This document shows positions 1 to 60,283 of a DNA stretch of 60,283 bases, one piece after another. Below the pieces are notes generated by a model. It was given only the letters and a program-made list of their open reading frames with translations. It was not told the DNA's origin and did no database searches. The translations under genes were made by a program, and so were the position numbers. Each line of letters begins with the position of its first letter. Position 1 is the first letter of the stretch. Source of the DNA: Lachnospiraceae bacterium (GTDB lineage: Bacteria > Bacillota > Clostridia > Lachnospirales > Lachnospiraceae); contig SVEA01000096.1 of the NCBI GenBank assembly GCA_015057615.1, positions 1 to 60,283 on the forward strand, in the 5' to 3' direction.

Positions 1-263
1 AGGTCGTACCTCAATAAAGCTTCGATCTCACTACTGTATGGTATTGATTATAACCAAAATAAAGTAACTAATAAACCAAAAAGTGTCAGTAACCAGTTTT
101 CATTCATAGTGGTGCGGCAAACGCATGAGGGATTTGACACCTTAATCAGCTTTAAAGTAACCAAATTACACATTTACCATTGTATGTCTTTCCAAAGAAC
201 TTGTCAATTCTTATGTTCTTTTGCGTTATTCCAATGAAACCCTGATTGGTAATGGGTACAAGC
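1..263. other. Window edge, no supported gene
   Basis: The plus strand is open in frame 1 from the first base to a TGA near position 236, about 78 codons. It has no start codon inside the window and no recognisable motif, and the composition after the first 30 codons looks non-coding. It may be the tail of a gene that begins outside the window or a chance open frame. I see no hairpin terminator here. Confidence 0.3.
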
Positions 264-1679
264 TTAGCCCGGCTGATTGCATTCTTCGCTATTTAATTGG
301 ATTCCCAGCGCTTTCTGTGTTTCCTTTAAAAGCTTTACCAGCTCATCATCGGTAATCACGGTGATTCGTCCGTTATCATACTCGGAATCGACCCACTCTT
401 TCATTTTCACTACCAACGGGCTATTCTTATCTACCGCTTCCTCCTCCTTAAGATTGCAGTAGGAATTCACCCAATGAGCAATCCCTGCAAGACCTGAGGT
501 GTTGGAGACTGCCACACGGACCGGGCGGTTTAAAATCTTACCCGTATCAAATATATTATAAATTTCTTCGTTCTTTAATAATCCATCCGCATGAATTCCC
601 GCGCGGGTAATATTAAAATTTCTACCTACGAACGGTGTTCTGGAAGGGATATGGTAGCCGATCTCCTTCTCATAATATTCAGCAAGCTCTGTAATTACGG
701 TGGGTTCCATTCCATCCAAAGAACCCTTTAACTGGGCATATTCGATCACCATTGCCTCCAGCGGTGTATTCCCGGTACGTTCCCCGATACCAAACAGGGA
801 GCAGTTTACCCCTGCCGCACCATAGAGCCATGCGGTGGTTGAATTTGAAACCGCTTTATAGAAATCATTGTGCCCATGCCACTCCAACCATTCGGAAGGA
901 ACCTCTGCATGATTCATAAGACCGTAGATGATTCCCTGCACAGAACGCGGAATAACCGCACCAGGGTAATTAACCCCATATCCCATCGTATCGCAGGCAC
1001 GGATTTTCACCGGCATCTTATACGCTTCGGAAAGCTTCATCAGTTCCCTGCAAAATGGTATCACAAAGCCATGGATATCCGAACGGGTGATATCCTCCAG
1101 ATGACACCTCGGAGATACTCCGATTTCGAGGCATTCCCGAACAATCGAAAGATAATGATCCATCGCTTCTTTTCGGGTCATTTTCATCTTATAAAAGATA
1201 TGATAATCCGAACAGCTAACTAATATTCCAGTTTCGTTCAGCCCGATATCTTTTACCAGCTCAAAATCTTTCTTGCTGGCTCTAATCCAGGAGGTAACCT
1301 CCGGGAACTTATAGCCGCGCTCCATACATTTGTAAACAGCATCCCGATCCTTTTTACTGTATAAGAAAAATTCACATTGGCGGATGATCCCCTTCGGACC
1401 GCCCAAACGGTGAAAATAATCATACATAGTAACAATCTGTTCGGTTGTATATGGGGCTCTGGACTGCTGCCCGTCGCGAAAAGTGGTATCCGTAATAAAT
1501 ATCTCATCCGGAAGATGATGCGGTACAATCCGGTCATTGAAGGCAATCTTCGGTATCTCATCATAAGGGAACAGATTCCGGAAGGTATTCGGTTTCTCAA
1601 CATCTACCAGCGGATAAATCGGTTCCTCTAATTGAAGCAGGTTATTATGTGGGTTAATATATACTTTTCTCTGATCCAT
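264..1679 (-). CDS. Re-citrate synthase / homocitrate synthase-like DRE-TIM enzyme
   Basis: A 471-aa enzyme of the isopropylmalate/homocitrate synthase superfamily (HMGL-like TIM barrel), expected to condense an acyl-CoA with a 2-oxoacid. The metal-binding signature DTTFRDGQQ lies at about residues 64-72 and HGHND at 268-272. It lacks the C-terminal allosteric domain of true LeuA. The wording of the signature and the roughly 470-aa length resemble the clostridial Re-type citrate synthase, which replaces the usual citrate synthase in several anaerobes and feeds glutamate synthesis; this assignment is inferred. I chose the ATG at 1679 because GGAG lies 9 nt upstream; a longer frame would begin with a TTG inside the -35 box of its own promoter. 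It is transcribed alone. Homocitrate or isopropylmalate synthase remain alternatives. Confidence 0.75.
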   Translation of the reverse strand: MDQRKVYINPHNNLLQLEEPIYPLVDVEKPNTFRNLFPYDEIPKIAFNDRIVPHHLPDEIFITDTTFRDGQQSRAPYTTEQIVTMYDYFHRLGGPKGIIRQCEFFLYSKKDRDAVYKCMERGYKFPEVTSWIRASKKDFELVKDIGLNETGILVSCSDYHIFYKMKMTRKEAMDHYLSIVRECLEIGVSPRCHLEDITRSDIHGFVIPFCRELMKLSEAYKMPVKIRACDTMGYGVNYPGAVIPRSVQGIIYGLMNHAEVPSEWLEWHGHNDFYKAVSNSTTAWLYGAAGVNCSLFGIGERTGNTPLEAMVIEYAQLKGSLDGMEPTVITELAEYYEKEIGYHIPSRTPFVGRNFNITRAGIHADGLLKNEEIYNIFDTGKILNRPVRVAVSNTSGLAGIAHWVNSYCNLKEEEAVDKNSPLVVKMKEWVDSEYDNGRITVITDDELVKLLKETQKALGIQLNSEECNQPG

Positions 1680-1708
1680 CAGTATCGTCTCCATTTTTTT
1701 AATTTGTT

Positions 1709-1724
1709 TTATTGTATACAATAA
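1709..1724. promoter_or_regulatory. Perfect palindrome over the -10 box, candidate operator
   Basis: TTATTGTATACAATAA is a perfect 16-bp inverted repeat overlapping the -10 element, as expected for a repressor site. The core TGTATACA recurs around the iclR gene (49045-49133 and 50286-50312). The regulator is not known from this window. Confidence 0.45.
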
Positions 1725-1739
1725 TACTTGCATTGTCAA
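1711..1739 (-). promoter_or_regulatory. SigmaA-type promoter of the citrate-synthase-like gene
   Basis: On the minus strand TTGACA (1739-1734), 17 bp, then TACAAT (1716-1711). The start codon lies about 30 nt downstream. The -10 region sits inside a 16-bp perfect palindrome. Confidence 0.75.
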
Positions 1740-1771
1740 TAATAATTTTACATTATTTTTGTATAATTCTT

Positions 1772-1821
1772 GATTTAAATGCCAAAAGCCAATTTGTTAG
1801 AATAGCTTTTGCACTCAAATC
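1772..1821. repeat. Family A minimal copy (two termini only)
   Basis: Fifty bases beginning GATTTAAATGCCAAAAGCC and ending GCTTTTGCACTCAAATC. These are the two inverted ends of the family A palindromic element with the interior deleted. Confidence 0.65.
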
Positions 1822-1900
1822 ATCTTTAACAAATTGAATTTCTTCTCATTTTTCAGCTGCTTTCCCGGAATTTCCGTCTACAAATATTGTAAAAGGCAAG

Positions 1901-1930
1901 AAAAAAACCTGTTCCGTAATCGAAACAGGT
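1901..1930 (-). terminator. Intrinsic terminator of the DUF554 gene
   Basis: Minus-strand hairpin with arms ACCTGTT and AACAGGT around a 9-nt loop, followed by seven T residues, about 60 nt after the stop codon. Confidence 0.85.
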
Positions 1931-1991
1931 AAATGAGCAAATATTATATTGTATATATATGCATACCGCAGGGAAATATCCAATCTTAGAT

Positions 1992-2723
1992 TTATATGTA
2001 TTTGATCAAAAGCTCATAGGCAACCGGTACCAGAACGGCAGGCAGCAGATTGCCTACCTTGATTTTCTTTCCGAAGATCATATTTATTCCAATTCCAAAG
2101 ATTAATACGGAACCGACAAAGGAGATATCGCGAATCAGCGAATCACTTAGGAACGGTTCAATAAAGGTGGCAGAGAGCGTTATAGCGCCCTGATAGAGGA
2201 AAATCGGAAGAATTGAGAAAAACACGCCGATTCCTAAGGTGGAGGCAAAAAAGATTGCAACCACGCCATCAATGATTCCTTTGGCAATCAGCATAGAAGG
2301 ATCTCCCGCCAGGCCATCCTGCAAGGAGCCGATAATCGCCATAGCACCCACACAGAAAAGTAAGGAGCTGTTCACAAAGCCTTCTACAAATCCATTTCCC
2401 TTCTCGCCTTTTACCTTGAGCGACTTCTTGAACCATTCGCCAAGCCGGTCTAAGCGTTTCTCAATATCGATCCATTCACCGAGAAAGCCTCCGAGTGCCA
2501 TGGAAATAATCATTAGCATCACATTCGCCGTTTCCAGCTGATTTTCTTCCACAAAAAGCAATCCCTGGAGCGCTCCGCTTATCCCAATAAACATAACCGC
2601 CAGGCCCAAAGCGTTCATAATTGTTTCCTGGTATTTCTTCTTTAATCCGCCTTTGACGGCAATCCCTATGGTTGATCCTAGAAGAACCAAAGCCATATTC
2701 ACCAAGGTCCCTAATCCCCTCAT
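1992..2723 (-). CDS. DUF554 family integral membrane protein
   Basis: A 243-aa, strongly hydrophobic protein with about seven membrane segments separated by glycine-rich turns, matching the DUF554 (YqgA/YdfK) family in length and style. A basic, charged loop near residues 85-110 (LDRLGEWFKKSLKVKGEKG) probably faces the cytoplasm. The family is widespread and annotated only as a putative transport protein, so no substrate is assigned. The start is supported by AGAGGTGAAGGT directly before the ATG. It is monocistronic, with its own terminator at 1901-1930, and faces the same way as the tRNA-modification genes 140 bp upstream. Confidence 0.85.
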   Translation of the reverse strand: MRGLGTLVNMALVLLGSTIGIAVKGGLKKKYQETIMNALGLAVMFIGISGALQGLLFVEENQLETANVMLMIISMALGGFLGEWIDIEKRLDRLGEWFKKSLKVKGEKGNGFVEGFVNSSLLFCVGAMAIIGSLQDGLAGDPSMLIAKGIIDGVVAIFFASTLGIGVFFSILPIFLYQGAITLSATFIEPFLSDSLIRDISFVGSVLIFGIGINMIFGKKIKVGNLLPAVLVPVAYELLIKYI

Positions 2724-2863
2724 ACCTTCACCTCTATGCCCTGTACAAACCGCTTATGTAAATAAGTATCCGCAAGGACCCATTTCACCGATACAGCCGG
2801 TTATCTAACAGTCCGTCTTTACGTAAGCAACAATTCTATGCAGGTTTCTCCTTTCCTCCGAAT

Positions 2864-3622
2864 CTAATTTACTTGCCCCAAATCTTTCAGTACCTCACCA
2901 GCGATAATTAATCCAGCTACCGCAGGAACAAAGGAATTGCTTCCCGGAATCTGCCTTCTTGCGGTACAATTGCGTTCGGTTCCGGGAGGGCAGATGCAAT
3001 GATTTTTACAGCTGATGGACGCATCCTCATGTGGTTTACGTGCCGACTCCTTCGAGTACACTACCTTTAATTTCTCTACCCCGCGCTTTTTAAGCTCCCT
3101 CCGCATTACCTTTGCCAAGGGGCAAACCGAGGTTTTATAAATATCCGTTACCTCGAATCTGGTTGCGTCCAATTTATTGCCGGCTCCCATACAGCTGATC
3201 ATCGGTACATGACAAGCCTGCGCACGCATCACCAGTTCAATTTTACCGGATACCGTATCAATGGCATCTACGACATAGTCATACACCGAAAAATCGAATT
3301 GATCCGCCGTTTCTCCGGTGAAGAAGCATTGATGTGTATTCACTACCGTATTCGGATTGATCTCCAGGATACGTTCCTTCATGACCTCCACCTTGTATTT
3401 ACCGATGGTTTTTCTTGTCGCTATAATCTGACGGTTAAGATTGGTAAGGCATACCTTATCATCATCAATTAAATCGATCATACCGACCCCGCCGCGAGCC
3501 AGCGCTTCCACTGTATACCCGCCGACTCCTCCGATACCAAAGACGGCAACCCGGGCTTTCTCTAACCGCTCCATTGCCTCCTTACCAAACAGCAGCTCCG
3601 TTCTTGAAAATTGATTTAGCAT
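2864..3622 (-). CDS. tcdA: tRNA threonylcarbamoyladenosine dehydratase (ThiF/HesA family)
   Basis: A 252-aa E1-like adenylating enzyme. The nucleotide-binding loop GIGGVGGYT is at about residues 29-37 and the Asp-containing strand LIDDD follows, as in the ThiF/MoeB/HesA fold. TcdA (CsdL) makes the cyclic form of t6A37 in tRNAs that read ANN codons, using ATP. The Cys-rich stretch SCKNHCICPPGTERNC near residues 205-220 is typical of this subgroup. It overlaps the end of the upstream ttcA-like gene by 7 bp, so both are probably translated from one message for tRNA anticodon-loop modification. The alternative is a generic ThiF-type sulfur-transfer protein, but no ThiS or MoaD partner is nearby. 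Confidence 0.88.
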   Translation of the reverse strand: MLNQFSRTELLFGKEAMERLEKARVAVFGIGGVGGYTVEALARGGVGMIDLIDDDKVCLTNLNRQIIATRKTIGKYKVEVMKERILEINPNTVVNTHQCFFTGETADQFDFSVYDYVVDAIDTVSGKIELVMRAQACHVPMISCMGAGNKLDATRFEVTDIYKTSVCPLAKVMRRELKKRGVEKLKVVYSKESARKPHEDASISCKNHCICPPGTERNCTARRQIPGSNSFVPAVAGLIIAGEVLKDLGQVN

Positions 3623-4464
3623 CCTTGTCCTCCCCTAGCGTCATAGTCATCAAGGAAATGATAACTTTTCTCATTGTTATGATAGCTGATAATTGTATTA
3701 AGATTTACATTTTGCACACTACGATAAATGTTCATATCGATATATGGATTGTCTTTCCGGAGTCTCTTAAGCAGCATCTTGATCTCCTGACGCTTGGAAC
3801 TGCCTCCCCCGTTGTCACAAATCATACAATTCTCCGTAAATCGGCATGCGCACTGAATGAATTGGAGATCGTTATAGCGGCTCCATGCAATGATGTCGGC
3901 TTCTCTTACCAGATACATCGGACGGATCAGCTGCATCCCGGGATGATTTGTACTATGAAGCTTCGGCATCATGGTTTGCACCTGACCGCCATACAGCATC
4001 CCCATCAAAATCGTTTCAATCACATCGTCAAAATGATGACCGAGGGCAATCTTATTGCATCCCAATTCCTGCGCTTTCTTATAGAGATATCCCCTTCGCA
4101 TCCTTGCACAGAGATAGCAGGGAGAATTGTCCACTTCCGCTACCGAATTAAAGATATTAGTCTCAAATATGGTGACCGGTATATTAAGAAGTTTTGCATT
4201 ATTTTCAATCATCTGCCGGTTAATTTCATTATAGCCGGGGTCCATCACAAGGAATTCCACATCAAAATGCATAACCCCATGCCGCTGAACCTCCTGCATC
4301 AGCTTTGCCAGCAGCATAGAGTCCTTACCGCCGGAAATGCATACAGCGATCTTGTCCCCTTCTTGAATTAATTTATATTCATTCACCCCATTGATAAATT
4401 TCTTCCAAAGAGGCTTACGATATTTCGTAATAATACTTCTCTCGATTTCTTGATATCTTTCCAT
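3616..4464 (-). CDS. ttcA: TtcA-family tRNA 2-thiolation enzyme (PP-loop ATPase)
   Basis: A 282-aa PP-loop protein. The ATP pyrophosphatase motif SGGKDSMLL is at about residues 44-52. A CxxC (CYLC) near residue 116 and further cysteines (CACRFTENCMIC) near 206-217 fit the iron-sulfur ligands of TtcA, which makes 2-thiocytidine at tRNA position 32. Firmicute members may have a different base target, so the exact product is an inference. The gene overlaps tcdA by 7 bp, forming a two-gene tRNA-modification operon. Its 5' side abuts a truncated family A repeat (4498-4700) that probably lies within or next to the promoter. Confidence 0.78.
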   Translation of the reverse strand: MERYQEIERSIITKYRKPLWKKFINGVNEYKLIQEGDKIAVCISGGKDSMLLAKLMQEVQRHGVMHFDVEFLVMDPGYNEINRQMIENNAKLLNIPVTIFETNIFNSVAEVDNSPCYLCARMRRGYLYKKAQELGCNKIALGHHFDDVIETILMGMLYGGQVQTMMPKLHSTNHPGMQLIRPMYLVREADIIAWSRYNDLQFIQCACRFTENCMICDNGGGSSKRQEIKMLLKRLRKDNPYIDMNIYRSVQNVNLNTIISYHNNEKSYHFLDDYDARGGQGC

Positions 4465-4497
4465 GTATCCTGTACCACTTTCTATATAAATTTATTT

Positions 4498-4700
4498 TTG
4501 TCAAAAGTCTTCTTACAAATCGTCTTCATTAATTTGCACAAAGCAAGGAAAAAAACACTCGTAATATGAAACATGTCTTTATAAGCAACTGTTTGAAGTC
4601 GTTAGCACTTGAATCACGTATTTTATGGTATTATGTACCATTACGTACTTCTTCCCAAGTACTGCGTTTTTTGCTGTATCCAAAATCCGAATGCACGCTC
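4498..4700 (+). repeat. Family A palindromic element, 3'-truncated copy
   Basis: Carries the left end (CAAAAGTCTTCTTACAAATC) and the central core, including a GGTAC-type outer stem and the GTACTT hairpin, but the right inverted end is missing. The open frame at 4579-4806 is an artefact of this repeat. Confidence 0.75.
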
Positions 4701-4782
4701 TCCTGAACTGGATTTTATTATAATAACTATATCCTAGTATGTCAATGGAGTATATATGGTTGAAACGCTCCGAAGAAACAGA

Positions 4783-4836
4783 CAAAAAGAGGCTGCCCCT
4801 CTCCACTCATGCAAGGAGTTCACTTAAGGGGCAGCC
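4783..4836 (-). terminator. Terminator after rubredoxin
   Basis: Ten-bp stem GGCTGCCCCT / AGGGGCAGCC with a 26-nt loop, followed on the minus strand by TCTTTTTGT. It lies about 18 nt after the rubredoxin stop codon. Confidence 0.85.
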
Positions 4837-4853
4837 AAAACGTTCTTTCCTAT

Positions 4854-5012
4854 TTATACTTCTTGAAATTCATCCTTACCGACGCCGCACAGCGGGCAAA
4901 CCCAATCCTCCGGAAGATCTTCCCACTTTGTTCCGGCATCAATTCCGTTGTCTGGATCGCCAGCTTCTTCTTCATAAATATATCCGCAGACCGTACATTC
5001 AAACCTTCTCAT
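4854..5012 (-). CDS. Rubredoxin
   Basis: A 52-aa protein with the two rubredoxin knuckles, CTVCGY (Cys6, Cys9) and CPLCG (Cys39, Cys42), which bind one iron atom. The aromatic and acidic residues between them ([23 protein letters not shown]) match classical rubredoxins over the whole length. It would act as a cytoplasmic one-electron carrier, commonly for oxygen or peroxide detoxification in anaerobes. GGAGG lies 7 nt before the ATG and a strong terminator follows, so it is a single-gene unit. The gene is short enough to escape ordinary ORF length cut-offs. Confidence 0.95.
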
Positions 5013-5117
5013 TGCACTACCTCCATAAATATATTTTATCTATGTATTATATAACTATTTATACCATAATTTTACTGAAATCTCAACTAAAAAATTATTA
5101 AATTTTTAGAATAAAAA

Positions 5118-5165
5118 GCCTTCCTAACAGATCGTCTTTTTCCATATGTACAAACAAGGATAAGC
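5118..5165 (+). repeat. Family A left-end fragment
   Basis: AAAAAGCCTTCCTAACAGATC and the following bases match only the left terminus of family A. The copy is truncated. Confidence 0.5.
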
Positions 5166-5182
5166 GCAAAAAGCACACTCAA

Positions 5183-5216
5183 AAAGGGCTGAATCCATTT
5201 TCTAATTCAGCCCTTT
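5183..5216. terminator. Terminator of xylA
   Basis: Perfect 12-bp stem AAAGGGCTGAAT / ATTCAGCCCTTT with a 10-nt loop. A T-rich tract follows on the minus strand, about 40 nt after the xylA stop codon. Confidence 0.85.
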
Positions 5217-5255
5217 CAAAACAAATTTCACGCAATCTATAGGTTCTATAGATTC

Positions 5256-6572
5256 TTATTTTGTCTCAAGGATGTATTGATTCAAGATGCTTTCCAGCAT
5301 TTCCTGTCTTCCGGATTTGTTCGGGGTTACGCCGTTCTTTAAGGAATACGCCTCTAATTCCTTGAAACCAACCTTACCTTCCACAATATCCTTACCGATT
5401 CCTTCCTTGTAGCTTGCATAACGCTCTTCCTTGAAGTCCTCGAATACTCTGTCTTCCAGAAGCTTAGCAGCCACCTTAAAGCCTCTTGCAAAGGCATCCA
5501 TACCTGCAATATAGGCATAAAATAAATCATCATCTTCAAAGGAAGCACGGCGAACCTTCGCATCAAAATTTAAGCCACCCTTGGTAAATCCGCCGGAAAG
5601 AAGGATTTCATACATGGCAAGCGTGGTATCATATAGATTGGTAGGGAATTGATCGGTATCCCATCCAAGCATCGGATCGCCCATGTTCGCATCCACGCTG
5701 CCAAGGACATCGTTAATTCTGCATTGGTTTAATTCATGCTGGAAGGTGTGTTGAGCAAGTGTTGCATGGTTTGCTTCTATGTTCAGCTTGAAGTGGTCCT
5801 GTAAATTGTATTTTCTTAAGAATGCCAGTACCGTAGCAGCATCAAAATCATATTGATGCTTTGTAGGCTCCTTCGGCTTAGGCTCGATTAAGAACTGTCC
5901 GGTAAATCCGATTTCCTTAGCATAATCGACTGCCATCTGCATCAATCTTGCAAGGTTATCCAGCTCTAAATCCGTCTTTGTATTCAGTAAGGTCTCATAG
6001 CCTTCGCGGCCGCCCCAGAATACATAGTTCACGCCGCCTAATTCCTTGGTTATCTCCATTGCTTTCTTAATCTGTGATGCCGCATAGGCAAATACGGAGG
6101 CATTGCAGGAGGTTCCTGCACCATGAACGAATTTGTCATCGCCGAAAGCATTGGTTGTACCCCATAAGCATTTGATACCGGTACGAGCCATCTCTTCCTT
6201 GATAACCGCTACGATTTCGTCCAGTCTGCGGTTTGTCTCCGCTAAGGTTTCTGCTCTGGGAGCAATATCAGCATCATGGAAGCAGAAGAAAGGAATCTGC
6301 ATTTTCTCCATAAATTCAAAAGCAGCATGTACTCTTTCTTTGGCTTTTGCCATCGGATCATCTGTCTTATCCCAATCACGTAACATGGTTGTGCCGCCGA
6401 ATGGATCCGTTCCCATATAGGTAAAGGTATGCCAATAAGACATAGCGAAACGAAGCTGCTCTTTCATCGTCTTACCCATTACTACCTCATCCGGGTTATA
6501 GTACTTGAATGAAAAAGGATTTTTACTTTGAGGTCCCTCGTATTGGATTTTACCAACTTTAAAATAAGACAT
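5256..6572 (-). CDS. xylA: Xylose isomerase
   Basis: A 438-aa enzyme of the class II xylose isomerase family, which interconverts D-xylose and D-xylulose (and glucose and fructose) using two divalent metals. The catalytic histidine region [11 protein letters not shown] is near residues 95-105. The metal-binding stretches [24 protein letters not shown] and DTDQFPTN are all present. The length is normal. The start is set by AAAGGAGGAGTACAA before the ATG. No xylulokinase or xylose transporter is adjacent, so the gene is monocistronic with its own terminator. A family C mobile palindrome sits about 280 bp upstream. Confidence 0.97.
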
Positions 6573-6841
6573 TTGTACTCCTCCTTTAAATTTGAAATAT
6601 TAGTTTATATCCGCTTTTCTAAAAGCTATCATGCGTTCGGTGAACAATTTTATGTAGGAAAACGATCAGAAAAAGCCGTTTATCTCCAGCGCATGATATA
6701 GGGAAAGTGAAAAAGTTTTTACATAATACGCAAAAAAACGCGCATAAACGAGGTTAAAAATGTTGTTTTTAATCCTATATCTATTATAATCGTTAATTTT
6801 ATATTTTACAATACCTTTAGTAAATTAATTAAACTAATTAT

Positions 6842-7062
6842 AAAATTCAGTTACTATTCACACCCAACATGTATACCATGTTATGATTTTGACAAATGTA
6901 TCCGATTCGGAGACGCTTCCGCTTAGTTGCATTACGTAGCGGTACATAAGGCTCCAAAATACGGAGCCAAAGTACCGACGAATGCAAATACTCCTTATCA
7001 GATATCATTTGCCGAAATCATATTATAGACTTTGTTAGGGGTGTGAACAGTAACAAAATTCA
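6842..7062. repeat. Family C palindromic element with 8-bp target duplication
   Basis: The element spans 6850-7054 (205 bp). Its ends are GTTACTATTCACACCC and the inverted GGTGTGAACAGTAAC. The flanks are the direct repeat AAAATTCA (6842-6849 and 7055-7062), the mark of transposition. The centre holds GGCTCC...GGAGCC nested inside GGTAC...GTACC. It encodes no protein. Confidence 0.88.
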
Positions 7063-7076
7063 ATGCAATATAAAAT

Positions 7077-7098
7077 TCCACCTCTTTTACAAGGTGGA
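7077..7098. terminator. Hairpin, possible plus-strand terminator
   Basis: Stem TCCACCT / AGGTGGA followed on the plus strand by a T-rich tract (7098-7116). No plus-strand gene precedes it, so its role is unclear. Confidence 0.4.
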
Positions 7099-7149
7099 TT
7101 TCAACTTTTTATTTTACCTAATTAGGAAATCAGTAGTAAAGATAAAAAT

Positions 7150-7250
7150 AACCTTAGGTTCCCCTTGCCCGCATGCCCCTATTGCCTGGAAATAAATCGT
7201 AATTCCAAACTACGGCATCGGGCAGATGCAAACACAGATAACCTAAGGTT
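7150..7250 (-). other. Long structured inverted repeat after the D-LDH gene
   Basis: The outer arms AACCTTAGGTT (7150-7160) and AACCTAAGGTT (7240-7250) enclose further pairs, TGCCCG/CGGGCA and TGGAAAT/AATTCCA. On the minus strand it is followed by ATTTTTATCTTT. It lies about 60 nt after the stop of the dehydrogenase gene, so it may be an elaborate terminator or a structured RNA. No known RNA family was recognised. Confidence 0.45.
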
Positions 7251-7306
7251 TATAAAAACTCGATAAACGCCGGTTATTTATAAAGCAGAGATTCTATTTC
7301 ATGCTA

Positions 7307-8341
7307 TTAAAAGCACCGGTTATTCTTATCTCTCGAACACGGCTTCCCTCTGTTACATTGGTAACAGATCTCATTTGTTAAAATTTTATCGTCAAAGAAT
7401 TCCCGCAGGTTCTGTAAGGTGGTTTCCGCTATATTGTGCAGTGCCTCCTTTGTAAAGAATGCCTGATGGGATGTAACAATCACATTCGGCATGGAGATTA
7501 GCCGCGCAAGCACATCATCGTGAATGATCGTATAGGACATATCCTCATAGAACAATTCCGTTTCCTCTTCATACACATCCAGGCAGGCACCGCCAATCTG
7601 CTCCTCGATAATCGCATTCAGCAGATCCTCTGTATTAATCAAAGCTCCCCTGGAGGTATTCACTATGTAGACCCCTTTTTTCATCTGCTTGATTGAATTC
7701 TGATTTATCATATGGAACGTATCCTTCGTCAAGGGACAATGCAGCGAAATAATATTGGATTCTCTGCAAAGCTCCTCAAAGCTTACATATTTGATATCCG
7801 AATCCTTGATGGGATACGGATCATAAGCCAGAATATTGAGCCCAAAGCCTTTACAAATGTCCATAAAGACTCTTCCGATCTTACCGGTTCCAACAACTCC
7901 CACGGTCTTTCCGTGTAAATCAAATCCCATCAGTCCATGCAGACTGAAATTAAACTCTCTTGTTCTTACATAGGCGCGGTGGATTTTACGGTTTAAGGTC
8001 AGAAGAAGTGCCATCGCATGCTCCGCAACTGCATAGGGAGAATACGCCGGAACACGAACGATATGGATTTTACCAAAGGCGGCTTTGAAATCAATGTTAT
8101 TATATCCCGCACTCCGCATTGCCAAAATCCGAACACCATTTTCATATAAAATAGCAATCGTCTCTTTGTCTATCACATCATTTACAAAAGCAACAACCGC
8201 CTCATAACCCTTTGCCATAAAAGCCGTTCTGGGGCCGAGCTTTGTTTCAAAATACTCTATTTCGACTCCATATTGCTCCTTCATTTGATCAAAATATATT
8301 TTATCATACGGTTTCGTATCAAAAAAGCAAACTTTATTCAT
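7307..8341 (-). CDS. D-lactate dehydrogenase-like 2-hydroxyacid dehydrogenase
   Basis: A 344-aa NAD-dependent D-2-hydroxyacid dehydrogenase. The Rossmann signature VGVVGTGKIGRVF is at about residues 146-158. The catalytic Arg lies in NTSRGALI, the Glu in the following segment and the His in TSHQAFFT. The N-terminal region and MRSAGYNNID motif fit D-lactate dehydrogenase (reduction of pyruvate to D-lactate during fermentation) better than PGDH. The last 20 residues are unusual: CYQCNRGKPCSRDKNNRCF contains four cysteines, suggesting metal or redox binding, which is not a usual LDH feature. A good GGAGG is present before the ATG. It is probably transcribed with or just after the upstream protease gene. 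Confidence 0.82.
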   Translation of the reverse strand: MNKVCFFDTKPYDKIYFDQMKEQYGVEIEYFETKLGPRTAFMAKGYEAVVAFVNDVIDKETIAILYENGVRILAMRSAGYNNIDFKAAFGKIHIVRVPAYSPYAVAEHAMALLLTLNRKIHRAYVRTREFNFSLHGLMGFDLHGKTVGVVGTGKIGRVFMDICKGFGLNILAYDPYPIKDSDIKYVSFEELCRESNIISLHCPLTKDTFHMINQNSIKQMKKGVYIVNTSRGALINTEDLLNAIIEEQIGGACLDVYEEETELFYEDMSYTIIHDDVLARLISMPNVIVTSHQAFFTKEALHNIAETTLQNLREFFDDKILTNEICYQCNRGKPCSRDKNNRCF

Positions 8342-8389
8342 GTACTTTACCTCCTTTTCTTTCGAAAGGTAGAAGATCTACCGGTCCTT

Positions 8390-9550
8390 TTAAAAATCTA
8401 ACAAACGCCTTACATTAAGCAGCCCCCATCCTTGTTTTTCCCAGCGCTGTCCAAGATCTACCGCACTTTCCCGCAATCTTAATTTGACCTCCCGGTTTGT
8501 AAGCTCCGGATGTGCCGATAATAGCAATGCAATGGCTCCAGAAACCACCGGTGTTGCCATAGAAGTTCCGCTTTTTATGGTATACATCATCGGGGAATCT
8601 GCCACTCCCATGTGGCTATTTTTTTCCTTACTATTATACCGGCTGATGTTACAGGATATGATATTAGAGCCCGGAGCTACAATATCAGGCTTTTTAATAC
8701 AATACGGAGTCGGACCGCGTCCGGAATAATCCTTCGTCCGGCTGCCAAATACCTCCACCGATACATTATCGTTCGAAGAACCCACGGTGATTACCTTCCG
8801 GCTGATCCCGGGTGTTGAAATCGACATTGGTCCGGGACCGTTATTGCCTGCCGCAACTACGACAACAACTCCGCTGTCCCAAATGGCATTCACTCCCTGG
8901 ACCAGAAGTGAATTTTCATCCATATTTTCCTTTGAAGTAGTACCTACGGAAATATTTACCACACGAATGTTATATTTTATCCGATTATCAATGACCCACT
9001 GCAAACCGGCTAACACATCGGAGATATTACCATCTCCGCGATGATCCAAGACTTTCACGCCGATCAAATTGCATCCCGGGGCGACACCGGTATATTTTCC
9101 TTTTGAGGAATAGCCGCTTCCCCCGATAATCCCGGAGACATGCGTTCCATGTCCGTTGTCATCATACGGATCCGGAAATTTGCTGATAAAATCCTTAAAT
9201 GCAATGACCCGGTTCTTCTCTTCAATAAAGTCCTTATGAAGACCGATACCGGTATCAACGACTGCGACGCCTATGCCCTTTCCTGTAATATCTCGTTCAT
9301 GTGCCCAGGAGCTTTCGATAATCTCACTTACCCGGTTCATTTGCGCCGTAATATGCGTATCCATCTCTACTCGAATTAATCCATCTAAAGATTTTATCGC
9401 ATCCAGTTTTGCTTCCTCAATTTCAACTACATATGCATCGATCATCGGAAGCTTATATTTAATATGTCCGATGTTTTCCAGACTATGCTGTCTCTTTTCA
9501 TATTCTTTACAATGGATGATAACCTGAATTTTTTTCTGTCTTTCCTCCAT
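8390..9550 (-). CDS. Intracellular subtilisin-like serine protease (S8)
   Basis: A 386-aa subtilase. The catalytic triad is visible: Asp99 in VAVVDTGIG, His134 in NGHGTHVSG, and Ser in GTSMATPVVSGA near residue 330, with the oxyanion Asn in AAGNNGPG. There is no signal peptide. The first 75 residues resemble a short inhibitor-like propeptide (VIIHC at the start, YVVEIEEAKLDAI), as in AprX-type intracellular proteases of spore formers. GGAG lies 7 nt before the ATG. The next gene downstream is the D-LDH-like gene, 48 bp away on the same strand. The substrate is unknown. Confidence 0.88.
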   Translation of the reverse strand: MEERQKKIQVIIHCKEYEKRQHSLENIGHIKYKLPMIDAYVVEIEEAKLDAIKSLDGLIRVEMDTHITAQMNRVSEIIESSWAHERDITGKGIGVAVVDTGIGLHKDFIEEKNRVIAFKDFISKFPDPYDDNGHGTHVSGIIGGSGYSSKGKYTGVAPGCNLIGVKVLDHRGDGNISDVLAGLQWVIDNRIKYNIRVVNISVGTTSKENMDENSLLVQGVNAIWDSGVVVVVAAGNNGPGPMSISTPGISRKVITVGSSNDNVSVEVFGSRTKDYSGRGPTPYCIKKPDIVAPGSNIISCNISRYNSKEKNSHMGVADSPMMYTIKSGTSMATPVVSGAIALLLSAHPELTNREVKLRLRESAVDLGQRWEKQGWGLLNVRRLLDF

Positions 9551-9690
9551 GCCTTAACTCCGAAAGCTTTTGTATTATCCTATTCTGATAGCTTTGCCAA
9601 TATACACAGGTTAGCTATGCGAGATCCGGTGTAACATATTTATTTTATTAATTTTTGCCTCTTTCCCTCTATTTCGTATCTATCCCCTTG

Positions 9691-9800
9691 TTATTCTATT
9701 ATGAACAAAAACATATTCATGATCTTGGCACTCCACTCAGAAATTGCAAGCAAGCTTGCATTTCTCATTCCGTTTTTATTATATCATGAACATAAATTTA
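9691..9800 (+). repeat. Family D palindromic unit, copy 1
   Basis: Starts ATTCTATTATGAACAAAAAC, continues with TTCATGATC and the hairpin TGCAAGCAAGCTTGCA. It is the same arrangement as at 48681-48785. No coding capacity. Confidence 0.6.
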
Positions 9801-9824
9801 TTCTGTATCCTGGGCTACATTTTG

Positions 9825-9960
9825 GTAGCAAAGCGTTTACCTTGGTAAACTCTCGTGCCGAGCGCGTTCTGCCCAGGCAGATAAATACCTTACGCGCGAG
9901 TGTGCATCCTTAGCAAAGCTATTTTATCGTATAGGACACACTCCTATACGACAAAATAGC
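9825..9960 (+). repeat. Family B hairpin-train repeat, copy 1
   Basis: Consecutive hairpins GTTTACC/GGTAAAC, CTGCC/GGCAG and CGTATAGG/CCTATACG. Compared with copies at 49203 and 50562 it lacks the GTATTCG and GTTCGCAT hairpins. Together with the family D unit it fills the 580-bp gap between the protease gene and the small Cys-rich gene. Confidence 0.75.
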
Positions 9961-10130
9961 GCGCCAGTAAATCCGTTTGCTCTCTTTCTTAATTTATCGG
10001 GAAAGCGCACAATATTGGGACAAATCAACCCAATAGTCTACATAAAATGTCCGAATAATTTTTAAAAACAGGAAATTAGTCAAGCCCTTCAACATATGAT
10101 ACAGTGTAATTATTATTAGGAGGAATTATA

Positions 10131-10364
10131 ATGAGTGATTTAGCAGCAACACATTGCGACCATGAGAGGAACGACTGCAGCTTTATAATAATTATTATTC
10201 TTTTATTATGCTGCTGCTGTAATGGTGACAGAGGCTTTTTAGGCGGACGTGACGGCGGTTGTGGTGATGGCGGTTTCTTAGGAGGCGGCGATGATTGCTT
10301 TGGGATTATCTTCATAATCATCATCCTCTGCTGCTGCTGTGGTGGCGGAAAAGGCTGTTTCTAA
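10131..10364 (+). CDS. Cys/Gly-rich small hydrophobic protein with duplicated module
   Basis: A 77-aa protein of unknown function. It contains two copies of a module: an Ile/Leu-rich segment ending in four cysteines and a Gly-rich tail (FIIIIILLLCCCCNGD near residues 18-33, then FGIIFIIIILCCCCGGGKG near 57-75). A Gly/Asp linker (RGFLGGRDGGCGDGGFLGGG) separates them. Each hydrophobic run could insert in a membrane. AGGAGG lies 7 nt before the ATG and a strong terminator follows, so it is a real single gene. A CATATGATA sequence at 10093-10101 fits the CATAnnnTA pattern of SigmaE/K sporulation promoters, a weak hint of a spore-coat or mother-cell role. Small Gly-rich spore proteins (YjcZ type) are a loose analogy only. 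Confidence 0.75.
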   Translation: MSDLAATHCDHERNDCSFIIIIILLLCCCCNGDRGFLGGRDGGCGDGGFLGGGDDCFGIIFIIIILCCCCGGGKGCF

Positions 10365-10400
10365 GAGCAGACGCAAGCAAGTAAACACAAATTCCTTAAT

Positions 10401-10436
10401 AAAGTGAGTTGGCTTTAGCCAACTCACTTTATTTTC
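10401..10436. terminator. Bidirectional terminator between convergent small genes
   Basis: Thirteen-bp stem AAAGTGAGTTGGC / GCCAACTCACTTT with a 4-nt loop. T-rich bases follow on the plus strand. It serves the Cys/Gly-rich gene and overlaps the stop of the minus-strand gene at 10429. Confidence 0.85.
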
Positions 10437-10626
10437 TTCTTTTCTGTCTCCGTAATCTCTCATAGCATTCCCGATCTATTTCATAAATTGTATTATCTTC
10501 AATAACCAAATCATCATCCCTTCCTTCTACTTTTTTGATAAATTCATTATCCATACTTGGTTTACTTTTGTTATTTTCATATGGGAATCCGGAACTGTCT
10601 TCGGACAAATAAAACTTATGCTTCAT
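10429..10626 (-). CDS. Small hypothetical protein
   Basis: A 65-aa charged, soluble protein that I do not recognise. It has an acidic middle (GRDDDLVIEDNTIYEID) and a basic C-terminus (CYERLRRQKRRK). The start at 10626 is chosen because GAGG lies 7-8 nt upstream; a TTG four codons earlier has no ribosome binding site. The gene converges on the Cys/Gly-rich gene and shares its terminator. The shape, with a small acidic body and basic tail, is common among uncharacterised Lachnospiraceae proteins, but nothing visible indicates a role. Confidence 0.6.
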   Translation of the reverse strand: MKHKFYLSEDSSGFPYENNKSKPSMDNEFIKKVEGRDDDLVIEDNTIYEIDRECYERLRRQKRRK

Positions 10627-10803
10627 AGATAGCCTCAATTAATGTTATCATTTTAATATATGAACGATAAAATATAAATGTTTTAAAAAGATTGAAAGTA
10701 ATCCGTTTTTCTAATATACTAAGGATGTATTTTTAAAACAACAAATATCATTTCGGCAAGTAGCTGATATATCTGTTTGCTATTCGCATATGATAATAAA
10801 CAG

Positions 10804-11074
10804 GATTTGAGGTGCAAACGTTCTCCTACCAAACAATCAACTTTAATTTGCACGATTTATGTATTGGTAGGTAATATGAAACATATTTCATTCGCAACAT
10901 GCAGTTCCGAAAGCATTGCCCAAAATGCTATACTTGGATTGAAGTACGTAATGGTATGTGCCAACGATTTCAAACAGTGGCGTATTAAAATAGGTTTCCT
11001 ATTACTTAAGTTATTCCTTGATTTGTGCAAATTAAAGGAAACCTATTTATTATGGGGGTTTTGCACCTCAAATC
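10804..11074 (-). repeat. Family A element directly upstream of aroC
   Basis: The termini GATTTGAGGTGCAAA and TTTGCACCTCAAATC form a perfect 15-bp inverted repeat. The element is in reverse orientation relative to most copies, and the central hairpin P3 has been deleted. Its right end is only 22 nt from the aroC start codon, so aroC transcription must start within or cross it. Confidence 0.85.
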
Positions 11075-11096
11075 TTAGAATGAAGAGGTGAAGAAC

Positions 11097-12209
11097 ATGC
11101 CAGGCTCTGTATATGGTAATATTTTTAAGATCGTAACCTGGGGGGAATCCCATGGAGCAGGAATTGGGGTCGTGGTGGATGGATGTCCTGCCGGTCTTTT
11201 CCTAGATGAATCTATGATCCAACCTTATTTGGACCGAAGGAAACCCGGGCAGACCCCTTATACGACTCCCCGCAAAGAAGAGGATAAGGTAATTCTTCAG
11301 TCCGGTATCTTTGAAGGCCGTACCACCGGATCTCCGATCTCCATGGCCATCTATAATGAGAACCAGCATTCGAAAGATTATTCCAGAATTGCAAACTACT
11401 ATCGTCCCGGTCATGCAGATTATACCTTTGATCAAAAATACGGTTTTCGTGATTACCGTGGCGGAGGACGTTCCTCCGGAAGAGAAACGATCGGAAGGGT
11501 CGCAGCGGGAGCAATTGCCTGCAGCATTTTAAGTGAACTTGGTATCCAGGTTCATGCTTATACCAGATCGATTGGTCCCATCTCCGTTCCGGAAGAGAAC
11601 CTATCGCTGGAGCAGGCAAAATTAAGTCCCCTCTATATGCCGGATCGTGATGCTTCCAAAAAGGCGGAGGCATATCTTCTGGATCGGAAGAAGGAGAAGA
11701 ATTCCGCTGGTGGAATTGTTGAATGTATTGTTCAGGGAATGCCTGCCGGCATTGGTGAGCCGGTATTCGATAAACTAGATGCCGTACTTGCTAAGGCAGT
11801 TATGTCAATAGGCGCTGTAAAAGGAGTCGAAATCGGTGATGGTTTCCTTGCTGCTACCAAAACCGGTATCGAGAATAACGATGACTTTTATTACGATTCG
11901 AAGGGCAATATTAAAAAATCCAGCAATCATGCCGGCGGAATCACTGGCGGCATCAGTGACGGCTCCACGATTCTTCTCCGTGCTGCGATAAAGCCCACCC
12001 CCTCCATCTCCAGCACACAGCATACCGTTAATAAGAATAAGGAAAATATAGAAATCGAAATCGGAGGACGCCATGATCCGGTCATTGTACCAAGAGCCGT
12101 CGTCGTTGTGGAATCCATGGTAGCGATAACACTGGTGGATTACCTCTTTATGGGAATGACCTCCCGGATGGACCGTATCAAAGATTTCTATCATAAAAAA
12201 GACAAATAA
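11097..12209 (+). CDS. aroC: Chorismate synthase
   Basis: A 370-aa enzyme that converts 5-enolpyruvylshikimate-3-phosphate to chorismate with reduced FMN, the last common step to aromatic amino acids. Family signatures are visible: GESHG near residue 14, the RRPGQ-like DRRKPGQTPYTTPRKEED, GGRSSGRET near 123, and the C-terminal GRHDPVIVPRAVVVVESM. I chose the ATG at 11097 rather than the GTG at 11088: AGAGGTG sits at the proper distance and the family begins with M-x-G-S-x-x-G. The length is normal. No other aro genes are adjacent. The entire region before the start is a family A mobile element. Confidence 0.97.
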   Translation: MPGSVYGNIFKIVTWGESHGAGIGVVVDGCPAGLFLDESMIQPYLDRRKPGQTPYTTPRKEEDKVILQSGIFEGRTTGSPISMAIYNENQHSKDYSRIANYYRPGHADYTFDQKYGFRDYRGGGRSSGRETIGRVAAGAIACSILSELGIQVHAYTRSIGPISVPEENLSLEQAKLSPLYMPDRDASKKAEAYLLDRKKEKNSAGGIVECIVQGMPAGIGEPVFDKLDAVLAKAVMSIGAVKGVEIGDGFLAATKTGIENNDDFYYDSKGNIKKSSNHAGGITGGISDGSTILLRAAIKPTPSISSTQHTVNKNKENIEIEIGGRHDPVIVPRAVVVVESMVAITLVDYLFMGMTSRMDRIKDFYHKKDK

Positions 12210-12289
12210 AAGCTTGTTTTTATGCTGCGAAAAAACAATTTAAACGTTGAGATTTAAATAATACTGATTGGAAATAATGAGCTTATAGA

Positions 12290-12395
12290 ATGGCAAACTT
12301 AAAGTATTATGTACTTAATGAACTCTGAATCCCTAGGATAATTGCGAACTTAGAAGTAATATGTACTTCGCGAATCACGAAGCCCTAGAGAAGAA
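12290..12395 (+). repeat. Degenerate tandem duplication downstream of aroC
   Basis: Two roughly 50-bp units of the form GCAAACTTA-AGTA-TATGTACTT-...-CCCTAG follow each other with about 75 percent identity by eye. Function unknown. Confidence 0.45.
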
Positions 12396-12412
12396 TTAAA
12401 GACTTAAAATAT

Positions 12413-12478
12413 AGCAGAAAAAGAAATGTTGATCATTTGCAGGATTGTGCCAATCGATGAACATTCTTTTTTTTTATT
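12413..12478 (+). terminator. Probable terminator of aroC
   Basis: Arms AAAAAGAAATGTT and AACATTCTTTTT are separated by about 35 nt and followed by a run of nine T. It lies about 200 nt after the stop codon. Confidence 0.55.
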
Positions 12479-12480
12479 TT

Positions 12481-12625
12481 CGTATAGGAAATTGCGTCCT
12501 ATACGAAAAAAACCTCCATGCGAACATAGTTCGCATGGAGATGACGCACTCGCGCGTAAGGTATTTATCTGCCTGCGGCAGAACGCGCTCGGTGCGAGAG
12601 CTTGCCAAGGCAAACTCTTTGCTAC
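12481..12625 (-). repeat. Family B hairpin-train repeat, copy 2
   Basis: Read on the minus strand it contains GTTTGCC/GGCAAAC, TCTGCC/GGCAGA, ATGCGAAC/GTTCGCAT and CGTATAGG/CCTATACG hairpins in the same order as the other copies. The GTATTCG hairpin is absent. A truncated family A end follows 7 nt later. Confidence 0.8.
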
Positions 12626-12631
12626 AAAACT

Positions 12632-12705
12632 GATTTGAGTTGTCAAAAGCCTTCTTAGTAAATAGATGAAGGTAGTTTATCATCTAAAAACTCTAAAATA
12701 CGACA
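12632..12705 (+). repeat. Family A internally deleted copy
   Basis: GATTTGAGTTGTCAAAAGCC and the next 15 bases match the family A left terminus; a degenerate right terminus follows. It adjoins family B copy 2. Confidence 0.5.
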
Positions 12706-12762
12706 TAAAAAGAGATTATATTCAGTAAAAATAAACAAATCTGATAAATTATAATAAATCCA

Positions 12763-12790
12763 TTGACAAGAGTAAAAATATAAGTATAAT
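12763..12790 (+). promoter_or_regulatory. Promoter of the pot operon
   Basis: TTGACA (12763-12768), 16 bp, TATAAT (12785-12790), about 75 nt before the regulator gene. Confidence 0.8.
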
Positions 12791-12804
12791 GAATATTGCT
12801 GTTC

Positions 12805-12821
12805 GTTTAGTTAAACTAAAC
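12805..12821 (+). promoter_or_regulatory. Candidate operator for the XRE-cupin regulator
   Basis: Perfect inverted repeat GTTTAGT-TAA-ACTAAAC, 15 bp downstream of the -10 box at the expected start of transcription. This position suits autorepression by the first gene of the operon. The regulator assignment is inferred. Confidence 0.6.
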
Positions 12822-12865
12822 TCGAAGTTTATTGTAAGTAAGATTTTGAAAGGAAATAATGCTTT

Positions 12866-13405
12866 ATGAATATTGGTAATAAGATCAAAGAATTACGTAT
12901 TCAAAAAAGTCTAACGCAGGAAGAGCTCGCAGACCGAGCTGAACTTTCCAAAGGCTTTATTTCTCAATTGGAACGGGACTTAGCATCTCCTTCCATTGCC
13001 ACCTTGGTTGATATCCTTCAATGTCTTGGCACGAACCTGGAAGAGTTTTTTAGCGGAACTACTGCTGAACAGGTTGTCTTTAAAAAAAATGACTATTTTG
13101 AGAAATACGATTCGGAATTAAAAAATGAAGTAAAATGGATCATACCCAATGCCCAGAAGAATATCATGGAACCTATCCTGCTTACTCTGGATGCCGGTGG
13201 ATCCACCTATCCGGATAATCCTCACGAAGGTGAAGAATTCGGTTATGTACTTAGCGGCAACATTACACTCCACATTGGGAATCGGACACATAAGGTAAAA
13301 AAAGGCGAATCCTTTTATTTCACCGCAAACAAGCAACATTATATTACCGCTTCCGAGAAAACCGGAGCAGTCCTAATATGGGTTTCTACACCACCCAGCT
13401 TTTAA
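12866..13405 (+). CDS. XRE-cupin transcriptional regulator of polyamine uptake
   Basis: A 179-aa protein with an N-terminal XRE helix-turn-helix (residues 1-60: LRIQKSLTQEELADRAELSKGFISQLERDLASPS) and a C-terminal cupin barrel (about 105-175, with the HEGEEFGYVLSGNI and GESFYF signatures). This two-domain layout is typical of regulators that sense small molecules, including PuuR-type polyamine repressors. It is the first gene of the operon with potABCD, 25 bp upstream of potA. A palindrome overlaps its promoter. I infer that it represses pot genes when polyamine is abundant; the ligand itself is not visible in the sequence. Confidence 0.85.
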   Translation: MNIGNKIKELRIQKSLTQEELADRAELSKGFISQLERDLASPSIATLVDILQCLGTNLEEFFSGTTAEQVVFKKNDYFEKYDSELKNEVKWIIPNAQKNIMEPILLTLDAGGSTYPDNPHEGEEFGYVLSGNITLHIGNRTHKVKKGESFYFTANKQHYITASEKTGAVLIWVSTPPSF

Positions 13406-13430
13406 ATTAATATGAAAAGAGGGATCCATC

Positions 13431-14507
13431 ATGACGGATAACAAATTAATTAACCTGGTAAATATTTCAAAGTCCTACGGCGATACTGTCGTTTTGGATG
13501 AACTGAATTTATATATTCGTGAAAATGAATTTTTGACCCTGCTTGGCCCTTCCGGATGCGGAAAGACCACTACCCTCCGTATTATCGGAGGTTTCGAAAC
13601 TCCAAATCAGGGAAAGGTTATCTTTGAGGGAAAGGATATCACCACGCTTTCTCCAAATGAACGCCAGCTAAATACCGTTTTTCAAAAATATGCCCTGTTT
13701 AATCATATGACGATTGCGGATAATATCGCATTCGGCTTAAAAATAAAGAAAAAAAGCAAAAGCTATATAAAGGATAAAATCAAATACGCCTTGAAGCTTG
13801 TTAATCTGGAGGGCTTTGAAGACCGTATGCCGGATTCCTTAAGCGGCGGGCAGCAGCAGCGTATCGCGATTGCGCGTGCGATCGTGAATGAACCAAAGGT
13901 ACTTCTTCTCGATGAACCGCTTGGCGCTCTGGATCTGAAGCTGCGGCAGGATATGCAGTATGAGTTGATTCGTTTGAAGAATGAGCTTGGGATCACCTTT
14001 ATCTACGTAACCCACGATCAGGAGGAAGCCCTCACGATGTCCGACACCATTGTTGTCATGAATCAAGGCTATATCCAGCAGATCGGAACACCGGAGGACA
14101 TCTATAACGAGCCAACGAATGCTTTCGTTGCTGACTTTATCGGTGACAGCAACATCATTGCATCTACCATGGTGGATGATAAATTAGTGAACATTTTGGG
14201 AACCAATTTTCCTTGCGTTGATACCGGCTTCGGAAAAAACAAACCGGTAGACGTTGTCATCCGTCCGGAGGATATCGACCTTGTAAAACCTGAGGAAGGG
14301 ATCATTACCGGCTGTGTTACCTCCCTCATCTTTAAGGGAGTCCATTATGAGATGGATGTTATGGCAAATGGCCATGAATGGCTTGTTCACTCCACGGATC
14401 TCTTCCCGGTAGGAAGTGAAGTCGGTATGAAAGTAGACCCTTTTGACATTCAAATCATGAATAAGCCGGCTTCCGAAGATGAAGAAGCGGTTGAATTGGA
14501 GGAATAA
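13431..14507 (+). CDS. potA: Spermidine/putrescine ABC transporter ATP-binding protein
   Basis: A 358-aa ATPase. Walker [10 protein letters not shown] is at about residues 39-47, the Q-loop in [12 protein letters not shown], the signature SGGQQQR near 138, Walker [13 protein letters not shown] near 158 and the switch His in VTHDQEEA. The C-terminal third is the TOBE regulatory domain ([10 protein letters not shown]). It energises import of polyamines across the cytoplasmic membrane with PotB, PotC and PotD. It follows the regulator by 25 bp and precedes potB by 30 bp, all in one transcript. The length is normal for PotA. Confidence 0.95.
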
Positions 14508-14537
14508 TCAATATTTTAATGTAGGAGATGAGCCCCA

Positions 14538-15470
14538 TTGAATATTCTATTTAACGCAAATAAGAACAATACAAACCGACCGGGCAATGTGCCTGCCGCA
14601 TATAGAAAGCACAAATCCACGAAAGAGCATGATCACGGACTTAAGATCGGTAAGTCCAATCACATGAAATTGTTATCCTTCCCATATATTCTATGGATGG
14701 CAGGTTTTATCATCATACCCTTACTCATGATTTTATATTATGGGGTACATGATAAGTATAACCAGATTACCTTTGAAAATATCGCATTTATAACCGACCC
14801 TATCAACCAGAAGTCACTGCTTTTGGCTCTTGAGCTTTCCGTTGTCAGTACAGTTATCTGCCTGTTGCTCGCTTACCCGCTGGCTATGATTTTAAGAAAA
14901 AGCCATAAAAACAGTAACAGCTTTATCATCCTAATCATGATCCTTCCGATGTGGATGAACTTTCTCTTAAGAACCATAGCATGGCAGAACATATTGGAGA
15001 AAACCGGAATTTTAAATAGTATCCTTACGTTTCTCCATCTGCCGACCATGAATATCATCAATACCCCGACCGCAATCATTTTGGGCATGGTATATAATTT
15101 TCTGCCCTTTATGATTCTTCCGATCTATAATGTTTTGGCAAAATTAGATCAGGATGTCATCAATGCAGCAAGGGATTTGGGTGCAAACAGCTTTCAGACC
15201 TTTGGAAAAATCATACTTCCCTTAAGTATTCCAGGAGTGATCAGCGGAATCACAATGGTTTTTGTTCCCGCCTTAACTACCTTCGTCATTTCAACCATCC
15301 TCGGCGGAAGTAAGATCGTATTGATCGGTAATGTCATCGAGCAGCAGTTCCGTCTGGGAAATTGGCATACCGGATCCGGATTATCGCTGGTATTAATGAT
15401 CTTCATCCTACTTAGTATGGCAATCCTATCGAAATATGATAAAGAAAGCGAGGGGAGCAAGATATGGTAA
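14538..15470 (+). CDS. potB: Spermidine/putrescine ABC transporter permease PotB
   Basis: A 310-aa inner-membrane permease with six predicted helices and the EAA loop NAARDLGANSFQTFGKIILPLSIPG near residues 210-235, which contacts PotA. The TTG at 14538 is taken as the start because TAGGAGATGAG precedes it; the ATG ten bases upstream runs into a stop. The first 45 residues are hydrophilic and rich in Asn, Lys and His, an unusual cytoplasmic extension. If translation instead begins at the Met before KLLSFPYILW the protein would have the usual length. The end overlaps potC by 7 bp, indicating coupling. Confidence 0.92.
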   Translation: MNILFNANKNNTNRPGNVPAAYRKHKSTKEHDHGLKIGKSNHMKLLSFPYILWMAGFIIIPLLMILYYGVHDKYNQITFENIAFITDPINQKSLLLALELSVVSTVICLLLAYPLAMILRKSHKNSNSFIILIMILPMWMNFLLRTIAWQNILEKTGILNSILTFLHLPTMNIINTPTAIILGMVYNFLPFMILPIYNVLAKLDQDVINAARDLGANSFQTFGKIILPLSIPGVISGITMVFVPALTTFVISTILGGSKIVLIGNVIEQQFRLGNWHTGSGLSLVLMIFILLSMAILSKYDKESEGSKIW

Positions 15471-16252
15471 AAAAATTTTTTGAACGGTTTTATATTGGAA
15501 TCATCCTTTTATTTTTATATGCTCCGATTTTTATTTTAATCATACTATCCTTTAACCGATCGAAATCAAGAGCAAAATGGGGCGGCTTCACCCTTCACTG
15601 GTATAGGGAGCTGTTCCAGAACAGGGATATTATGAATGCCTTATACACAACTCTGCTCATTGCGTTTCTATCCGCTCTCATCGCGACTATCATCGGAACA
15701 ACCGCTGCACTTGCGATGAACAGTATGAAGAAAACGCCGCGTACCATACTTATGGGAATCACCAATATTCCCATGCTGAATGCAGATATCGTAACCGGTA
15801 TTTCCCTGATGTTAATCTTTGTTGCATTACGATTCAGCTTAGGCTTTACCAGCGTATTGATTGCTCATATTACCTTTAACATACCCTATGTGATCCTGAG
15901 TGTTATGCCGAAGCTGCGACAGTTAAACCCGCATACTTATGAGGCGGCTTTGGATCTCGGAGCCTCTCCGGCAGTAGCATTTTTTAAGGTGATCCTTCCA
16001 GATATTTTCTCCGGTGTGATATCCGGTTTCTTCCTTGCCTTCACCATGTCCCTGGATGATTTTGTTATCACCCACTTTACGAAAGGCCCGGAAATAAATA
16101 CCTTATCCACGAAAATATATACCGAAGTACGTAAGGGAATTAAGCCCGAGATGTACGCACTCTCCACTCTATTGTTTGTCACAGTATTACTGCTTTTGAT
16201 CATCATAAATCGAAAAAGTGCAATGAAAAAAGCACCGGTAACGAAAATCTAG
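15464..16252 (+). CDS. potC: Spermidine/putrescine ABC transporter permease PotC
   Basis: A 262-aa permease with six membrane segments and the EAA motif EAALDLGASPAVAFFKVILPDIFSG near residues 164-188. It forms the heterodimeric channel with PotB. The start codon lies inside the end of potB, and AGCGAGGGGAGCAAG before the ATG supplies the ribosome binding site. After its stop comes a 184-bp spacer that carries the predicted pseudoknot leader and then potD, so the binding-protein gene has an extra layer of control not shared by the membrane genes. Confidence 0.94.
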   Translation: MVKKFFERFYIGIILLFLYAPIFILIILSFNRSKSRAKWGGFTLHWYRELFQNRDIMNALYTTLLIAFLSALIATIIGTTAALAMNSMKKTPRTILMGITNIPMLNADIVTGISLMLIFVALRFSLGFTSVLIAHITFNIPYVILSVMPKLRQLNPHTYEAALDLGASPAVAFFKVILPDIFSGVISGFFLAFTMSLDDFVITHFTKGPEINTLSTKIYTEVRKGIKPEMYALSTLLFVTVLLLLIIINRKSAMKKAPVTKI

Positions 16253-16301
16253 TTTATCGATTGCTGTTGCATTCGCTTTAAAATTGCAGCAGCCTCACAT
16301 A

Positions 16302-16427
16302 GGGTTTGTGTCCGCGCGGTATCACAAACTCCATAATAAAGTAAAAGGATCGTTACAACGAGTATATTCATAGACCTTGAACGATCTACAAACTCCATTT
16401 TAAGTAAAATATCGCGCAGAAATGAGG
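16302..16427 (+). promoter_or_regulatory. Predicted H-type pseudoknot leader of potD
   Basis: Stem 1 pairs GGGTTTGTG (16302-16310) with CACAAACTC (16323-16331). Its loop GCGCGGTAT (16314-16322) is complementary to ATATCGCGC (16409-16417), which is followed by AGAAATGAGG, the ribosome binding site of potD. A hairpin with arms GATCGTT and AACGATC lies in the 77-nt linker. The same design, with compensatory changes, precedes kdgA. A cis-acting translational switch is the simplest reading but is inferred. Confidence 0.6.
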
Positions 16428-16436
16428 TTAAAAAAT

Positions 16437-17489
16437 ATGAAAAAAATAATTTTAATTGCTTCCCTCATGATGCTATCCTTCATTTTCGTCGGCTGCAAGA
16501 AGGAGGAAGGCGAAAAGGTATATGTTTATAATTGGGGAGAATATATGGACCCCGAGGTTCGGAAGATTTTCAAAGAGAGAACCGGTATTGAAGTCGTTTA
16601 CGATGAGTATGAAACAAATGAAGAAATGTTTCCAAAGATCAAGGCAAATGCCTTTCAGTATGATGTCATCTGCCCTTCCGATTACATGATTCAGAAAATG
16701 GCAGAAGAGGGACTGCTGGCAGAAATCAATTTTGAAAACATACCCAATATCAAATATATTGACCCTACCTTGCTGGAAAGCTCGGAAACCTTTGACCCCG
16801 GCAATAAGTACGGAATTCCTTACGCCTGGGGCACTTTAGGCATCCTCTATAATAAAACAATGGTAGAGGAGCCGATCGACAGCTGGAGCGCCATATTTGA
16901 TGAAAAATATTCCGATAGCATCCTGATGATCGACAGTGTCCGTGATGCATTTGCAATTGCACTGCGGTACCAAGGCTATGACCTTAACTCCACCAATGAG
17001 AAAGAGTTAAAGGAAGCGCAGGCAATTTTAAAAGCGCAGTACCCCTTGGTTCAGGCTTATGTCGTAGACCAGGTAAGGGATAAGATGATCGGCGGGGAAG
17101 CCGCCCTCGGCGTGATCTATTCCGGTGAAGCGATCTATACGAAGAGGGAGAATCCGGATCTGGAATATGTTGTACCGAAGGAAGGCTCCAATGTCTGGAT
17201 CGACTCCTGGGTAATTCCTAAGAACGCAAAAAACAAGGAGAACGCAGAAGCCTTTATCAATTTCCTCTGCGATCCGGAGATTGCTCTGATGAACTTTGAG
17301 TATATCACCTACTCCACTCCCAATATGGAAGCCAGGAACCTAATTGCGGATGAAGATATTAAGAACAGCCCTGTTGCTTTCCCGGACCAGGCTACCCTGG
17401 ATCGATGCACTGCCTTTAAGTACCTTGGTGAGGACGTAGAGGGCCTATACAATGATATGTGGAATGATGTAAAATCAAATATAAAGTAA
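16437..17489 (+). CDS. potD: Spermidine/putrescine-binding lipoprotein
   Basis: A 350-aa extracellular solute-binding protein tethered by a lipid. The signal peptide MKKIILIASLMMLSFIFVGC ends with a lipobox Cys at residue 20. Mature-domain stretches YNWGEYMDPEV, KYGIPYAWGTLGILYNK and WIDSWVIPKNAKN are characteristic of PotD. The ATG at 16437 is preferred over that at 16422 because GAGG lies 9 nt upstream and the signal peptide then has a standard basic start. It delivers polyamines to PotBC. It ends the operon, with a terminator 5 nt after the stop. Confidence 0.95.
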   Translation: MKKIILIASLMMLSFIFVGCKKEEGEKVYVYNWGEYMDPEVRKIFKERTGIEVVYDEYETNEEMFPKIKANAFQYDVICPSDYMIQKMAEEGLLAEINFENIPNIKYIDPTLLESSETFDPGNKYGIPYAWGTLGILYNKTMVEEPIDSWSAIFDEKYSDSILMIDSVRDAFAIALRYQGYDLNSTNEKELKEAQAILKAQYPLVQAYVVDQVRDKMIGGEAALGVIYSGEAIYTKRENPDLEYVVPKEGSNVWIDSWVIPKNAKNKENAEAFINFLCDPEIALMNFEYITYSTPNMEARNLIADEDIKNSPVAFPDQATLDRCTAFKYLGEDVEGLYNDMWNDVKSNIK

Positions 17490-17493
17490 AAAG

Positions 17494-17536
17494 CAATAGC
17501 CCGTTCCATTATGTTTCTATGGAATGGGCTATTGTT
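17494..17536. terminator. Terminator between potD and the convergent dehydrogenase gene
   Basis: Sixteen-bp stem CAATAGCCCGTTCCAT / ATGGAATGGGCTATTG with a short loop. It is usable in both directions. Confidence 0.85.
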
Positions 17537-17572
17537 TATATGAATGAATAACACTATGGTTACCGTTCGTTT

Positions 17573-18535
17573 CTATTGTGTTACGATATTTCTTATTTCC
17601 CCTTTTTGAAATGCCTCTATATTCTGATAAACCTCATTTACCATCCGCTGCCTTGCCTCTACGGTTGCCCAGGCAATATGGGGAGTGATAATGAGCTTTA
17701 TACTATCCTGGATGGAGTATAGCGGATTGTTCGGAGCCATTGGCTCTTCGGTCAATACATCCAGCCCGGCGCCTGCGATCCAATCCTCACGCAATGCCTT
17801 TGTAAGGGCATCTTCGTTTATGATCGGCCCTCTTCCAAGGTTTAATAATATGGCACTCTTCTTCATCCGGTGAAGTTCCTCTTCCCCGATCAAATTCATG
17901 GTATTATTATTCAGCGGTGCATGAATTGAGATTACATCGGATTGTCCCAGCAGGGTATCCAGATCAACCTGCTCATATGCCTGGTTCTTATTCTTCCCGG
18001 AGGTGGAATAATAGATAACCTTGCAGCCAAACTGCTTCGCCACCTCAGCCACACCTCTTCCGATTTCTCCAAGACCTATGATTCCCCAGGTCTTCCCATA
18101 GAGTTCATGAAACCTTACCGAGAAATGGCTGAAAATATCGGAGCGGATATAATCCCCGGATTTTACGAACTCATCATAATACCTTAATTTCTCATAGAGA
18201 TAAAAGAATAAAGCAAAGGTATGCTGTACGACCGAGTTGGTCGAATACCCACGGACATTTGCCGCCTTAATATTACGACGGTTGATATAGTCAAAGTCTA
18301 TAATATTCGTACCGGTAGCCGTAATGCAGATCAATTTTAAATGATCCGCAAGATGCAGCGTACTTTCATTCATCGGAATCTTATTTACTATAACGATATC
18401 CGCATCCGCGATCCGCTTAGCATTCTCTTCCGGGTTCGAACGAGGATACTTCACTACTTCTCCTAATTCGTTGAATATAGATAAATCAACATCATTTCCA
18501 AGCGTTTCCGTCTCTAAGAATACAATCTTCATCAT
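17573..18535 (-). CDS. 2-hydroxyacid dehydrogenase (glycerate/hydroxypyruvate type)
   Basis: A 320-aa NAD(P)-dependent D-isomer-specific 2-hydroxyacid dehydrogenase. The cofactor loop WGIIGLGEIGRGVAE lies near residues 150-164, and the catalytic residues are in NLGRGPIINE (Arg), a Glu in VLTEEPM and a His in TPHIAWAT. The TEEPM and HIAWAT wording is close to glycerate dehydrogenase or hydroxypyruvate reductase rather than SerA; there is no C-terminal ACT domain. The substrate is not fixed by sequence. GGAG precedes the ATG by 7 nt. It lies 20 bp downstream of trpS on the same strand and may be co-transcribed, though the functions are unrelated. Confidence 0.85.
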   Translation of the reverse strand: MMKIVFLETETLGNDVDLSIFNELGEVVKYPRSNPEENAKRIADADIVIVNKIPMNESTLHLADHLKLICITATGTNIIDFDYINRRNIKAANVRGYSTNSVVQHTFALFFYLYEKLRYYDEFVKSGDYIRSDIFSHFSVRFHELYGKTWGIIGLGEIGRGVAEVAKQFGCKVIYYSTSGKNKNQAYEQVDLDTLLGQSDVISIHAPLNNNTMNLIGEEELHRMKKSAILLNLGRGPIINEDALTKALREDWIAGAGLDVLTEEPMAPNNPLYSIQDSIKLIITPHIAWATVEARQRMVNEVYQNIEAFQKGEIRNIVTQ

Positions 18536-18555
18536 TTCTCTTCTCCTAAGCTGTC

Positions 18556-19560
18556 TTAACGAATTCTTTCTGGAAAACCGATTTTCTTATGAACCTTACG
18601 AAGTGTTTTGTTGGCATAATATCCTGCTTTTTCTGCATTTTCCTTAATCACCTTATCAATGTATGCCTTATCCTGTGTAAGCTCCTGGTAGCGGTCCTGG
18701 ATCGGTTTTAACATATTGGCAACAGCTTCTCCCACGGCGATTTTAAAATCACCATATCCGGCGGATGCAAATTCTTTTTCCGTTTCTTCTATTGTCTTAC
18801 CCGTAACCGCGGTATAGATATCAATTAAATTGCTGATACCCGGCTTATCTTCGCTATAACGGATCTCATTGTCAGAATCGGTTATTGCTCTCTTAAACTT
18901 ACGGATAATCGTATCCGGATCATCCATTAGATAGATGCTTGCGTTCGGATTTTCATCCGATTTAGACATTTTCTTCGTCGGATCCTGAAGACTCATAATT
19001 CTTGCCCCAGCCTTCCCAATATAAGGCTCCGGAATTGTGAATACATCCCCGTAGATTCCATTGAAACGCTCTGCAATATCTCTGGCGATCTCCAGATGCT
19101 GCTTTTGATCCGAACCTACCGGTACCACATCGGATTGGAACAATAGAATATCGGCTGCCATCAAAACCGGATAAGTAAATAAACCGGCATTAATATTGTC
19201 CGCGTGCTTTGCTGCCTTATCCTTATACTGCGTCATACGATTGAGCTCTCCCATATAGGTAAAGCAGGATAACACCCAACTAAGCTCGGCATGTGCCGGT
19301 ACATGGGATTGATAATAGATACAATTCTTCTCCGGGTTCAGTCCTGCTGCAATATAAAGGGTAAGCAGTGCTCTGGCTTTTCTTCGAAGCTCCGCCGGAT
19401 TCTGCCGTATCGTCATGGAGTGCATATCAACAACACTGTAAAAGCATTGATACTCATCCTCCAAGGTGACCCAATTCTTTAATGCTCCAAGATAATTACC
19501 TAAATGCAGGGTTCCTGTTGCCTGCATTCCACTAAATAATGATTTTTTTCCGTCTAACAT
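18556..19560 (-). CDS. trpS: Tryptophanyl-tRNA synthetase
   Basis: A 334-aa class I aminoacyl-tRNA synthetase charging tRNA-Trp. The HIGH-type motif TLHLGNYLG is near residues 17-25 and the KMSKS motif KKMSKSDENP near 195-204; the length is normal for bacterial TrpS. Three in-frame starts are possible (TTG 19581, ATG 19572, ATG 19560). I chose 19560 because it gives the usual short N-terminus before GMQATGTLHLG. Unlike leuS, no T-box leader is present: only about 65 bp separate it from the HAD gene upstream, so it is expressed from that gene's transcript or a short local promoter. Confidence 0.95.
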   Translation of the reverse strand: MLDGKKSLFSGMQATGTLHLGNYLGALKNWVTLEDEYQCFYSVVDMHSMTIRQNPAELRRKARALLTLYIAAGLNPEKNCIYYQSHVPAHAELSWVLSCFTYMGELNRMTQYKDKAAKHADNINAGLFTYPVLMAADILLFQSDVVPVGSDQKQHLEIARDIAERFNGIYGDVFTIPEPYIGKAGARIMSLQDPTKKMSKSDENPNASIYLMDDPDTIIRKFKRAITDSDNEIRYSEDKPGISNLIDIYTAVTGKTIEETEKEFASAGYGDFKIAVGEAVANMLKPIQDRYQELTQDKAYIDKVIKENAEKAGYYANKTLRKVHKKIGFPERIR

Positions 19561-19626
19561 ATTCTCACACATCCTAATCAAATTGTTATTTACTACAACT
19601 ATTTTAATACATTTTTCATTAAAATT

Positions 19627-20253
19627 CTATTTCAATTTATCGATTAATTCCTTTATAGAATCAATTGCATCTTTATATTCCTTGACTTCCCCAAAGCCGT
19701 ATCTTGCAAAGATAAACGGAACACCGGCTTTTTTTGCCGCATCCGCATCCCCCTGCGTATCGCCTACATAAACTGGATTATGTAAACTATTCCGCTCCAC
19801 TACCATGCAAATATTATCCGCTTTCAATTTACCGGATCTGCCCGGATACTCAAAGTCGACAAAATACTTTCGAAGATTCGGATATGCCTGAAAGAAGCAT
19901 TGGATATATCCTTCCTGGCAGTTACTTACAATAAACAACGGATATTTCTTCGCCAGCTCGCAAAGCGTTTCCTCTAATCCGTCATACAGCCTTGCGCCAT
20001 GCTCAGCCAAATAGATACATTCATAATCGCAGCAATCATCAATGATCTGATAAGCCATTTCCTTCGATACATTTTGAAATAAGCTTTCTGCTATTTCATA
20101 TAATGGTTTGCCAAACAGACTTTCTAATTGCTGTACCGTCACTTCCGCTACGGAGGGATACTTCTCTCTGATTACCTTATTAAAAGAAGCTGCGACCTCC
20201 AGGGAGGAGTCCCATAATGTCCCGTCCAAATCAAAAATTATACTATCAAACAT
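19627..20253 (-). CDS. HAD-superfamily phosphatase
   Basis: A 208-aa haloacid-dehalogenase-type hydrolase. Motif I DLDGTLWDS with nucleophile and acid/base Asp is at residues 7-15, motif II FIVSNC near 105, motif III Lys in GRSGKLKADN, and motif IV VGDTQGDADAAKKAG near 163-177. The helical cap after motif I is of the phosphoglycolate/beta-phosphoglucomutase-like C1 type. Start 20253 places the nucleophile near the N-terminus as usual; AAGGA precedes it. The natural substrate cannot be told. It lies upstream of trpS in the same direction. Confidence 0.85.
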   Translation of the reverse strand: MFDSIIFDLDGTLWDSSLEVAASFNKVIREKYPSVAEVTVQQLESLFGKPLYEIAESLFQNVSKEMAYQIIDDCCDYECIYLAEHGARLYDGLEETLCELAKKYPLFIVSNCQEGYIQCFFQAYPNLRKYFVDFEYPGRSGKLKADNICMVVERNSLHNPVYVGDTQGDADAAKKAGVPFIFARYGFGEVKEYKDAIDSIKELIDKLK

Positions 20254-20507
20254 GCTTCCAATCCTTATTCTACGTGATTTTAAAGTAACAAAAATGCTAA
20301 GATCTACTTTTGCTGCTCCCATCGAAAATTAGAAATAAGCCTATACATAAGCTGCATTTTCTCATTTCACAATTATTTATCATAATATGAATATAATGCC
20401 TCTTTCTGATGAAAATGTCAACCCTGTCCCATCTTTCTTGAATTCCATACTTCTACCTGTGGAACACCATTTTCGAGAGTCCTGCGATAAGAAACCTTTG
20501 AAAATGC

Positions 20508-21098
20508 TTAAAGCATGCTTACTATTTTTATTATTAATATCTGAAATAAATTCTTTTTTGCGCTACTTGAATTTTTATCAATGCGAAGATATAGATTTGT
20601 AAAAATCATCGTTAGGATAAGTGCAAACAGCGACAGATACAGCGGAATACTAGGATAATCAAAATCAATTATCATTCCAAACACTTCTTGAAGCACCGTC
20701 TGTACCGCATGAACCGACAGCATTCCTAAGCCGATCCCCAATGGCACGGTAAAAACAATCAAACAGACGGACAGAATCAGGATTAAAAAATCAATTTCAT
20801 CCTTTGTTGCGCCTATCTCGCAAAGTGCATTGAATTCCTCCCGATTCATCTGAATAACACTCACATATTGGTTCAGAATAAATATTGCACCACCACAATA
20901 AATAACCATACGAAAACTACGATACGTAACCTTTGCGTATGGAAAAGTTATAAAATGATTTGTATTTATTAAATTACTTATTAAAAAGGAAAAAGTAGTC
21001 ATTATGACAATATATAAACTGATTAACAGGATACAGTACAAATAATTTTTCCTGTTTTTTTTCAATATAAGCGATTTTATCATTCGCTCAAAATTCAT
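20508..21098 (-). CDS. FtsX/MacB-like ABC permease subunit (short)
   Basis: A 196-aa membrane protein with four hydrophobic segments. The stretch QMNREEFNALCEIGATKDEI (about residues 83-102) matches the cytoplasmic coupling region after the first helix of FtsX-type permeases. At 196 aa it is only the transmembrane core, lacking the large extracellular domain and any ATPase. AGGAG lies 7 nt before the ATG at 21098. It follows the small overlapping ORFs at 21113-21306 in what appears to be a transcript from the LytTR-controlled promoter near 21423. It may be a degenerate remnant or a partner of the ATPase at 27538. Confidence 0.6.
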   Translation of the reverse strand: MNFERMIKSLILKKNRKNYLYCILLISLYIVIMTTFSFLISNLINTNHFITFPYAKVTYRSFRMVIYCGGAIFILNQYVSVIQMNREEFNALCEIGATKDEIDFLILILSVCLIVFTVPLGIGLGMLSVHAVQTVLQEVFGMIIDFDYPSIPLYLSLFALILTMIFTNLYLRIDKNSSSAKKNLFQILIIKIVSML

Positions 21099-21112
21099 AA
21101 GCACACTCCTTT

Positions 21113-21265
21113 CTATGCCCTTTGCCTAGATTCTTCTATATAACGTTGAAATGCTTGGCCTTGTTTACTACGAAACTTAGCCAAGCATTCAAAAATTCCT
21201 CTAGAAATTGCTGAGTATATTCCCCAATATACTTTACGCAAAGGTATTAACCGTAAATAAACCAC
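21113..21265 (-). CDS. Small basic ORF upstream of the FtsX-like gene
   Basis: A 50-codon frame from a GTG to a TAG 14 nt before the next start codon. Its product (VVYLRLIPLRKVYWGIYSA..., ending YIEESRQRA) has an N-terminal hydrophobic half and a basic, glutamine-rich tail, and reads like real protein rather than chance translation. It overlaps the 3' part of the 19-codon ORF at 21247-21306 in another frame. Either the two are translationally coupled peptides, or a one-base frameshift has split a single roughly 65-aa gene. I do not recognise a family. Confidence 0.45.
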   Translation of the reverse strand: MVYLRLIPLRKVYWGIYSAISRGIFECLAKFRSKQGQAFQRYIEESRQRA

Positions 21266-21306
21266 ATCATGAAGTCATAAACGTTTTTTAAAAATAGTGT
21301 ATTCAT
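21247..21306 (-). CDS. 19-aa peptide ORF with strong ribosome binding site
   Basis: Encodes MNTLFLKNVYDFMMWFIYG, a hydrophobic peptide. TATGGAGGTGAAGT before the ATG is one of the best ribosome binding sites in the window, and a LytTR-box promoter (21423-21492) lies just upstream. It could be a leader or signalling peptide or the start of a frameshifted gene with the ORF at 21113. Confidence 0.45.
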   Translation of the reverse strand: MNTLFLKNVYDFMMWFIYG

Positions 21307-21402
21307 ACTTCACCTCCATAAGATAAAGAATAAAAAAACCACTCGTTTATCTTTTCGTTTCTAACCAGCAACTGGGAACCAATTGCTTTTTAAAAACTAG
21401 AA

Positions 21403-21446
21403 AAGACTATGTTTACAATGCCTTTATAGCATTACTACATAGTCTT
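21403..21446 (-). terminator. Hairpin after the kinase gene, overlapping a promoter
   Basis: Arms AAGACTATG / CATAGTCTT with an inner AATGC/GCATT pair, followed on the minus strand by TTTTCTAGTTTTT. It may end the kinase transcript. It covers the -10 box of the next promoter. Confidence 0.5.
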
Positions 21447-21492
21447 AACAATGGAGAGCGACATGAACGTCGGATTTTAACGCATGAACGTC
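21423..21492 (-). promoter_or_regulatory. LytTR-type promoter, box variant 2
   Basis: Two direct copies of GACGTTCATG on the minus strand (21492-21483 and 21471-21462), 21 bp apart, are followed by TTGTTA (21451-21446), 17 bp, TATAAA (21428-21423). The boxes fit the LytTR half-site consensus. The distance from proximal box to -10 is 39 bp, nearly the same as in the four type 1 promoters of this locus. Confidence 0.65.
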
Positions 21493-21507
21493 GATTCCCA
21501 TATTAAA

Positions 21508-22827
21508 TTATCTATTTTTCATTGTAATATGGATGGTAAATATCTGATTCGCATTTTCATATGTAATTGTACCGAGATACTTTTCTACACTCTGTTTTAT
21601 ATTCTTTGTTCCAAAGCCATGAAGGTATTTATCCTTCTTCGTTGTATGGAGAATACCGTCTGTTATGATCACCTTCTCGGCAACCGGGTTACTGATATCA
21701 ATAAACAGATCCTCGTGATGGCTGCGGATTCGAATCTGTATCACTTTATGGTTCTCCGGACCCGAGTCAATCTTTGCGATCGCTTCTACCGCATTCGATA
21801 TTGCATTTGCAAAGATAACGCACAGATCCATCTGTGAAATAAAAAGCTGCTCTGGAAAGGAACCCTCTACTTGTATTTTAATTCCCAAAGCTTCATATTT
21901 ACCGACCGCTTCATTTAAAATTGTATTCACAATATCATTTCCGGTCTCCAATAATACTGGCAGGGAACTCATTTGCTCGATCAGCTGATTGATATAGCTT
22001 CCCATTTGCTCAAGCTTGCCACTGCGATACAGTCCATAGATACAGGTCAAATGGTTATTTATCTCATGACGGATTCCTCTTATCTCCTGCTGCTTCTCCT
22101 GTGCCAGTAAATAATAATTCTGCTGTGCTTCAAGAAGTGTTTGGTTTACTTTTGAAAGTGTACGGTAATTATCTCTGGATTCTGCCAGAATAACAAGCAG
22201 TAGACTTGCCACAAAATAGGCTAGACAGACAAGGATCGTAATCGCAAACATATTGCTTTGAAACCGGGAGGAAGATTCCGGAGTATTTACAATCATAAGG
22301 CTGGAGATAAATAAAATTCCGGTTCCCGAGGAAGCAAAAAGTATCGCATAAAGCCTTTTTGAAACCCCTGCCTTCCCAACGGACTTCCACCGGAATCTCT
22401 TTATTAATACGACAAGACTAATGATTAGTATATTAAATCCGTTTCCAAAATTATCCAGTATCTTACTATTGATAATCGTATGAAAGGAGCTTTCCCATAC
22501 TAAAGAAATCACCCCGGTAATACAGGTATCTGCAAATAAGATACAAATATATGACAGCAAAATAGTATATAGTTTACGAAGTAATTTTCCCTGCAGAATT
22601 ACCAGCAAAGTAACAATGATAAGTAGGGACAGGATATTGATGGACAGTTCACCGCTCTTATCAATCATTATCGTAATTGCGATGAAAGCAACTGCCGAAA
22701 GCCCCATTATAACATATCGATACTTATTCTTTTGTAATAAATAATTCAACATTCCGCACATAACTAACAGCAATTTCAATAAATCGATGCAATAATAGAT
22801 CAGAATGTCCCAGATACTATAAACCAT
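21508..22827 (-). CDS. AgrC-like sensor histidine kinase (GHKL)
   Basis: A roughly 439-aa membrane kinase. The N-terminal 210 residues contain about six hydrophobic helices, as in peptide-sensing AgrC/ComD proteins. A phosphoacceptor region RGIRHEINNHLTCIYGLYRSG follows near residue 250. The GHKL ATPase comes last, with the N-box DLCVIFANAISNAVEA and G-box HGFGTKNIKQSVEKYLG. It presumably senses an extracellular peptide and phosphorylates the adjacent LytTR regulator. The start is uncertain: ATG 22827 with GGGTGG upstream, or GTG 22836. It follows the regulator gene directly. Confidence 0.85.
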   Translation of the reverse strand: MVYSIWDILIYYCIDLLKLLLVMCGMLNYLLQKNKYRYVIMGLSAVAFIAITIMIDKSGELSINILSLLIIVTLLVILQGKLLRKLYTILLSYICILFADTCITGVISLVWESSFHTIINSKILDNFGNGFNILIISLVVLIKRFRWKSVGKAGVSKRLYAILFASSGTGILFISSLMIVNTPESSSRFQSNMFAITILVCLAYFVASLLLVILAESRDNYRTLSKVNQTLLEAQQNYYLLAQEKQQEIRGIRHEINNHLTCIYGLYRSGKLEQMGSYINQLIEQMSSLPVLLETGNDIVNTILNEAVGKYEALGIKIQVEGSFPEQLFISQMDLCVIFANAISNAVEAIAKIDSGPENHKVIQIRIRSHHEDLFIDISNPVAEKVIITDGILHTTKKDKYLHGFGTKNIKQSVEKYLGTITYENANQIFTIHITMKNR

Positions 22828-22838
22828 ATACTCCACCC

Positions 22839-23537
22839 TTATCTTGCGTTTCTTTTTCTATACTCTTTACATGCTTTCTTAAACTTTGCCGCTTTTCGAA
22901 CGGAGAGCTCTACCTTCTCGCCATTATCGAGAAGAATGTATCTGCCGATTTCCTCAACAAATTCCATGTTAACAATATAGGCTTTATGTACACGATAAAA
23001 ATCATCGGTATTTAAGATCTCTTCCCACTCATTCATGGTCAGGACACTATCAAAGCTCTGCAGATTCGTACGAACCAAAGTCCCCCTGCCTTCGCTTTCA
23101 ATATAAAAGATATTCTTAAGCTTCACAAATACGGTCTCCCCTTGTTTATCAACAACCGCTTTTATATTCCTTGTCATATCTTCAATTGCCTCTCTTAGCG
23201 CGATCGCCAATTCCTCTTCCTTGACCGGCTTTAAAAGGTACCGAAATGCTTTGACCTTGTATCCCTCCTGCAGAAAAGCACGAAATCCGGTAAGAAAGAT
23301 AATAATCATACTGTCATCCTTCTTACGAATCCTTTCTGCTGTCTGAACGCCATTGATTCCTCTCATCTGAATATCAAGAAACAAAATGTCAATTAGTTTT
23401 TCATAGGCTAAAAGTTTTTCTCCCGAGGAAAAACTTACGATTTCATACTTAATAAGGCTGCTTTCCTGAAATCGATGGCAAAACTCAATTATCTCCTTAC
23501 GAATAATATCGTTGTCATCACACACTCCTATAAGCAA
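22839..23537 (-). CDS. LytTR-family response regulator (AgrA-like), copy 1
   Basis: A 232-aa regulator. The receiver domain (residues 1-120) has acidic residues in VCDDND, phosphoacceptor Asp in LFLDIQMRGING near 55 and Lys in KPVKEEE near 105. A LytTR DNA-binding domain follows (about 130-230), with FYRVHKAYIVNMEFVEEI and LSVRKAAKFKKA. LytTR proteins bind paired 9-bp direct repeats upstream of target promoters, and five such promoters are present in this island. The TTG start at 23537 has GAGGGG 8 nt upstream. Operon with the kinase at 21508. Confidence 0.9.
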   Translation of the reverse strand: MLIGVCDDNDIIRKEIIEFCHRFQESSLIKYEIVSFSSGEKLLAYEKLIDILFLDIQMRGINGVQTAERIRKKDDSMIIIFLTGFRAFLQEGYKVKAFRYLLKPVKEEELAIALREAIEDMTRNIKAVVDKQGETVFVKLKNIFYIESEGRGTLVRTNLQSFDSVLTMNEWEEILNTDDFYRVHKAYIVNMEFVEEIGRYILLDNGEKVELSVRKAAKFKKACKEYRKRNAR

Positions 23538-23706
23538 CTAAATATCCCCTCTTTTGTTATAATAATCCATTTTTCTACCAAATATATCATAGCAATATGT
23601 TTGGCGATAGTCAAGTTATACTAGTTATAAACACACGAGAAAGCTTACGAAAACTGCATAACTATCCAAAAAATATTGCAATTCAGTATTTAATATTTAA
23701 AAGATA

Positions 23707-23789
23707 ATTATCCCGGCTTTTGTTTAAAACAATAATCTTACCATTCTAAAGTGCAGAAAGCTTTTGTATTATTCAAAAGTCGGGATAAT
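23707..23789. repeat. Inverted repeat in the gap before the regulator gene
   Basis: Sixteen-bp imperfect arms ATTATCCCGGCTTTTG and CAAAAGTCGGGATAAT around 51 nt. It may terminate the minus-strand gene at 23870 or be a small mobile palindrome. It is the only notable structure in 23538-23869. Confidence 0.45.
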
Positions 23790-23869
23790 TTCATAGAATC
23801 CGTATCACAGTTTCTATTATGTTCTGCTTTCAAATAACGCAGGAACAGATTTTAATCGTCTAGTTCTGC

Positions 23870-24160
23870 TTATATGTTCTTCCTGTTATCCGTCTTATCG
23901 AATACTAAATAAACGAGGAACATAATCAGAGCAATGATAGCAAAGGTATAAAGTACTCTTGATAAAATCAATTCGTATCTTGCATAGTTCCCATTGATTA
24001 ATTGTGTCTTATCTATTAGTTTCCAAATTGGAACAAATTCTGCTGATATTATCTCTAATTTCCCTCCATAACCATAAACCAAATTACATGGAACGAAAAA
24101 CACACCAAGTATACCTATGATCACAGTATAGATAGCGAAAAGTACTTTCTTGACTGTCAA
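23870..24160 (-). CDS. Small membrane protein under LytTR control
   Basis: A 96-aa protein of unknown family with two predicted helices: residues 6-24 (LFAIYTVIIGILGVFFVPC) and about 66-86 (VLYTFAIIALIMFLVYLVF). A polar extracellular segment between them contains EIISAEFVPIWKLIDK. The TTG at 24160 is the best start because GGAGG lies 7 nt before it. It is the first gene behind LytTR promoter 1 (24269-24336), so it is probably switched on by the Agr system. It could be an immunity or accessory membrane protein, but no sequence motif proves this. Confidence 0.65.
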   Translation of the reverse strand: MTVKKVLFAIYTVIIGILGVFFVPCNLVYGYGGKLEIISAEFVPIWKLIDKTQLINGNYARYELILSRVLYTFAIIALIMFLVYLVFDKTDNRKNI

Positions 24161-24268
24161 GATAATCCCTCCATACTTAATATACCTATTGACTATCTCA
24201 CAAGTCATTCATATTGAATAGAGCTTACCAGCACTATAGCTGACTACATCAATTTAGTCCTTTAAACT

Positions 24269-24336
24269 ATCATAGTCCATCATGAATGCAAATTCAATGG
24301 TCCTGGCATGAAATGCTTGTTTCTGGCACAAACGGT
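24269..24336 (-). promoter_or_regulatory. LytTR-regulated promoter 1 (type 1 boxes)
   Basis: Minus-strand boxes ACCGTTTGTG (24336-24327) and GCATTTCATG (24316-24307), 20 bp apart. They are followed by TTGAAT (24297-24292), 17 bp, TATGAT (24274-24269). The architecture is the same as promoters 2 and 4. It drives the gene at 23870-24160. Confidence 0.75.
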
Positions 24337-24510
24337 AAATCTACTATCCCCCTTTATTGAAGCCTGAGCTTCCGCTGTCTCACTTAATTGAGACTGACGT
24401 TCCTGTCCATCTTGTGATTTTAATACTACGTCCTGCTTCTTTGCACACCCGGTCATAGCAAGAAAGCAGATGAAGATGATATGAAAATATCTATAGAATT
24501 TTCGAGACAT
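24280..24510 (-). pseudogene. Truncated lipoprotein gene
   Basis: The start at 24510 has AGGAGG 6 nt upstream. The first 55 codons give a proper lipoprotein signal (IIFICFLAMTGC) and a polar, Gln/Glu-rich stretch. The remaining codons run through LytTR boxes (FTVCARNKHFMPG) and stop inside the next promoter. So the 5' end of a lipoprotein gene, possibly a ComEA-like or other exported protein, has been joined to an unrelated promoter segment. The full-length protein is not recoverable here. Expression may still produce a 76-aa secreted lipopeptide. Confidence 0.6.
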
Positions 24511-24522
24511 TGGTATCCTCCT

Positions 24523-24571
24523 AAAAAAACACATCATATGCTTATGCACAGTGCATATAAGACATATGATG
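24523..24571 (-). terminator. Terminator after agrD
   Basis: Arms CATCATATG and CATATGATG with an inner TATGCAC/GTGCATA pair, then seven T on the minus strand. It lies about 40 nt after the agrD stop, and its T run abuts the ribosome binding site of the truncated lipoprotein gene. Confidence 0.8.
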
Positions 24572-24612
24572 CGTTTTTATAAGTTAATCATTTGAAATTT
24601 CGCGCATAAATA

Positions 24613-24753
24613 TTAGTTGTTCTTCTTGTCATTCAAATTCATGTTCGGCTCCTTCGGTTGAAACATCAGGTAAAAAGAAGTTTTCCCATTTGCTTTTACA
24701 GCTACCTTCTGTCCAAGATCTGCCACTTTCTTTAACATTTTCTCCTTATTCAT
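24613..24753 (-). CDS. agrD: AgrD-like cyclic peptide precursor (serine type)
   Basis: A 46-aa precursor. It has an amphipathic, basic N-terminal helix (residues 1-24), a core TSFYLMF (25-31) and an acidic/proline motif QPKEP (32-36) with a polar tail, the three-part layout of AgrD. The residue that would close the ring is Ser26, since there is no cysteine in the core; this predicts a lactone rather than a thiolactone. The ATG overlaps the agrB stop (ATGA), so the two are translationally coupled. AgrB would remove the C-terminal part and cyclise the core for export. Transcribed from LytTR promoter 2. Confidence 0.85.
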   Translation of the reverse strand: MNKEKMLKKVADLGQKVAVKANGKTSFYLMFQPKEPNMNLNDKKNN

Positions 24754-25328
24754 GCTTGTCCCTCCTTTCGTAATTTTTCTATTAACATTAACATTGCGAT
24801 CATTCCCAAGGTCAATGTAATTACGATCGAAAATCTTCTGAACCATGGGAACAAGCCTAATGCTAATAGGATCCAAACAACACTTATAACAATAGACTTC
24901 CTACGATTAACTATGATTGTCTGCTGGGATAAAATCTTATTTTCATTCTGAAGAGGCGCATATTTTATGATCGTTAATAGGTAAATTAATAAGATGCAAA
25001 TAATCTGATATATATCTATCTCATTTTGAAAAATCTCCACAAATAATAGCAAAAGCATATATAAAGATAGAAATAATACACTACAGGAAAGAAAGGTTTT
25101 CGCATGATACCCGCCAGAGCATTGTCTTGTATAGATAAAGATCACCAAAAAGACGATACTTTCGAAAAATCGATGAAATACCAATCCGAACACACTCACC
25201 AATAAAATGCTGATTAAGCTTGCAATAATGATCTGGTATCCATATACATAGATTTCTTTTTCTTCTTTTTTAATGATATTGTTGTCCAACAAAAAATCGA
25301 CTAATCGATTACTCAAATAGCTAAGCAT
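24750..25328 (-). CDS. agrB: AgrB-like peptide-processing membrane protease
   Basis: A 192-aa membrane protein of the AgrB family, a cysteine endopeptidase that processes and exports AgrD. The conserved Arg68 and GGYHA (His75) followed by Cys82 form the catalytic signature R-x(3)-GGYHA-x(6)-C, placed between hydrophobic helices. About five or six membrane segments are seen. The start has GAGGTG 7 nt upstream. It is translated just before agrD with a 4-nt overlap, forming a two-gene signal-production operon behind LytTR promoter 2. The two receptor/regulator pairs lie 1-6 kb away on each side. Confidence 0.93.
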   Translation of the reverse strand: MLSYLSNRLVDFLLDNNIIKKEEKEIYVYGYQIIIASLISILLVSVFGLVFHRFFESIVFLVIFIYTRQCSGGYHAKTFLSCSVLFLSLYMLLLLFVEIFQNEIDIYQIICILLIYLLTIIKYAPLQNENKILSQQTIIVNRRKSIVISVVWILLALGLFPWFRRFSIVITLTLGMIAMLMLIEKLRKEGQA

Positions 25329-25349
25329 CTTGCTTCACCTCTTGCGTTC

Positions 25350-25417
25350 ATCATAGTCGATTTATTTTGCAAAATCAATTGGCTTGGCACGAAATGTCAT
25401 TTTCTGGCACGAACGGT
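25350..25417 (-). promoter_or_regulatory. LytTR-regulated promoter 2, drives agrBD
   Basis: Boxes ACCGTTCGTG (25417-25408) and ACATTTCGTG (25397-25388), 20 bp apart, then TTGATT (25378-25373), 17 bp, TATGAT (25355-25350). Positive feedback of the regulator on signal production, as in the classical agr circuit, is the likely meaning. Confidence 0.8.
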
Positions 25418-25446
25418 AAAAAAGATGAGCCGAATATTTTACAACA

Positions 25447-25638
25447 TTGAATTTTCTCTTTTATTCAGCTGGATTATTACATACTGATAAATATGATACC
25501 AGAATCTATCTTGAACTTGTAATATGGGAAGAGGGGGAAAACCCTCTAACCACGGTACGAATTGCTCGATCCGGTGTCATCGATCCAGAAAACGTTGAAG
25601 AAATCAAGCAAAACTCAAAGAAAAATATAAACTGGTAG
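25447..25638 (+). pseudogene. Orphan plus-strand gene fragment
   Basis: An open frame encoding about 63 residues (IYLELVIWEEGENPLTTVRIA...) that reads like the C-terminal end of a soluble protein, followed by a strong plus-strand terminator at 25645-25675. It has no ribosome binding site, begins abruptly next to LytTR promoter 2, and is opposite in direction to every neighbour. I interpret it as the 3' remnant of a gene cut by insertion of the agr cassette. Family not recognised. Confidence 0.45.
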
Positions 25639-25644
25639 AGAGCA

Positions 25645-25675
25645 GGACCTGGCAATAACGCCGGGTCCGTTTTTT
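25645..25675 (+). terminator. Plus-strand terminator of the orphan fragment
   Basis: Nine-bp stem GGACCTGGC / GCCGGGTCC with a 6-nt loop and six T. Confidence 0.85.
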
Positions 25676-25700
25676 AACCTGGTTTTGCGTATGCAAGTAC

Positions 25701-26327
25701 TCACAAGTTTGTATATGCGGCGCCGTTTTCTTTGCCCCTTCGCCAGGATATAAGTTTCATATCCTCCGGAGTTAAGATGCTGGGAAATACGAACGGATCG
25801 GAATCCGAAAATTTAAGTTCTTCTACAATCCATTCGTCATTTTCTTTTGAATACTCAATAAGTACGGATTGATTATCTTTTAGCCTATGTTCACTCATTG
25901 CACCCGTCTCTGATTTTTCTAGAATTGTTGAATAAGGATCCAATTTTAAGATATCATTAAAATTAGATTCCCCAACAACAATACTTTGGAAATCATCACG
26001 CCCCAACAGTTTTTTTAATTGCCACATATCAATCACTGAATTCGTTTCTCTGTTATATATAACAAAAAGTTTACTATCATCATCCATATTCCTTATTTCA
26101 TACATTCGATTTTCTAATATGCGAGTTATATCTGCTTTGCCATATTTATTTTCGACACCAATAGGCCATAACCCTACGGAGAAGTTTTGCCTTATAAAAT
26201 ATGGTAAATTCACCTTTAACATATCTATTTTTTCCTCACCCCTATTATTAATATCCTTTTTTACAAATGCATAAATACATATAAATGAGACAATCGCCAT
26301 TACAATTATTAATAATCGTTTTTTCAT
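25701..26327 (-). CDS. Membrane-anchored exported protein under LytTR control
   Basis: A 208-aa protein with one N-terminal membrane helix (MKKRLLIIVMAIVSFICIYAF) and an extracellular soluble domain of about 180 residues. I do not recognise the domain; it contains ENKYGKADITRILENRM and a C-terminal LTPEDMKLISW. The ATG at 26327 has GGGGG 8 nt upstream. LytTR promoter 3 lies about 150 bp upstream, behind the end of the permease gene, so it forms its own unit. In this setting a role as immunity or secreted target of the peptide system is plausible but not shown. Confidence 0.6.
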   Translation of the reverse strand: MKKRLLIIVMAIVSFICIYAFVKKDINNRGEEKIDMLKVNLPYFIRQNFSVGLWPIGVENKYGKADITRILENRMYEIRNMDDDSKLFVIYNRETNSVIDMWQLKKLLGRDDFQSIVVGESNFNDILKLDPYSTILEKSETGAMSEHRLKDNQSVLIEYSKENDEWIVEELKFSDSDPFVFPSILTPEDMKLISWRRGKENGAAYTNL

Positions 26328-26473
26328 AAATTTCCCCCTTTTCCTCGTCATCAAATAACAGCGCAACAATACAAAAACACCCCTATCAAGAATAGTCAAA
26401 TATGTTTCATCCTTCTATGTATCACAAATAAGCCCCTATAAAATGTATTTTTAAAACTATATTGGTTGAGACA

Positions 26474-26520
26474 ATCATAGCTAATAAATGCAATTAAACA
26501 ATAGCCTTGGCACAAACGGT
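26474..26520 (-). promoter_or_regulatory. LytTR-regulated promoter 3 with a single box
   Basis: Only the proximal box ACCGTTTGTG (26520-26511) is present. TTGTTT (26501-26496), 16 bp and TATGAT (26479-26474) follow. The distal position lies within the end of the permease gene and does not match. Confidence 0.55.
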
Positions 26521-27509
26521 TATTCCTCCCATGATTTATGTGCCACTAAAACAATAAGTAATGATGCCATCTCCATGAATATGGTAATCATACTGCTTAT
26601 CATTATATTTTGGATCGCATTACTATCCTTACCCCATACCAAACTATAAACGGCTATTCCAATAAAAAGTGAGACAATCAGCGTTCTTATATATTCCAAT
26701 CCTAATCTTAGTTTTATATGGCTGTATCCAAATAGAAACCACACCCGTTCTTTCCCACGTTTGCCCATCAGCCAAAAGGCAATGGATATTATATTCATTA
26801 GGAAAAGAATGATGCCTAGACCGGCTAATAAAATGATAAGCTGCTGATGATAGTCGATGAAATCCGCATACTGTGTTTTCCTGTAATCAATAACTTGCAG
26901 CTCCATTCCGCGGTCTTCTAACGCTTTCGATATTCGCTCTAAGGTCTTTTTTATATCTTTTTTGTTTTGTGATGCAATCGCAAATACGGAAGTTGCCGTT
27001 ACTTTATCCAGTCTGCCTTCCGTAAAAAACACACTATAATTTAGTGCTTTATTGATGCTTTCCGCCATGGCATCCTTCACTGTGTAATCCTTCTCCTTAA
27101 TGTATACATGATTATTGTCATAAGAAGTTGCGCTTCCTACTACTGCGCTTCGGTTCCCCGATATAAAATCTTCCTTAGAAAAGAATTTTCCATGAAAAAT
27201 ATCGTTTTTACCAGAACTAAATATTACTTCATAATACAATCCACTACCCTTCGCATGTAAAAGTAACGTTGCATTTTCCACAATGCTTTCTCCTAATAGA
27301 AATTCCATATTCATAAAAGGATATGACTTCACAGCAAAATAAACCGTTTTCTTGTTTAAAGCTTCATTTTCATAATTGTCTACAATATATAGATTATTTA
27401 AATGACGGACGATATTACAAATAAAAACAGCGGTGATAATACATACAGCTCCAATTAAATATTGATTTAATTTTACCCTTAATTTCCGAAGAGGATTCCA
27501 GCGGTACAA
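26520..27509 (-). CDS. FtsX/MacB-like ABC permease
   Basis: A 329-aa membrane protein with one N-terminal helix (about 15-35), an extracellular MacB-type periplasmic-core-like domain to about residue 215, and three C-terminal helices. Compared with full FtsX permeases it has a loose coupling region (KRGKERVWFLFGYSHIKLRLGLEY). The TTG start is supported by GGAGG 7 nt upstream. It is downstream of the ATPase by 28 bp and of the other permease, making a three-gene ABC unit typical of antimicrobial-peptide export or immunity. The stop codon overlaps the LytTR box of promoter 3. Confidence 0.75.
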   Translation of the reverse strand: MYRWNPLRKLRVKLNQYLIGAVCIITAVFICNIVRHLNNLYIVDNYENEALNKKTVYFAVKSYPFMNMEFLLGESIVENATLLLHAKGSGLYYEVIFSSGKNDIFHGKFFSKEDFISGNRSAVVGSATSYDNNHVYIKEKDYTVKDAMAESINKALNYSVFFTEGRLDKVTATSVFAIASQNKKDIKKTLERISKALEDRGMELQVIDYRKTQYADFIDYHQQLIILLAGLGIILFLMNIISIAFWLMGKRGKERVWFLFGYSHIKLRLGLEYIRTLIVSLFIGIAVYSLVWGKDSNAIQNIMISSMITIFMEMASLLIVLVAHKSWEE

Positions 27510-27537
27510 TATACTACCTCCTTAATGATATCGCACT

Positions 27538-28215
27538 TTATATCTTTTCCGGCTCCTTAATCTTACCGGAAGAAATGTAGCGATATCGATCGCACTCTCC
27601 GGCGATATCTATATCATGAGTCGCTAAGACAACGGTAGTTCCATTCTTTACAACTTCCTTCAGCATATTCAGAATTATTCTTTGATTTTCCTCATCCAAA
27701 GATCCCGTTGGTTCATCTGCAAGAAGCAATTGAGGATTATGTATGAGCGCTCTTGCTATCGCTACTCTTTGCTGCTCCCCGCCGGAAAGCTCATAAGGAT
27801 ATCTCCTTACCTTATCTTCTAAGCCTACTCTATTTAATATTTCATAAACCATTTCTTCCCTCTTATTTTTCGAAAGCTTCCTTGTATTCAGCGGCAATTC
27901 CACATTGCCATAAACCGTCTTTTCTTCAATCAATGCAAAATTCTGGACGATAAATCCGACATTCTTTCTTCGAAACTCTGCTAACTTTCTTTTATTCTCA
28001 AAATCAACTTTCTCTCCGCGATATCGATACGCCCCATCGTTAATTCCAGTCAATCCGCCAAGAATATGAAGCAACGTAGATTTACCACATCCACTTTTAC
28101 CCATAATTGCAAGTAACTCACCTTTTGCTATTTTTAAGTCGACCCCATCGAGTGCAATTATTCGATTCTTTTTGGAATTATAATATTTTTTAATGCCATT
28201 TAATTCGATTAACAC
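27538..28215 (-). CDS. ABC transporter ATPase (MacB/LolD/SalX type)
   Basis: A 225-aa ATPase with Walker A GKSGCGKST (39-47), Q-loop FIVQNFALIEEKTVYGNVELPL, signature LSGGEQQR near 143, Walker B LLLADEPTGSLD near 163 and switch ATHD. The Leu-Pro-Leu after the Q-loop and the GSLD ending are typical of the MacB subgroup, which drives mechanotransmission with FtsX-type permeases for peptide export, immunity or lipoprotein release. The GTG start has GGAG 7 nt upstream. It sits between two permease genes and is likely co-transcribed with them. Confidence 0.92.
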   Translation of the reverse strand: MLIELNGIKKYYNSKKNRIIALDGVDLKIAKGELLAIMGKSGCGKSTLLHILGGLTGINDGAYRYRGEKVDFENKRKLAEFRRKNVGFIVQNFALIEEKTVYGNVELPLNTRKLSKNKREEMVYEILNRVGLEDKVRRYPYELSGGEQQRVAIARALIHNPQLLLADEPTGSLDEENQRIILNMLKEVVKNGTTVVLATHDIDIAGECDRYRYISSGKIKEPEKI

Positions 28216-28219
28216 AGCA

Positions 28220-29524
28220 TTACTCCTCTCTTAAATACATACACAGATCCGTCTTTAAAAGCTTCCTAACAGCAATTATCATCGGTAAGACTGCAATAAA
28301 GAAAGCAGGAAGGAAAATATATCCTATCGTAATAGCCCTGCCCCCAAAAAGATAGCACAATAGTATTCCAAGTACACTTCCTCCGATCGTAGAGAGTGCT
28401 ATAACAAAAAGAATTTCGCCCATTATGATCCAGATTAAATCCATCGTAGAAAATCCATTCATTAATAGTATTGCATAATATCTACCGTTACTTCGTATCT
28501 TCATGTATATATAAATGGTAAGTATAATGCATGTAAAAAGTAAAATTCCTATTGCAACCGTAAAGATAATTTTCAAAATAGTATCGATATTCATTCCAAA
28601 CGTACTGCTTTGCTGATTTGTAGCCCCATCTACATAATATGCCGACTTAATATCCAGCTCTTTGCATATCTCTAAAACAATATCCTGTACTTGATTTGGT
28701 GATAAAGTCGTAGCTACCGTTCCACAATTTTTCATAAGATATAGCATCCAAAAAGTAAATTCTTGCGAATCCGTTTGTGGCAATTCACTTATGTTAGATA
28801 ATGGCAAAACAACATACCTATCCAAATTTAGTAATTGACTATGATACAAAATATTAGATCCTTCTTCCAAGAATCCGACTATAATTGCCTCTTTCTGTGC
28901 CATAATCATATCTATTTGAATTTTATCGCCGACCTTATAATCATTCTTATACTCCTGTCCCAAGATTATTTTGATTGGTTGATTTTCTTCCCAGACATAA
29001 TCCTCCTCCTGAAATGCTTCTCCCTCAGACATTTCTAATTTATAATGATTTATAACATTCAAACCAATCCAAAAACATTTTACGCAAGAGTAAATTTCTT
29101 CTGTTCCATTCGCTGAAGAGATTGCTACATTCTTTGAATCCTGGTAATCTCCCTCCTCATATCTTTCTAGGTTTTTATCATTACCCTTATAGTTTTTTAT
29201 ATAAATCACTTGATTGTACTGCTCCAAATACACAAAGTCTTCGCATTCATTCATTTTCTCATTATATCTTTTCAGTTTCAAATATCGGTTCGGATCCTTT
29301 CCAAATTTCTTTTCCGACTCACCCACAAAATTATCAGCCGTCATATAATATCTCACCTCTTCATATAAATGATGATATTGATCGACGTCTGCATAGGATG
29401 AGCGATATAAATTTATACTAAAGAAACTTAGTGAAGTGCTAATCATCCCCAGGCATATGACAAGAAAAGTAAGATGAGATTTTTTATTGATACTAAATTT
29501 AATTTCACTTAAAATATGCTTCAT
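28220..29524 (-). CDS. MacB-like ABC permease with large extracellular domain
   Basis: A 434-aa permease: N-terminal helix at 18-40, an extracellular domain of about 270 residues, then three helices (about 310-430), the MacB/FtsX plan. The coupling stretch KIRSNGRYYAILLMNGFSTMDLIWI lies after the second helix. GGAGG precedes the ATG by 7 nt. Four bp separate its stop from the ATPase gene, so the two are clearly one operon. It probably forms the heterodimeric partner of the permease at 26520. The role in resistance to or release of a peptide made in this island is an inference from position. Confidence 0.82.
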   Translation of the reverse strand: MKHILSEIKFSINKKSHLTFLVICLGMISTSLSFFSINLYRSSYADVDQYHHLYEEVRYYMTADNFVGESEKKFGKDPNRYLKLKRYNEKMNECEDFVYLEQYNQVIYIKNYKGNDKNLERYEEGDYQDSKNVAISSANGTEEIYSCVKCFWIGLNVINHYKLEMSEGEAFQEEDYVWEENQPIKIILGQEYKNDYKVGDKIQIDMIMAQKEAIIVGFLEEGSNILYHSQLLNLDRYVVLPLSNISELPQTDSQEFTFWMLYLMKNCGTVATTLSPNQVQDIVLEICKELDIKSAYYVDGATNQQSSTFGMNIDTILKIIFTVAIGILLFTCIILTIYIYMKIRSNGRYYAILLMNGFSTMDLIWIIMGEILFVIALSTIGGSVLGILLCYLFGGRAITIGYIFLPAFFIAVLPMIIAVRKLLKTDLCMYLREE

Positions 29525-29818
29525 GGATTTTCCTCCATTTTAGGAATATGGTTGCCGGAAAGCAACAGCTTAGACCATACCATCAATATATCCCGTATTT
29601 ATATTATCCTGGAAACTTGCTGAATGAAAAATTATAACTATTTCACTCTTAAGCCCCTTTAAAATCTGTTTTGTAGCTAAAAATCATCTTGTCCTATTTT
29701 TTCTTTCCTATATAAGGATAGGAGACAGAAAGTATAATTACCTCCGAGTAAAATTATGGTATTTATAAGATCAATTTTACGATATATATCAGCTTTTGGC
29801 AATTTTTCGAATAAGTAT
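29525..29818 (-). other. Gap between the ABC genes and the upstream small genes
   Basis: AT-rich spacer without a convincing ORF. A weak inverted pair GTCCTAT/ATAGGAC is present near 29694-29729. No LytTR box is seen, so the ABC genes may be read from promoter 4 or from a local promoter. Confidence 0.4.
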
Positions 29819-30352
29819 TCACTCTAATTCATTACCATATTCATCATAGAAATAGAAAGCAATAGAAGTATTTGCGAATTTCGGCTCCTGCATTAATGTT
29901 AATGACGGATTATGGCTAATATTAACTATGTCGGTATCCCCGTCCGCTATAATGCGCTTTACCTGCGCAAACTTAGCATTATTGCCGATAATAACGCTAA
30001 AGTTTTTATCATCAAGACTTGAAACATATGCTTCGACACCGTCTCCATATTGGTTCGTTACATATATTCGTTCAAATATATAATTATTCGGATATTCTTT
30101 TTTAAAAGTCACATACCCCATTTTATCACTATCATAGTCTCCATTAATAAAGCCTGCCAGTCTATAATGACCAATATCTGTTATGTCAAATATTGAAACA
30201 TCTGATTCAATACCGGTCTTTGCCATAATCGTGTTTTTAATATCATCAGTATCATTTCCATAATATTTCTGCTTGTTCGATAACCAACCATATAACGCAA
30301 ATACCAATAAGAGAATAACCATGAAAAGAATTGTTTTTTTATGTGATTTCAA
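29819..30352 (-). CDS. Membrane-anchored small exported protein, paralogue 1
   Basis: A 177-aa protein with a basic start, a helix (ILFMVILLLVFALYGWL) and a roughly 145-aa extracellular domain. Its C-terminal 60 residues (FSVIIGNNAKFAQVKRIIA, NPSLTLMQEP, FYFYDEYGNELE) align with those of the shorter neighbour at 30437-30766, so the two are paralogues. The TTG at 30352 is chosen because GGGAGG lies 9 nt upstream; the longer frame has no ribosome binding site. It belongs to the transcript starting at LytTR promoter 4. Family not recognised. Confidence 0.6.
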   Translation of the reverse strand: MKSHKKTILFMVILLLVFALYGWLSNKQKYYGNDTDDIKNTIMAKTGIESDVSIFDITDIGHYRLAGFINGDYDSDKMGYVTFKKEYPNNYIFERIYVTNQYGDGVEAYVSSLDDKNFSVIIGNNAKFAQVKRIIADGDTDIVNISHNPSLTLMQEPKFANTSIAFYFYDEYGNELE

Positions 30353-30436
30353 ATTATCAAAACCTCCCGCATAGTATCTTGCTATACAAATCAATGCGTT
30401 TCCCAGATTCAACCGCTGCTTACGTATCCATTTCCA

Positions 30437-30766
30437 TTATCTATAAGAACTTTCCATAAGATTGCCCAATCTATCATAAAATAGAATTTCCGCCTTTGAA
30501 GTACCAATTGGATATTCCAGTACAGTCAATGATGGTGTAGTCTTAATCTCTTTATAAATTGGTTCTCTATCATCTATTACCATTTTTATTTTTGAAAATT
30601 TATCATTCATACTAAGTACTACTATATAGCACGCTGCTCCCAATTCATATTTTTCATCATTCAAAGTGATGTATTCGTAGAAAATGTCTGTGGCTCTTGT
30701 TATCAATTTTTCGGGTCTCACTACGCATATTAATTTATATCGTGAATTTCCATCTCGTTTCATCAC
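30437..30766 (-). pseudogene. N-terminally truncated paralogue 2
   Basis: Encodes about 109 residues matching the extracellular domain of the gene at 29819-30352 (shared pattern K-h-x(3)-hhD, PSLTVLEYP, ILFYDRLGNLMES), but the membrane anchor is missing. The open frame continues a few codons upstream to the stop of the exoprotein remnant (30787) without any start or ribosome binding site. It looks like a deletion joined the exoprotein stop to the middle of this gene. It may be untranslated. Confidence 0.55.
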
Positions 30767-30786
30767 TGCAAAGCCACACTTTTTGT

Positions 30787-31337
30787 TTAATTGATTGCAA
30801 CAGATACATCATGATCACAATAATAATCATATGTATCTAAAGTCCCAGCATTAATAATTTGTACGTTCCATCTTGCCTTTAATATCTGCTCCGAACAAGC
30901 AGTATTTCCATAATCTCTTAGTGCCGAATCAACTTTAAAGTTATGACCCACCTGGGTAAGTTTGAAATTGCTATCCATTTCAGTTCTAATACTGCGTGTA
31001 TACTGACCATTCACACCATTCGTATATGAATCATATGTTCTATTAATATCCACATAGCCCTCATTCGTGTACTTAATGGGGATACTATAAGAGATACTTA
31101 ACAAACCGTAGCTTACACCGATGCTTGCTGAAAGATCCCCCCCAAGCCATTGTTTTGTACTAAACCATCAATTTCTGTGCTTTTCCATGCAGTATTTGAA
31201 ATAGAAGTCTGATCAAGACTCAATGCATTAATATGCAGCCATGATTCAGTAGTTGAATCATAGTTTGTGTTAACTTCATGTGTCATACTCTTATCCCAAA
31301 CTTTTAGCGTATAATATTGAATGAAGCCCTTTTGCAA
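30787..31337 (-). pseudogene. Frameshifted exoprotein gene with a G7 tract
   Basis: Two frames, 31113-31337 and 30787-31104, join into one coherent protein if one G is added to (or two removed from) a run of seven G at 31137-31143. The reading then passes smoothly from NNGLGG to DLSASIGVSYGLLSISYS and on to the C-terminal CDHDVSVAIN. The combined, Ser/Tyr/Asn-rich product looks like a secreted beta-rich protein or bacteriocin-like exoprotein. It lacks a signal peptide because its 5' end is replaced by a sigma-factor fragment. It is the first cistron after LytTR promoter 4. Phase variation or simple decay are both possible. Confidence 0.6.
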
Positions 31338-31438
31338 CAGTCTAGGGACCTTAAAATTGAAACTTTATCTATTAATTTTATAAATGCATCATTTATAAGA
31401 TCATCAACAACGTTATAATCATGGGTAATTGCATTCTT
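31304..31438 (-). pseudogene. Fragment of a sigma-70-type (ECF-like) factor
   Basis: An open frame without a start codon encodes THDYNVVDDLINDAFIKL followed by IDKVSILRSLDCCKRASF, which resembles region 2 of ECF-type sigma factors in Lachnospiraceae (the AEDLVNDTFIKLI pattern). It ends at a stop and overlaps the exoprotein frame. Only about 45 codons survive. It is probably the scar of a gene cut by recombination at this spot. Confidence 0.5.
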
Positions 31439-31446
31439 TTAAGGAG

Positions 31447-31514
31447 ATTATATCCAATTCATTCTACCTCTTCAATGCGTTTGGCACGAAATGCCTTTTT
31501 CCGGCACGAACGGT
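31447..31514 (-). promoter_or_regulatory. LytTR-regulated promoter 4 (best -10)
   Basis: Boxes ACCGTTCGTG (31514-31505) and GCATTTCGTG (31494-31485), 20 bp apart, then TTGAAG (31475-31470), 17 bp, TATAAT (31452-31447). The boxes lie within the last codons of the upstream kinase gene. It drives the exoprotein/ABC region. Confidence 0.8.
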
Positions 31515-32794
31515 AATTTCAGCCAGAGATCTGCATAGAAGTAATTGTCCTTTTCATAATATTTTTTTATGCCATCGTATTTTTGCACAATGTCATCGAT
31601 TGTTTTCAATCCATAGCCATGCTTCTTTTTGTCTTTCTTGGTTGTCACTAATTTGGGATTATGCTTTAGAACTGGTTTCTCAATTGTATTTTTCATTATG
31701 ATGTTCAGATATGCCTTTTCATAGGTAACCGTAAGATGAATGCTTGATTTTGATGTGTTATGCGCGCATGCTTCAATCGCGTTGTCAAATAGATTTGCAA
31801 ATAATATGCTTAAATCGATATCATCAATTTCGATCTGCTCAACCACCTGATAATGAATTTCGATTCCGCATTGCCTGCATTTATTTAATTTTGCATTGAT
31901 GATCGCATTTAAGGTGCTGCTTGTTGTATAGATGAAGGCTCGTTCCGGTGTCAATTTTTCGTCCACAATATCTGCCAGATATTTTTTTGCCTCCGATATT
32001 TTATCTTCTTTTAATAAGGTTAGGCTGCAGAGAATATAATTTTTAAAATCATGGCGTAATTTCTGAATTTCATTGTATTGTTTCTGTACTTCTTTGATTT
32101 CATTTTTTTGGTTTTCCAGCTGTACCTCAAGTAAATAATATTTCAATTTTTTATCATTTTCTTTGCTGATAAAGGTCAATGCCCAGAAGGATAATACATT
32201 GATTGCAATCAGCCCTATGATAGAAATATTTATATAATGATTTTCATAGTTGCCCGCAATAATATTCTGCTCCAGGATCGCGATGCCGATAAACAGGGTC
32301 ACGATGAAGATCAACAGGATTGCCCCGCCTTCCTTAAGAGAGATTTGATAAGAGACCTTCTTTTGTAGGGACAAGAGAAAGCAGGTAACCAGAAAATAGC
32401 ACAATTTTGACAGCAGGACTGCATAAAGCCACACCGTATTCTGCTGTTTTATGAGCATTAAAATATCCGTTTCAAGAAGTGTACTTAAGATTGTCATAAG
32501 AAGCACGTTGATGATAAGGATCAGCTGGTTGCTTATGACCGAAATAAATATTTTCTTATAGAGGGATCCTTTTAAAAACAGCAGACTAAAAAGAAGGCAT
32601 ATTATAATTTGCACGATTCCGATGATACTTTCACTTTTAAAAATTATTTTCCCTATATGAAGATCGACTAACAGCAGTGCTGTTAATATGGCATATAGGA
32701 GCCATTTCCGGTTCGGTTTCTTTGGTTCCAGTGATTTGATAATAAAATTTACAATGATAATACATTCGATCATTGCTACGACAATTCCCATCAT
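31472..32794 (-). CDS. AgrC-like sensor histidine kinase (GHKL), copy 2
   Basis: A 440-aa kinase with about six to seven hydrophobic helices in the first 215 residues, a coiled-coil (QLENQKNEIKEVQKQYNEIQ), the phosphoacceptor region KLRHDFKNYILCSLTLLKED, the N-box DLSILFANLFDNAIEAC and G-box KKHGYGLKTIDDIVQKYDG. It is the same family as the kinase at 21508 but clearly divergent, so it probably recognises a different peptide or arose from another agr unit. The C-terminal codons (PEKGISCQTH) run through the LytTR boxes of promoter 4. It follows the regulator at 32796 with a 1-nt gap. Confidence 0.87.
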   Translation of the reverse strand: MMGIVVAMIECIIIVNFIIKSLEPKKPNRKWLLYAILTALLLVDLHIGKIIFKSESIIGIVQIIICLLFSLLFLKGSLYKKIFISVISNQLILIINVLLMTILSTLLETDILMLIKQQNTVWLYAVLLSKLCYFLVTCFLLSLQKKVSYQISLKEGGAILLIFIVTLFIGIAILEQNIIAGNYENHYINISIIGLIAINVLSFWALTFISKENDKKLKYYLLEVQLENQKNEIKEVQKQYNEIQKLRHDFKNYILCSLTLLKEDKISEAKKYLADIVDEKLTPERAFIYTTSSTLNAIINAKLNKCRQCGIEIHYQVVEQIEIDDIDLSILFANLFDNAIEACAHNTSKSSIHLTVTYEKAYLNIIMKNTIEKPVLKHNPKLVTTKKDKKKHGYGLKTIDDIVQKYDGIKKYYEKDNYFYADLWLKLPFVPEKGISCQTH

Positions 32795-32795
32795 A

Positions 32796-33512
32796 TCAGC
32801 TTAGTCTCCTTGTATATTCAATAAATTTTTCTTTCACTTCTTCGTTCCTTCTCCGGCTTAGCGGAAGCTTCTTTTGGTCGGTTAAGATAACCTCATTCGT
32901 ATTAATCGAATAGATATGCTGGTAAGAGACCAGATAGCTTTTATGTATTCTTATAAAGCCCCAGGTCCCGAACTCCTTTTCATACTTATCCAGAGAGCCT
33001 CTGACCTTTATGTTTTTGTCCTTTCTATGAATGTAGATATAATGCTGAAAAGCCTCCATATACTGGATATCATCCACTCTCCATATAACCACGCCATCCG
33101 TAGTTAAAAAGGAGTAATAGTTCTTTGAATTATCCATTATTTTCTGGAAAGCCTCCAAAGCTTCTTCTAATTCACTGTCTATTTTTGATTTTCTTATAAA
33201 TCGAAGCGGTCGATATCGAAACGATTCGAAAACATAGTTTTCATAGCTTGTCAAAAAGATGATCTCCATATCATCATATACCGAACGCAATTTTGCAACT
33301 ACGTCAATCCCCGACATATGCGGCATTTCGATGTCCAAAAAAACCAGATGGAAGTTGGTATTCCGGCAAGCATCTAGAAACGTGCTGCCATTCGTAAATT
33401 TCATTACATTCACCGCAATATTTCGTGATACATAAAAATGATCAATTTCCCTTTCCACGAACTCTAAAATAGGAACCTCATCATCACAAATCGCAATATT
33501 AATCATCGTCAT
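32796..33512 (-). CDS. LytTR-family response regulator (AgrA-like), copy 2
   Basis: A 238-aa regulator: receiver domain with AICDDE, phosphoacceptor Asp in LVFLDIEMPHMSGID near 56 and a T/K pair later, then a LytTR domain (about 140-238) with GFIRIHKSYLVSYQHI and LPLSRRRNEEVKEKF. The ATG at 33512 has GGAGGGG upstream at proper spacing; the longer frame begins in non-coding DNA. It is a candidate binder of the ACCGTTCGTG boxes, one of which sits at the end of this same operon; whether this or copy 1 binds them cannot be read from sequence. Confidence 0.9.
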   Translation of the reverse strand: MTMINIAICDDEVPILEFVEREIDHFYVSRNIAVNVMKFTNGSTFLDACRNTNFHLVFLDIEMPHMSGIDVVAKLRSVYDDMEIIFLTSYENYVFESFRYRPLRFIRKSKIDSELEEALEAFQKIMDNSKNYYSFLTTDGVVIWRVDDIQYMEAFQHYIYIHRKDKNIKVRGSLDKYEKEFGTWGFIRIHKSYLVSYQHIYSINTNEVILTDQKKLPLSRRRNEEVKEKFIEYTRRLS

Positions 33513-33653
33513 ACAATCCCCTCCGTATCGTATTTGTATGTAAATTTGCTCCATTGTCAACCAATTTTTGCTATAATTACAGTTTATCAGACAAAGGTAA
33601 GTTCATCAACTACACATTTCCAGATTTTCCGTATTAATCGTTCCCCAAAGACG

Positions 33654-34035
33654 TGTGTTGCGGATGAAATTTGTTTCCTATACCTACCATGATTAGCCCG
33701 ACAAAAACCTTCTTAGCAAATCATCTTCATCAATATACACAAATCAAGGTAAAACTTAAGTAATAGGAAGCAATATTTTACTGCGCAACTGTTTGAAGTC
33801 GTTGGTACTTAGATCATGTGTTTTATGATTTTATGTACCATTACGTACTCCGACCCAAGTACTGCGTTTTATGCAGTACTTTGCGGAACTGCGTGTTGCG
33901 AATGAAATTTGTTTCCTATTACTTGTCAACACATATATTGTGCAAATTGATGAAGACAAGTTTATAAATTGGTTTTTGTCGTTCCTATCTTCTCATGCAT
34001 AAATTGTGCAAATTGACAAAGTCGTCTATCCTATT
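33654..34035 (+). repeat. Family A element nested in an older family A copy
   Basis: The inner element spans 33691-33981, with ends GATTAGCCCGACAAAAACC and GGTTTTTGTCG. The flanks are pieces of another A copy: GAAATTTGTTTCCTAT on the left, and TTCCTAT with GCATAAATTGTGCAAATTGAC on the right. TTCCTAT is present on both sides (33675-33681, 33982-33988). The core carries GGTAC/GTACC and GATCAT/ATGATT stems. Confidence 0.75.
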
Positions 34036-34083
34036 TAAAGCCATGAACAGGAATAGGACCTTATATACGGTTGCACAAACCTG

Positions 34084-34092
34084 TGCTATAAT
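34084..34092 (+). promoter_or_regulatory. Extended -10 promoter of luxS
   Basis: TG-C-TATAAT at 34084-34092, about 120 nt before the luxS start. The -35 region is weak, which is common with an extended -10. Confidence 0.5.
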
Positions 34093-34212
34093 ATTTAGTA
34101 GATTCTTCTATAAAAACATTGTTCCAGATAATTACGAAACTTTGATACTTCAGCTATTAATTTGAGGATTAAAAGCTATGAAGATTTTCCATAAGAAAGG
34201 GTTTGATACGAT

Positions 34213-34695
34213 ATGAAACAAATAGCAAGCTTTACCATTGATCACATGAAACTTCTTCCCGGTGTGTATGTATCCAGAAAGGATGCAATCGGTAAGGAGA
34301 CGATTACCACCTTTGATATTCGAATGACCCGGCCGAACTTTGAGCCCGTTATGAATACCGGAGAGATTCACACCATCGAGCATCTTGCTGCAACCTATCT
34401 GCGCAACCACAAGGATTACGGAGCTAAGACGGTCTACTTTGGTCCCATGGGCTGCCGCACCGGCTTCTATCTTCTGCTCGGCGGTGACTATGCTTCCAAG
34501 GATATCGTTCCGTTAATAACCGGGATGTTTGAATTCATCCGTGACTTTGAAGGGGAGATTCCCGGTGCGGCGGCAGTCAATTGCGGCAACTATTCGGACA
34601 TGGATCTTCCGAAGGCGAAACAGGCTGCAAAGCATTTCTTAGATACCACCCTCTATTCAATCGATGAGAAGCATTTGAACTATCCAAACGCATGA
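34213..34695 (+). CDS. luxS: S-ribosylhomocysteine lyase (AI-2 synthesis)
   Basis: A 160-aa LuxS. The metal-binding HTIEHL is at residues 53-58, catalytic Cys81 in MGCRTGFY and the third ligand Cys124 in NCGNY. It cleaves S-ribosylhomocysteine to homocysteine and DPD, the autoinducer-2 precursor, and recycles methyl-donor waste. AAAGG lies upstream of the ATG. It is a single gene, next to but opposite in direction to the Agr island, so two kinds of cell-cell signal are encoded within 10 kb. The length is normal. Confidence 0.97.
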   Translation: MKQIASFTIDHMKLLPGVYVSRKDAIGKETITTFDIRMTRPNFEPVMNTGEIHTIEHLAATYLRNHKDYGAKTVYFGPMGCRTGFYLLLGGDYASKDIVPLITGMFEFIRDFEGEIPGAAAVNCGNYSDMDLPKAKQAAKHFLDTTLYSIDEKHLNYPNA

Positions 34696-34793
34696 TGCCC
34701 TGCTGGAATACAGGATACTTTACAGGGATGCATGATACTCTGCAAGAATGCGTGATGCTCTACTGGAATACATGAAGTTCTGCAAGAAAGCAG
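34690..34793 (+). repeat. Degenerate tandem repeat after luxS
   Basis: About five units of 20-22 bp of the form GCATGATRCTCTGCAAGAAT follow the luxS stop. The last units are diverged. No ORF or hairpin terminator is formed. Confidence 0.55.
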
Positions 34794-34920
34794 CTGCATC
34801 AAGCATCGACACAAAAGGGCTGTGAATTTTCCTCGAAAACCGTATATGTCCCATTCTATAAAAGTGCATCATTATATTAGGTGTGAATATAATATACTGA
34901 GTACATAGATGGGAGGAGCT

Positions 34921-35832
34921 ATGGCAGACATTGATTATATGCATTCTGTAAATATTATGAGAGCCGCGCTACCTTATTTTGACCGAAGGACAAGAAGAAT
35001 AGCGGATCTCATGACCAAAATATTGGATCTTATTTATTGCTTCCGTTATTTTCGCCAACCTCTCGATGAGGATGAATATGATTCAGGAAATTATAAAATG
35101 GATGTCGAAGGTCTCTTGACCGAAATCCGACCCCATTGTAATGATAGAGAAAGACCGATTATTGATCAAATTCTGGGTATTTTTAATGCTAAGAGAATGT
35201 ACGAGGCTTATACAACCTATATGAATATGATGAAAACGATGCAGGAGTTTAATAATGCCGATCCGGAACATCCTTCGGAGAACGGCAGCTTCGATTTTGA
35301 TTTGTCATCCATATTGGGAAATAATAGTTTCGGCAATTTTTCCGCATCGGATATACAGAACTTAGTCAAAACCTTTCAAGCCTTTAACCATAATCCATCT
35401 TCGGGCAGTGGGGAACATGAGGAACAAGAAAACCATACAATCGACAATACCAGCAGCCTGGTTAGCGCTGCCGTTGTTAATCCGGATGCTAAGGAAGCCG
35501 ATGAAGCTTCAAATGCGAACGATTATGATAATGGAGAAGCTTATCCGAACCATAGCGATTCCGTTATTGAAGTAGACTTCTCAACAGGCGCAAAAACAGG
35601 AGGGAAATCCCCCTCTTCTACTTTTGATTCGAATTCACCAAATCCGAATGAAGATTTTGCTTCCGATCTAAAACCAGAAGAAGATCAGGATACGGATAAG
35701 AGTGACAGCAGCAATGTCCTTGATATGCTTAAGACCATGGTACCACCCGAACAGATCAGTACTTTTGAAAACTTAAGTATGCTTTTTAAAGCCATGTCAT
35801 ATGATAATACTAACAAACCTAATCAAAAGTAA
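34921..35832 (+). CDS. Uncharacterised protein with acidic low-complexity tail
   Basis: A 303-aa protein of unknown function. The first 130 residues are helical and mixed-charge (VNIMRAALPYFDRRTRRIADLMTKILDLI), suggesting a folded domain. Residues about 130-270 are rich in Asn, Ser, Asp and Glu and look disordered; a short helix (VLDMLKTMVPPEQISTFENL) ends the protein. No signal peptide. The start at 34921 is chosen for GGGAGGAG just before it. It is followed 12 bp later by a small helical partner gene. The pair resembles genes seen in other Lachnospiraceae, but this is from memory and not checked. Confidence 0.65.
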   Translation: MADIDYMHSVNIMRAALPYFDRRTRRIADLMTKILDLIYCFRYFRQPLDEDEYDSGNYKMDVEGLLTEIRPHCNDRERPIIDQILGIFNAKRMYEAYTTYMNMMKTMQEFNNADPEHPSENGSFDFDLSSILGNNSFGNFSASDIQNLVKTFQAFNHNPSSGSGEHEEQENHTIDNTSSLVSAAVVNPDAKEADEASNANDYDNGEAYPNHSDSVIEVDFSTGAKTGGKSPSSTFDSNSPNPNEDFASDLKPEEDQDTDKSDSSNVLDMLKTMVPPEQISTFENLSMLFKAMSYDNTNKPNQK

Positions 35833-35844
35833 GGAGTGATACTG

Positions 35845-36120
35845 GTGGCTGACACTTCTTGGATGAACAATCCGAAACTACGTAATATTGATCCTCGTAA
35901 GCTTACAATCCTTTTAGAAATCGTGAAAGAAGCCGAAGGGAAACCGTTGGATAAATTAATTCCAATTATTATGAATGCGAATAAAAAACTACAGGAGCAA
36001 AGTCTCAACCTCACGAAGGATGAAAATGAGATTATGATTGATTTACTCTCCAAAAATTTATCTCCAAGAGAAAAAATGCAATTCGAAATGATAAAGAAAA
36101 TGATGGCGAGCAGAAAATAA
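35845..36120 (+). CDS. Small helical protein, partner of 34921-35832
   Basis: A 91-aa, mostly helical, soluble protein (ADTSWMNNPKLRNIDPRKL then TILLEIVKEAEGKPLDKLIP, ending KMMASRK). The GTG start at 35845 has AGGAG 8 nt upstream; the longer frame from 35836 lacks a ribosome binding site. It lies 12 bp after the larger gene and ahead of a strong terminator, so they form a two-gene operon and probably act together. The C-terminal motif NLSPREKMQFEMIKKMM recalls small coiled-coil adaptor proteins, but function is unknown. Confidence 0.65.
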   Translation: MADTSWMNNPKLRNIDPRKLTILLEIVKEAEGKPLDKLIPIIMNANKKLQEQSLNLTKDENEIMIDLLSKNLSPREKMQFEMIKKMMASRK

Positions 36121-36124
36121 AAAT

Positions 36125-36190
36125 AACGCAATACCCCTATATGTCATTCTCTTGAAACTACGACATATGCCGGTATTGCGTTTATTTTTT
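36125..36190 (+). terminator. Terminator between convergent operons
   Basis: Arms AACGCAATACC / GGTATTGCGTT with inner ATATGTC/GACATAT and a long T-rich tail on the plus strand. It lies directly at the end of the amylase gene on the other strand. Confidence 0.85.
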
Positions 36191-37904
36191 ATTTTAAAAA
36201 AGCAATTGCATATCCAGGTAAAGTCAGACAATCCTTCTGCAAAGTTACCTCACTGCCATCCACAGTTAGATAGCCGCGGATCTTCCATCCGTTTCGCCCG
36301 GTATCTGCAAGGTTAACTGCTGCTTCCCCGGTACTAAAGTTATAGATAATCAGAATTTCACTATCCTGATAATTTTTACGAACTACAAGAACATTTTGAT
36401 CCGTTATTTCTTCGATGATACCGATTTCCCCTCTGGCAATCTCCGGGTTCTCATTTCTTATACGAATTGCTCTCTTGTAATAGTTCAGGATGGACAGCGG
36501 ATTCTCCAGCTGCTCATCCACCGGTGGAAATTCTTGATTCACTTCGTCTGCATTGGATGGCTTTTGTGTCATGCCGTTATGATCCTTCCCGGACCAATAC
36601 ATCGGAAGACGCTTATTTTCATCCTTATCTCCTCGGCTGTTCATTCCAATCTCTTCCCCATAATAGACAAACGGACTTCCATTTAAGGTAAGAAGCAGCC
36701 CCGCAGACATCTTCATCTGCTCCTCGTTGTTGACACACTGTGCAGATACTCTTGTAGTATCATGATTACTAATAAAAGGCGCATCGATATAGTCTTCATT
36801 ACCCTCTTGGTATTTCATCTGCATACTCATCATGTTTTCTGCAAAGGAGGATGCGGTTGCGGTTCCTAACCCTCTTACTGTTTTTACAATTTCCCCATTA
36901 TGCATCGCCAGAGGGAAATTAAACAAGCTTGTAATCCCGCTTTCATAATAGGCAGCAATGGTATCCGTTCCTTCCCATACTTCACCTACGATATATGCAT
37001 TTTCATCAATGCTGGCTACATAATCGGTAAACCACTGAAGTACTTCGGTGTTTTTATCCTTTTGGCCGGAATAAAATTCTTTTGCCGCATCCAGCCGAAA
37101 ACCACCAACGCCCAGATTCAGCCAGTATTTTGCTATTTCTTCAATTTCTCTGCGTACCTCTGTATTTTCTAATGCCAAATCCGGCATCTGATCCCAGAAG
37201 ACTCCTTCATAGTACCAATCCGTATTCCCTACCCTATGATAGCTTTTCCCTCCATCATAATCCTTTGTAAAATGATAATAACCTATGTAAGGGCATTCTT
37301 TTAGATCCGGTTCCTTGTCTTTCTCCAGACCCTGCAGATAGGTTACGGCTTTTTGAAACCAAGGGTGCTTTGCTGATGTATGATTAAAGACGAGGTCAAT
37401 GATTAGTTTGATTCCCCTCTTGTCACATTCTTTAATTAAGTTTTTAAAATCATCCAGCGTACCATATTGCGGATCGATATTATAGTAATCCTTAACGTCA
37501 TATTTATGATAGCTGTCTGACGGCATAACAGGCATCAGCCAAATACCGTTAAATCCCAAGTCTGTATCGGTCGCCGGATCCCCATCATTGATATAATCTA
37601 ATTTCTGAATCAGCCCGTTAATATCTCCTATTCCGTCTCCATTGCTGTCATAAAAGGAAGATAAAAATATCTCATAATAATTCCGGTAATTATCCTCAAT
37701 AATATTTAAATCCTGTTTGTATTTGTATTCTATTGCTGCTACTTCTTCCTGCTCAGGAGCAGATACTGGCTCCTCCGTCATCGCAGCAGGCACGATGGCT
37801 TCATCAGGCACTTTCTCCGTAAGAACCCTGGTATCCTCCTTCCTGCACCCACAAAACGCCAGCATAAGCAGCAGAAACATTAGAAATCGATCTATTCGCT
37901 TCAT
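36189..37904 (-). CDS. Alpha-amylase lipoprotein (GH13)
   Basis: A 571-aa extracellular glycoside hydrolase family 13 enzyme anchored by a lipid (signal FLMFLLLMLAFCGC, lipobox Cys). The four GH13 regions are visible: DLVFNHTS, GFRLDAAKE (nucleophile Asp), GEVWEG (acid/base Glu) and FISNHDTTR. A Glu/Pro/Ala linker follows the lipid anchor. It would cut starch or glycogen to maltodextrins at the cell surface for uptake by MalEFG. The start at 37904 is preferred over 37922 because the signal peptide then begins MKRID and GAGGGG is about 10 nt upstream. It is the last gene of the mal operon, 57 bp after malG. Confidence 0.93.
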   Translation of the reverse strand: MKRIDRFLMFLLLMLAFCGCRKEDTRVLTEKVPDEAIVPAAMTEEPVSAPEQEEVAAIEYKYKQDLNIIEDNYRNYYEIFLSSFYDSNGDGIGDINGLIQKLDYINDGDPATDTDLGFNGIWLMPVMPSDSYHKYDVKDYYNIDPQYGTLDDFKNLIKECDKRGIKLIIDLVFNHTSAKHPWFQKAVTYLQGLEKDKEPDLKECPYIGYYHFTKDYDGGKSYHRVGNTDWYYEGVFWDQMPDLALENTEVRREIEEIAKYWLNLGVGGFRLDAAKEFYSGQKDKNTEVLQWFTDYVASIDENAYIVGEVWEGTDTIAAYYESGITSLFNFPLAMHNGEIVKTVRGLGTATASSFAENMMSMQMKYQEGNEDYIDAPFISNHDTTRVSAQCVNNEEQMKMSAGLLLTLNGSPFVYYGEEIGMNSRGDKDENKRLPMYWSGKDHNGMTQKPSNADEVNQEFPPVDEQLENPLSILNYYKRAIRIRNENPEIARGEIGIIEEITDQNVLVVRKNYQDSEILIIYNFSTGEAAVNLADTGRNGWKIRGYLTVDGSEVTLQKDCLTLPGYAIAFLK

Positions 37905-37961
37905 CAAATAACTTCCCCTCATTCTGTTAAGTGACAGTTTCTTTGTAAATTGCCGTTTCCA

Positions 37962-38822
37962 TCATCCTTTCACTGCTCCTGATAAACCTTCCACATAGAA
38001 TTTCTGCGTCTTAAGAAATAGGATTGCAATCGGAATAGAAATAATTACACAGCCTGCAAAGAACTGTGTGTAATAATATTCAATAAATTCTTTCTCCAGC
38101 ATGGTCCAAAGCCCTATACCAACCGTATAATAAGCCCGATCCTGCCCAAGGATAACCTTTGCAAAGATATAGTCAATCCAAGGCCCCATAAAGGAGGTTA
38201 ATAAAGTATATACGATAATTGGCTTGGATAACGGAATGGTAATTTTCCAGAACACATCCCATTTGGTAGCTCCATCGATATAGGCAGCCTCATCCACTGT
38301 CTTTGGAATCGTATCGAAGAAGCCTTTTGCAATATAGAAGCCAAGACCGGCGCCACCGGAATATACCATAATGAGTGCCAATAGTTTCAACGGGCCCGCT
38401 TCCAATAATCCAAATCCTTTTAAGATGTAATACACCGCAATCATAGACATAAAGCCGGGGAACATACCGAGAATCAGGGAAATGTTCATCAGCTTCTTAC
38501 GCATCTTAAACCGTAATCTGGACATGACAAAAGATACACATAGAACGAAAAATGCCGAAAGAATGCAGGTACAGACGGATACGATCAGGGTATTTACAAA
38601 CCATCTCGGGAAATCCAGACTACCGTTTTGTATAAATATATTCTTATAATTTTCTAAGGTATAACCCCTTGGCATAATATAGCTCTTATAGGAACCGCCT
38701 TCCTTCCGAAAGGATGTCAGGAGAACAAAGAAAATCGGTAAGATCCATATAAATCCAAGGATTCCCAATACAATATGAACCAAAATATTAATAAGACAAC
38801 GTTTTATCGATCTGTTTTTCAT
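37962..38822 (-). CDS. malG: Maltodextrin ABC transporter permease MalG
   Basis: A 286-aa permease with six helices, a family-typical first helix (VLGILGFIWILPIFFVLLTSF) and the EAA loop DEAAYIDGATKWDVFWKITIPLSKP near residues 185-210. It pairs with MalF to make the membrane channel for maltose and maltodextrins. Its ATG overlaps the malF stop (TAATG), showing coupling. No ATPase gene is present in the operon; as in many Firmicutes a shared MsmK/MalK ATPase encoded elsewhere is probably used. Confidence 0.93.
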   Translation of the reverse strand: MKNRSIKRCLINILVHIVLGILGFIWILPIFFVLLTSFRKEGGSYKSYIMPRGYTLENYKNIFIQNGSLDFPRWFVNTLIVSVCTCILSAFFVLCVSFVMSRLRFKMRKKLMNISLILGMFPGFMSMIAVYYILKGFGLLEAGPLKLLALIMVYSGGAGLGFYIAKGFFDTIPKTVDEAAYIDGATKWDVFWKITIPLSKPIIVYTLLTSFMGPWIDYIFAKVILGQDRAYYTVGIGLWTMLEKEFIEYYYTQFFAGCVIISIPIAILFLKTQKFYVEGLSGAVKG

Positions 38823-40210
38823 TATTGGAAAGCCTCCTCATCTTTATATGATTTTGAACTGCGGTAGGTAATTAGTGACATAGTGGCTAATATAATAAAG
38901 CTGATGATTCCGATAACGGAACCAATATTGTAATCCTTCTCCGTCAGCGTCAACCGATACAGCCAGGTGATTAAGAGATCCGTCTTTCCCGCAGCATAGT
39001 ACTCAAGTGAATCCGGACCTCCGCCGGAAAGCAGGAAAATGACATTGAAATTATTGATATTTCCAACAAAGGTAGTGATTAAATGCGGAGTTGTAATAAA
39101 CAGCATATAAGGCAGCGTTATTTTAAAGAATATTACAATTGCATTGGCGCCATCCACCTTGGCAGCGTCATACAGATCCCTCGGTATATTTTGCAGAATA
39201 CCGGTGGTTGTTAACAGGGTATAGGGTACACCGATCCATATATTAATGCAGATGATGGTTATCCTAGCCAGCGTAGGGTCCGTAAAAAACGGAATTGCTT
39301 CGGTCTTACCGATAACTTTAAGGGTCCGAAGCAGGGAGTTAACCGGTCCATTGGTATTAAACATGGTCCGCATGGTAAGTAAGGAAACAAATTGGGGAAT
39401 TGCGATTGAAAGAACAAAGAGAAATCTCCAAAATCCCTTACACCGTGTTCCTTCACGATTTATTAAAATTGCCAGGATCATTCCTAATATGTAGCAGGAA
39501 AAGGTTGCAAAGATCGCCCAGGTAAAGGTCCAGCCAAGGATTGGCCAGAAAGTCTTTGATAGTAGGCTTCCTTCCTTAAACAATGCTTTAAAATTCGCCA
39601 GTCCGACCCAGTCAAATAGATTTCCCGGGGGCTGGTGGTTTTTATCATAATTCGTAAATGCAATTAGGATCATAAAAATCAAAGGAATGATTGTGAAGCA
39701 TATAATACCAATGATCGGTGTAAACAGCATTGCTTTATGCAGATTTTTCTGTTTTAAGCTTCTTAGATCCTCCAGAAAATTCGGAACTTCCTTCCCTGCC
39801 TCCCTTTTTCTCTGCGAATCATAAGCACTTTTTACAGATCCCCTCAGACAATAGATAAACGCTAAGGTTATAACGATTGTCAGTACTCCATACAGCAGGC
39901 ACAGCATGGAATTGTCACCGACTATGTATTCATAGATCTGTTTTTCTTCATTAAAAACCTCAATTTGTGCAATGGTTCCCAACGTAATCAAATTTTTCAA
40001 AGAAGTAATCCCATAGGCAGCCATATAATATAGATATATGACCTCCAGGGCAAGATATAGTATGCCCCGCAGAAACTGCCTGCAACAAAAATTTCCAAGT
40101 CCAAAAATAAATGCAGATAGCTTCGTCATCCAATTACCTTTCCGAAAGGCGGTGTGAAAGCTCATATCCCATGCCCCGGAATTTCCATACGTTATTTGCT
40201 TGCTGCCCAT
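38822..40210 (-). CDS. malF: Maltodextrin ABC transporter permease MalF
   Basis: A 462-aa permease with the EAA loop YDAAKVDGANAIVIFFKITLPY near residues 350-371 and about eight helices, including the additional N-terminal helices usual for MalF. The first 30 residues are hydrophilic. GGAGG lies 7 nt before the ATG. It follows malE by 95 bp containing a stable hairpin, and overlaps malG. With MalE and MalG it imports maltodextrins released by the lipoprotein amylase. Confidence 0.93.
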   Translation of the reverse strand: MGSKQITYGNSGAWDMSFHTAFRKGNWMTKLSAFIFGLGNFCCRQFLRGILYLALEVIYLYYMAAYGITSLKNLITLGTIAQIEVFNEEKQIYEYIVGDNSMLCLLYGVLTIVITLAFIYCLRGSVKSAYDSQRKREAGKEVPNFLEDLRSLKQKNLHKAMLFTPIIGIICFTIIPLIFMILIAFTNYDKNHQPPGNLFDWVGLANFKALFKEGSLLSKTFWPILGWTFTWAIFATFSCYILGMILAILINREGTRCKGFWRFLFVLSIAIPQFVSLLTMRTMFNTNGPVNSLLRTLKVIGKTEAIPFFTDPTLARITIICINIWIGVPYTLLTTTGILQNIPRDLYDAAKVDGANAIVIFFKITLPYMLFITTPHLITTFVGNINNFNVIFLLSGGGPDSLEYYAAGKTDLLITWLYRLTLTEKDYNIGSVIGIISFIILATMSLITYRSSKSYKDEEAFQ

Positions 40211-40240
40211 AATTCAACCTCCACTAATATGGTACGGTTA

Positions 40241-40278
40241 GAAACGGAATGTCCCTTTTTACATGAACATTCCGTTTC
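40241..40278 (-). promoter_or_regulatory. Intercistronic hairpin malE-malF
   Basis: Twelve-bp perfect stem GAAACGGAATGT / ACATTCCGTTTC without a T run. It probably protects malE mRNA or reduces read-through, giving more binding protein than permease. Confidence 0.7.
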
Positions 40279-40305
40279 CATCAACGTTCTGACCTTACCG
40301 ATAAC

Positions 40306-41640
40306 CTATTCTACTATCAAAGTTGCTACAAAGGTATCCAGCTTTTCCTGTGCATTATCCTTATTGAAATCGCCGCTTCGAATCTCCGTCGCAACTGCAC
40401 CAACATTTGCCCAATATTTTGAGCTGAACTCTGCGGATGTCGGCTGCATTACGGATGCATCATTTGCCTCATTAACAATAACCGTAGCAACGGTATCTGC
40501 CTGAACTTCCGGAGCTGTTCCCGCCGTTAGGTTTGTAGGAACCTGTGCCGTTTCAACAAAACGCTTTAACTGCATTTCTTCGCCTCCAAGGTAGGTAGCA
40601 AATGCTACTGCCACATCCGTGAATTTTGCCTGCGGATTAACACCGATTGCCTTAGATCCGTAAAAGCCCTTTAACTGATAATCATTTCCATCCGGATTAA
40701 AGGTCGGAAGTATAGCAAGACCAAGGTCATCCCCTAAAGCATCCTTATACATCTGATAGTTCCAGGAGCCGTCCCACCATGCACCAATTCTATGATCCTC
40801 TGCTAATTCGGATAAGGATACATCATCTGCATATGCCGTCTTCGGATTATTGATCAAATCAATAATGTACTTGGTTACCGATAAACCTGTCGGATTGTTC
40901 CAGTTACAGCCTGCTGCAAAATCCAATGCATCATCCCCATAGATCGTTAAGCCTGCGCCGTAATACCATGCTGCAAATTTCCAGCCGCCTGCGGAGTCAA
41001 AGCAGAAATTATATACATTGTCTGCAGTAGATTTTTCCATTATGCTTTCCATCGATTTTACATCTTCCTCGGAAAGCAGAGTCTTGTCATAGAACATGAA
41101 AAAAGTATTATGGGTGAATGGAATCCCATAGATTGCTCCGTCTGCTGCGGTAACTGTAGCAGCAACGGTTTCTGCCATTGTGGTTTTCACCAGTTCCTCT
41201 GCCTTACCGCCAAGCTTTGCAATAGCACCTGCATTCACAAGCTCGTTTAATTGATCATTTGCAAAGAAATAAACATCACCGGCTGCTGCAACATCTTTTA
41301 GTACTTCATCCTTTGCCTTATCTTCCCCGACGGTTTCAATGGTAAAGGTAATATCCCATTCCGGATGCAGCTCCTGAAAGGATTTTGCCATAGAATCCAT
41401 CGTCCCTGTTTGAATCTGATTTTCCGGGCACCATACTTTCAAAGTAACCGGTTTTGCTTCTACTTCCTCTGGTGCCGTTTCGGACTTCTTGCCCGTATCT
41501 TCTTTCTTTTCTTCCTTGTCTGCATTCGCATCCGTCTTTACAGCATCCGCAGGTTCTTCCTTCTTACCGCAGGCTGTAAAGCTGCCAAGTACCATTGCGG
41601 TAATCATAATCAGTGCCATAAGTTTTGTAATTTTCTTCAT
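40306..41640 (-). CDS. malE: Maltose/maltodextrin-binding lipoprotein
   Basis: A 444-aa solute-binding lipoprotein. The signal MKKITKLMALIMITAMVLGS then FTAC ends at lipobox Cys24, followed by a Lys/Glu/Ala-rich linker of about 45 residues. The mature domain (VTLKVWCPENQIQTGTMDSM, GAWWDGSWNYQMYKDAL, YQLKGFYGSKAIGVNP) is of the MalE type. It captures maltodextrin outside and hands it to MalFG. It is the first gene of the operon. An inverted repeat TGCGAAG/CTTCGCA lies 33-64 bp before the start, a candidate LacI-family operator. Confidence 0.93.
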   Translation of the reverse strand: MKKITKLMALIMITAMVLGSFTACGKKEEPADAVKTDANADKEEKKEDTGKKSETAPEEVEAKPVTLKVWCPENQIQTGTMDSMAKSFQELHPEWDITFTIETVGEDKAKDEVLKDVAAAGDVYFFANDQLNELVNAGAIAKLGGKAEELVKTTMAETVAATVTAADGAIYGIPFTHNTFFMFYDKTLLSEEDVKSMESIMEKSTADNVYNFCFDSAGGWKFAAWYYGAGLTIYGDDALDFAAGCNWNNPTGLSVTKYIIDLINNPKTAYADDVSLSELAEDHRIGAWWDGSWNYQMYKDALGDDLGLAILPTFNPDGNDYQLKGFYGSKAIGVNPQAKFTDVAVAFATYLGGEEMQLKRFVETAQVPTNLTAGTAPEVQADTVATVIVNEANDASVMQPTSAEFSSKYWANVGAVATEIRSGDFNKDNAQEKLDTFVATLIVE

Positions 41641-41672
41641 ACCTCTCTACCTCTTTCCTTTTTTATTATTAA

Positions 41673-41704
41673 TGCGAAGAAAATTCATTCGAATCCCCTT
41701 CGCA
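41673..41704 (-). promoter_or_regulatory. Inverted repeat upstream of malE, candidate operator
   Basis: TGCGAAG and CTTCGCA separated by 18 bp. The same arm length and spacing occur upstream of malQ with another sequence. It could bind the LacI-family protein encoded at 46687 or simply fold in RNA. Confidence 0.35.
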
Positions 41705-41817
41705 ACAAGATTTAATGTCCTTTATCGTATGTATGAGTGTTATAGTAATATCTTTATTGCCTTTCTGTCGATACCAGGACATCTCCTCTTGCTATGAATA
41801 AATATGCTGCTTGCATA

Positions 41818-44154
41818 CTAATTCCATATCTCATCCGCGTAGTTTCGAATGGTTCGATCGCTGGAGAAAACACCGGCATTTGCCGTATTAATAAAGCATT
41901 TTCTGTAAAATGCGTATGGATCCGAGTAATCCCGGTTTGCTCTCAGCTTTGCCTCACAATATGGTAAAAAGTCTAAGAGCAGATAATAGTGATCCGGCTT
42001 ATGCCAGCTTGCGCCCTCTAAAATAGCGTTATACAGCTCCTGGAACATTCCGGTTCCGTTATCGCTAAAGGTTCCATCAATCAGGGTGTCAAGTACCTTC
42101 TTAATTCTCGGGTTTTTCTCATACAGCTCTCTCGAATCGTACGTATCAGCGATCCGTTCAATCTCTTCCACCCTTGCGCCGAAGATATAATTGTTCTCTT
42201 CCCCTGCCTGCTCCACAATCTCAATATTGGCACCATCATAGGTTCCAAGGGTAACCGCACCATTTAACATAAACTTCATATTACCGGTACCGGAGGCTTC
42301 TGTGCCCGCGGTTGAGATCTGCTCGGAAATATCTGCAGCAGGTGTCAGCTTTTCGGCATAGGATACATTGTAATTCGATACAAAGACAACCTGCAGCTTA
42401 TCCTTCATATCCGGATCCTCATTGATCATCTTCGCTATCTCGTTGATATATTTAATAATGCCCTTTGCCCTGAAGTACCCCGGAGCAGCCTTTGCTCCAA
42501 AGATAAATACCGTTGGATTAAACTCCTTAATTCTTCCATCCTTCAATCCATAATAAATATCCAGAATGGAGAATGCATTTAATAGCTGGCGTTTATACTC
42601 ATGAAGCCGTTTAATCTGGATATCAAAGATAAACTCCGGATTCACCGTGATGCCTTCCTTTTTGTATATGTACTCTGCCAGCTGCCTTTTCTTTATCTGC
42701 TTGATATCCCCGTACTGCTTTATTACATTCTTATCATCCGCATATTTCATAAGGTTTTTCAGAGAATCCAGCCGGGTGATCCAGGAGTTTCCTATCTTAT
42801 CCGTGATAAATCCGGCTAACTCCATATTTGCAAGGGCAAGCCACCTTCTCTGCGTAATTCCGTTGGTTTTATTATTAAACCGCTTCGGATACAGCTCATA
42901 CCATTCCTTTAGGGCATCCTTTTTAAGAATTTCTGTATGAATTCTTGCAACACCGTTGATAGAATGGGTCGCATAGATTGCAAGCCTTGCCATATGAATT
43001 GTATTATTATCCAAAATCCGATAGAGCTTCTGCTCTTTTTCTGTATTTTTACCGGCTGCTTTTAGATCCTTTATCAGTGCCTTATGGATTCGTTCAATAT
43101 AGGGATAAACCTGGGGAATCACTTCCATGAAAAGCGCTGCATTCCATTTTTCCAAAGCTTCTGCCATAATTGTGTGGTTGGTGTAGGCGAAGGTTTCCCT
43201 AGCGATACGGAATGCCTTGGCAAAGGATACTTTCTCTTTTTCCATCAGTAACCGGATAAATTCCGGCAAAGCAACCACCGGATGCGTATCATTTAATTGA
43301 ATTGCATATTCCTGCGGAAAATGATTGAAATCCTTCCCGTATTTCTTCTTATAGCTGCGGATCACATCCTGCATGGAAGCGGCAGCAAAGAAATATTCCT
43401 GCTTTAATCTTAATTTTTTCCCTTCGTTCGTATTATCGTTCGGATACAGCAGGCTGCTGATTGCCTCTGCCTCATCCCTGTTCTTTACCGCATCCTGGTA
43501 TCTTTGTTCATTAAATAATTCAAAATTGAATACCTCGATCGGCTCTGCCTGCCACAGCCTTAAGGTATTCACTGTCTTACCGCCATAGCCGATCACCGGG
43601 GTATCGTATGGAACAGCCCAGACGGATTGATCTTTATAATCAATGCGAACCTTATCTTCTTCCTTTCGAACGGACCACGGATCGCCAAAGCGCTGCCAAT
43701 CATCCGGCATCTCCTTCTGGAAACCATTTTCAAAATATTGCTTAAACAGACCGTATCTATAACGGATTCCATAACCATGCAGAGGAATGCCGATCGTCGC
43801 ACCGGAATCTAAAAAGCAGGCTGCCAGTCTTCCCAGTCCGCCATTTCCAAGCGCTGCGTCTTCGATATCCTCAAAGATACGGATGTCGATTCCATTTTCA
43901 CTCATTAGCTCAGCAAATTGGTTTATCAATCCCATATTGTAAAGGTTGCTGTAGATCAGACGTCCGATTAAAAATTCTGCGGAAAGATAGCAGACCTTTT
44001 TCTCGGATGTCTCCAGCCCCCAATTTCTTCCAAGTATTTTCATTGCGGCTTTGGATACTGCGTGATATAGCTGTATCGTATCTGCCTCCTTAATCGTAGT
44101 ACCGTAATCAAAATCGAGTATTGCACTTACATTACTCTTAAAACCGTTTTCCAT
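41818..44154 (-). CDS. glgP: Glycogen/maltodextrin phosphorylase
   Basis: A 778-aa GT35 alpha-glucan phosphorylase. The pyridoxal-phosphate lysine lies in EASGTGNMKFMLNGA near residue 625. GGLGRLAACFLDS near 103 and the sugar-binding stretches match the family. It releases glucose-1-phosphate from maltodextrins or glycogen in the cytoplasm. The length is a little shorter than animal enzymes and normal for bacterial GlgP/MalP. It lies between malE and malQ in the mal regulon, so a maltodextrin phosphorylase role is likely. A 570-bp repeat array separates it from malQ. Confidence 0.93.
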   Translation of the reverse strand: MENGFKSNVSAILDFDYGTTIKEADTIQLYHAVSKAAMKILGRNWGLETSEKKVCYLSAEFLIGRLIYSNLYNMGLINQFAELMSENGIDIRIFEDIEDAALGNGGLGRLAACFLDSGATIGIPLHGYGIRYRYGLFKQYFENGFQKEMPDDWQRFGDPWSVRKEEDKVRIDYKDQSVWAVPYDTPVIGYGGKTVNTLRLWQAEPIEVFNFELFNEQRYQDAVKNRDEAEAISSLLYPNDNTNEGKKLRLKQEYFFAAASMQDVIRSYKKKYGKDFNHFPQEYAIQLNDTHPVVALPEFIRLLMEKEKVSFAKAFRIARETFAYTNHTIMAEALEKWNAALFMEVIPQVYPYIERIHKALIKDLKAAGKNTEKEQKLYRILDNNTIHMARLAIYATHSINGVARIHTEILKKDALKEWYELYPKRFNNKTNGITQRRWLALANMELAGFITDKIGNSWITRLDSLKNLMKYADDKNVIKQYGDIKQIKKRQLAEYIYKKEGITVNPEFIFDIQIKRLHEYKRQLLNAFSILDIYYGLKDGRIKEFNPTVFIFGAKAAPGYFRAKGIIKYINEIAKMINEDPDMKDKLQVVFVSNYNVSYAEKLTPAADISEQISTAGTEASGTGNMKFMLNGAVTLGTYDGANIEIVEQAGEENNYIFGARVEEIERIADTYDSRELYEKNPRIKKVLDTLIDGTFSDNGTGMFQELYNAILEGASWHKPDHYYLLLDFLPYCEAKLRANRDYSDPYAFYRKCFINTANAGVFSSDRTIRNYADEIWN

Positions 44155-44195
44155 AACATCCTCCTATATTTCCTGCTCTTCTTATGCCTCGTATT

Positions 44196-44720
44196 TTATA
44201 TTGTGTATACATTGCAATTTAATCGAATTTTATCGCCGTATTCCCATTGCATTTACATGGGATTTATACTGCGTTTATATTGCACTTAAATCGAATTTTA
44301 TTGCCACGTTTGCATTACATTTTAATTTAAGTTTTATTATCGTGTTACCATTGTACTTACACGGAATTTGTACTGCGTTTGCATTGCACTTAAATCGAAT
44401 TTTATCGCCGCGTTTGCATTGCATTTTAATTTGGGTTTTATTATCGTGTTCCCCATTGCAATTACACGGAATTTATACTGCGTTTGCATTGTACTTACAC
44501 AGGATTCATACCACACTTGCGCTTATTTTGTATTCGTGTATACATTTCAAATTAAAACAAAGTGTATTATCCCATTTATATTGCAATTTAATTTTAATTT
44601 TATTGCCGGGTTTGCATTGTATTTTAATTGGGTTTTATTATCGTGTTCCCATTGCATTTACACGGAATTTATACTGCGTTTGTACTGAATTAGTTACGCA
44701 TTTACCCTGCATTTGCAATG
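44196..44720 (-). repeat. Imperfect tandem array between malQ and the phosphorylase gene
   Basis: About four degenerate higher-order units of roughly 105-120 bp, each built from short pieces such as GTTTGCATTGCATTTTAATT, TTTTATTATCGTGTT and ACACGGAATTTATACTGCG. The half-site-like CGTTTGCA appears four times, with a fifth variant. The plus-strand open frames over it are artefacts of the repeats. Nothing else occupies the gap. Confidence 0.75.
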
Positions 44721-44727
44721 CATTTTT

Positions 44728-46263
44728 TTAAGCTTTCATTCCTTGTCCGTGTGCTGCTTCGGTGGCTCTTGCATAAAGAAAGGCAAACTCTTTTAACCGA
44801 TCGATATTCAATTCTGCATACTGGCTCTTTTTCATACGCCACTTCCAGTTCCCACTGATCGTCGACGGGTAATTCATTCTTGCCCGGTTATCCAGCTCCA
44901 ATAAATCCTGCATCGGAACGATTACAACGTCCGCAATGCTTGCATACAGAGCGCGAATTATGGCATATGGCAGTTCTTCTCTGCTTTTTACATGGAAGTA
45001 ACGATAGGCAAATTCCAGATTTGTCTCTAATCGACTCCGAAGGAAACCTACAAGGGTTTCATTATCATGCGTTCCGGTATAGGCAACAACATTCGTATCC
45101 TTAAAATTATGCGGCAGATATTCGTTATCCTCCGGCCCTTCCAGACCAAATTCCAATACCTTCATTCCTGGATACCCCATCTGCTCCATGAGTTTTCTCA
45201 CCTTCGGCGTAACCGAACCCAGATCCTCTGCGATAATCTTCGTATCTCCGACCGATTCTGCAATTGCATCCGTGAGCTTCTTCCCCGGTCCCTTCCTCCA
45301 TCTTCCGACACTGGCCGTCGGGCATTCCACCGGAATAGAATAGTAATTTACGATCCCGATAAAATGATCGATACGAATCACATCGTATAGCTTTGCCGAT
45401 GCCTTCATCCGCTCTCTCCACCAGGTAAAATCCGTCTGCTCCATAGCATCCCAGCGATATAAAGGATTTCCCCATCTCTGTCCGCTTTCGGAAAACAGAT
45501 CTGGCGGAACCCCTGCCACATGCGTCGGATTTTTTCTCTCATCTAGTTCAAACAAATCACTGTGAACCCATACGTCACTGCTGTCTTCCGCTATGTAGAG
45601 CGGAATATCACCGATTATTTTAATACCCTTTTTGTTCACATAACTTTTCAGCTGATTCCATTGTTCATAAAACTTATATTGTATGAACTTCCATAATTCT
45701 ATTTTCTCCGCCAGCTTTGCCGTATAGGTATCGATCGCTTCTTTCCTTCGCAGGCGGATATCCTCATCCCACTGATGCCAATGCCGGTTATAATAGTAAT
45801 TCTTTACCGCCATATACAGTGCATAATCCTCCAGCCAATAAGCGTTTGATTGACAAAACTCCTCAAATTCTTTGGTCGTCCTATGACTGCTTCGTTGAAA
45901 TGCTTTCTCTAAAATAGGAAAGCGATACCAATTGATTCTTTCATATGCAATTGTATCTTCCTCTTTCAGCCAAGGATGACCGGTGATCTCTTCCTTCTTT
46001 AGCAATCCTTCCTCAACCAGAATATCAAGGTCAATAAAATAAGGATTGCCGGCAAATGCCGAATAGCATTGATACGGGCTGTCTCCAAAACTGGTTGGTC
46101 CGACCGGCAGAATCTGCCAATAGGTACCATCGATCTCTTCTAGAAAATCAGCAAACCGATAGCTTTCTCTTCCAAGAGTGCCAATACCATATGGTGAAGG
46201 TAAGGCACTAATTGGCATTAATACCCCAGCCCCCCTGCTTAACTCTTGCTTTTTCTTCGTCAT
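44728..46263 (-). CDS. malQ: 4-alpha-glucanotransferase (amylomaltase)
   Basis: A 511-aa GH77 enzyme. The family hallmarks PSPYGIGTLG near the start, VIRIDHFIGI (nucleophile Asp), IIAEDLGSV (acid/base Glu) and YTGTHDNETLVGF are present. It disproportionates maltodextrins in the cytoplasm, giving chains for the phosphorylase plus glucose. The length is normal. It is divergent from the LacI-type regulator, with 420 bp between them carrying a promoter and inverted repeats. Confidence 0.95.
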   Translation of the reverse strand: MTKKKQELSRGAGVLMPISALPSPYGIGTLGRESYRFADFLEEIDGTYWQILPVGPTSFGDSPYQCYSAFAGNPYFIDLDILVEEGLLKKEEITGHPWLKEEDTIAYERINWYRFPILEKAFQRSSHRTTKEFEEFCQSNAYWLEDYALYMAVKNYYYNRHWHQWDEDIRLRRKEAIDTYTAKLAEKIELWKFIQYKFYEQWNQLKSYVNKKGIKIIGDIPLYIAEDSSDVWVHSDLFELDERKNPTHVAGVPPDLFSESGQRWGNPLYRWDAMEQTDFTWWRERMKASAKLYDVIRIDHFIGIVNYYSIPVECPTASVGRWRKGPGKKLTDAIAESVGDTKIIAEDLGSVTPKVRKLMEQMGYPGMKVLEFGLEGPEDNEYLPHNFKDTNVVAYTGTHDNETLVGFLRSRLETNLEFAYRYFHVKSREELPYAIIRALYASIADVVIVPMQDLLELDNRARMNYPSTISGNWKWRMKKSQYAELNIDRLKEFAFLYARATEAAHGQGMKA

Positions 46264-46355
46264 ACCGCTAGTCTCTCTTTCAATGTATCGATTTCATTAT
46301 GTAAAATGCAACATTATTTTCGGGAATTTTCGAAACTCTATAATTAGAGTATCAT

Positions 46356-46387
46356 TTCGGTATCCTTTTGTCAATATGATTACCGAA
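46356..46387 (-). promoter_or_regulatory. malQ promoter region with inverted repeat
   Basis: TTCGGTA (46356-46362) and TACCGAA (46381-46387) flank TTGACA (minus, 46374-46369), a -35 box. A second GATTACCGAA lies 20 bp before the regulator gene. The arrangement suits control by the divergently encoded LacI-family protein. Confidence 0.45.
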
Positions 46388-46466
46388 CAAATTTAGTGAT
46401 TCTATCTATGTATGTGGAATTAAGCTTATTTCGTTTGTATATTATTTTCGTTAATATTTAATAGAG

Positions 46467-46628
46467 ATGTTTCAGTTCATAAAAATACACAAACCACGCC
46501 GGATATGCCCCATGCAGGAAAATGATCGTATGGAAGCATTCTTCAATACAGAACCAAAACATACCGTTCTCTTTTATTTGAACCATGCGGGCAGGCAAAT
46601 TTACTGGGAGATGTTGAAAATAAGATAA
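46467..46628 (+). CDS. Possible small ORF ahead of the regulator gene
   Basis: A 53-codon frame (MFQFIKIHKPRRICP..., ending YWEMLKIR) in the intergenic region. The composition is protein-like, but the ribosome binding site is poor (AGAG). It may be a remnant or chance. Confidence 0.2.
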   Translation: MFQFIKIHKPRRICPMQENDRMEAFFNTEPKHTVLFYLNHAGRQIYWEMLKIR

Positions 46629-46686
46629 CTTCGGTTTATACTGATAATGATTTTATTCCGATTGATTACCGAATGGAGGAAGATCC

Positions 46687-47676
46687 ATGGCAACAATAAA
46701 AGATATAGCTAATAAATTAGGAATTGCCGTTAGTACTGTTTCAAAGGGATTAAACGGCGCAAGTGATATCAGTGACGAGATGCGCCAGCTGGTACTGGAT
46801 ACCGCTGTTGAAATGGGATATGCATCGAAGAAAATGCGAACTGCAAATACAAGAAAGGTCTGTATATTGATTGAGAATATGGATTATGAAAATGTAGAAC
46901 AGTTTGGATATGAAATTATCGTAGGCTTCAAATTGTCTGCTGCCAGAAGACATTGGGAAGTCTCCGTTGTTCCCGCTAACTTAACCATGCAGTCGCTGGA
47001 TAAATACGATACCTACATGCTGAAAAATGGTTACAGCGGCGCCTTTCTCCTTGGCTTTACCCTGCATGATGACTGGGTAAAGCAGCTGGGTAAGACCACG
47101 GTACCTACGGTTCTTTTGGATAACTATATTGAACGAAATAATCATGTGGGCTATGTGGGAACCGACAGTGATGAAGGAATTGATCTTGCTGTTGACCACT
47201 TAAGGAGCCTGGGGCATACCCGCATCGCATTTTTAAATGGTTCAAAGAATTCTATGGTATCCGAACAACGTCATCAGGCGTTTATCAACAGTATGATGAA
47301 GCATGGTGTAGAACCGGATGAAAAGCTGATGGCATATGGCTACTATGTACCAGATTGTGCAAAGGATCATGTTCCCGGCTTTATCGAAAACGGTGCCACT
47401 GCGATTATGTGCGCCAGTGACCTGATCGCTACCGGGGTAATTACCGAAGTTGTCAAGCATGGGCTGCGTGTACCAGAAGATATCAGTGTGATTGGATTTG
47501 ACGATTTGCCGATCGCATCCCAGTTTGTCCCCTCGATCACCACCATCCGTCAGGATCGAATTGATCTGGGAAAGAGCGCCTTTCTCTTACTGGACGGGCT
47601 TATTCACAATGTTACCATAAGTAAGCTATTACTCCGTGCAAAATTCATTCAAAGAGAATCCACAGGGCGGACTTAA
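46687..47676 (+). CDS. malR: LacI-family repressor of maltodextrin genes
   Basis: A 329-aa LacI/GalR regulator. The helix-turn-helix ATIKDIANKLGIAVSTVSKGLNG is at residues 2-24, then a hinge and a periplasmic-binding-like effector domain (VGYVGTDSDEGIDLAVDHL, ISVIGFDDLPIASQFVPSITTI). It is divergent from malQ and beside the whole mal cluster, so regulation of these genes by maltodextrin is the likely role. GGAGGAAGATCC precedes the ATG. The hinge lacks the long Ala/Leu helix of CcpA. The effector is not identified. Confidence 0.85.
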   Translation: MATIKDIANKLGIAVSTVSKGLNGASDISDEMRQLVLDTAVEMGYASKKMRTANTRKVCILIENMDYENVEQFGYEIIVGFKLSAARRHWEVSVVPANLTMQSLDKYDTYMLKNGYSGAFLLGFTLHDDWVKQLGKTTVPTVLLDNYIERNNHVGYVGTDSDEGIDLAVDHLRSLGHTRIAFLNGSKNSMVSEQRHQAFINSMMKHGVEPDEKLMAYGYYVPDCAKDHVPGFIENGATAIMCASDLIATGVITEVVKHGLRVPEDISVIGFDDLPIASQFVPSITTIRQDRIDLGKSAFLLLDGLIHNVTISKLLLRAKFIQRESTGRT

Positions 47677-47937
47677 CCTGGGACAAGCAATAAGAATTGA
47701 CAAGCGGATTTACTTATCATGAAGCGAATTGGATCGACAAACGAACTTATGTACCATGAAGCGATAGATGACGAAGGAGTTTCCATTGTAAATCGAAATG
47801 CAACCGATTCAATGCTAACCGAGCTACGATAATACGAAACATATATATCTACGAACCTGCGTGTATTTGAATTAGAATGCACAAGCAAATCTGCTGCATA
47901 ACTTTGAAGTGAACTGCAAAAAGAATACAAAGAACAA
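47677..47937 (+). other. Gap between malR and pgsA
   Basis: Non-coding apart from a degenerate roughly 37-bp direct repeat (ATCATGAAGCGA / ACCATGAAGCGA) near 47691-47770. No promoter or RNA is recognised. Confidence 0.4.
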
Positions 47938-47980
47938 AAGAAGGTCTGTGTATTTCCTGTAAGGCACAGACCTTCTTCTA
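47938..47980. terminator. Bidirectional terminator between malR and pgsA
   Basis: Thirteen-bp stem AAGAAGGTCTGTG / CACAGACCTTCTT with a 14-nt loop between convergent genes. Confidence 0.85.
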
Positions 47981-48012
47981 TCAATTACTGCCAGAAACAA
48001 AGCCGCTCCCGC

Positions 48013-48597
48013 TTATTCCTGGATCTCCTTTACTTCGTGATACATGATCACATATTCCTTGATATATAAAACAAAAGACAGCAGAAGAAAGGCTCCGCAG
48101 ATCAGCATCAATAGATTGGTTACGGTTATATTCAACGTAGGAATTGCTACTAAAAAGAGCATGGTCCCATAGAATACAGTAGTTGAAACTTTACCGAACC
48201 ATTTTGCGCCGTTGAGCTTCTTTCCCTTCTTTAACATAACAATTCCGGCAATCAGCATAAATAATTGCATCACTACAAATAGAATTAGTAATAAAAACAT
48301 CCGTTTAATTTTTAATACCAATACAAATATCAATGCCGCCTGGGTAAGCTTATCCGCCAAAGGGTCAATTAGTTTTCCAAGCTCCGTGACCATATTATAC
48401 TGGCGTGCAATAAATCCATCAAAAAAATCGGTAAGCCCGGATGCGAGTACAACCGCAGCAGCCTGCAAGTACTGCTTGGGTTCCTGCGCCCGGATATACA
48501 TAATTACAAAAACAGGAACCAACGCAAATCGGATGTAGCAAAGGATATTTGGAATCGTCCACAGATCCTTCTTGTTAAATTTTGTAAGTACTTTCAT
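48013..48597 (-). CDS. pgsA: CDP-diacylglycerol-glycerol-3-phosphate phosphatidyltransferase
   Basis: A 194-aa CDP-alcohol phosphatidyltransferase. The catalytic motif DGx2ARx8Gx3Dx3D reads LTDFFDGFIARQYNMVTELG and then KLIDPLADK at about residues 56-85. Four to five helices follow. PgsA makes phosphatidylglycerophosphate, the precursor of phosphatidylglycerol, in the membrane. The ATG at 48597 has GGAGG 7 nt upstream. It is a single gene with its own terminator, facing malR. The length is normal. Confidence 0.9.
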   Translation of the reverse strand: MKVLTKFNKKDLWTIPNILCYIRFALVPVFVIMYIRAQEPKQYLQAAAVVLASGLTDFFDGFIARQYNMVTELGKLIDPLADKLTQAALIFVLVLKIKRMFLLLILFVVMQLFMLIAGIVMLKKGKKLNGAKWFGKVSTTVFYGTMLFLVAIPTLNITVTNLLMLICGAFLLLSFVLYIKEYVIMYHEVKEIQE

Positions 48598-48680
48598 GTT
48601 CAATCCTCCTACATCAAGTATTCATTATCCATTTTTATTAAAAAGAATGCCCTTCCCCGGAAACACTCAAAATAATTATA

Positions 48681-48785
48681 TATTCTATCATGAACAAAAA
48701 ACAGTTCATGATCCTTTGCTCCGATCGATATTGCAAGCAAGCTCGCATATGCTCACTACGCTGTTATTCTATCACAAATTGATAT
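48681..48785 (+). repeat. Family D palindromic unit, copy 2
   Basis: ATTCTATCATGAAC, the hairpin TCATGAAC/GTTCATGA and TTGCAAGCAAGCTCGCAT occur in the same order as at 9691-9800. No coding capacity. Confidence 0.6.
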
Positions 48786-48900
48786 CACTTACACGAGGCA
48801 TTTCTTAAAATCAAATTAATTTTCATAGGACATTCTCTTTGCATTTACTAAAGTTTATAAAATGAGACCGCTTACATAATAATATTACCATATCAAGGTA

Positions 48901-48938
48901 AAAAAAGATAGCAAAATTCAATTCATGCTATCTTTTTT
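48901..48938. terminator. Perfect palindromic terminator-like hairpin
   Basis: AAAAAAGATAGCA / TGCTATCTTTTTT around 12 nt. It works in either direction, though no gene ends nearby; it may be a relic or may block read-through in the 850-bp gap between pgsA and iclR. Confidence 0.6.
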
Positions 48939-49044
48939 AATTGGAAAATATCAGCACACGCAGCCGGAAAATCCAGAGGTATTATTCTCCTTATCCTGCA
49001 TTATAATATTTCTAGGTGATTGCGAAACTCTCAAGATGAATTAA

Positions 49045-49133
49045 TTGTGTATACAGCAGAGTACCTATTCCTCCGTTCCAACGCTTCCCTCGCTTAATTT
49101 CCGCTCTGGAACACACACCTTCTGTATACACAA
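49045..49133. promoter_or_regulatory. Paired TGTATACA sites downstream of iclR
   Basis: TTGTGTATACAG (49045-49056) and CTGTATACACAA (49122-49133) are a perfect 12-bp inverted pair 65 bp apart. The same site occurs twice upstream of iclR (50286-50312). Confidence 0.5.
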
Positions 49134-49202
49134 TAGCTACAATATTGAAGTTTTGCAATAATCAATATTCTATATTTCAGATGTGAGTGGTCATAGGTCA
49201 TA

Positions 49203-49383
49203 GTAGCAAAGAGTTTGCCTTGGCAAACTCTCGCGCTGAGCGCGTTCTGCCGCAGGCAGATAAAATACCTTACGAATACATGTTTCAAGTATTCGTTACG
49301 TGCTGAGTGCGTCATCCCAATGCGAACTATGTTCGCATGGAGGTTTTTTGTCGTATAGGACACAATTTCCTATACGATAAAAT
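49203..49383 (+). repeat. Family B hairpin-train repeat, copy 3 (complete)
   Basis: Six hairpins in order: GTTTGCC/GGCAAAC, CGCGCT/AGCGCG, TCTGCC/GGCAGA, ACGAATAC/GTATTCGT, ATGCGAAC/GTTCGCAT and CGTATAGG/CCTATACG. The full-length reference for the family in this window. Confidence 0.85.
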
Positions 49384-49452
49384 AAGGAACATGAATCGGA
49401 TCGCATATATCAAAATCTTTCATTGATTTATGGTACGGGAAGCCTATTTCGG

Positions 49453-50238
49453 TTATAACGAACCTTCGGTATTTCCCAGACGTTCTGCTAATTCTTTTTT
49501 CATATTCAGTACATGTTCCGCCAGCTCTGCTACCCTGTCATCCGTCATTCGATTGACTGGCGCGGAGATACTGAACGCATATTTTGCCTTACTGTGGTAA
49601 TCCAGGACCGCCGCTGCGATACAGCGGACGCCGATTTCATTTTCCTCGTTATCCATTGCATAGCCGTGTTCCCTGATGACAGTGATTTCATCTTCTAACT
49701 CCCGAAGGGTCGTGATGGTATGCTCCGTCTTTTTCTCCGGATTACTCTGCGCCCAAATAGAGCGAACCTCTTCTGCCGGCAATTCCGCTAAGATAGCTTT
49801 TCCAACACCAGAGCAATACATCGGACGCATCAAGCCGATGTGGGAAGCCATACGAATACTGCTTTCCCGAAGATCGACCGGCTCCACTTTATCGATATAT
49901 ACCACTTCATTTCCCGCCCTCTGCACCAAATGTACCGTCTCCCGGCACTCATTTGCCAGCCGCTCAATATAGGGATGTGCGATCGAATAAATATCTATCT
50001 TGGACAAAAACTGACTGGAAAGCCGCACCAGCTTAAAAGTCAGCTCGTATTTTCCTGTTTTCTCATCCTGCGTAACATACCCCATGCTGATTAAGGAAAG
50101 CAGCATTCTGTGTACCGTACTTTTATGAAGATCCAATGTGGTTCCAATCTCTACTACGCCGGAAGGTCCGTTCATTGCGATAAACTCCAGAATATGAAAG
50201 ATTCGTTCCGCGGATTGAATCGGATTTTTAGTTTCCAT
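49453..50238 (-). CDS. IclR-family regulator, probable KDG/pectin regulator
   Basis: A 261-aa IclR-type regulator. The N-terminal winged helix (SAERIFHILEFIAMNGPSGVVE, then LDLHKSTVHRMLLSLISMGYV) spans residues 8-60, and the C-terminal effector domain has the family pattern GVRCIAAAVLDYHSKAKYAFSISAP. IclR members near kdgA/kdgK are usually KdgR, responding to 2-keto-3-deoxygluconate. It is divergent from kdgAK, about 885 bp apart, with two TGTATACA-type sites just before its start. Effector and targets are inferred. Confidence 0.87.
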   Translation of the reverse strand: METKNPIQSAERIFHILEFIAMNGPSGVVEIGTTLDLHKSTVHRMLLSLISMGYVTQDEKTGKYELTFKLVRLSSQFLSKIDIYSIAHPYIERLANECRETVHLVQRAGNEVVYIDKVEPVDLRESSIRMASHIGLMRPMYCSGVGKAILAELPAEEVRSIWAQSNPEKKTEHTITTLRELEDEITVIREHGYAMDNEENEIGVRCIAAAVLDYHSKAKYAFSISAPVNRMTDDRVAELAEHVLNMKKELAERLGNTEGSL

Positions 50239-50285
50239 ATGGCAAATTCCCTTTCTGTTCTCTATATTTTTAGGTTACTGTAGCT

Positions 50286-50312
50286 ATTGTGTATACATCT
50301 ATTGTATACACA
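50286..50312 (-). promoter_or_regulatory. Double TGTATACA operator upstream of iclR
   Basis: TTGTGTATACA (50287-50297) and the inverted TTGTATACACA (50302-50312), with a 4-nt gap, about 50-75 bp before the iclR start. Likely autoregulation; the pair at 49045-49133 could allow looping around the gene. Confidence 0.55.
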
Positions 50313-50344
50313 CTTAATTCAACTAGAGCGTTTCTCAATTACCT

Positions 50345-50829
50345 AATTCTGATTTGAATGTGCAAAAGCCTTCTTAACAAATCGTCTTCTTCAATTTACA
50401 AAACATGGAAAATGTGCTAGTAATATGAAACATACTTAATGAGCAACTGTTTGAAGTCGTTGGCACTAAGACCACGTGTTTTGTAGTCTTAGGTGCCATT
50501 CCGTACTTCATTCCAAGTATTGCGTTTTATGCAATGCCTTGGGGGACTGCGTGCTACGGAAGTAGCAAAGAGTTTGCCTTGCCATGCACTCGCGCTGAGC
50601 GCGTTCTGCCGTAGGCAGATAAATACCTTACGAATACATGTTTCAAGTATTCGTTACGTGCTGAGTGCGTCATCCCTATGCGAACTATGTTCGCATGGAG
50701 GTTTTTTGTCGTATAGGACGCATTTTCTATACGACAAAATAGGTTTCCTATTACTACTTGTCAATACATAAATTGTGCAAATTGACGAAGGTGGTTTATA
50801 AATTGGCTTTTGACACTCAAATCAATTCT
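50345..50829 (+). repeat. Family A element carrying a nested family B copy
   Basis: The element spans 50351-50823, with ends GATTTGAATGTGCAAAAGCC and GGCTTTTGACACTCAAATC. The flanks carry the 6-bp direct repeat AATTCT (50345-50350, 50824-50829). The core has GGCAC/GTGCC and GACCAC/GTAGTC stems. Its right arm is interrupted by family B copy 4. Confidence 0.88.
50562..50740 (+). repeat. Family B hairpin-train repeat, copy 4, inside family A
   Basis: All six hairpins of family B are present, inserted in the right arm of the A element between GTGCTACGG and GGTTTCCTATTAC. It is therefore younger than the host A copy. Confidence 0.85.
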
Positions 50830-50937
50830 ATTCATTGTATATCATACTACCTATATTTTTCAATGCTTCTGCACAGATTTTTGCAGCAATCCTTTCTTCC
50901 TGCTTATTTAGCATACCAAATATAAAGAGGAATGTTC

Positions 50938-50966
50938 TTGACATCTTTCCACCACGAATCTATAAT
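50938..50966 (+). promoter_or_regulatory. Consensus promoter of kdgAK
   Basis: TTGACA (50938-50943), 17 bp, TATAAT (50961-50966), a perfect SigmaA promoter. AGTATACAAG directly after the -10 is a candidate operator half. Leader RNA of about 150 nt. Confidence 0.85.
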
Positions 50967-51052
50967 TAGTATACAAGTATCATATTGTGATATATAGTAT
51001 CATATTATGAAACTAAATGTTTGTCAATCCAAAAACGGTGAAAAGGGTTGTT

Positions 51053-51115
51053 GAGTTTGTGTCCGCACGGCATCCGCAAGCTCCGTAATTCGCTAATAGC
51101 CGTGCAGAAATGAGG
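51053..51115 (+). promoter_or_regulatory. Predicted H-type pseudoknot leader of kdgA
   Basis: Stem 1 pairs GAGTTTGTG (51053-51061) with CGCAAGCTC (51075-51083). The loop GCACGGC (51065-51071) pairs with GCCGTGC (51099-51105), followed by AGAAATGAGG, the ribosome binding site region. It is the same fold as upstream of potD with compensatory base changes in both helices. Confidence 0.65.
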
Positions 51116-51122
51116 TGGAAAG

Positions 51123-52085
51123 ATGAATTCAGTTTTAGAAGAAATTTCATTATTGGGAATCGTACCCGTAATTGCCTTAGATCATACAGAGGATGCCCTT
51201 CCTTTGGCAAAGGCTCTATACGAGGGCGGACTTCCCTGTGCGGAGGTAACCTTCCGTACCGCAGCGGCAGAGGAAGCCATCCGGATTATGACCAAAGCCT
51301 ATCCGGATATGCTGGTGGGTGCAGGTACCGTATTGACCACCGGACAGGTGGACCAGGCAGTGAATGCCGGCGCTAAATTTATCGTAAGTCCCGGGTTTAA
51401 TCCCAAGGTCGTATCTTACTGTGTATCGAAGAATATTCCGATCACTCCTGGATGCTCCAGTCCTTCCGATGTTGAACAGGCTTTAGAGCACGGACTGGAG
51501 GTTGTTAAATTCTTCCCGGCGGAAGCTTCCGGCGGATTAGCTAAGATCAAAGCGATGGCTGCCCCTTACACCAACATGAAATTCCTGCCTACCGGTGGAA
51601 TCAATGCCAAGAATTTAGGCAACTACCTGGAATTCAAGAAAATTATCGCCTGCGGCGGAAGCTGGATGGTAAGTAAGGATTTACTGAAAGCAAGAGATTT
51701 TGATGGTATTAAAAAGCTTACCGAAGAAGCCGTACAGCTGATGCTTGGATTTGAATTAAAACACATCGGAATTAATGCTAATAATGAAACAGAAGCCGGT
51801 TCGATTGCAGACAGCTTTGTTAATATGTTCGGTTTTACGAAGAAAACCGGTAACAGCTCCATCTTTGCCGGAACCGCTATTGAAGTAATGAAGACGCCTT
51901 ACCTTGGTAAGAACGGACATATTGCCATCCAGACCAATGATATCAAGCGTGCGATCTATCACCTTTCAAAACGAGGAGTCGTATTTGATATGGAAACTGC
52001 AAAATCCGACAGCGCTGGTGCAATGAAAGCGGTTTATATGAAAAATGAGGTCGGCGGTTTTGCGGTTCATTTGGTTCAAAAATAA
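51123..52085 (+). CDS. kdgA: KDPG/KHG aldolase fused to a VOC-like domain
   Basis: A 320-aa two-domain protein. Residues 1-210 are a 2-keto-3-deoxy-6-phosphogluconate aldolase, with Lys in VVKFFPAEASGG (Schiff base), PVIALDHTEDALPLAKAL and MLVGAGTVL. Residues 215-320 (ELKHIGINANNETEAGSIAD ... FAVHLVQK) look like a vicinal-oxygen-chelate/glyoxalase-like domain. The aldolase splits KDPG into pyruvate and glyceraldehyde-3-phosphate. The fused domain is not needed for that and may bind a sugar acid. It lies in an operon with kdgK, 66 bp upstream of it, behind a consensus promoter and a structured leader. A good ribosome binding site precedes the ATG. Confidence 0.9.
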   Translation: MNSVLEEISLLGIVPVIALDHTEDALPLAKALYEGGLPCAEVTFRTAAAEEAIRIMTKAYPDMLVGAGTVLTTGQVDQAVNAGAKFIVSPGFNPKVVSYCVSKNIPITPGCSSPSDVEQALEHGLEVVKFFPAEASGGLAKIKAMAAPYTNMKFLPTGGINAKNLGNYLEFKKIIACGGSWMVSKDLLKARDFDGIKKLTEEAVQLMLGFELKHIGINANNETEAGSIADSFVNMFGFTKKTGNSSIFAGTAIEVMKTPYLGKNGHIAIQTNDIKRAIYHLSKRGVVFDMETAKSDSAGAMKAVYMKNEVGGFAVHLVQK

Positions 52086-52151
52086 AGCAAACCGTCAGGC
52101 AAATTCGTTTGTCACGAATAAAATCAAAATATTATTATGGGAGGATCGATT

Positions 52152-53177
52152 ATGAGTAAAAAAGTTGTTACTTTTGGTGAGATAATGTTAAGACTTGCTC
52201 CGGAAGGATACTATCGTTTTGTCCAGGCAGATACCTACGGCGCAACCTATGGCGGCGGCGAAGCAAATGTAGCGGTTTCCCTTGCTAACTACGGGCTGGA
52301 TTCTGTATTTGTTACAAAGCTTCCTGCGCATGAAATCGGGCAGGCGGGAGTGAATTCCCTGAGAAGATTTGGCGTAGACACTTCCTATATTACCCGCGGT
52401 GGTGACCGCGTCGGCATCTACTTCCTGGAAAAGGGCGCCAGCCAGCGTCCCTCCAAGGTGATCTATGACCGTGCCGGTTCCTCGATTGCCACTGCTGCTA
52501 CAGCAGATTTTGATTGGGACAAAATTTTTGGCGGAGCAAACTGGTTCCATTTTACCGGTATCACTCCTGCCCTCGGTGATAATATTGCAGAAATCTGCAT
52601 GGAGGCGTGCAAGGCTGCCAAGAAGAGAAATATCACGATCAGCTGTGACTTAAATTATCGTAATAAGTTATGGTCCAAGGAAAAGGCAGGCAGGGTAATG
52701 GGTGAGCTTTGCCAATATGTTGATGTGTGTATCGCAAATGAAGAGGATGCACATGACGTGTTCGGAATTAAGGCTGCCGGTACCGATGTGACCGCAGGAA
52801 AAGTGAATCATGAGGGATATAAGGATGTGGCAAAGCAGCTGGTTGACCGTTTCCACTTCTCTAAGGTTGCCATTACGCTTCGCGGCTCCATCTCTGCAAA
52901 TGATAATAACTGGGCAGCCATGCTCTATGACGGAAAGGATTATTATTTCAGCAAGAGCTATTTGATCCATATCGTTGACCGGGTCGGCGGCGGTGATTCC
53001 TTTGGTGCAGGTCTAATCTATGGCTGCCTCAATAATTATGCTCCGCAGGATACCATCGAATTTGCTGTTGCGGCAAGTTGCTTAAAGCACAGTATCGAGG
53101 GAGACTTTAATATGGTTTCCGTCAACGAAGTGAAAAAGCTTGCGGGCGGAGATGCTTCCGGACGGGTGCAGAGATAA
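52152..53177 (+). CDS. kdgK: 2-keto-3-deoxygluconate kinase (PfkB family)
   Basis: A 341-aa ribokinase-type sugar kinase. The N-terminal GEIMLRLAPEG and GGGEANVAVSLANYG and the C-terminal DRVGGGDSFGAGLIYG (catalytic Asp) are diagnostic. It phosphorylates KDG to KDPG, the substrate of the aldolase encoded just upstream, so the pair completes uronate/pectin breakdown into central metabolism. The ATG at 52152 has GGGAGG 7 nt upstream. A strong terminator follows. Other PfkB sugars cannot be fully excluded, but the pairing with kdgA supports KDG. Confidence 0.93.
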   Translation: MSKKVVTFGEIMLRLAPEGYYRFVQADTYGATYGGGEANVAVSLANYGLDSVFVTKLPAHEIGQAGVNSLRRFGVDTSYITRGGDRVGIYFLEKGASQRPSKVIYDRAGSSIATAATADFDWDKIFGGANWFHFTGITPALGDNIAEICMEACKAAKKRNITISCDLNYRNKLWSKEKAGRVMGELCQYVDVCIANEEDAHDVFGIKAAGTDVTAGKVNHEGYKDVAKQLVDRFHFSKVAITLRGSISANDNNWAAMLYDGKDYYFSKSYLIHIVDRVGGGDSFGAGLIYGCLNNYAPQDTIEFAVAASCLKHSIEGDFNMVSVNEVKKLAGGDASGRVQR

Positions 53178-53279
53178 ATATAAGCAATAATAATATCTCT
53201 AAACTGCGAAGTTTTTTCTGTTCTATTTCAACATAGACAGATTATCGTATCAATAGAAATCAAACATAGATGCAGAAAA

Positions 53280-53329
53280 AACAACCTGCTACGATTGCCC
53301 CGGGGCGAATCATAGCAGGTTGTTTTTCT
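53280..53329 (+). terminator. Terminator between kdgK and leuS
   Basis: Twelve-bp stem AACAACCTGCTA / TAGCAGGTTGTT with a T run. It separates the convergent operons. Confidence 0.9.
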
Positions 53330-53347
53330 TGATAGACTTGAACTTAA

Positions 53348-55759
53348 TTATTTCATTACAATATTCACGATCTTGCCCGGTACGTAGATTTCCTTAATAA
53401 TATTACCGGTCAATTTATCCGCCATTACCTCTTTTGCCGCTGTAAGGACTGCATCTTTGGCTGCCTCTGCAGCGATCATCATTGTTCCTTTGGTCTTGCC
53501 GTTAATCTGAAGAGCGATTTCAATCTCATCATCCTTCATCTTCTCTTCGTCATAGCCCGGCCAGGTATTCTCAAATACGGAGGTTTCATGCCCCAGCTGC
53601 TGCCACAGCTCCTCGCTTAAATGAGGAAGGAAGGGAGCCAGCAGAATCACTGCGGTCTCTAATGTCTCCTTATCGATGCTGCCTTGCTTTTGCGCCAGAG
53701 CAATCATCTTATTGTTATATTCCATAAAGCCGCTGATTACGGTATTTAAGCTAAAGGATTCGATACGGCTTGTAATATCATAAACCATACGATTACGCAG
53801 CTTAACAGTTTCTTTGGTTTCCTTCGTCTTATCGTCCTTATTCTCCATAACCAGATTATAGAAACGGTTGATGAAACGGTAAACACCTTCGATTCCTCTG
53901 TCATCCCATTCCGAATCCAATTCCGGAGGTCCCACGAACAATTCATACATTCTTAACGCATCACAGCCATAATCATGCACCAGATCATCCGGAGAAACTA
54001 CATTTCCCTTGGATTTACTCATCTTTGTGCCATCCTTGACGATCATACCCTGGTTAAACAGCTTCGTAAATGGTTCATCAAAGTCGATCACGCCGATATC
54101 ATGAAGGAACTTGGTATAGAATCTGGAGTAAAGAAGATGAAGTACCGCATGCTCCACACCACCGACATACATATCCACCGGAAGATATTTATCCGCCTTT
54201 TCCTTCGATACCAGCTCCGTGTCATTCTTATTATCAACATAACGTAGGAAATACCAGGAGGAGCCTGCCCACTGCGGCATTGTATTCGTCTCTCTCTTTG
54301 CCGGAGCCCCGCACTTCGGACAGGTTGTGTTTACCCATTCATGGATATCTGCCAGGGGGGATTCGCCCGTACCGGTTGGCTGATATTTTTCTACCTCCGG
54401 GAGCAGTAAAGGCAGTTCTTCTTCCGGAACCGGAACCGCTCCGCAATGCTCGCAGTGAATGATCGGAATCGGTTCTCCCCAGTAACGCTGTCTGGAGAAT
54501 ACCCAGTCTCTTAATTTGTAGTTGGTGGTCTTCTTGCCGATTCCTTGCTTCTCCAGCATTTCCGGCACATCCTGCTTTGCCTTTTCAGAATCCATACCGG
54601 ACCATGCACCGGAGTTAAGCATGATTCCCGGCTCGGTGTAAGCTTCCATAAGGTTCGGATTCTCCTTACCATCCTTCGATATTACCTGAACAATCGGGAT
54701 GTCAAACTTGGTTGCAAATGCAAAGTCCCTGTCATCATGCGCAGGTACACACATGATCGCACCGGTTCCGTAATCTGCAAGTACATAGTCGGATAACCAG
54801 ATCGGGATCAGCTTCTGATTTAACGGGTTCACTGCATAGCTTCCCGTAAATACACCGGTCTTTTCCTTATCCTGCAAACGGTCTACGGAAGATTTCATGG
54901 AGGTCTTCTTAATATAATCCTCTACCGCTTTCTGCTGCTCCTTCGTCGCCAACTCCATTGCCAGCTTATGCTCCGGAGCCAGTACCATAAAGGTAGCACC
55001 GTACAGGGTATCCGGTCTTGTTGTATAAACCTTGACGGTTTCCTCGCTGCCGTCAATGGCAAAATCAATCTCTGCACCGTAGCTTCTGCCGATCCAGTCC
55101 GACTGCATCTTCTTAACCTTCTCCGGCCATTCCAGCTTATCCAGATCCTCTAACAGGCGGTCCGCATATTTCGTTATTCTTAACATCCACTGCTTTAAGT
55201 TTTTCTTAGTGACCGTGGAACCGCAGCGTTCACAGCTGCCATTAACGACCTCTTCATTTGCAAGACCGGTTTTACAGGAAGGGCACCAGTTAATCGGCAT
55301 TTCCTTCTCGTAAGCAAGACCCGCCTTAAACATCTTCACAAAAATCCACTGCGTCCATTTATAGAAATCAGGATCCGTCGTATTAACCTCCATATCCCAA
55401 TCATAGATTGCAGCGATCTCATTGATCTGCTTCTTGATGTTGGCAACATTCTCTGCGGTTGATTTACTCGGATGAACTCCCATCTTAATTGCGTAATTCT
55501 CTGCAGGAAGACCGAAGGCATCCCATCCCATCGGATGGATGATATAGTACCCCTTCATCATCTTATACCTGCTCCATACATCACTAATCACATAACCTCT
55601 CCAATGCCCTACATGCAATCCGCTTCCGGAAGGATACGGGAACATATCCAGGCAGTAATACTTCGGTTTCTTACCGTCATCTATATTCACCGGATGTTCT
55701 TCCCAGTGCTTTCTCCATTTCTTCTCTACTTCCCTATGATTATAAGGTGCAGCCATCAT
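53348..55759 (-). CDS. leuS: Leucyl-tRNA synthetase
   Basis: An 803-aa class I synthetase. The HIGH-type HVGHWRGY is near residue 49 and KMSKSKGNVV near 570, with zinc-binding cysteines in CPSCKTG and CERCG and the CP1 editing domain with TTRPDTLYGATFMV. It charges tRNA-Leu. AGGAGG precedes the first ATG. Expression is controlled by a T-box leader (56176-56440) that reads the charging state of tRNA-Leu. A family A mobile element has landed between that leader and the gene, adding about 300 nt to the 5' UTR. Confidence 0.98.
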   Translation of the reverse strand: MMAAPYNHREVEKKWRKHWEEHPVNIDDGKKPKYYCLDMFPYPSGSGLHVGHWRGYVISDVWSRYKMMKGYYIIHPMGWDAFGLPAENYAIKMGVHPSKSTAENVANIKKQINEIAAIYDWDMEVNTTDPDFYKWTQWIFVKMFKAGLAYEKEMPINWCPSCKTGLANEEVVNGSCERCGSTVTKKNLKQWMLRITKYADRLLEDLDKLEWPEKVKKMQSDWIGRSYGAEIDFAIDGSEETVKVYTTRPDTLYGATFMVLAPEHKLAMELATKEQQKAVEDYIKKTSMKSSVDRLQDKEKTGVFTGSYAVNPLNQKLIPIWLSDYVLADYGTGAIMCVPAHDDRDFAFATKFDIPIVQVISKDGKENPNLMEAYTEPGIMLNSGAWSGMDSEKAKQDVPEMLEKQGIGKKTTNYKLRDWVFSRQRYWGEPIPIIHCEHCGAVPVPEEELPLLLPEVEKYQPTGTGESPLADIHEWVNTTCPKCGAPAKRETNTMPQWAGSSWYFLRYVDNKNDTELVSKEKADKYLPVDMYVGGVEHAVLHLLYSRFYTKFLHDIGVIDFDEPFTKLFNQGMIVKDGTKMSKSKGNVVSPDDLVHDYGCDALRMYELFVGPPELDSEWDDRGIEGVYRFINRFYNLVMENKDDKTKETKETVKLRNRMVYDITSRIESFSLNTVISGFMEYNNKMIALAQKQGSIDKETLETAVILLAPFLPHLSEELWQQLGHETSVFENTWPGYDEEKMKDDEIEIALQINGKTKGTMMIAAEAAKDAVLTAAKEVMADKLTGNIIKEIYVPGKIVNIVMK

Positions 55760-55865
55760 TAACTCCTCCTATCAATATAATTGAAAATAATATACTCCTA
55801 GTAATTTCTAATCGGTACCCTGACGAAAGGCAGAAGGAACTTTTTTTATCGTACAGGGCAATTTC

Positions 55866-56173
55866 CTATACGGATTTGAGTGTCAAAAGCCTTCCTAACA
55901 AATCGTTTTCATCAATTTGCACAAGGCAACGAAAAAACACTAGTAATATGAAACATGTTTTTATGAGCAACTGTTTGAAGTCATTGGCACTTAGACCACG
56001 TATTTTATGGTCTTATGCACCATTACGTACTTCAATCCAAGTACTGCGTTTTATGCAGTGCTTTGTGAGACAATGTGTGCGAATCGGTTTCCCATTACTA
56101 CTTGTCAATACATAAATTGTGCAAATTAAGGAAGGTGGTTTATAAATCGCTTTTGACACTCATATCCTATACG
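55866..56173 (+). repeat. Family A element in the leuS leader with 7-bp target duplication
   Basis: The element spans 55873-56166, with termini GATTTGAGTGTCAAAAGCC and CGCTTTTGACACTCATATC. The direct repeats CTATACG lie at 55866-55872 and 56167-56173. Before insertion the target was the loop side of a hairpin with arms TTTTTTTATCGTA / TATACGATAAAAAAA. Confidence 0.9.
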
Positions 56174-56175
56174 AT

Positions 56176-56450
56176 AAAAAAACCTTCCGCCTCAATTTCT
56201 ATTAAAAGTTGCTTCAGCAAACGAAACACTTGATAGAAAAGAGACGAAAGGATCTGCTTCCGTGGTACCACTCTCATTCATAATGATTCTTACTGCAACG
56301 AAGGTATCATTATGCACTCAAATTTCGATAACGGGAATTCCGCCCTAACCTACTTTGGTTCAGAAAGGGAGCTCAAAGGCGAGTTCGGAGCCTGTTGCTG
56401 CTGTCTTCCACCACCGACAGCTCTCTAAAAGCACATTTTCTCTTACTACT
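56176..56450 (-). promoter_or_regulatory. T-box riboswitch of leuS
   Basis: On the minus strand: stem I with a GGTGGTGGAAGA segment and the specifier loop GAACTC (56386-56381), whose CTC is a leucine codon; then the T-box motif AGAGTGGTACCACGG (56274-56260); then the terminator stem CCTTTCGTCTC / GAGGCGGAAGG followed by seven T (to 56176). Uncharged tRNA-Leu should stabilise the antiterminator. All parts lie in the canonical order. Confidence 0.92.
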
Positions 56451-56509
56451 CCTTATCCAAGCTTTTTACATATTTATCTTAAAATCGAATAAATTATTTA
56501 TATTCTATT

Positions 56510-56538
56510 AATATAAACATAGGATCCCTTTTTGTCAA
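56510..56538 (-). promoter_or_regulatory. Promoter of the leuS leader
   Basis: TTGACA (56538-56533), 17 bp, TATATT (56515-56510), just upstream of the T-box. Confidence 0.75.
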
Positions 56539-56625
56539 GGTCTTTCCGATCACTTCCCGGAAAACCTCACTAAACATCGCTAAAATCTCGAAAAATTTCA
56601 TAAATGTATTTAAAATTCCATATTT

Positions 56626-56678
56626 AATTTGAGTGTCAAAAGCCTTCTTAGCAAATCGTCTTCTTCAATTTGCACAAT
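56626..56678 (+). repeat. Family A left-end fragment after the histidine phosphatase gene
   Basis: TTTGAGTGTCAAAAGCCTTC followed by the ATCGTCTTCTTCAATTTGCA segment; only the left end is present. It touches the 3' end of the histidine phosphatase gene. Confidence 0.7.
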
Positions 56679-56692
56679 GATAACTGTTAAAT

Positions 56693-57430
56693 TTAGAAGC
56701 CCTTCGTATCCGGCCATTTCGGAGCGCCGTAGATCTCCTGGAAAAAGCCTGCCGTAGAGACCGGTTCCTGCGCTACATACAGATGCGAGGTATCTCCCAC
56801 CGCCTGGCAGCGAAAATATACCTTTCCCTTGATTCTCTCCTCCGAAATAAGCGTGGTGACCGAGGTCGGTGCAACATAGAAGCCCTGCCAGAGAAGCGGT
56901 GTAGGAATCCCAAGGATATGGGACAGGATGGCTAACTGCACTCCCAAATGGCAGAAGATAACAATCGTGTCCGAATTGCTTTCCTCGCATGTATACATGT
57001 TTCCATCCCTATGGTAACCATATTGCTCCAAAAATAAATCCATATTCTCTGTAACGTATGTATAGACCTTCTCTACATCTCCGGTCGTCATGATCGGATC
57101 CTTATACCATTCCTCGTTACGATAGAATGCGGGGCGGCAGGTCCAATCTGCCGGGTACAGATCCCACGGTATTCTTTTCCGATTCGTTTCCTTCTCTATA
57201 ATATAGCCCGGAAATTCCCCAAACCAATCATAAACTTTGGCTTCCTTATGAAACCGCTTTAAGGTGGGCTCTGCGGTAGCACGGGCGCGCCCCAGCGGTG
57301 AGCAGTAAAAATCTTTTATCTCCAGCTTTTCTAAACGGTCTGCCAGAAGTTCTGCTTCACGAAACCCCTTTGGTGTTAGCGAATCGTGTACATAATCCGG
57401 CTCTCCATGACGTACAAATAATATTCTCAT
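56693..57430 (-). CDS. Histidine phosphatase family protein (phosphoglycerate mutase-like)
   Basis: A 245-aa member of the histidine phosphatase superfamily. The catalytic LFVRHGEPDYV (His) begins at residue 4, followed by Arg and Glu in CSPLGRARATAEP, and the second catalytic His is in VIFCHLGVQLAIL near residue 170. It lacks the full cofactor-dependent mutase signature, so a phosphatase acting on sugar phosphates or similar is more likely than glycolytic mutase. The start at 57430 puts the catalytic motif at the usual position; the longer frame has weak support. The 3' end adjoins a family A fragment. Confidence 0.8.
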   Translation of the reverse strand: MRILFVRHGEPDYVHDSLTPKGFREAELLADRLEKLEIKDFYCSPLGRARATAEPTLKRFHKEAKVYDWFGEFPGYIIEKETNRKRIPWDLYPADWTCRPAFYRNEEWYKDPIMTTGDVEKVYTYVTENMDLFLEQYGYHRDGNMYTCEESNSDTIVIFCHLGVQLAILSHILGIPTPLLWQGFYVAPTSVTTLISEERIKGKVYFRCQAVGDTSHLYVAQEPVSTAGFFQEIYGAPKWPDTKGF

Positions 57431-57602
57431 GTTAATAACCATGCCCTTTCTTCGCAACCTGCAAACTTTGTGCCGCAGGCTAAATTTGCGTGTAAAAAAT
57501 CAATTTTCACACGACTCCTATCCGATGTAATCTGCAAGTACCTGTTATGTTTTTGCATTTTCCCGCATATATATATTTCGAATCAAATGCCCGGAGGTCT
57601 TG

Positions 57603-58223
57603 ATGAATTTCGTCACGAACCTGATCTTTGAATATGGCTTAACCGCTATGTTTATTATAATCATGCTGGAATATGCCTGCTTTCCCGTATCCAGTGAAAT
57701 TGTGCTTCCTTTTTCCGGTGCGGTTGCTTCTATTAATCATACCAGTTTTTTTGTAATTCTTCCACTAAGTATTATTGCCGGATTGATCGGTACCGGAATC
57801 TGCTATACCGTCGGATGGTTCGGCGGCGGCGCAATTCTTGCTGCAATCAAAAGGCGCTTTCCAAAGAGCCAGAAAGGTATCAACTCAGCCTACGAGAAGT
57901 TTGCCCGCCATGGTGCCTCCGCCGTCTGCCTCGGCAGGGTCATCCCACTTATTCGAACCTATATCGCCTTAGTCGCCGGTGCGGCGAAGCTCAACCCGGT
58001 CACCTATTTTGTCGCCTCGGCAATTGGAATCAGCGTATGGAATACCCTGCTCATCGGCCTTGGCTATACGATGCGGGAAAATTATAAAAAAGTAGGGGAA
58101 TATTATGTGCGCTATAAACACAACCTGATCCCCGTCTTTGTTATTTGTATCCTAGCAATCATTATAAATAAGATATATAAAAAGTACAAGAAAAAACAAA
58201 GCAGTATATCATCTCCCGGTTAG
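57603..58223 (+). CDS. DedA-family membrane protein
   Basis: A 206-aa DedA/SNARE-associated (VTT-domain) protein. The family motif block EYACFPVSSEIVLPFSGA is near residues 20-38, and the conserved GRVIPLIRTYIALVAGAA segment with its Arg is near 115-132. About five hydrophobic helices and a basic tail (KKYKKKQ) follow. DedA proteins move lipids (phosphatidylethanolamine or undecaprenyl phosphate) across the membrane; the substrate here is not predictable. GGAGG lies 5-6 nt before the ATG. It is divergent from the histidine phosphatase gene, with a terminator 20 nt after the stop. Confidence 0.9.
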   Translation: MNFVTNLIFEYGLTAMFIIIMLEYACFPVSSEIVLPFSGAVASINHTSFFVILPLSIIAGLIGTGICYTVGWFGGGAILAAIKRRFPKSQKGINSAYEKFARHGASAVCLGRVIPLIRTYIALVAGAAKLNPVTYFVASAIGISVWNTLLIGLGYTMRENYKKVGEYYVRYKHNLIPVFVICILAIIINKIYKKYKKKQSSISSPG

Positions 58224-58243
58224 CAGCGCTGCTTTTATATAGA

Positions 58244-58275
58244 AAACGGCAGTTGTATATTCGCTGCCGTTTTTT
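58244..58275 (+). terminator. Terminator of the DedA gene
   Basis: AAACGGCAG / CTGCCGTTT with an 11-nt loop and a run of six T. Confidence 0.9.
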
Positions 58276-58288
58276 GTCGTATATACAA

Positions 58289-58600
58289 TTCCTATGATTA
58301 GCCTGATAAAAGCCTTCTTTACAAATCGTCTTCATCAATTTGCACAAAGCAAGGTAAAACTTAAGTAATAGGAAACAATATTTTACTGCGCAACTGTTTG
58401 AAGTCGTTGGAACTTTGACCACGTATTTTGTGGTCTTATGTACCACTACGTACTTCAATCCAAGTACTGCGTTTTATGCAGTGCTTTGTGGGACCATGTG
58501 TTGGTAATGAAATTTGTTTCATATTACTTGTCAACACATATATTATGCAAATTGACGAAGTCGAGTTTATAAATTGGCTTTTGTCGGCTAATCTTCCTAT
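58289..58600 (+). repeat. Family A element with 7-bp duplication at the MATE stop codon
   Basis: The element spans 58296-58593 (298 bp), with ends GATTAGCCTGATAAAAGCC and GGCTTTTGTCGGCTAATC. TTCCTAT is duplicated exactly at 58289-58295 and 58594-58600. The right copy contains the stop codon of the MATE gene. The core carries GGAAC/GTACC and GACCAC/GTGGTC stems. Confidence 0.92.
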
Positions 58601-59949
58601 CTCTTTATAACCGATTTTCCCTTCCACTTTCCGGATGCAATTCGGAAGATTCCTATGAGGGAGGTAAAGAACCAGTTAATGGCAGTTGCCCACCAAATTC
58701 CCTGAAAACCAATGAATTCGGTTAATAGATACGCAAGCGAGATCCGGAAAACGACCTCGCTGAATCCCATGATCATCGGAATCCGGATATCTCCTACCCC
58801 GCTTAAGAAATTCCTAGTAACAAAGATCATTCCCACGAAGGAATAGAAAAAGCAGGTGATCCGAATTGCCATAACACCGGTTACGACGACTTCAAAATCC
58901 TCCTTCTTGGTAAACAGGCGCATGATATATTCTCCGCCAAAATACATCACAGGAAGCATCAGTACACTAAATGCGATAATCATGATGGAGGCGGAACGAT
59001 ATCCTTTCTTCACACGATCCGTTTGGCCTGCTCCGATATTCTGCCCTGCGAAGGCAGCTAACGCCATGCCGACCGAGGAACCGGGCTGCAGAACCAGCTG
59101 CTCAATGCGGTTCACAACCGTATTGGCAGCTATAACTACTTCGTTATAGCTGTTGATCACCCCCTGCAGAGCTGCCATGGAAACAGAAACCAGGGAATTT
59201 TGTAATGCCAGGGGAATACCAAGGCTGATACTTTTCTTAAAGATATCCTTATCCGGTCGAAATTCCTTTAATGGCATACGAAGTATTTTCACCTTCTTAT
59301 ACGCATAAACCGTACATCCGACCGCAGAAACCATCTGTGAAATAATAGTAGCAATTGCCACTCCGGGCACATCAAGGTGGAATACAAGCACAAAGAGAAG
59401 ATCCAATACCACATTGAGAACGCTGGCCACAATTAAAAATAGCAGGGGTGTTATAGAATCACCCAACGCTCGTAAAATACCGGACATCCCATTATAGCAG
59501 GCAATTCCAACGACTCCGGCGAAGGATATCTTCATGTAAATTTCGGATGCATCAATGATGGAAGCTGGTGTATCAAGCAGCTCCAAAAGCCAGCGACTGG
59601 ACAGGAAACCGACCAATCCCAAAATGAGTGCGGAGCCAAGAATGATATAGGCGGCGGTGGCAAATGATTTTCGAACCTTATCATAATCCTTTGCACCATA
59701 ATATTGTGAGATAACAATGGAGATACCGCCGGATAGACCAAATGCCAGGCCATTAATTAGGAAGATAAGAGAGCCGGTTGCTCCCACTGCTGCCAGAGCG
59801 TCTTTGCTGACAAATTTGCCGACAACGATCGAATCCACCATACTATAAATCTGCTGGAACAGGTTCCCCAATAGCATGGGAAGGGAAAATTGGATCAGTA
59901 ATTTCGTCGGTGATCCGGTTGTCATATCTTTTGTTACTGTTTTTTGCAT
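58597..59949 (-). CDS. MATE-family multidrug/Na+ efflux transporter
   Basis: A 450-aa, twelve-helix transporter of the MATE (NorM/DinF-like) family. SLPMLLGNLFQQIYSMVDSIVVGKFV near residues 22-47 and the related second half VIAANTVVNRIEQLVLQPGSSVGMALAAF reflect the internal duplication. It exports drugs or metabolites with Na+ or H+ exchange. The start at 59949 has GAGG 6 nt upstream. It is a single gene. The stop codon TAG lies within the target duplication of the downstream family A element, so the insertion just preserved the reading frame's end. Confidence 0.93.
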   Translation of the reverse strand: MQKTVTKDMTTGSPTKLLIQFSLPMLLGNLFQQIYSMVDSIVVGKFVSKDALAAVGATGSLIFLINGLAFGLSGGISIVISQYYGAKDYDKVRKSFATAAYIILGSALILGLVGFLSSRWLLELLDTPASIIDASEIYMKISFAGVVGIACYNGMSGILRALGDSITPLLFLIVASVLNVVLDLLFVLVFHLDVPGVAIATIISQMVSAVGCTVYAYKKVKILRMPLKEFRPDKDIFKKSISLGIPLALQNSLVSVSMAALQGVINSYNEVVIAANTVVNRIEQLVLQPGSSVGMALAAFAGQNIGAGQTDRVKKGYRSASIMIIAFSVLMLPVMYFGGEYIMRLFTKKEDFEVVVTGVMAIRITCFFYSFVGMIFVTRNFLSGVGDIRIPMIMGFSEVVFRISLAYLLTEFIGFQGIWWATAINWFFTSLIGIFRIASGKWKGKSVIKR

Positions 59950-60128
59950 TGTTAACCTCATTCCTTCAGGAAGATCTCAGTCCTTCCTGCACCTCATTTA
60001 TACTGCCATAAATTTATCGCAAGCATTTCCTTGCTCAAATCAATCTTACCCTATTAAATTGATTATACCTTATTTCTCCTATTTCGGAAATGGTGTTTCT
60101 AATAAAATCCATACATTAAGGATGCGTG

Positions 60129-60283
60129 GTTACTGTTCACATCCCAATAAGTCTATAATATGATTTCGACAAATGATATCCGATCAGGAGTATTTGCATT
60201 CGTTGGTACTTTGGCTCCGTATTTTGGAGCCTTATGTACCACTACGTAATGCAACTAAGCGAAAGCGTCTCCGATTCGGATAC
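60129..60283 (+). repeat. Family C palindromic element, cut by the window end
   Basis: Begins GTTACTGTTCACATCCC and contains GGTACTTTGGCTCC with the mirrored GGAGCC and GTACC stems, the inverse of the element at 6850-7054. The right end is outside the window. Confidence 0.8.

Follow-up and report, generated by a model that had tools for sequence, protein, structure and literature searches.

Bacterial genomes carry several kinds of small non-autonomous dispersed repeats, among them REP/RAYT, ERIC, BOX, RUP and Correia elements and MITEs. Pseudoknots in 5' leaders are known from other systems. The translational riboswitches SAM-II, preQ1-I/II and SAM-V each stand before a few genes belonging to a single pathway, and their fold includes the Shine-Dalgarno site; the pseudoknot leaders of rpsO (S15) and T4 gene 32 belong to single genes under autogenous control. 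For the 'mobile/repeat sequence candidates' discussed in PMC11109978, orientation to neighbouring genes is described as especially often inconsistent.

Here we analyse a leader located upstream of kdgA in the window, i.e. the whole 60,283-nt stretch of Lachnospiraceae DNA under study (contig SVEA01000096.1). Copies of this leader stand in front of about 100 genes of the genome that are unrelated to each other, and some relatives also have many copies. On the sequence evidence, the element is probably a dispersed, portable ribosome-binding-site cassette of conserved structure and not a riboswitch of one pathway. The small dispersed repeats named above, and the candidates of PMC11109978, are likewise short, structured, multicopy and patchy between species; unlike them, the element lies mostly in sense just before start codons, brings a Shine-Dalgarno sequence and contains a conserved pseudoknot. 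With SAM-II, preQ1-I/II and SAM-V it shares an H-type-like pseudoknot near the Shine-Dalgarno site, but its fold ends directly before that site, the genes it precedes are unrelated and it has no Rfam match. The rpsO and T4 gene 32 leaders resemble it as 5'-leader pseudoknots able to act on 30S loading; they each serve one gene, whereas the element is a repeat family. Since no kind known to us joins dispersal, a conserved pseudoknot and delivery of a ribosome-binding site, we call the element categorically new, and a stricter reader may count it among the small dispersed repeats, as a further form of these. No description of it was found in the open-access library searched. An earlier one could exist elsewhere, for instance in a 2017 collection that reportedly holds 224 candidate RNAs.

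The kdgA and potD leaders

The kdgA leader (51053-51115, about 63 bases) contains a helix 1 of 9 bp and a helix 2 of 7 bp, whose strands follow the order 5'H1-L1-5'H2-L2-3'H1-L3-3'H2 of a classical H-type pseudoknot, with AGAAATGAGG joined to it without a gap (Table 1). The calculated energies are -10.5 kcal/mol for the helix 1 hairpin and -12.7 kcal/mol for the helix 2 duplex. The tail matches CCUCCUUUCU, the mature 16S rRNA 3' tail of B. subtilis as given in PMC5732282, by complementarity at nine of ten positions, and its duplex with a 16S tail sequence has a calculated energy of -14.1 kcal/mol, compared with -12.3 kcal/mol for plain AAGGAGG. A 16S gene was found neither in this genome nor in the four relatives searched, so the pairing of AGAAATGAGG is judged on the B. 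subtilis tail, by analogy.

Table 1. Positions of the element copies and of other features in the window
Feature	Position	Strand	Basis or remark
kdgA copy, helix 1, 5' strand GAGTTTGTG	51053-51061	+	sequence; covariation
kdgA copy, helix 2, 5' strand GCACGGC, inside helix 1 loop	51065-51071	+	sequence; covariation
kdgA copy, helix 1, 3' strand CGCAAGCTC	51075-51083	+	sequence; covariation
kdgA copy, loop 3, 15 nt	51084-51098	+	sequence
kdgA copy, helix 2, 3' strand GCCGTGC, abuts Shine-Dalgarno tail	51099-51105	+	sequence; covariation
kdgA copy, tail AGAAATGAGG, an extended Shine-Dalgarno	51106-51115	+	9/10 complementary to CCUCCUUUCU
kdgA copy, spacer from tail to ATG, 7 nt	51116-51122	+	
kdgA/eda (KHG/KDPG aldolase), gene served by element	51123-52085	+	ATG 51123
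potD copy, helix 1, GGGTTTGTG / CACAAACTC	16302-16310 / 16323-16331	+	
potD copy, helix 2, 5' strand GCGCGGT(AT)	16314-16322	+	
potD copy, enlarged loop 3 with hairpin GATCGTT/AACGATC and second TACAAACTC	16332-16408	+	
potD copy, helix 2, 3' strand ATATCGCGC, (AT)ATCGCGC	16409-16417	+	
potD copy, tail AGAAATGAGG	16418-16427	+	start codon ATG 16437
potD-like gene, last in potABCD-like cluster	16437-17489	+	
Second dispersed repeat, three hairpin sites	12516-12538 (reverse orientation), 49320-49340, 50678-50698		
T-box leader	56237-56468	minus	Rfam RF00230, 130 bits

The initial annotation had described the same layout at kdgA and potD, a 9-bp stem with a complementary loop followed by a ribosome-binding site, and this was confirmed at both. 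It had also placed the ends of the helices 18-20 nt before the start codon; the gap is 17 nt at kdgA and 19 nt at potD. As potD is the final gene of its cluster, its copy sits inside the cluster. This copy, with its enlarged loop 3, gives two separate matches of the profile model described below. A different loop 3 insert, ATTGTCTCGTAAACGAGCCAAC, was observed in other copies in the genome; judging from these inserts and from the hairpin and second TACAAACTC at potD, loop 3 seems open to insertions.

A search with Rfam 15 gave no match to the kdgA leader up to E=5 and none at four other element loci; one copy from genome G238 gave only matches far below the gathering cut-off, and the window yielded nothing but the T-box, which lies away from the element. 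For these stretches, membership in a known Rfam family is rejected.

Copies of the element in the genome

The sequence AGAAATGAGG occurs 138 times in the genome, compared with 11 occurrences of the reversed pattern, and GCGCAGAAATGAGG, with at most one mismatch, occurs 127 times, compared with none for its control. A sequence-only profile search of the genome returned at least 150 matches, at least 147 of them at E <= 0.01. The seeds of this profile (R1) were 31 copies from the same genome, taken from a group of 81 AGAAATGAGG sites because they have helix 1, so that helix 1 and the tail are favoured; several of the 31 are without helix 2. For further analysis 118 of the matches were used, leaving out 25 with E >5.5e-4 and seven stronger fragments, and sequence was fetched for 114 of them. 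Ninety-five of the 118 are near full length, 19 are without the 5' part, 3 are without the 3' part and 1 is without a few 5' bases. In these numbers the potD copy counts as two, its halves being one of the 3'-lacking and one of the 5'-lacking matches. The assemblies are fragmentary.

Two main subtypes were recognized, GAGTTTGTG/CACAAACTC with GCGCGGC/GCCGCGC and AAGTTTGTG/CACAAACTT with GCGCTGC/GCAGCGC. Loops 1 and 3 vary among copies, loop 3 often being A-rich, and a further hairpin is often present upstream of the unit. Some copies are arranged in tandem and repeat about every 90 bp.

Conservation of the pseudoknot

Alignment A2 comprises 101 matches from this genome (81 sources), aligned by sequence only, without structure. 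Over both helices 91.2% of the cells are paired, and two-sided changes are present at 14 of the 16 pairs. All five covariation measures exceed every shuffle (0/500), in controls that leave the relatedness among copies in place, and slid-partner controls give 21-51%. The compensatory differences first noticed between the kdgA and potD helices are upheld across this alignment: the helices are kept through compensatory change, as in a structured cis-acting RNA. The kdgA orthologue in the relative G024 (93% protein identity) provides a further case, an exchange of A-U to G-C in helix 2.

Taken alone, helix 2 is 86.6% paired in A2. When a run of at least five pairs was demanded of each copy, 75 of the 96 near-full matches tested (from the 101 in A2) passed and 21 failed, one of the failures being the 5' half of the potD copy, which counts as two matches; the pseudoknot is thus not kept everywhere.

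The copies of a named set were selected by two features alone, helix 1 and the 5' half of helix 2; neither the tail nor a start codon entered into the choice. From the matches listed, this set holds 116 copies, after five near locus ends were dropped. One of them, L079 (Krumholzibacteriia), probably matches by chance, and some loci (L095/L135, L093/L052) are near-duplicates, of each other or of a locus in this genome. Among these listed matches all seven helix 2 pairs (G-U allowed) form in the best downstream window in 93 of 116, where the choice of window favoured positions before [AG]GAAA; such a tail is present in 111 of 116. The helix 2 types are GCGCTGC/GCAGCGC (51 copies), GCGCGGC/GCCGCGC (17) and GCGCAGC/GCTGCGC (4).

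As GAGG resembles a Shine-Dalgarno sequence, the pattern could be put down to chance complementarity or to a strong but otherwise ordinary consensus for ribosome binding. The genome-wide counts of both patterns against their controls, the covariation controls and the numbers in the named set leave this explanation with virtually no probability, and with the reversed-pattern, shuffle and slid controls we regard chance or artefact as ruled out.

A competing hairpin can be drawn between TGCGC of loop 3 and GCGCA of the helix 2 3' strand (A2 columns 53-61 with 91-95). It is 83% paired, with weak covariation. At least four of its five pairs are present in 69 of 96 copies, comprising 17 of the 21 that fail the helix 2 test and 52 of the 75 others, an association that is not significant, and in kdgA the hairpin is weak (-1.5 kcal/mol for the segment). 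The weak covariation, its weakness in kdgA and the lack of association with helix 2 loss make it less likely that the hairpin is a general switch.

Start codons and downstream genes

A start codon was accepted when it lay 3-11 nt past the tail and opened a frame that was 40 or more codons long or ran off the fetched stretch. Such a codon follows 88 of the 114 matches in this genome, with a spacing of exactly 6 nt in 63; for near-full-length matches the numbers are 75 of 95 and 54. The 26 of 114 matches that fail are tandem inner units, fragments, copies before short frames and others. In the named set, among the matches listed, 101 of 116 copies have a start codon downstream, 79 of them at 6 nt. 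Further copies adjoining start codons were the test that the initial annotation had named beforehand, and both sets supply them. Ordinary Shine-Dalgarno sites, collected by a crude rule from the other frames of these loci, have a wider spread (9 of 65 at 6 nt). When the spacer measures 6 nt, helix 2 ends 17 nt ahead of the start codon and immediately 5' of the presumed Shine-Dalgarno duplex. The conserved pseudoknot, the extended Shine-Dalgarno tail, the narrow spacing and the missing Rfam match all agree with the earlier proposal of a new cis-acting translational element. Three copies, at G000:C90:2510, C118:4702 and C38:7858, precede a TATAATATCCATGGTA-like sequence, with no gene start there.

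The downstream proteins were compared with Pfam for 83 of the 88 frames, five short ones (41-97 aa) having been dropped. They contain 141 Pfam families, none of which occurs in more than three proteins. Among the genes are those for adenine phosphoribosyltransferase, ThrS-, MetK-, ThiI-, UppS-, UvrA- and ribosomal-protein-L9-like proteins, transporters and response regulators, as named from N-termini and Pfam names, several being read from sequence alone. The downstream gene set is not a pathway regulon, and as no pathway is common to these genes a metabolite riboswitch is not supported.

The missing pathway also bears on the idea of a global regulatory element, in which a metabolite or an RNA-binding protein would bind the pseudoknot and switch the whole gene set. 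Like translational riboswitches and protein-binding leaders, the element does have a conserved fold adjoining its ribosome-binding site, and the paired, weakly covarying competing hairpin would be compatible with it. We nevertheless consider such a regulator rather improbable, in view of the unrelated genes, the absence of the element from most relatives sampled, the variable loops 1 and 3 and the weak competing hairpin in kdgA.

Short upstream frames point to another possibility, that ribosomes translate a frame from the upstream hairpin across the pseudoknot, with coupling to the gene. In 25 of the 95 near-full matches an upstream start with a Shine-Dalgarno-like core opens a frame that enters helix 1, and some of these frames stop at a TGA within AGAAATGAGG. 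The other 70 matches, however, are without such a frame, the stop position varies and kdgA is not among the 25, so that a leader-peptide system is very unlikely. An attenuator with a conserved upstream frame is not supported by the same numbers, the frame being limited to 25 of 95 matches and its stops not being conserved.

Distribution, gain and loss

Within the genus a match at E <= 0.01 is present in 14 of 34 genomes, with copy numbers of at least 147 in this genome, 79 in G024, 10 in G017, 5 in G004 and 1-2 in the rest. At least 24 of 250 genomes of the family and at least 14 of 294 in an order-wide sample match, all but one of the latter in the same family; these counts are lower bounds, the family scan covering at most 21 candidates per genome and the order scan at most 17. 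Lachnospiraceae isolates in which copies occur include strain 28-4 and Parablautia intestinalis.

Eighteen genes of this genome were compared with their counterparts in four relatives (G024, G017, G020 and G030). Of 15 loci in G024, seven have a full copy, three a plain site, and one was unreadable; at the other four the copy is reduced to its 3' part, which the model reported at three of them and which was seen by eye alone at nth. With a full copy at seven of 15 loci, part of the set was either shared by descent or acquired twice. In G017, G020 and G030 the model finds a copy in one of 33 loci (serA in G020). At kdgA, G024 has a copy, G017 has what looks like a 5'-truncated remnant, and in G020 and G030 the upstream region is similar but contains a plain Shine-Dalgarno site. 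The subtypes differ at the same gene between this genome and G024 (thrS) and between this genome and G020 (serA), which suggests separate acquisitions or replacement. Many copies, present or absent at orthologous sites, are what is seen in small dispersed or mobile repeats.

Genome G238 contains near-identical copies, a recent burst. Their pseudoknot is nearly constant and the spacer to the start codon varies by gene, which suggests that on its 3' side the unit ends with the tail. For nine of the 13 G238 genes (coaD-, RidA-, kinase- and NUDIX-like by our own reading, and others) sister loci were read, 48 in all, and the model finds a copy in 0 of 48. Upstream of the G238 pseudoknots stand exchangeable hairpin modules, GAGTGAAAAATAAATTTTTCACTC or AGAACCAACTTTGTTGGTTCT. 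In several cases an apparent native Shine-Dalgarno sequence lies just before the unit, as GAAATGGAGG at the RidA gene (common to a sister) and AAAGAAAGGA at the C29 gene, and several units appear to lie between a native Shine-Dalgarno site and the start codon. Elsewhere among the G238 copies, the Shine-Dalgarno sequence that precedes the upstream hairpin seems to belong to the unit and not to be native.

Three options had been offered for the element at the outset: a riboswitch, a protein-binding site or a mobile leader. The mobile leader fits best, given the many copies, the patchy presence, the empty sites in relatives, the near-identical G238 copies and the differing thrS and serA subtypes. 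The metabolite riboswitch fails on the lack of a common pathway, and global protein binding keeps a small probability.

Mobility could mean that the element is a small dispersed repeat of mainly selfish or neutral character: its hairpins would be used for copying at the DNA or RNA level, its tail would make insertions at start sites tolerable, and its covariation would reflect a need of the copying machinery. This would suit the patchy, burst-like distribution, the tandem arrays and swappable hairpin modules, and the excess of 5'-truncated over 3'-truncated matches (19 vs 3 of the 118). It would also suit the similarity of copies within genomes: the nearest neighbour is in the same genome in 73% of cases, compared with 33% after shuffling, a difference inflated by selection as 89 copies of this genome found by the model were mixed with 75 found by pattern. 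Free insertion, however, predicts copies in other places and in antisense, whereas 88 of 114 matches in this genome and 101 of 116 named copies stand in sense at starts, and helix 2 and the spacing are kept even in diverged copies. We therefore rate a mainly selfish repeat as unlikely, though as the most serious of the alternatives. By eye only, no MITE hallmarks were seen, neither terminal inverted repeats nor a fixed-length target duplication; in the GAG subtype the left flank tends towards YYAC-A.

No element match was found in plasmids. In IMG/VR one contig matches, for one exact pattern, and 14 unannotated gut 'phage' records carry the element. In the variant held by two unverified records of this kind, L398 (MT836618.1) and L399 (MT837110.1), the helix registers are shifted and read TTTGTGTC/GACACAAA when judged by eye. 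Their elements precede ACT-domain-like and DnaB-like frames by our own reading of the translations; with such bacterial-looking genes the records may be host DNA, and they give no evidence of phage carriage.

Proposed mode of action and spread

For a portable ribosome-binding-site cassette, the AGAAATGAGG tail would take over from the native Shine-Dalgarno site in pairing with the 16S 3' end. Ending about 17 nt ahead of the start codon, the pseudoknot would stand at the upstream margin of the ribosomal mRNA channel and may tune 30S loading; it could dock or insulate when folded, or hinder loading if opening is needed. The apparent 3' boundary at the Shine-Dalgarno sequence suggests that a copying process joins new copies to Shine-Dalgarno-like sequences and in this way spreads the element within a genome, and selection would then maintain the helices and the spacing.

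A bolder version, which we hold tentatively and with somewhat less than even confidence, is that the ribosome-binding site is the element's target. The element would integrate between the Shine-Dalgarno site and the start codon, leaving the old site and installing a new, pseudoknot-guarded one; the translation of about 100 unrelated genes would be rewired in this way, and the same genes would be hit by repeated independent acquisitions.

The sequence comparisons point to an unrecognised kind of dispersed element that would alter gene translation. If so, translation signals in part of the Lachnospiraceae would arise not only by base-by-base tuning but also arrive as ready-made folded cassettes, comparable to some mobile elements that deliver promoters. 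One genome would then offer about 100 natural pseudoknot variants before different genes, making the effect of structure just upstream of the Shine-Dalgarno duplex on initiation testable, and the question would arise which machinery copies DNA into start sites.

Other repeated features

A second dispersed repeat consists of GAGTGCGTCATCC followed by ATGCGAACTATGTTCGCATGGAG and a T run, and is terminator-like. Besides the three sites in the window, its hairpin was found at six more sites in other loci of the genome. Another repeated leader ends in a GAAAGGAGCATGGTTATAA-like sequence just before start codons (L018, L044, L198, L216, L227, L137, L146, L371 and L397), sometimes downstream of a pseudoknot tail, and is possibly a second ribosome-binding-site module.
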